NCBI GenBank assembly: GCA_949746915.1
Contig: CATKEA010000098.1
Span: 1 to 12,695, forward strand
Direction of reading: 5' to 3'
Length of the DNA: 12,695 bases
Source: an uncultured Bacilli bacterium
Lineage (GTDB): Bacteria; Bacillota_I; Bacilli_A; RF39; UBA660
This document shows positions 1 to 12,695 of the stretch, one piece after another. A program made the position numbers and the translations under genes. The notes under the pieces were generated by a model. It was not told where the DNA came from, did not search any database, and worked only from the letters and a program-made list of their open reading frames with translations. Within the stretch, counting starts at the first letter, position 1. Each line of letters starts with the position of its first letter.

Positions 1-30
1 CTAAAAAAGAAGATTAATTTAATCTAAATA

Positions 31-59
31 TAGATTTTAATAATAAATAATGTTATAAT
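31..59 (+). promoter_or_regulatory. Probable promoter of the prepilin-like gene
   Basis: A perfect -10 hexamer TATAAT at 54-59 is preceded by TG one base upstream (TGTTATAAT, an extended -10). The -35 position 17 bases upstream (31-36, TAGATT) matches the consensus poorly, as is common when an extended -10 is present. It lies 34 bases before the chosen start codon. Confidence 0.6.
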
Positions 60-92
60 CAAATATATAACAATAGTATGGAGAGTGATACC

Positions 93-572
93 ATGAATAA
101 TAAAAAAGGTTTTACATTAGTAGAATTGTTGGCCGTTCTTGTTATCTTAGGAATAATTATGGCAATAGGAGTAGGAGCTTATTCATCATATCAAAAAAAT
201 GCCAAAGATGATGCAATTAAAATAGCAGAAGATTCAATGGAATCTGGAGCTGCTAACTATTTTATAAATTGTACAACTAATTATGGTGGAAAAAATCAAG
301 AACTATGTAAACAATATACTATGCCATCAAATAAAAATGAAACGACAAAAGTATGGTTAAGAGATTTGATAGATGAATCGATATTAGAACCTATATCTAA
401 CCCATATAGAAAAGGAGAACATTGTAATAAAATTACAAGTTATGTTCTTATTAGAAATCGAGCAGAAAGTGATAAAAATCTTGACTTAGAATATATTGCA
501 TGTTTAGATTGTGGTAATTATAGAAGTCCAAATTCTAAATGTACCTGGACAGAAACTGCTCCAAGTAAATAA
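93..572 (+). CDS. Type IV prepilin-like protein with N-terminal methylation motif
   Basis: Predicted 159-residue pseudopilin/pilin. Residues 1-6 (MNNKKG) form a short basic leader. Cleavage by a prepilin peptidase is expected between G6 and F7, giving a mature end FTLVE with the conserved Glu at position 5 (E11), followed by a hydrophobic helix to about residue 30 that anchors the subunit in the membrane and packs the filament core. The rest is a hydrophilic head with six cysteines (C60, C72, C111, C137, C140, C150), which could make disulfides outside the cell. The start at 93 is preferred over an in-frame ATG at 78 because GGAGAG at 80-85 is well spaced for 93, and starting at 78 would bury the leader. 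No prepilin peptidase, assembly ATPase or platform gene is in the window, so it depends on genes elsewhere. The head domain is not recognised; whether it is a major pilin, a minor pilin or a competence-type pseudopilin is open. Confidence 0.88.
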   Translation: MNNKKGFTLVELLAVLVILGIIMAIGVGAYSSYQKNAKDDAIKIAEDSMESGAANYFINCTTNYGGKNQELCKQYTMPSNKNETTKVWLRDLIDESILEPISNPYRKGEHCNKITSYVLIRNRAESDKNLDLEYIACLDCGNYRSPNSKCTWTETAPSK

Positions 573-585
573 AGATAAAAATAAT

Positions 586-617
586 AGGAAAATGCTTGAA
601 TATATGCATTTTCTTTT
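586..617 (+). terminator. Hairpin between prepilin and hrb (terminator or attenuator)
   Basis: The arms 588-595 and 606-613 (GAAAATGC/GCATTTTC) pair perfectly over 8 bp, extendable by a G-U and an A-U pair, with a 10-base loop and a short T run at 614-617. It ends just before the RBS of the next gene, so it may reduce rather than abolish read-through. Confidence 0.5.
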
Positions 618-636
618 GAATTCAGAAAGGGAAAAT

Positions 637-1239
637 ATGAAAAATCAAAAAATAACTAGAAAAATAACTCAAGGGATGTATGTCTTAACAACTAAAAAAG
701 GTGGATGTATCGTAGATGCTGTATCACAAGTAAGTGCAGGGGACTTCCCACTAATAGCAGTATCTGTTATGAAAAAAAATTACACTAATGAATTATTAAA
801 AGTAAATACTAAATTTGCACTGTCAGTCCTACCAAAAAATGTTAATCCTGAAATAATAAAAACATTTGGACTAAACTCGATGCGAGATATAAATAAATTT
901 GCAAATATTAAAACTACTACTATAGAAGATATTGAAGTAGTAAATGATTCCTTAGGATATATGCTTTGTGAAATAATAGATTCAATCGACAATGATACCC
1001 ATACATTATTTATTGGAAAGCTAATTGAAGCTGATGTTTTTAAAGAAGAAGAACCAATGAGCTATGCCTATTATCAAGAAAATAAAGAAGATTTATTAAA
1101 AATTACTACCGAGAAGAACAAAACCGCTTGGATTTGTACAGTTTGTGGCTATATTTATTATGGTGATGAATTGCCTGAAAACTTTAAATGTCCTGTTTGT
1201 GGTGTAGATAGAAATATGTTTAAGAAAAAAGAGGATTAG
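637..1239 (+). CDS. hrb: Flavin reductase-rubredoxin fusion (high molecular weight rubredoxin type)
   Basis: A 200-residue cytoplasmic redox protein. Residues 1 to about 155 resemble the FMN-binding split-barrel of flavin reductase-like proteins. Residues 165-200 form a short rubredoxin with two CxxC pairs (C167/C170 and C185/C188), which would bind one Fe. This order of domains is that of Hrb of Moorella thermoacetica, which passes electrons from NAD(P)H to a flavodiiron protein that reduces NO or O2; the same role is inferred here and fits an anaerobe. No flavodiiron partner is in the window. The start at 637 is chosen because AAAGGG at 626-631 sits five bases upstream; the longer frame from 511 overlaps the prepilin gene and adds 42 residues unlike the family. 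A weak promoter could lie inside the prepilin gene (TTGACT at 481-486, TAGATT at 505-510); otherwise it is read with the prepilin through the hairpin between them. Confidence 0.88.
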   Translation: MKNQKITRKITQGMYVLTTKKGGCIVDAVSQVSAGDFPLIAVSVMKKNYTNELLKVNTKFALSVLPKNVNPEIIKTFGLNSMRDINKFANIKTTTIEDIEVVNDSLGYMLCEIIDSIDNDTHTLFIGKLIEADVFKEEEPMSYAYYQENKEDLLKITTEKNKTAWICTVCGYIYYGDELPENFKCPVCGVDRNMFKKKED

Positions 1240-1252
1240 ATTTAACTTCATA

Positions 1253-1281
1253 TAGACAATGATTAATAAATATTATAAAAT
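1253..1281 (+). promoter_or_regulatory. Probable promoter of the trhP1-trhP2-HD operon
   Basis: TAGACA at 1253-1258 (5 of 6 to the -35 consensus) and TAAAAT at 1276-1281 (5 of 6 to the -10) are separated by 17 bases. They lie in the only non-coding gap before three tightly packed genes. Confidence 0.65.
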
Positions 1282-1329
1282 AAATACACATTAACGATTA
1301 AGAAATCTATGAACTTAGGAAGTGAAAGT

Positions 1330-2214
1330 ATGGAATATGTAATAATACCCTCTAAAGAAACTGATATTGATAAATATAAAAATCAAGGAATCAAGACCTT
1401 TATAGTTGGACTAAAGAACTTTTCAACGGGATATAAAACGATCCTTGATTTAGAACAAATCAAAAAGTTAAGTAATGAAGTTAACTTATTTGTTGCAATC
1501 AATAAAATGATTGAAAATGAAGAACTAAAACAACTTGAAGAAATATTGTTATTTTTAAATAATACAAATACAAAAGGTATTTTATACTATGACTTAAGCA
1601 TTGTATCTTTTCATAAAAAGAATAATTTAAAAGTAAATTTAGTATGGAACCAAACCCATATGGTAACAAATTATAATACAGCTAATTTTTATTATAAAGA
1701 AAATGTTAAATATGGTTATCTTGCTAGTGAAATAACTCTAGATGAAATAGTAGAAATAAACGAAAAAAGTAAGATGTCCTTCTTTGTAAATATTATATCT
1801 CATCCCATAATGTCTCATTCTAAAAGAACACTATTAACTAATTACTTTAAAGCAAGTAATATTAGTAAAGAACATGAGAATTATCTTTTAAGTGAAAAAA
1901 ACAATCCATGTAATTTTATTATTGACGAAGATAAGACAGGTACAACAATTAGATATGGAAATATCATTAATGGAACAAGTGCCATAAAAAAACTTCTTGA
2001 AAGCAAGATAAGTTACTTAGTAATAGATACATCATATATTGATGATAATGTTATTATAAAAGTTTTACCACTATTACAAGATATTTTAACTATAACTAAT
2101 TTAGAAGATTCTAAATATCAACAAATATTAAAAGAACTAGAAAAGATTCTTGGAAGTGATACAGGCTTCTTTTATAAAAAAACAATTTACAAAGTAAAGA
2201 AGGGGGAAAACTAG
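1330..2214 (+). CDS. trhP1: U32 family protein TrhP1-like, tRNA wobble-uridine hydroxylation
   Basis: A 294-residue protein of the size and position of Bacillus subtilis TrhP1 (YrrN), the smaller partner of the U32 pair that makes 5-hydroxyuridine at position 34 of tRNAs, using prephenate as the hydroxyl source. It has the TIM-barrel-like, Asn/Lys-rich pattern of U32 N-terminal halves but lacks the HGxxCxxYSGRC cluster of the larger partner; it has a single cysteine, in an NNPCNF context around residue 194. The identification rests mainly on its direct pairing with the clear TrhP2 downstream. ATG 1330 is used because AGGAAGTGA at 1317-1325 is correctly spaced for it; the ATG at 1309 lies upstream of that site. 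Its stop overlaps the GTG start of trhP2 by one base (TAGTG), suggesting translational coupling. Confidence 0.75.
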   Translation: MEYVIIPSKETDIDKYKNQGIKTFIVGLKNFSTGYKTILDLEQIKKLSNEVNLFVAINKMIENEELKQLEEILLFLNNTNTKGILYYDLSIVSFHKKNNLKVNLVWNQTHMVTNYNTANFYYKENVKYGYLASEITLDEIVEINEKSKMSFFVNIISHPIMSHSKRTLLTNYFKASNISKEHENYLLSEKNNPCNFIIDEDKTGTTIRYGNIINGTSAIKKLLESKISYLVIDTSYIDDNVIIKVLPLLQDILTITNLEDSKYQQILKELEKILGSDTGFFYKKTIYKVKKGEN

Positions 2215-3410
2215 TGAAGAAAAAAATAGAACTATTATCTCCAGCAGGTGACTTAGAACGTTTAAAAATAACCTTGCTTTATGGTGCAGATGCTGTTTAT
2301 ATAGGAGGACAAGAATATAGTCTTAGAGCTAATGCAACTAATTTTTCAATTGATGAGATAAAAGAAGCATGTTGTTTCGCTCACAAACTTGGCAAAAAAG
2401 TATATCTTACAACTAATATTGTTTTTCATAACGAAGATATCGATGGAGTATATGATTATCTAAAACAAACCTATGAAGCAGGAGTAGATGCTTATATTGT
2501 TAGCGATCCATTTATAATAGCTTATATAAAAGAAAATTTTAAAAATGTTGAAGTCCATGTTAGTACTCAAAATTCAACTTGTAATAAAGAAGCAGTTAGC
2601 TATCTAAAATCCTTAGGAGTAGATAGAATAGTACCAGCTCGTGAATTATCTAAACAAGAGATAAAAGAAATCATTGATGAATGTCAAATAGATATTGAAG
2701 TATTTATTCATGGTGCTATGTGTACCTTCTATAGTGGTAGATGTGCTTTATCAAATTATTTAACCAATAGAGATTCAAATAGAGGAGGATGCAGTCAAGT
2801 ATGCCGTTTTGCTTTTGATATAAATACTAACCAAGAAGAACAAGAAAAATTTACTATGGCAACTAAAGACTTAAACATGGCTAATCATATTAAAGAAATG
2901 ATTGATATAGGAATTAGAAGTTTAAAAGTAGAAGGAAGAATGCGTTCTTTGTACTATTTAGCAACCGTTATTTCATCATATCGAAAAATAATTGATAGAT
3001 GTTATGATAATACTCTAACTAAAGACTTTGTAAAACAAGAAGAAAAAATACTTGGACGAGTAGCAAATAGAGAAACAAGTACTCATTATTTTAATAAACA
3101 AGCGGATGAAACTGATCAATACTATACTGGTCGTCAAGAATTGTCCAATCAAGATTATCTAGCATTAGTAACAGGATATGATAAAGAAAATAAAATGTTA
3201 GTCTTAAGCGAAAGAAACTATTTTGAGCCAAATACAGAAGTAGAAATTTTTACACCAAGTGGAAAGACATTTGACTTTATTATAGAAGAGATTTACGATG
3301 AAAATTTAAACATTTTAGAAAAAGCTTGTCATCCAGAAGAAATATTAAAAATTAAATTTGAAGAAGAAATAGAACAATATTCTATGATGCGTATTAAAGT
3401 TAAGGAGTAA
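2214..3410 (+). CDS. trhP2: U32 family protein TrhP2-like, tRNA 5-hydroxyuridine synthesis
   Basis: A 398-residue protein of the peptidase U32 family; despite the name, members of this subgroup are RNA-modification enzymes. It opens with the family's ELLSPAGDLERL motif (residues 6-17). The U32 signature EVFIHGAMCTFYSGRC is at residues 162-177 and is followed by SNY...RDSNRGGCSQVCRF. The four cysteines C170, C177, C193 and C197 probably hold an iron-sulfur cluster, as shown or inferred for TrhP/RlhA relatives. The C-terminal region (about 310-398) is the small beta-barrel seen in U32 proteins. The start is GTG, with AGGGGG at 2201-2206 inside the end of trhP1. In B. subtilis the order is trmR-trhP1-trhP2-udk-greA; here trmR and udk are absent and an HD hydrolase stands between trhP2 and greA. 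With no trmR in view, methylation of ho5U to mo5U would need a gene elsewhere. Confidence 0.88.
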   Translation: MKKKIELLSPAGDLERLKITLLYGADAVYIGGQEYSLRANATNFSIDEIKEACCFAHKLGKKVYLTTNIVFHNEDIDGVYDYLKQTYEAGVDAYIVSDPFIIAYIKENFKNVEVHVSTQNSTCNKEAVSYLKSLGVDRIVPARELSKQEIKEIIDECQIDIEVFIHGAMCTFYSGRCALSNYLTNRDSNRGGCSQVCRFAFDINTNQEEQEKFTMATKDLNMANHIKEMIDIGIRSLKVEGRMRSLYYLATVISSYRKIIDRCYDNTLTKDFVKQEEKILGRVANRETSTHYFNKQADETDQYYTGRQELSNQDYLALVTGYDKENKMLVLSERNYFEPNTEVEIFTPSGKTFDFIIEEIYDENLNILEKACHPEEILKIKFEEEIEQYSMMRIKVKE

Positions 3411-3415
3411 AGCTA

Positions 3416-4546
3416 ATGAATAATGAAGTAATAGAAAAAGTAAAAGAAAACTTTTTAAATAAAGAGTTAAACCTTTCAAAATATGCTACTAAAAGTATAG
3501 AAGCTATTCGGTTAAATGAAGAAGAGGAAGATATTAGACCTCCCTTTTTCCATGATACTGATCGAATAATTCATGCTTTATCTTATACAAGATATCTAGA
3601 TAAAACCCAAGTTTTTTCTTATAGTATGAATGACAATATCAGTAAACGCATTATTCATGTTCAATTAGTAAGTAAAATAGCAAGAACTATTGGAAGAGCT
3701 TTAAATCTAAACGAAGATTTAATTGAAGCAATTGCCTTAGGTCATGATATTGGTCATACTCCAATTGGTCATGTTGGAGAAAAAATCTTAAATGATATTT
3801 CATATAGAGAATTAGGTGAATATTTTAATCATAATATTCAAAGTGTTAGAACCTATTTAATTTTAGAAAGAAATGGAATAGGAAACAATCTAACTATTCA
3901 AACTTTAGACGGAATTATGTGTCACAATGGAGAAATGCCAAGTGGTTATTATGAACCAAGAGCTAAAAATAAAGAAGAGTTTTTAAGTGAATATAATCGC
4001 TGTTATAAAGATCAATCATATATTAAAAATTTACGACCAATGACATTAGAAGGTTGTGTTGTAAGAATTAGTGATATTATCGGATACCTAGGAAGAGATA
4101 TCGAAGATGCTATTCGCCTAAAGGTAATTAAAAAAACTGATATTCCAGATAATATTACAGATGTTTTAGGAACAACAAATAAAAGCATAGTTAATACTAT
4201 AATAATAGATATAATTAACAATAGTTTAGATAAACCATATATTAAACTAAGCGACAATGTTTTAAAAGCTATCTTAGATTTGAAAAAATTTAGTAGTGAA
4301 AACATTTATGCTAAAGCTAACACACAGGATACAATATCATTCTATGAAAAAGGAATGAACCTTTTATTTGAACACTATTTAAATGATTTAACTAAAAAGA
4401 ATTATAAAAGCGAAATATATCAAAACTTCTTAAACGGGATGGATATAAATTATTTAAAAGAAACGGCCGATAAGCGTAAAGTAATTGACTTTATAGCCGG
4501 AATGACAGATGAATATTTCGTTAAATGTGTTAATAAATATATATAG
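3416..4546 (+). CDS. HD-domain dNTP triphosphohydrolase (dGTPase family)
   Basis: A 376-residue protein related to the Dgt/dNTPase family, which hydrolyses dNTPs to the deoxynucleoside and triphosphate, adjusting nucleotide pools. All HD metal ligands are visible: H81 (in RIIHVQL), H110-D111 (in GHDIGHTPIGH) and D220 (in ISDIIGYLGRDIEDA), with the extra histidines H114 and H119 of this family. The N-terminal RIIHALSYTRYLDKTQVF stretch (residues 50-67) matches the 'R-I-I-H-S-x-x-x-R-R-L-x-x-K-T-Q-V' pattern of dGTPases. Its RBS AAGGAG (3403-3408) lies in the last codons of trhP2 and the gap is five bases, so it belongs to the same operon. Which dNTP it prefers, and whether it is allosterically activated like the Enterococcus enzyme, cannot be read from the sequence. 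Confidence 0.85.
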   Translation: MNNEVIEKVKENFLNKELNLSKYATKSIEAIRLNEEEEDIRPPFFHDTDRIIHALSYTRYLDKTQVFSYSMNDNISKRIIHVQLVSKIARTIGRALNLNEDLIEAIALGHDIGHTPIGHVGEKILNDISYRELGEYFNHNIQSVRTYLILERNGIGNNLTIQTLDGIMCHNGEMPSGYYEPRAKNKEEFLSEYNRCYKDQSYIKNLRPMTLEGCVVRISDIIGYLGRDIEDAIRLKVIKKTDIPDNITDVLGTTNKSIVNTIIIDIINNSLDKPYIKLSDNVLKAILDLKKFSSENIYAKANTQDTISFYEKGMNLLFEHYLNDLTKKNYKSEIYQNFLNGMDINYLKETADKRKVIDFIAGMTDEYFVKCVNKYI

Positions 4547-4570
4547 ATGTTTAGAAAAAAGATGTATTAC

Positions 4571-4598
4571 AAATTTGTTTTAAAAAACGATTTTATTT
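4571..4598 (+). terminator. Weak terminator-like hairpin after the HD gene
   Basis: AAATTTGTTT (4571-4580) can pair with AAACGATTT (4585-4593), with one bulged T and one G-U pair, followed by a broken T run (TTTTATTT). The stem is A/T dominated and it abuts the greA -35 box, so it is only a tentative end of the trhP operon. Confidence 0.33.
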
Positions 4599-4625
4599 GA
4601 CAATAAAGCGATTGTGTGATATCCT
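4597..4625 (+). promoter_or_regulatory. Promoter of greA
   Basis: A perfect -35 TTGACA at 4597-4602 is followed after 17 bases by TATCCT (4620-4625), with TGA directly before it (TGATATCCT), giving an extended -10. It lies 33 bases before the greA start codon. Confidence 0.72.
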
Positions 4626-4657
4626 TTTAGAGGAATTTGAATAGAGGTGATGAAAAG

Positions 4658-5131
4658 ATGACTGAAAAAAAAGCAATTTACCTAACAGCAGAAGGATTAG
4701 CTGAAATAAAAGCCGAGTATGATGAATTAATTAATGTAAAAAGACCTGCAAATATCATTGCTATTAAAGAAGCTAGAGCCCTAGGTGACTTGTCAGAAAA
4801 TGCTGATTATGATGCAGCACGTAATGAACAAGCACAAATAGAAGGAAGAATTAAAAAGCTTGAGCAAATGATTGAAAATGTAGTAGTAATAGAAGAATCT
4901 AGCAAGGATAAGGTTGCACTAGGATCAACAGTTGCTATTCGTTATGTTGATGATGAAGATGAAACAGATGAATATAAAATAGTTGGTAGCCAAGAAGCAA
5001 ACCCATTTGCTAGTAAAATTTCAAACGAAAGTCCAATAGCACAAGCCTTACTTAACAGAAAAGTTGGAGAAATCGTTACAGTAGAAAGTCCAAATGGAAG
5101 TTATCGTGTAGAAATAACTGACATAAAATAA
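4658..5131 (+). CDS. greA: Transcription elongation factor GreA
   Basis: A 157-residue protein of normal GreA length. GreA enters the secondary channel of RNA polymerase and stimulates cleavage of backtracked transcripts. The N-terminal coiled coil (about residues 8-75) carries the tip motif ALGDLSENADYDAAR, whose acidic residues hold the catalytic Mg2+. The C-terminal FKBP-like domain (about 80-157) includes GSTVAIRYVDDED, the SPIAQALLNRKVGEIVTV block and the closing YRVEITDIK. ATG 4658 is preferred over an in-frame TTG at 4637 because GAGGTGAT at 4644-4651 is an ideal RBS for 4658. It is transcribed alone, from the promoter at 4597 to the terminator at its stop codon. Confidence 0.97.
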   Translation: MTEKKAIYLTAEGLAEIKAEYDELINVKRPANIIAIKEARALGDLSENADYDAARNEQAQIEGRIKKLEQMIENVVVIEESSKDKVALGSTVAIRYVDDEDETDEYKIVGSQEANPFASKISNESPIAQALLNRKVGEIVTVESPNGSYRVEITDIK

Positions 5132-5157
5132 AAAAGGTGAGATTTTCATCTTTTTTT
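5131..5157 (+). terminator. Rho-independent terminator of greA
   Basis: AAAAAGGTGA (5131-5140) pairs with TCATCTTTTT (5146-5155) over 10 bp with one G-U pair and a 5-base loop, and the 3' arm runs into a seven-T tract. It begins on the last base of the greA stop codon. Confidence 0.85.
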
Positions 5158-5158
5158 C

Positions 5159-5187
5159 TTGTTAAAAATAACCAATTCATATATAAT
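5159..5187 (+). promoter_or_regulatory. Promoter of tig
   Basis: TTGTTA at 5159-5164 and a perfect TATAAT at 5182-5187 are separated by 17 bases. The promoter begins directly after the greA terminator and lies 27 bases before the trigger factor start. Confidence 0.8.
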
Positions 5188-5214
5188 ATAGAAGTAGCCG
5201 AAAGGAGAATTAGT

Positions 5215-6528
5215 ATGGCAAAAGAAAAAGAAATCAAAGAAGAGAAAACAAGCAAAAATACTAAAAAGAAAGATGATAACAAACACGTTATAAATGTAAA
5301 AGTAGAAGGAAAAGAATGGGAAACAGCTTTAGATAAAGCTTTCCAAAAGAAAAATAAAGAAGTAACTATTGATGGTTTTAGAAAAGGAAAAGCTCCTCGT
5401 AATGTTTATGAAAAGAAATATGGAAAAGAATCATTATTCTTTGAAGCAGCCGATGAAGTACTTCAAGATGCTTTCCAAAAAGTAATGAAAGAAAATGAAG
5501 GTCTTATTCCAGTAGTACAACCAAAAGTAGATTTAAAAGCAATAGATGAAAATCATGTTGAGTTTGCTTTCACTATTATTACTCAACCTGAAGTTAAAGT
5601 AAAAAAATACAAAGGCTTAAAAGTTGTAAAAGAAGAAGCAAAAGTAACAAAAGAAGAAGTAGAACATGAAATTGGACATTTATTAGAAAGATATGCTGAA
5701 GTAGTTGTTAAAGAAAATCAAGTAGTTGAAAATAGTGATACTGCTGTTATTGATTTTGAAGGATTTAAAGATGGTATAGCTTTTGATGGTGGAAAAGGAG
5801 AAAACTATTCACTTGAAATTGGAAGTAATACCTTTATTCCTGGATTCGAAGAACAACTAATTGGAATGAAAGCAGAAGAAGAAAAAGAAATAGAAGTAAC
5901 ATTCCCTGAAGAATATCCAGCTGAAGACTTAAAAGGACAAAAAGTAACATTTAAAGTTAAAGTTCATGAAGTAAAACAAAAACAAAATCGTGAATTAGAT
6001 GCTGAATTTTTTGAAGATTTAGGTATGGAAGGTGTTGATACAAAAGAAAAATTAGAAGCTGAAATAGAAGCTAGTATCAAGGCTCAAAAAGATATGGATG
6101 CTGAAAATAAATACGTTGATACACTTTTAGAAAAAGTTGGAGAACAAACAGAAGTAGATATTCCAGAAGAATTAGTTGAAGAAGAAGTAGATCGTATGGT
6201 TACTCGTTTTGATGAACAATTAAAGATGCAAGGTGTAAATCTTGAAATGTACTTCCAATTTACTAAAATGACTGAGAAAGATTTAAGAACTCAAATGGAA
6301 AAAGAAGCATTCCAACATGTATTATATAGATTAATGATGGAAGAAATAATCAAACTTGAAAAAATAGAAGTTACTGAAGAAGAAGTTCAAAAAGAAAAAG
6401 AAGAACTATCTAAGAAATATCAAATGACAGAAGAAGATTTTGTAAATGCCTTTGGTGGTTTAGAAATGATTAAATACGATCTTGAAATGAGAAAAGTAAT
6501 TGATTTCTTAAAAGAAGAAAATAAATAA
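5215..6528 (+). CDS. tig: Trigger factor, ribosome-bound chaperone and prolyl isomerase
   Basis: A 437-residue trigger factor, normal for the family. The ribosome-docking signature GFRKGKAPR is at residues 54-62. A FKBP-type peptidyl-prolyl isomerase domain follows at about 165-255 (it includes DTAVIDFEGF, GSNTFIPGFEEQLIGMK and VTFKVKVHEVK). The helical C-terminal chaperone arms fill 256-437. The N-terminus is unusual: about 23 residues rich in Lys/Glu (MAKEKEIKEEKTSKNTKKKD...) come before the first recognisable strand (HVINVKVEG), where most trigger factors begin with the strand itself. ATG 5215 is chosen from AAAGGAG at 5201-5207; the frame continues open to 5137 but would run through the promoter and the greA terminator. 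It acts on nascent chains at the ribosome exit tunnel. It is monocistronic, with a clear promoter and terminator. Confidence 0.96.
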   Translation: MAKEKEIKEEKTSKNTKKKDDNKHVINVKVEGKEWETALDKAFQKKNKEVTIDGFRKGKAPRNVYEKKYGKESLFFEAADEVLQDAFQKVMKENEGLIPVVQPKVDLKAIDENHVEFAFTIITQPEVKVKKYKGLKVVKEEAKVTKEEVEHEIGHLLERYAEVVVKENQVVENSDTAVIDFEGFKDGIAFDGGKGENYSLEIGSNTFIPGFEEQLIGMKAEEEKEIEVTFPEEYPAEDLKGQKVTFKVKVHEVKQKQNRELDAEFFEDLGMEGVDTKEKLEAEIEASIKAQKDMDAENKYVDTLLEKVGEQTEVDIPEELVEEEVDRMVTRFDEQLKMQGVNLEMYFQFTKMTEKDLRTQMEKEAFQHVLYRLMMEEIIKLEKIEVTEEEVQKEKEELSKKYQMTEEDFVNAFGGLEMIKYDLEMRKVIDFLKEENK

Positions 6529-6536
6529 TTTAGTAT

Positions 6537-6568
6537 AAGAAATATCCACTTAATGGGTATTTCTTTTT
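6537..6568 (+). terminator. Rho-independent terminator of tig
   Basis: AAGAAATATCC (6537-6547) pairs with GGGTATTTCTT (6555-6565) over 11 bp with one U-G pair and a 7-base loop, ending in a five-T run (6564-6568). Confidence 0.85.
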
Positions 6569-6578
6569 ATATTATTAG

Positions 6579-6607
6579 GTATTTTAAAACATATATCGAC
6601 ATATATT
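6579..6607 (+). promoter_or_regulatory. Possible SigE-like promoter upstream of sigK
   Basis: CATATATT at 6600-6607 agrees with the SigE -10 consensus CATACAnT at all but one defined base. GTATTTT at 6579-6585, 14 bases upstream, matches five of seven positions of the SigE -35 (KMATATT). No good SigA-type pair is seen here. In B. subtilis SigE transcribes sigK. In AT-rich DNA this match could be chance. Confidence 0.3.
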
Positions 6608-6624
6608 TTATTAGGTGAAGTGAA

Positions 6625-7323
6625 ATGTTTAGAAGACTATTAAAGATGCTTTTTTCTAACCTCTCTTTTTTTACAGCAAGTTATTCAAATAATGTCTTCC
6701 CAGATCCTTTAACTAAAGAGGAAGAGGACTACTACATAGCTAAGTTCTTAGAAGGAGACCAAGACGCTAGAAATAAGTTAATTGAACATAATCTACGATT
6801 AGTTGCTCATATTGTGAAGAAGTTTGAATGTAAACAAAATGATCAAGATGATTTAATAAGTATTGGAACAATCGGACTTATCAAAGGAATTGATTCTTTT
6901 TCTAAAAGTCATGGAACTAAAATAACTACATATTGTGCTAGATGTATAGAAAATGAAATTCTAATGTATTTTAGAAGTAATAATAAAAACAGTAAGAATA
7001 TTTCTTTAAATGAATTTGTTGGATTTGATAAAGATGGTAATGAAATAACTATTATTGATATCTTAAAAGCTCCCAAACCAGATTTCATAGATGAAATAGA
7101 TAAAAAAGATAATATAAAACTTTTAAAAGAATATATTAATGTTCTATCTCCTAGAGAAAGAGAAATAATTGAAAGACGTTATGGACTAAATAATAAAATA
7201 GAACAAACTCAAAAAGTAATTGCTAAAGAATTACATATTTCAAGAAGCTATGTATCTAGAATTGAAAAAAGGGCACTTACTAAGATACTTCGTGAATTTA
7301 TTAAAAAGAAATCAATTGAATAA
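6625..7323 (+). CDS. sigK: RNA polymerase sigma factor, SigK type, with pro-sequence
   Basis: A 232-residue sigma-70 family protein closest in pattern to the late mother-cell sporulation sigma factor SigK. Region 2 is highly conserved: ARNKLIEHNLRLVAHIVKKF (48-67), DLISIGTIGLIKGIDSF (76-92) and a GTK...TY.ARCIENEILM block (97-114) that holds the -10-binding helix. Region 4 at about 173-225 has SPREREIIERRYGL and the helix-turn-helix KELHISRSYVSRIEKRAL. Residues 1-19 look like the inhibitory, membrane-associated pro-sequence of pro-SigK: FFTAS then YSNNVFPDPL lines up with the B. subtilis processing site before YVKNNAFPQPL, so SpoIVFB-type cleavage between S19 and Y20 is inferred. AGGTGA at 6613-6618 supports the ATG at 6625. 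The gene is intact, with no skin-type insertion. SigE is a related alternative, but the close match to pro-SigK favours SigK. Confidence 0.88.
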   Translation: MFRRLLKMLFSNLSFFTASYSNNVFPDPLTKEEEDYYIAKFLEGDQDARNKLIEHNLRLVAHIVKKFECKQNDQDDLISIGTIGLIKGIDSFSKSHGTKITTYCARCIENEILMYFRSNNKNSKNISLNEFVGFDKDGNEITIIDILKAPKPDFIDEIDKKDNIKLLKEYINVLSPREREIIERRYGLNNKIEQTQKVIAKELHISRSYVSRIEKRALTKILREFIKKKSIE

Positions 7324-7347
7324 GATTGTCTAACTTTGACAATCTTT
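7322..7347 (+). terminator. Rho-independent terminator of sigK
   Basis: AAGATTGTC (7322-7330) and GACAATCTT (7338-7346) are perfect inverted repeats of 9 bp with a 7-base loop, followed by a T run. The 5' arm overlaps the sigK stop codon. Confidence 0.8.
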
Positions 7348-7390
7348 TAAATATTTTAGAGAATTTATGCTTTGAATTGTATATCTGGTG

Positions 7391-7396
7391 TATAAT
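7391..7396 (+). promoter_or_regulatory. Candidate -10 box for the deacetylase gene
   Basis: A perfect TATAAT 24 bases before the start codon. No good -35 lies 16-18 bases upstream; the nearest is TTGAAT at 7372-7377, only 13 bases away. Either an activator is needed or another sigma factor is used. Confidence 0.4.
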
Positions 7397-7420
7397 ATAT
7401 GTAATATGGAGTTGATATTA

Positions 7421-8965
7421 ATGGAAAAATATGATGATGATTTAGAGCTAAATAAAAAAGAAATTAAATCTAGAGTCCAAAGAAAAGAAGAAAGTAGAAA
7501 TAATAAAAAGAAAAACATCGTTGTAAAACGTAGACTTAGTAAAAAAGGAATGCTATATACATCACTTTTTGTGGGGTTCTTTTTAGTTATTTCTTTAGGA
7601 TTTTATATTTTTTCACCAAAAATAATTTTAAAAGGAAAGAAACATATCAAAATTAATTATGGTGAAAAATACGAGGAGGCTGGAGCAACAGGAAAATTTC
7701 TTGGTAAAGATGTAACAAAAGATTTAACAAGAACTGGTAGTGTTGATACTAAAACAGTTGGAAAATATAAAATAAGTTATAATGTCAAAAAGAGTATCTT
7801 TAATATAACTGTATCTCGTACTATTGAAGTAGTCGATGAAAAGGATCCAGTAATTGAACTAACTGGAGAAAAAGAAGTTAATGTATGTCCAAATGGTGAA
7901 TATAAAGAAGATGGCTATAAAGCTTATGATGAGTATGATGGAGATTTAACAGATAAAGTTAAAATTACTAAAAATAAAGATAAGATAATTTATAAAGTTG
8001 AAGACTCTAGTAGAAATAAAATAGAGATGATAAGAAAACTTAATCGCGTTGATAAAGATGCCCCAAAGATAACATTAACAGGTGGAGAAACTTATTATGT
8101 TAAATTGGAAAACGAGTATAAGGAACCTGGATATGAAGCTACAGATAACTGTGATGGAGATTTAACAGATAAAGTAGAAGTAAATGGTAAAGTAGATACT
8201 ACTAAAGAAGGAGTCTATGAAATTACATATAAAGTAACAGATTCTAATAAAAATGAAACAACCATCACAAGAAAAGTCTTGGTATACAAAAAAACTGATG
8301 TCAATAGTGGGGAAAGTAAACCAGGAGTTATATATTTAACATTTGATGATGGACCAAGTTCTGCAACAACACCAGATATTTTAGATGTTTTAAAGGACGA
8401 AGGTGTTAAAGCAACTTTCTTTGTTACTAACAGTGGACCAGATAATTTAATTAAAAGAGAATTTGATGAAGGACATGCTGTTGCACTTCATACGGCAAGT
8501 CATGATTATGCCAAAGTTTATTCTTCGGTTGATAATTATTTTAAAGATTTAGAAACTGTTCAATCAAGAGTTGAAAGAATAACTGGAGTAAAATCTAATA
8601 TAATCAGATTCCCAGGTGGTTCAAGTAATACTATAAGTAGAAGATATGATAAGGGTAGTAAGATTATGACAACTTTAACAAATGAAGTTTTAAATAGAGG
8701 ATATCGTTATTATGACTGGAATGTAGATGCTAGTGATGCTTGGACTTGTGCTAAGGCAAGTGTTAGTGATAAAAAAGGTTGTGTTTATAAGAATGTAACT
8801 AATAATTTATCTAAATCACGACCTAATATTGTTTTAATGCACGATATAAAGTATCATACTAAAGATGCTATTCGTGATATTATTAGATATGGTAAAAAGA
8901 ATGGCTATACATTTGCTAAGTTAGATGACAATGTAAAAATGATAAGATTTACTGTAAATAATTAA
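7421..8965 (+). CDS. Membrane-anchored peptidoglycan/polysaccharide deacetylase with three Ig-like domains
   Basis: A 514-residue predicted type II membrane protein. A basic cytoplasmic tail (1-42) is followed by one transmembrane helix (43-64). Then come three DUF5011-type Ig-like domains at about 67-139, 140-211 and 212-290; the last two share YDGDLTDKV or CDGDLTDKV, typical of the family. The C-terminal NodB domain (about 300-510) has every catalytic motif: TFDDGPS with D309 (base) and D310 (metal), HTASH with H357 and H361 (metal), RFPGGSSN with R396, DWNVDASDAW, and IVLMHD with H474. It should therefore be an active, metal-dependent deacetylase, most like PgdA-type enzymes that remove acetyl groups from GlcNAc of peptidoglycan and give lysozyme resistance; substrate is inferred. 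GGAG at 7408-7411 supports ATG 7421 over a GTG at 7388 that overlaps the -10 box. The Ig-like stalk probably holds the catalytic domain within the wall. Confidence 0.92.
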   Translation: MEKYDDDLELNKKEIKSRVQRKEESRNNKKKNIVVKRRLSKKGMLYTSLFVGFFLVISLGFYIFSPKIILKGKKHIKINYGEKYEEAGATGKFLGKDVTKDLTRTGSVDTKTVGKYKISYNVKKSIFNITVSRTIEVVDEKDPVIELTGEKEVNVCPNGEYKEDGYKAYDEYDGDLTDKVKITKNKDKIIYKVEDSSRNKIEMIRKLNRVDKDAPKITLTGGETYYVKLENEYKEPGYEATDNCDGDLTDKVEVNGKVDTTKEGVYEITYKVTDSNKNETTITRKVLVYKKTDVNSGESKPGVIYLTFDDGPSSATTPDILDVLKDEGVKATFFVTNSGPDNLIKREFDEGHAVALHTASHDYAKVYSSVDNYFKDLETVQSRVERITGVKSNIIRFPGGSSNTISRRYDKGSKIMTTLTNEVLNRGYRYYDWNVDASDAWTCAKASVSDKKGCVYKNVTNNLSKSRPNIVLMHDIKYHTKDAIRDIIRYGKKNGYTFAKLDDNVKMIRFTVNN

Positions 8966-8966
8966 T

Positions 8967-8988
8967 AAGGGACTAAAAGTCTCTTTTT
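8967..8988 (+). terminator. Rho-independent terminator of the deacetylase gene
   Basis: AAGGGACT (8967-8974) pairs with AGTCTCTT (8978-8985) over 8 bp with one G-U pair and a tight 3-base loop, followed by five T (8984-8988). It begins two bases after the stop codon. Confidence 0.82.
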
Positions 8989-9005
8989 ATATTAAGAATT
9001 TTTAT

Positions 9006-9034
9006 TTGACAAAAAGTTAATTAATTTGTAAACT
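9006..9034 (+). promoter_or_regulatory. Promoter of the surface protein gene
   Basis: A perfect TTGACA at 9006-9011 and TAAACT (4 of 6) at 9029-9034 have a 17-base spacer. They lie 33 bases before the ATG at 9067. The RBS TAGGAGTGAT is at 9054-9063. Expression signals therefore look intact upstream of the broken frame. Confidence 0.65.
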
Positions 9035-9066
9035 TAATAATATAAGAAAAATATAGGAGTGATAAA

Positions 9067-12000
9067 ATGGGAACTGTGGAAAATGTAAAAAAATCAACCT
9101 GGGGGGGGGGTACTTTAAGAAACATAGAAAAAGCATATTAGGAGGAATCCTGTTACTACTAATAATAAGTGTAGTAGGAGGAACTTATGCTTTGTGGCAG
9201 AAAACATATAAACAAAAAGAGTCCAATACTATAAGAACGAAATGTTTCAGAGTCAAGATGCTTAATGAGTCCAACGGAATTACAATGGAAAGTGTCATGC
9301 CAACAAGAGATGAAGAAGCAATGGAATATGATGGTTATACATTTACGATAAAAAATATATGTGAAACGCCAGCATATTATCAGGTAAATTTAGAAGAGTT
9401 AATAGAAGAAAAGAAGTTACCAAATAAGTATATAAGAGTATCGTTAAATAATAATAAAGGAAAGAACTTAAATACATTTAAAGAGGTAGAAACCACAATA
9501 GAAAATGCAGATATGTCACATAAACTAACAAGTGGAGCATTAAGGGCAAATGAAGAGATAACATATACCTTAAAAATGTGGATGGATGAAGAAACACCAG
9601 CAATAAAAGAAGTAATGAATACAACATTTACTAGTAAGGTAACAATAACAGCAACATATAAGGAAGAAATAGATTTAGAAAATGAGATAGAAACAAGCGT
9701 TGGAAGTAAGAATGAAGAGATATCAAAAGAGAAAGAAGAAATAACAATAACAGTAAATGGAGAGGGTTATGATATAGTAGAATACTCACCAGATGGAGAG
9801 AACTTTTATCTCGTAGAAAATCCAGGAAAAGATATAACAATAGATGTCACATTAACAGAAGAAGGAAAACATATAGTCTATGTAAAAGATGAAGTAGGAA
9901 ATATTAAAGAAGTAGAAGTAGAAACAACAAAACTAGATCAAACAGCACCAACTATTGAAATAGAAACAAATGATAAACAGGAAACTATTGAACTAACAAT
10001 CAATTTTAAAGATGAAAAATCAGGACTATTAGGTTACAAAATAACAGAAAGTAACATAGAACCAACAGAATGGGATAGTTTTGAAGAATTTGCTAGAAAT
10101 AGTACCAATACCAAAACAATAAAATTTACAATAAGTAAAAACACAACTTACTATATCTGGATAAAAGATAAGGTTGGAAACATTAATTACAAAGCATATT
10201 CAACTACAACAATAGATACAAAAGCACCAGAGTTAGAAGTAAGAAATAAATTAAGTAGTTATGGATTAAGTGATACAATAACAATAATAGCAACAGATGA
10301 TATAATAGGTTTAAGCGGAGTAAGTATAACAAGAACAGAAGGAGAATATCACTGGAAAGCGATAGATGAAACACCACTAGAATACAGTAAAACAGTAGAA
10401 GTAGAAGAGAATGGTACTTATTATATTAGTATCAAAGATGCATATGATCACATAACAACTAAACAAATAGTAATTGATAAGATAGATAGAGAATCACCAA
10501 CAAGTAGTTTTTCAACGCCAAATAGTACACAGGGAACAAATGAATGGTATCAAGACTTAAATATAAAAGTAGATTTATCTGACAATTTATCAGGAATAAA
10601 AACAGCAAAGTATTGTGTAACAACAAATGATACTTGTACACCAGATGTAACTGCAACAATTAGTAGTAACAGTTATACAGTAACATTAACTTCAAATGTT
10701 TCAGCACAAAAAGTATGTTCACAAGTAACAGATAATGCCAATAATACATCGGATATTAAATGTAGTAATACATATAAAGTAGATACTACAGATCCTAGTC
10801 AAAACTTTTCTATAGCAAGTAGTACATCAGGAACAAATAATTGGTACACAGCACTATCTGTAAAAGTAACAGTAAGTGATTTAGATTCAAAAGTAGCAAG
10901 TGCTAAATATTGTGTAACAACAAATGATACTTGTACACCAGATACAATGGCAACATTAAGTAATAATGAATTTAGTGTTACTTTAGGAACAAATGCTTCA
11001 GCACAAAAAGTCTGTGTCCAAACAACAGATAATGCAGGAAGAACAAATAGTGTAACCTGTTCTCAAGCCTATAAGGTAGATACTGTTAATCCGATTGCTC
11101 AGGTAAATGCTAATCGTGGAGATAGTAGTATAACACTTAGTGCAGCAAGTTCTAGTGATAGTGGTTCTGGAATTTCTACATATTATTATAGTAAAGATAA
11201 TGGAAGTACCTGGCAAACAAGTGCGACTAGTACTTATACATTTACTGGACTTTCATTCAAAGAATATACATTTGCAATTAAAGTGATAGATAAAGCAGGA
11301 AGGACAAGTAGTGTAGTAACAACTAAGGCAACACCACTTGTGCAATTATACAGAACCATAACAGCATCAGCACCACTTGATAATACTAGTAGTACCTATG
11401 TATCAAGTAGTACAGGAATAGATTTTGGAGCCGCTCCATCAGATACAAATGGAAAAGGAATCTATAAATTATCTAGTACCATAAATGATACCAATCCAAT
11501 TTACTATTACAGAGGAGAAGTAACTAATAATAATGTTAAGTTTGCACGCCTTTGTTGGAAGATAGTAAGAACAACAGACACTGCTGGTATTAAATTAATA
11601 TATAATGGAGCACCTGATAGTAATGGTGGATGTACAAATACAACAGGAACATCAACTCAAATTAGATTCGGCGCATTTAATACAAAATATGATTCAGCCG
11701 ATTATGTAGGATACATGTATCCAGAAACAACAAACGCAAATAATTCAACGATAAAAACATATATAGATGATTGGTATAGTAAAAATATGACTAATTATAC
11801 TAAATATTTAGAAGATACAGTATGGTGCAATAATCGACGGATTGCACGTGATGACAGTGATGAGACGGATGTTGTAATATATTACGAGGGCAATGAAAAT
11901 CTTTATCTTAATAATAAGCCAAAGCTAAGTCTTGTGTGCCCTAATAATAATGATAAGTTTACAGTAAGTAGTACCAAAGGAAATGGAAAGCTAACTTATC

Positions 12001-12329
12001 CAGTAGCTGTTTTAACAGCCGATGAAGCAACATTCGCTGGACATGGATATAAAGGAAGTAGAAAAAGTTATTTATGCACAAATCAATCCTGGTGGACCAT
12101 GACTCCCTCTAATTACGTCTATATTGATAAAATAACTACTCATAATACAGACGTATTTGCCGTAAGTTATGGTGGATCTGCCTTGCCCAACGATGTAAAA
12201 AATCCTCATGAAGATTATCCAGAAGTATCAATTGGTATTCGCCCATCTGTATCTCTAAACTCTGGAATTCTTATAAATAGTGGAAATGGAACAGCAAATA
12301 ATCCATATCAAATCCATGAAAACAAATAA
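9067..12329 (+). CDS. Large TasA-like/Ig-like repeat surface protein, out of frame at a G10 tract
   Basis: The ATG at 9067 has a good promoter and RBS, but as read it gives only 24 codons (stop 9139-9141), because ten G at 9101-9110 shift the frame. The remaining 1,045 codons are open from 9192, and the same frame is open back through the tract. With 11 G the product is 1,087 residues (numbering used here). Residues 16-23 are basic, 24-39 hydrophobic, ending GGTYALW, as in SipW-dependent signal peptides of TasA/camelysin proteins; cleavage after A42 is likely. Residues about 45-200 resemble the TasA/camelysin N-terminal domain (YTFTIKNICETPAYYQVNLE). Ig-like domains joined by D-x-x-x-P linkers follow, including two 99-residue repeats with four Cys each (nt 10482-11075), then an FN3-like domain (nt 11088-11337). 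The C-terminal third (nt 11340-12329) resembles DUF6273 domains (QSWWTMTP, IGIRPSVSLNSG). There is no LPxTG motif or C-terminal membrane helix. It is a probable wall or fibre protein; binding target unknown. Confidence 0.8.
9101..9110 (+). repeat. Homopolymeric G10 tract (candidate phase-variation switch)
   Basis: Ten consecutive G directly after codon 11 of the surface protein. Elsewhere in the window the longest G run seen is five (2202-2206), and the DNA is strongly AT-rich. The first two G complete a Trp codon. Frame is restored when the tract has 8 or 11 G; with 10 G it ends after 24 residues and with 9 G after 16. Confidence 0.9.
10482..11075 (+). repeat. Two tandem 297-bp (99-codon) repeats in the surface protein
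   Basis: Units at 10482-10778 and 10779-11075 are exactly in register. A 36-base block at 10611-10646 is identical to 10908-10943 and encodes YCVTTNDTCTPD. Both share the NxWY entry, the SAQKVC block and the TDNA turn. Each unit has Cys codons at the same four places (10614, 10635, 10716, 10761, and each plus 297), suggesting two disulfides per Ig-like domain. Divergence outside the block shows it is not a very recent duplication. Confidence 0.9.
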
Positions 12330-12695
12330 GAATATATCAATAAGCTTGTGTAAATAAATAGTTAAAACTATTGTATATAGAAAATCATAAAGAATTAAAT
12401 TATAGTGTTTATGAACACTAACTTTAAGATAAAAATAGGTATCCAATTGATTTCTAATTAAAAGAAATGACAACGTAATCTAGTAATAAAAAAACTCACC
12501 ATCAGCTCAGTTACTAATTTATATTTTAAGAGAAGAAAAAAATTGAATCATTTAAACAAAGTATTGACTGCTTAAATAAGTAGTGTCAGAAGAATGGAGC
12601 ACCTGATTTTCCATTTAAAATAATATATTAATCAGCAATTAATAACTTAAATCAAGTTTAATATCAAAATTATAATTAATATATAAAAAGTATCC
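12330..12695. other. 366-base region with no recognisable gene
   Basis: AT-rich sequence with stops in all frames at short intervals; no tRNA, rRNA, transposase or CRISPR repeats seen. It contains a perfect inverted repeat TAGTGTT/AACACTA (12403-12409 and 12414-12420, loop TATG) and a weaker one AATAGT/ACTATT (12357-12362 and 12367-12372). Neither is followed by a clear T run on the + strand, so the end of the surface protein transcript is not obvious. A stretch at 12530-12623 has coding-like codons but is broken by a stop and has no start. Confidence 0.6.
12403..12420. terminator. Inverted repeat downstream of the surface protein, possible terminator
   Basis: A perfect 7-bp stem with a 4-base loop, 73 bases after the stop codon. 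The + strand continues ACTTTAAG, a weak T tract; the - strand continues ATAATTTAATTC, slightly more T-rich, so it may serve a convergent gene beyond the window. Confidence 0.3.

Follow-up and report, generated by a model that had tools for sequence, protein, structure and literature searches.

A G10 tract between start codon and presumed export signal marks a probable phase-variable gene in an uncultured, AT-rich Bacilli bacterium

The window, a stretch of 12,695 nucleotides on contig C98 of a 274-contig draft assembly (genome G000), carries on its forward strand a long gene whose early part is split between two reading frames. The gene starts at an ATG (9067-9069), 7 nt behind the ribosome-binding site (RBS) AGGAG (9055-9059), which has similar counterparts in sibling genes, and runs through a leader of MGTVENVKKST plus one base (9067-9100), a peptide that recurs in an in-frame sibling on contig C60. 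Directly behind the T at 9100, with its onset 34 bases past the A of the ATG, lies a run of ten G (9101-9110). As assembled, the ATG frame closes at a TAG (9139-9141) after 24 residues; this direct reading confirmed the G10 tract and the stop at 9139 that the first-pass annotation of this DNA had reported. The frame behind the tract is uninterrupted for 1,072 codons from 9111 to 12329, comprising (i) a Lys/Arg-rich and hydrophobic segment that ends in GGTYALW and is presumed to be an export signal (9111-9191), and (ii) a protein body of 1,045 codons plus a stop, counted from TTG 9192 (9192-12329), which bears out the long intact frame described earlier. This downstream frame joins the ATG frame at tract lengths of 2 mod 3, in agreement with the earlier statement that gain of one G or loss of two would bring the body in frame, and the assembled length of 10 is out of phase. 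The tract, a putative switch, would thus be OFF as assembled. At the tract edge, a CTG (9099-9101) is in the body frame at length 10 and is possibly a very weak start, lacking an RBS.

A tract of this kind had been called very unlikely by chance, and our counts concur: not one of 200 sequences made from the window by dinucleotide shuffling contained G8, and base composition predicts, for the 1.42-Mb genome, 0.39 runs of at least eight G and 0.008 runs of at least ten, where the genome holds seven of at least eight. The window has no other G or C run of six or more. The first-pass annotation had also placed both a promoter and an RBS ahead of the gene. Its RBS stands; a candidate promoter was found in TTGACA (9006-9011) and TAAACT (9029-9034), which are separated by a 17-nt spacer without a tract and together (9006-9034) match 10 of 12 consensus positions, but it is weak alone, with three promoter-like sites in 8900-9200 as compared with 1.6 expected by chance. 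The G10 tract itself (L003) was ruled out as a promoter spacer at a score of 7 of 12, the threshold that we chose for the promoter type being at least 10 of 12. Near the start of the window (78-572) lies a type IV pilin-like protein with an N-methylation motif (PF07963).

The body of the window protein contains an N-terminal domain common to its protein family (9198-9680, with approximate limits), a PKD/Ig-like domain (11121-11312) that is a weak match under the Pfam cut-off, and a C-terminal domain (11346-12314) that is matched at 44-65% identity in further family members of this genome, in some cases over a part of its length. Among 42 aligned family members, the models matched at E 0.01 were Y_Y_Y in 21, PKD in 19, and Big_13 in 18, and the family profile matched adhesin and PKD structures at E 7e-6 and weaker. 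Homologs of the protein were present in 30 of the 37 sampled genomes of the taxonomic family, which we surmise to be RF39/UBA660 and gut-dwelling, and in none of the 23 sampled from other families of the class. The protein had first been labeled TasA-like, and we take its export signal to resemble those of SipW substrates. This label did not survive comparison with the relevant models: neither the TasA/camelysin model PF12389 (at E 0.1) nor the SipW-type signal model TIGR04088 matched the window protein, and TasA/camelysin membership was rejected. Further, PF12389 was absent among the 25 of 28 matching families listed for the 42-member alignment and appears solely in the precomputed labels of some distant homologs, and TIGR04088 gave, in seven scanned proteins, one weak match below cut-off to a distant homolog (E 0.18). 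A SipW-type signal peptidase (TIGR02228) is encoded above cut-off in the same genome (C120:7084-7539); because its family occurs in 32 of 40 genomes, it lends weak support to a SipW link. We therefore refer to the window protein as an exported Ig/PKD-type protein, with a presumed export signal and a presumed surface location.

Three of the seven G tracts of at least eight in the genome, namely those on C98 (the window), C103 (236-244), and C206 (1185-1193), occupy the equivalent site in three related genes with a common layout of ATG, a leader ending in TCA ACC, a T, the tract, TACTTTAA, and the presumed export signal. These genes are paralogs, and their tracts measure 10, 9, and 9 on identical 12-nt and 8-nt flanks, each of the three being out of phase. 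A DNA search of the genome recovered a fourth 5' end of this type on C60, where L242 and L241 (1723-3724) form an array in which an in-frame sibling, the fixed copy, precedes what is left of a window-type gene, the dead copy. The in-frame sibling has the leader MGTVENVKKST, an interrupted G-rich stretch of 11 nt, and then TACTTT, all in frame, and its reading frame extends for at least 517 codons within the stretch fetched; it has the look of a fixed ON member and shows the matching start and frame. This remnant is 92% identical to window positions 9083-9296; its tract is eroded, its reading frame closes after 81 codons, and its body seems to have been deleted, because the DNA behind it resembles, by eye, the end of the window gene.

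These copies bear on the possibility that a frameshift has recently turned the window gene into a pseudogene, or that its tract was miscounted. Homopolymers are error-prone, the tract comes from a single draft assembly, and a dead near-copy does exist on C60. However, the same design recurs in assemblies of several genera, the window gene keeps 1,072 open codons, and the true dead copy looks quite unlike it; as that copy is eroded and the window copy is not, the intact body is unexpected for a dead gene. We regard decay or assembly error as highly improbable. The first-pass annotation had named relatives with a continuous signal peptide and no tract as evidence against switching. This objection is half borne out: such relatives are common, and of 17 distinct N-termini that a motif script found in G000 and a second family genome, G001, 13 carry an unbroken signal peptide of the usual type and no tract; yet they are paralogs that stand beside tract-bearing genes.

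Across the taxonomic family, tracts of at least eight G were found in 169 of 243 genomes. By hand count, 52 of the 243 have at least ten such tracts, with a maximum of 79 (G182), as compared with 11 of 258 genomes from other families of the class. In 27 family genomes we examined 162 distinct tracts, a non-random sample that preferred tract-rich genomes and left out repeats and tracts with fewer than 25 bases upstream; a rule-based classification assigned 60 to a promoter type, 52 to a coding type, and 50 to neither. By hand count, 14 of the 52 tracts in one genome, G155, lie within 100 bases of the low contig end; this could reflect length mixtures or repeats, and we gave it no weight.

Removal of six doubtful cases from the 52 coding tracts, and addition of two that the rule had missed, gave a curated set of 48 from seven genomes (G000, G001, G022, G123, G158, G192, and G242). 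Throughout this set the start has an RBS with at least four of six matches, except in L222, whose upstream region is cut off, and in L120, where it is weaker. Five of the 48 are ON and 43 are OFF, where one third would be expected ON (P 0.0002); without G158, 5 of 29 are ON (P 0.045). The OFF tracts are mostly one G above an in-phase length (35 of 43: 19/19 in G158 and 16/24 elsewhere), the window and seven others being the exceptions, and the offset is single in G158 (19/19) and G192 (3/3) and mixed in G000, G001, and G242. Among the 19 coding tracts examined in G158, which has 49 tracts in total, 17 are exactly G9 despite diverged bodies (e.g., L203-L219). This uniformity fits poorly with free hypermutation, and nothing else weighs as heavily against free switching in that genome. 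In G242, one 5' module stands before different proteins with tract lengths of 9, 10, and 11. A leader-tract module in G158 (L201) precedes a type IV pilin-like protein (GFTLIELL), with three public proteins (P0226, P0241, and P0271) looking alike, and the putative switch is therefore not tied to one protein family.

Three readings would fit the excess of OFF lengths: a repertoire that displays few of its members at a time, mutation that balances out around G9-G10, or recoding to some degree. Since most OFF tracts are one G above phase and G9 is so uniform in G158, programmed slippage remains a rival: RNA polymerase or the ribosome would slip on the G run, and a gene fixed at an OFF length would yield some full-length protein in every cell. 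The first-pass annotation had named the transcriptional form of this alternative. Against this, in-phase members do occur (5 of 48, as well as the C60 sibling), the window and the seven other exceptions would need another shift, and tract lengths differ on constant flanks, from 9 to 11 in G242 and from 9 to 14 at promoters in a further genome, G013. Moreover, poly-G lies in promoter spacers across the family, including two in G158 itself, and recoding therefore cannot account for those tracts. We consider programmed slippage unlikely as an explanation of the window locus. Replication slippage, in comparison, covers coding and promoter positions with one process.

Tracts of the promoter type have -35 and -10 boxes on either side. 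In an earlier subset of 94 tracts, 33 reached a promoter score of 10 or more out of 12, where shuffling of the flanks gave an expectation of 2.25. A motif of TTGACA, 0-10 bases, at least eight G, 0-10 bases, and TATAAT had 153 matches in 36 of the 243 family genomes (a sum by hand, to which a single G028 tract contributed at least two repeat readings), and the reversed control motif had none in the same 243 genomes. Outside the family, the motif was found in 13 of 258 genomes, eight of them in family f21 (hand count); within f21, promoter tracts occur in 8 of 11 sampled genomes (G382, G429, G441, G453, G471, G483, G489, and G494). Promoter tracts are therefore not private to the family of the window bacterium. 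A clear gene of at least 50 codons begins 15-140 bases downstream of 45 of the 60 promoter tracts, and 39 of these 45 encode a hydrophobic N-terminal segment, as compared with 13 of 50 control genes of at least 100 codons located far from tracts (P 2e-9). Spacer lengths at the 60 promoter tracts span 15-21, with 19 the commonest (23 tracts). The textbook optimum for a promoter spacer is 17, and many of these promoters would therefore be weak as assembled. Several tracts in G002 and G171 (L069-L081) come, by eye, after the palindrome-like GTGTGCAATATGCACAC or its half and have an A/T-rich stretch and CCCTCTTTTT behind them, which sets them apart from the remaining promoter tracts.

The tract-edge codon of the window gene, CTG, has counterparts that are mostly ATG in G242 and mostly TTG in G158, and these codons raise a refinement of phase variation rather than its opposite. 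In such a graded switch, starts at the tract edge would add a second, weak level of expression in another phase, giving strong, weak, or no product. The edge codon is in frame at the modal tract length of G242 (10; 5 of 11), at that of G158 (9; 17 of 19), and at the window length. Among 74 public proteins related to the G158 set, 13 are called with a start at MGGGY. In contrast, no RBS is seen at a proper distance from the edge codon, CTG is a poor start codon, and 6 of 10 tracts in G001, as well as both sisters in G000, are in neither phase; we regard a graded switch as an unlikely addition. The MGGGY proteins were not counted as ON forms, as we took them to be gene-caller starts at the tract-edge TTG. 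Among 82 public homologs, the window gene was not encountered in ON form, and the nearest of them, P0001, starts inside the protein; judged on protein sequences alone, 3 of the 82 have GGG before the signal, as expected of ON forms. For the C206 sister, no ON form was present among the 120 matches listed out of 1,779. Of 14 loci on contigs with names, G runs of seven or more were confined to L104 and L105, both G9 and both belonging to G001 itself.

We further compared out-of-phase genes with one another by dN/dS over their first 160 codons, dropping pairs with pS of at least 0.72 or pN above 0.45. The value was 0.05 for the out-of-phase pair L124-L129 in G001 (0.24-0.68 for other pairs in that genome), 0.19-0.41 for three out-of-phase pairs in G192, and 0.26 for the out-of-phase pair L156-L159 in G242. 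An ON-OFF pair in G242, L157 (G9, ON) and L160 (G10, OFF), is near-identical downstream (pS 0.10, pN 0.02), with dN/dS of 0.20; the remaining four of six G242 pairs gave 0.87-0.94. Pairs in G158 gave 0.21-0.79 among the 40 of 111 that were listed. Related out-of-phase genes thus appear to be under purifying selection, with some pairs, at 0.87-0.94, showing little of it. Selection on the window gene is weakly shown, because the comparisons with its two sisters (dN/dS 0.46-0.51, pS 0.53-0.63) are near synonymous saturation. Selection on OFF genes would mean that these are expressed now and then or by part of the cells; it counts against decay or assembly error, and is also what programmed slippage would predict.

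Taken together, the sister tracts of 10, 9, and 9, the in-frame C60 sibling, the selection on OFF genes of relatives, and the promoter tracts favor the phase variation that the first-pass annotation had proposed, and we consider it likely that slipped-strand replication in the poly-G between start codon and export signal makes this gene phase-variable. At G10, ribosomes would make the 24-residue peptide and stop (OFF). Gain or loss of G by DNA polymerase would bring the tract to a length of 2 mod 3, at which translation from MGTVENVKKST would read on into the Lys/Arg-rich, hydrophobic export segment and yield the very large Ig/PKD-type protein (ON). This scheme presumes that replication slippage brings about the length changes, that the population is mixed, and that the protein is exported and exposed at the surface; the benefit may lie in antigen or receptor variation. 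The same switching logic would apply across the taxonomic family, promoter spacers included; since sister genes and related species have similar G runs, these bacteria probably switch such proteins by copying slips.

Poly-G contingency switching is textbook knowledge from a small number of proteobacterial pathogens, switch repertoires of such scale are known from Neisseria and Campylobacter, and Mycoplasma agalactiae, discussed below, belongs to the Mollicutes, kin of the window bacterium. The coding tracts resemble those of Campylobacter jejuni, where in-frame G8-G12 tracts toggle genes ON and OFF and strain NCTC11168 has 29 G/C tracts of at least seven (PMC4965091). Unlike C. jejuni, which belongs to another phylum and switches mostly surface-modifying enzymes (PMC4965091), the bacteria studied here would switch exported proteins themselves, with up to 79 tracts of at least eight in one genome (G182). 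A promoter poly-G alters expression of the surface protein PorA in Neisseria meningitidis (PMC3639595); porA thus has its counterpart in the promoter-type tracts found among relatives rather than in the window tract, which is coding. A parallel in a Gram-positive gut commensal is the pilus of Bifidobacterium breve, a surface structure with an intragenic G tract for which deep sequencing demonstrated replication slippage (PMC9187656). That work concerns a strain with two sortase pilus clusters (PMC9187656), whereas many different exported proteins of an AT-rich genome are concerned here. Another phase-variable coding G tract is that of gsmA in M. agalactiae (PMC9187656), apparently a single gene for a cell-surface product and without a paralogous set, in contrast to the set of sisters found here. 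Within open-licence PubMed Central, a scope that leaves most subscription papers outside, our searches listed no paper that describes loci of this type from this group of bacteria, and a term search of a 2025 phase-variation review returned neither "Firmicutes" nor "Bacillota" (PMC11868660).

The mechanism is thus known, and the taxon, the scale, and the set of targets appear new; judged from sequence, the locus would be an unusually large new instance of that mechanism. To the broader proposal, that this uncultured, AT-rich Bacilli family maintains a large and mostly OFF repertoire of exported proteins, each with its own poly-G switch in leader or promoter spacer, with as many as 79 tracts per small genome and with leader-tract modules shared by different proteins, we would give an even chance. 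If it is true, cells would display few members at once, in an antigen or receptor lottery among commensals; uncultured Bacilli would diversify their surface by slippage; and assemblies and gene callers would misread such genes as broken or mis-start them.

The four remaining tracts in the genome of the window, all G8, are of other kinds. One of them (L001, 1501-1508, C54) lies inside the frame of a predicted protein, presumably a capsule chain-length (Wzz-like) protein beside what we take to be a tyrosine-kinase-like gene; a slip would alter its last membrane segment, and the tract is possibly a capsule switch. Another (L011, 1501-1508, C241) lies at the RBS region, 7 bases before an ATG and, by eye, under a consensus promoter, and is possibly a third kind of tract.
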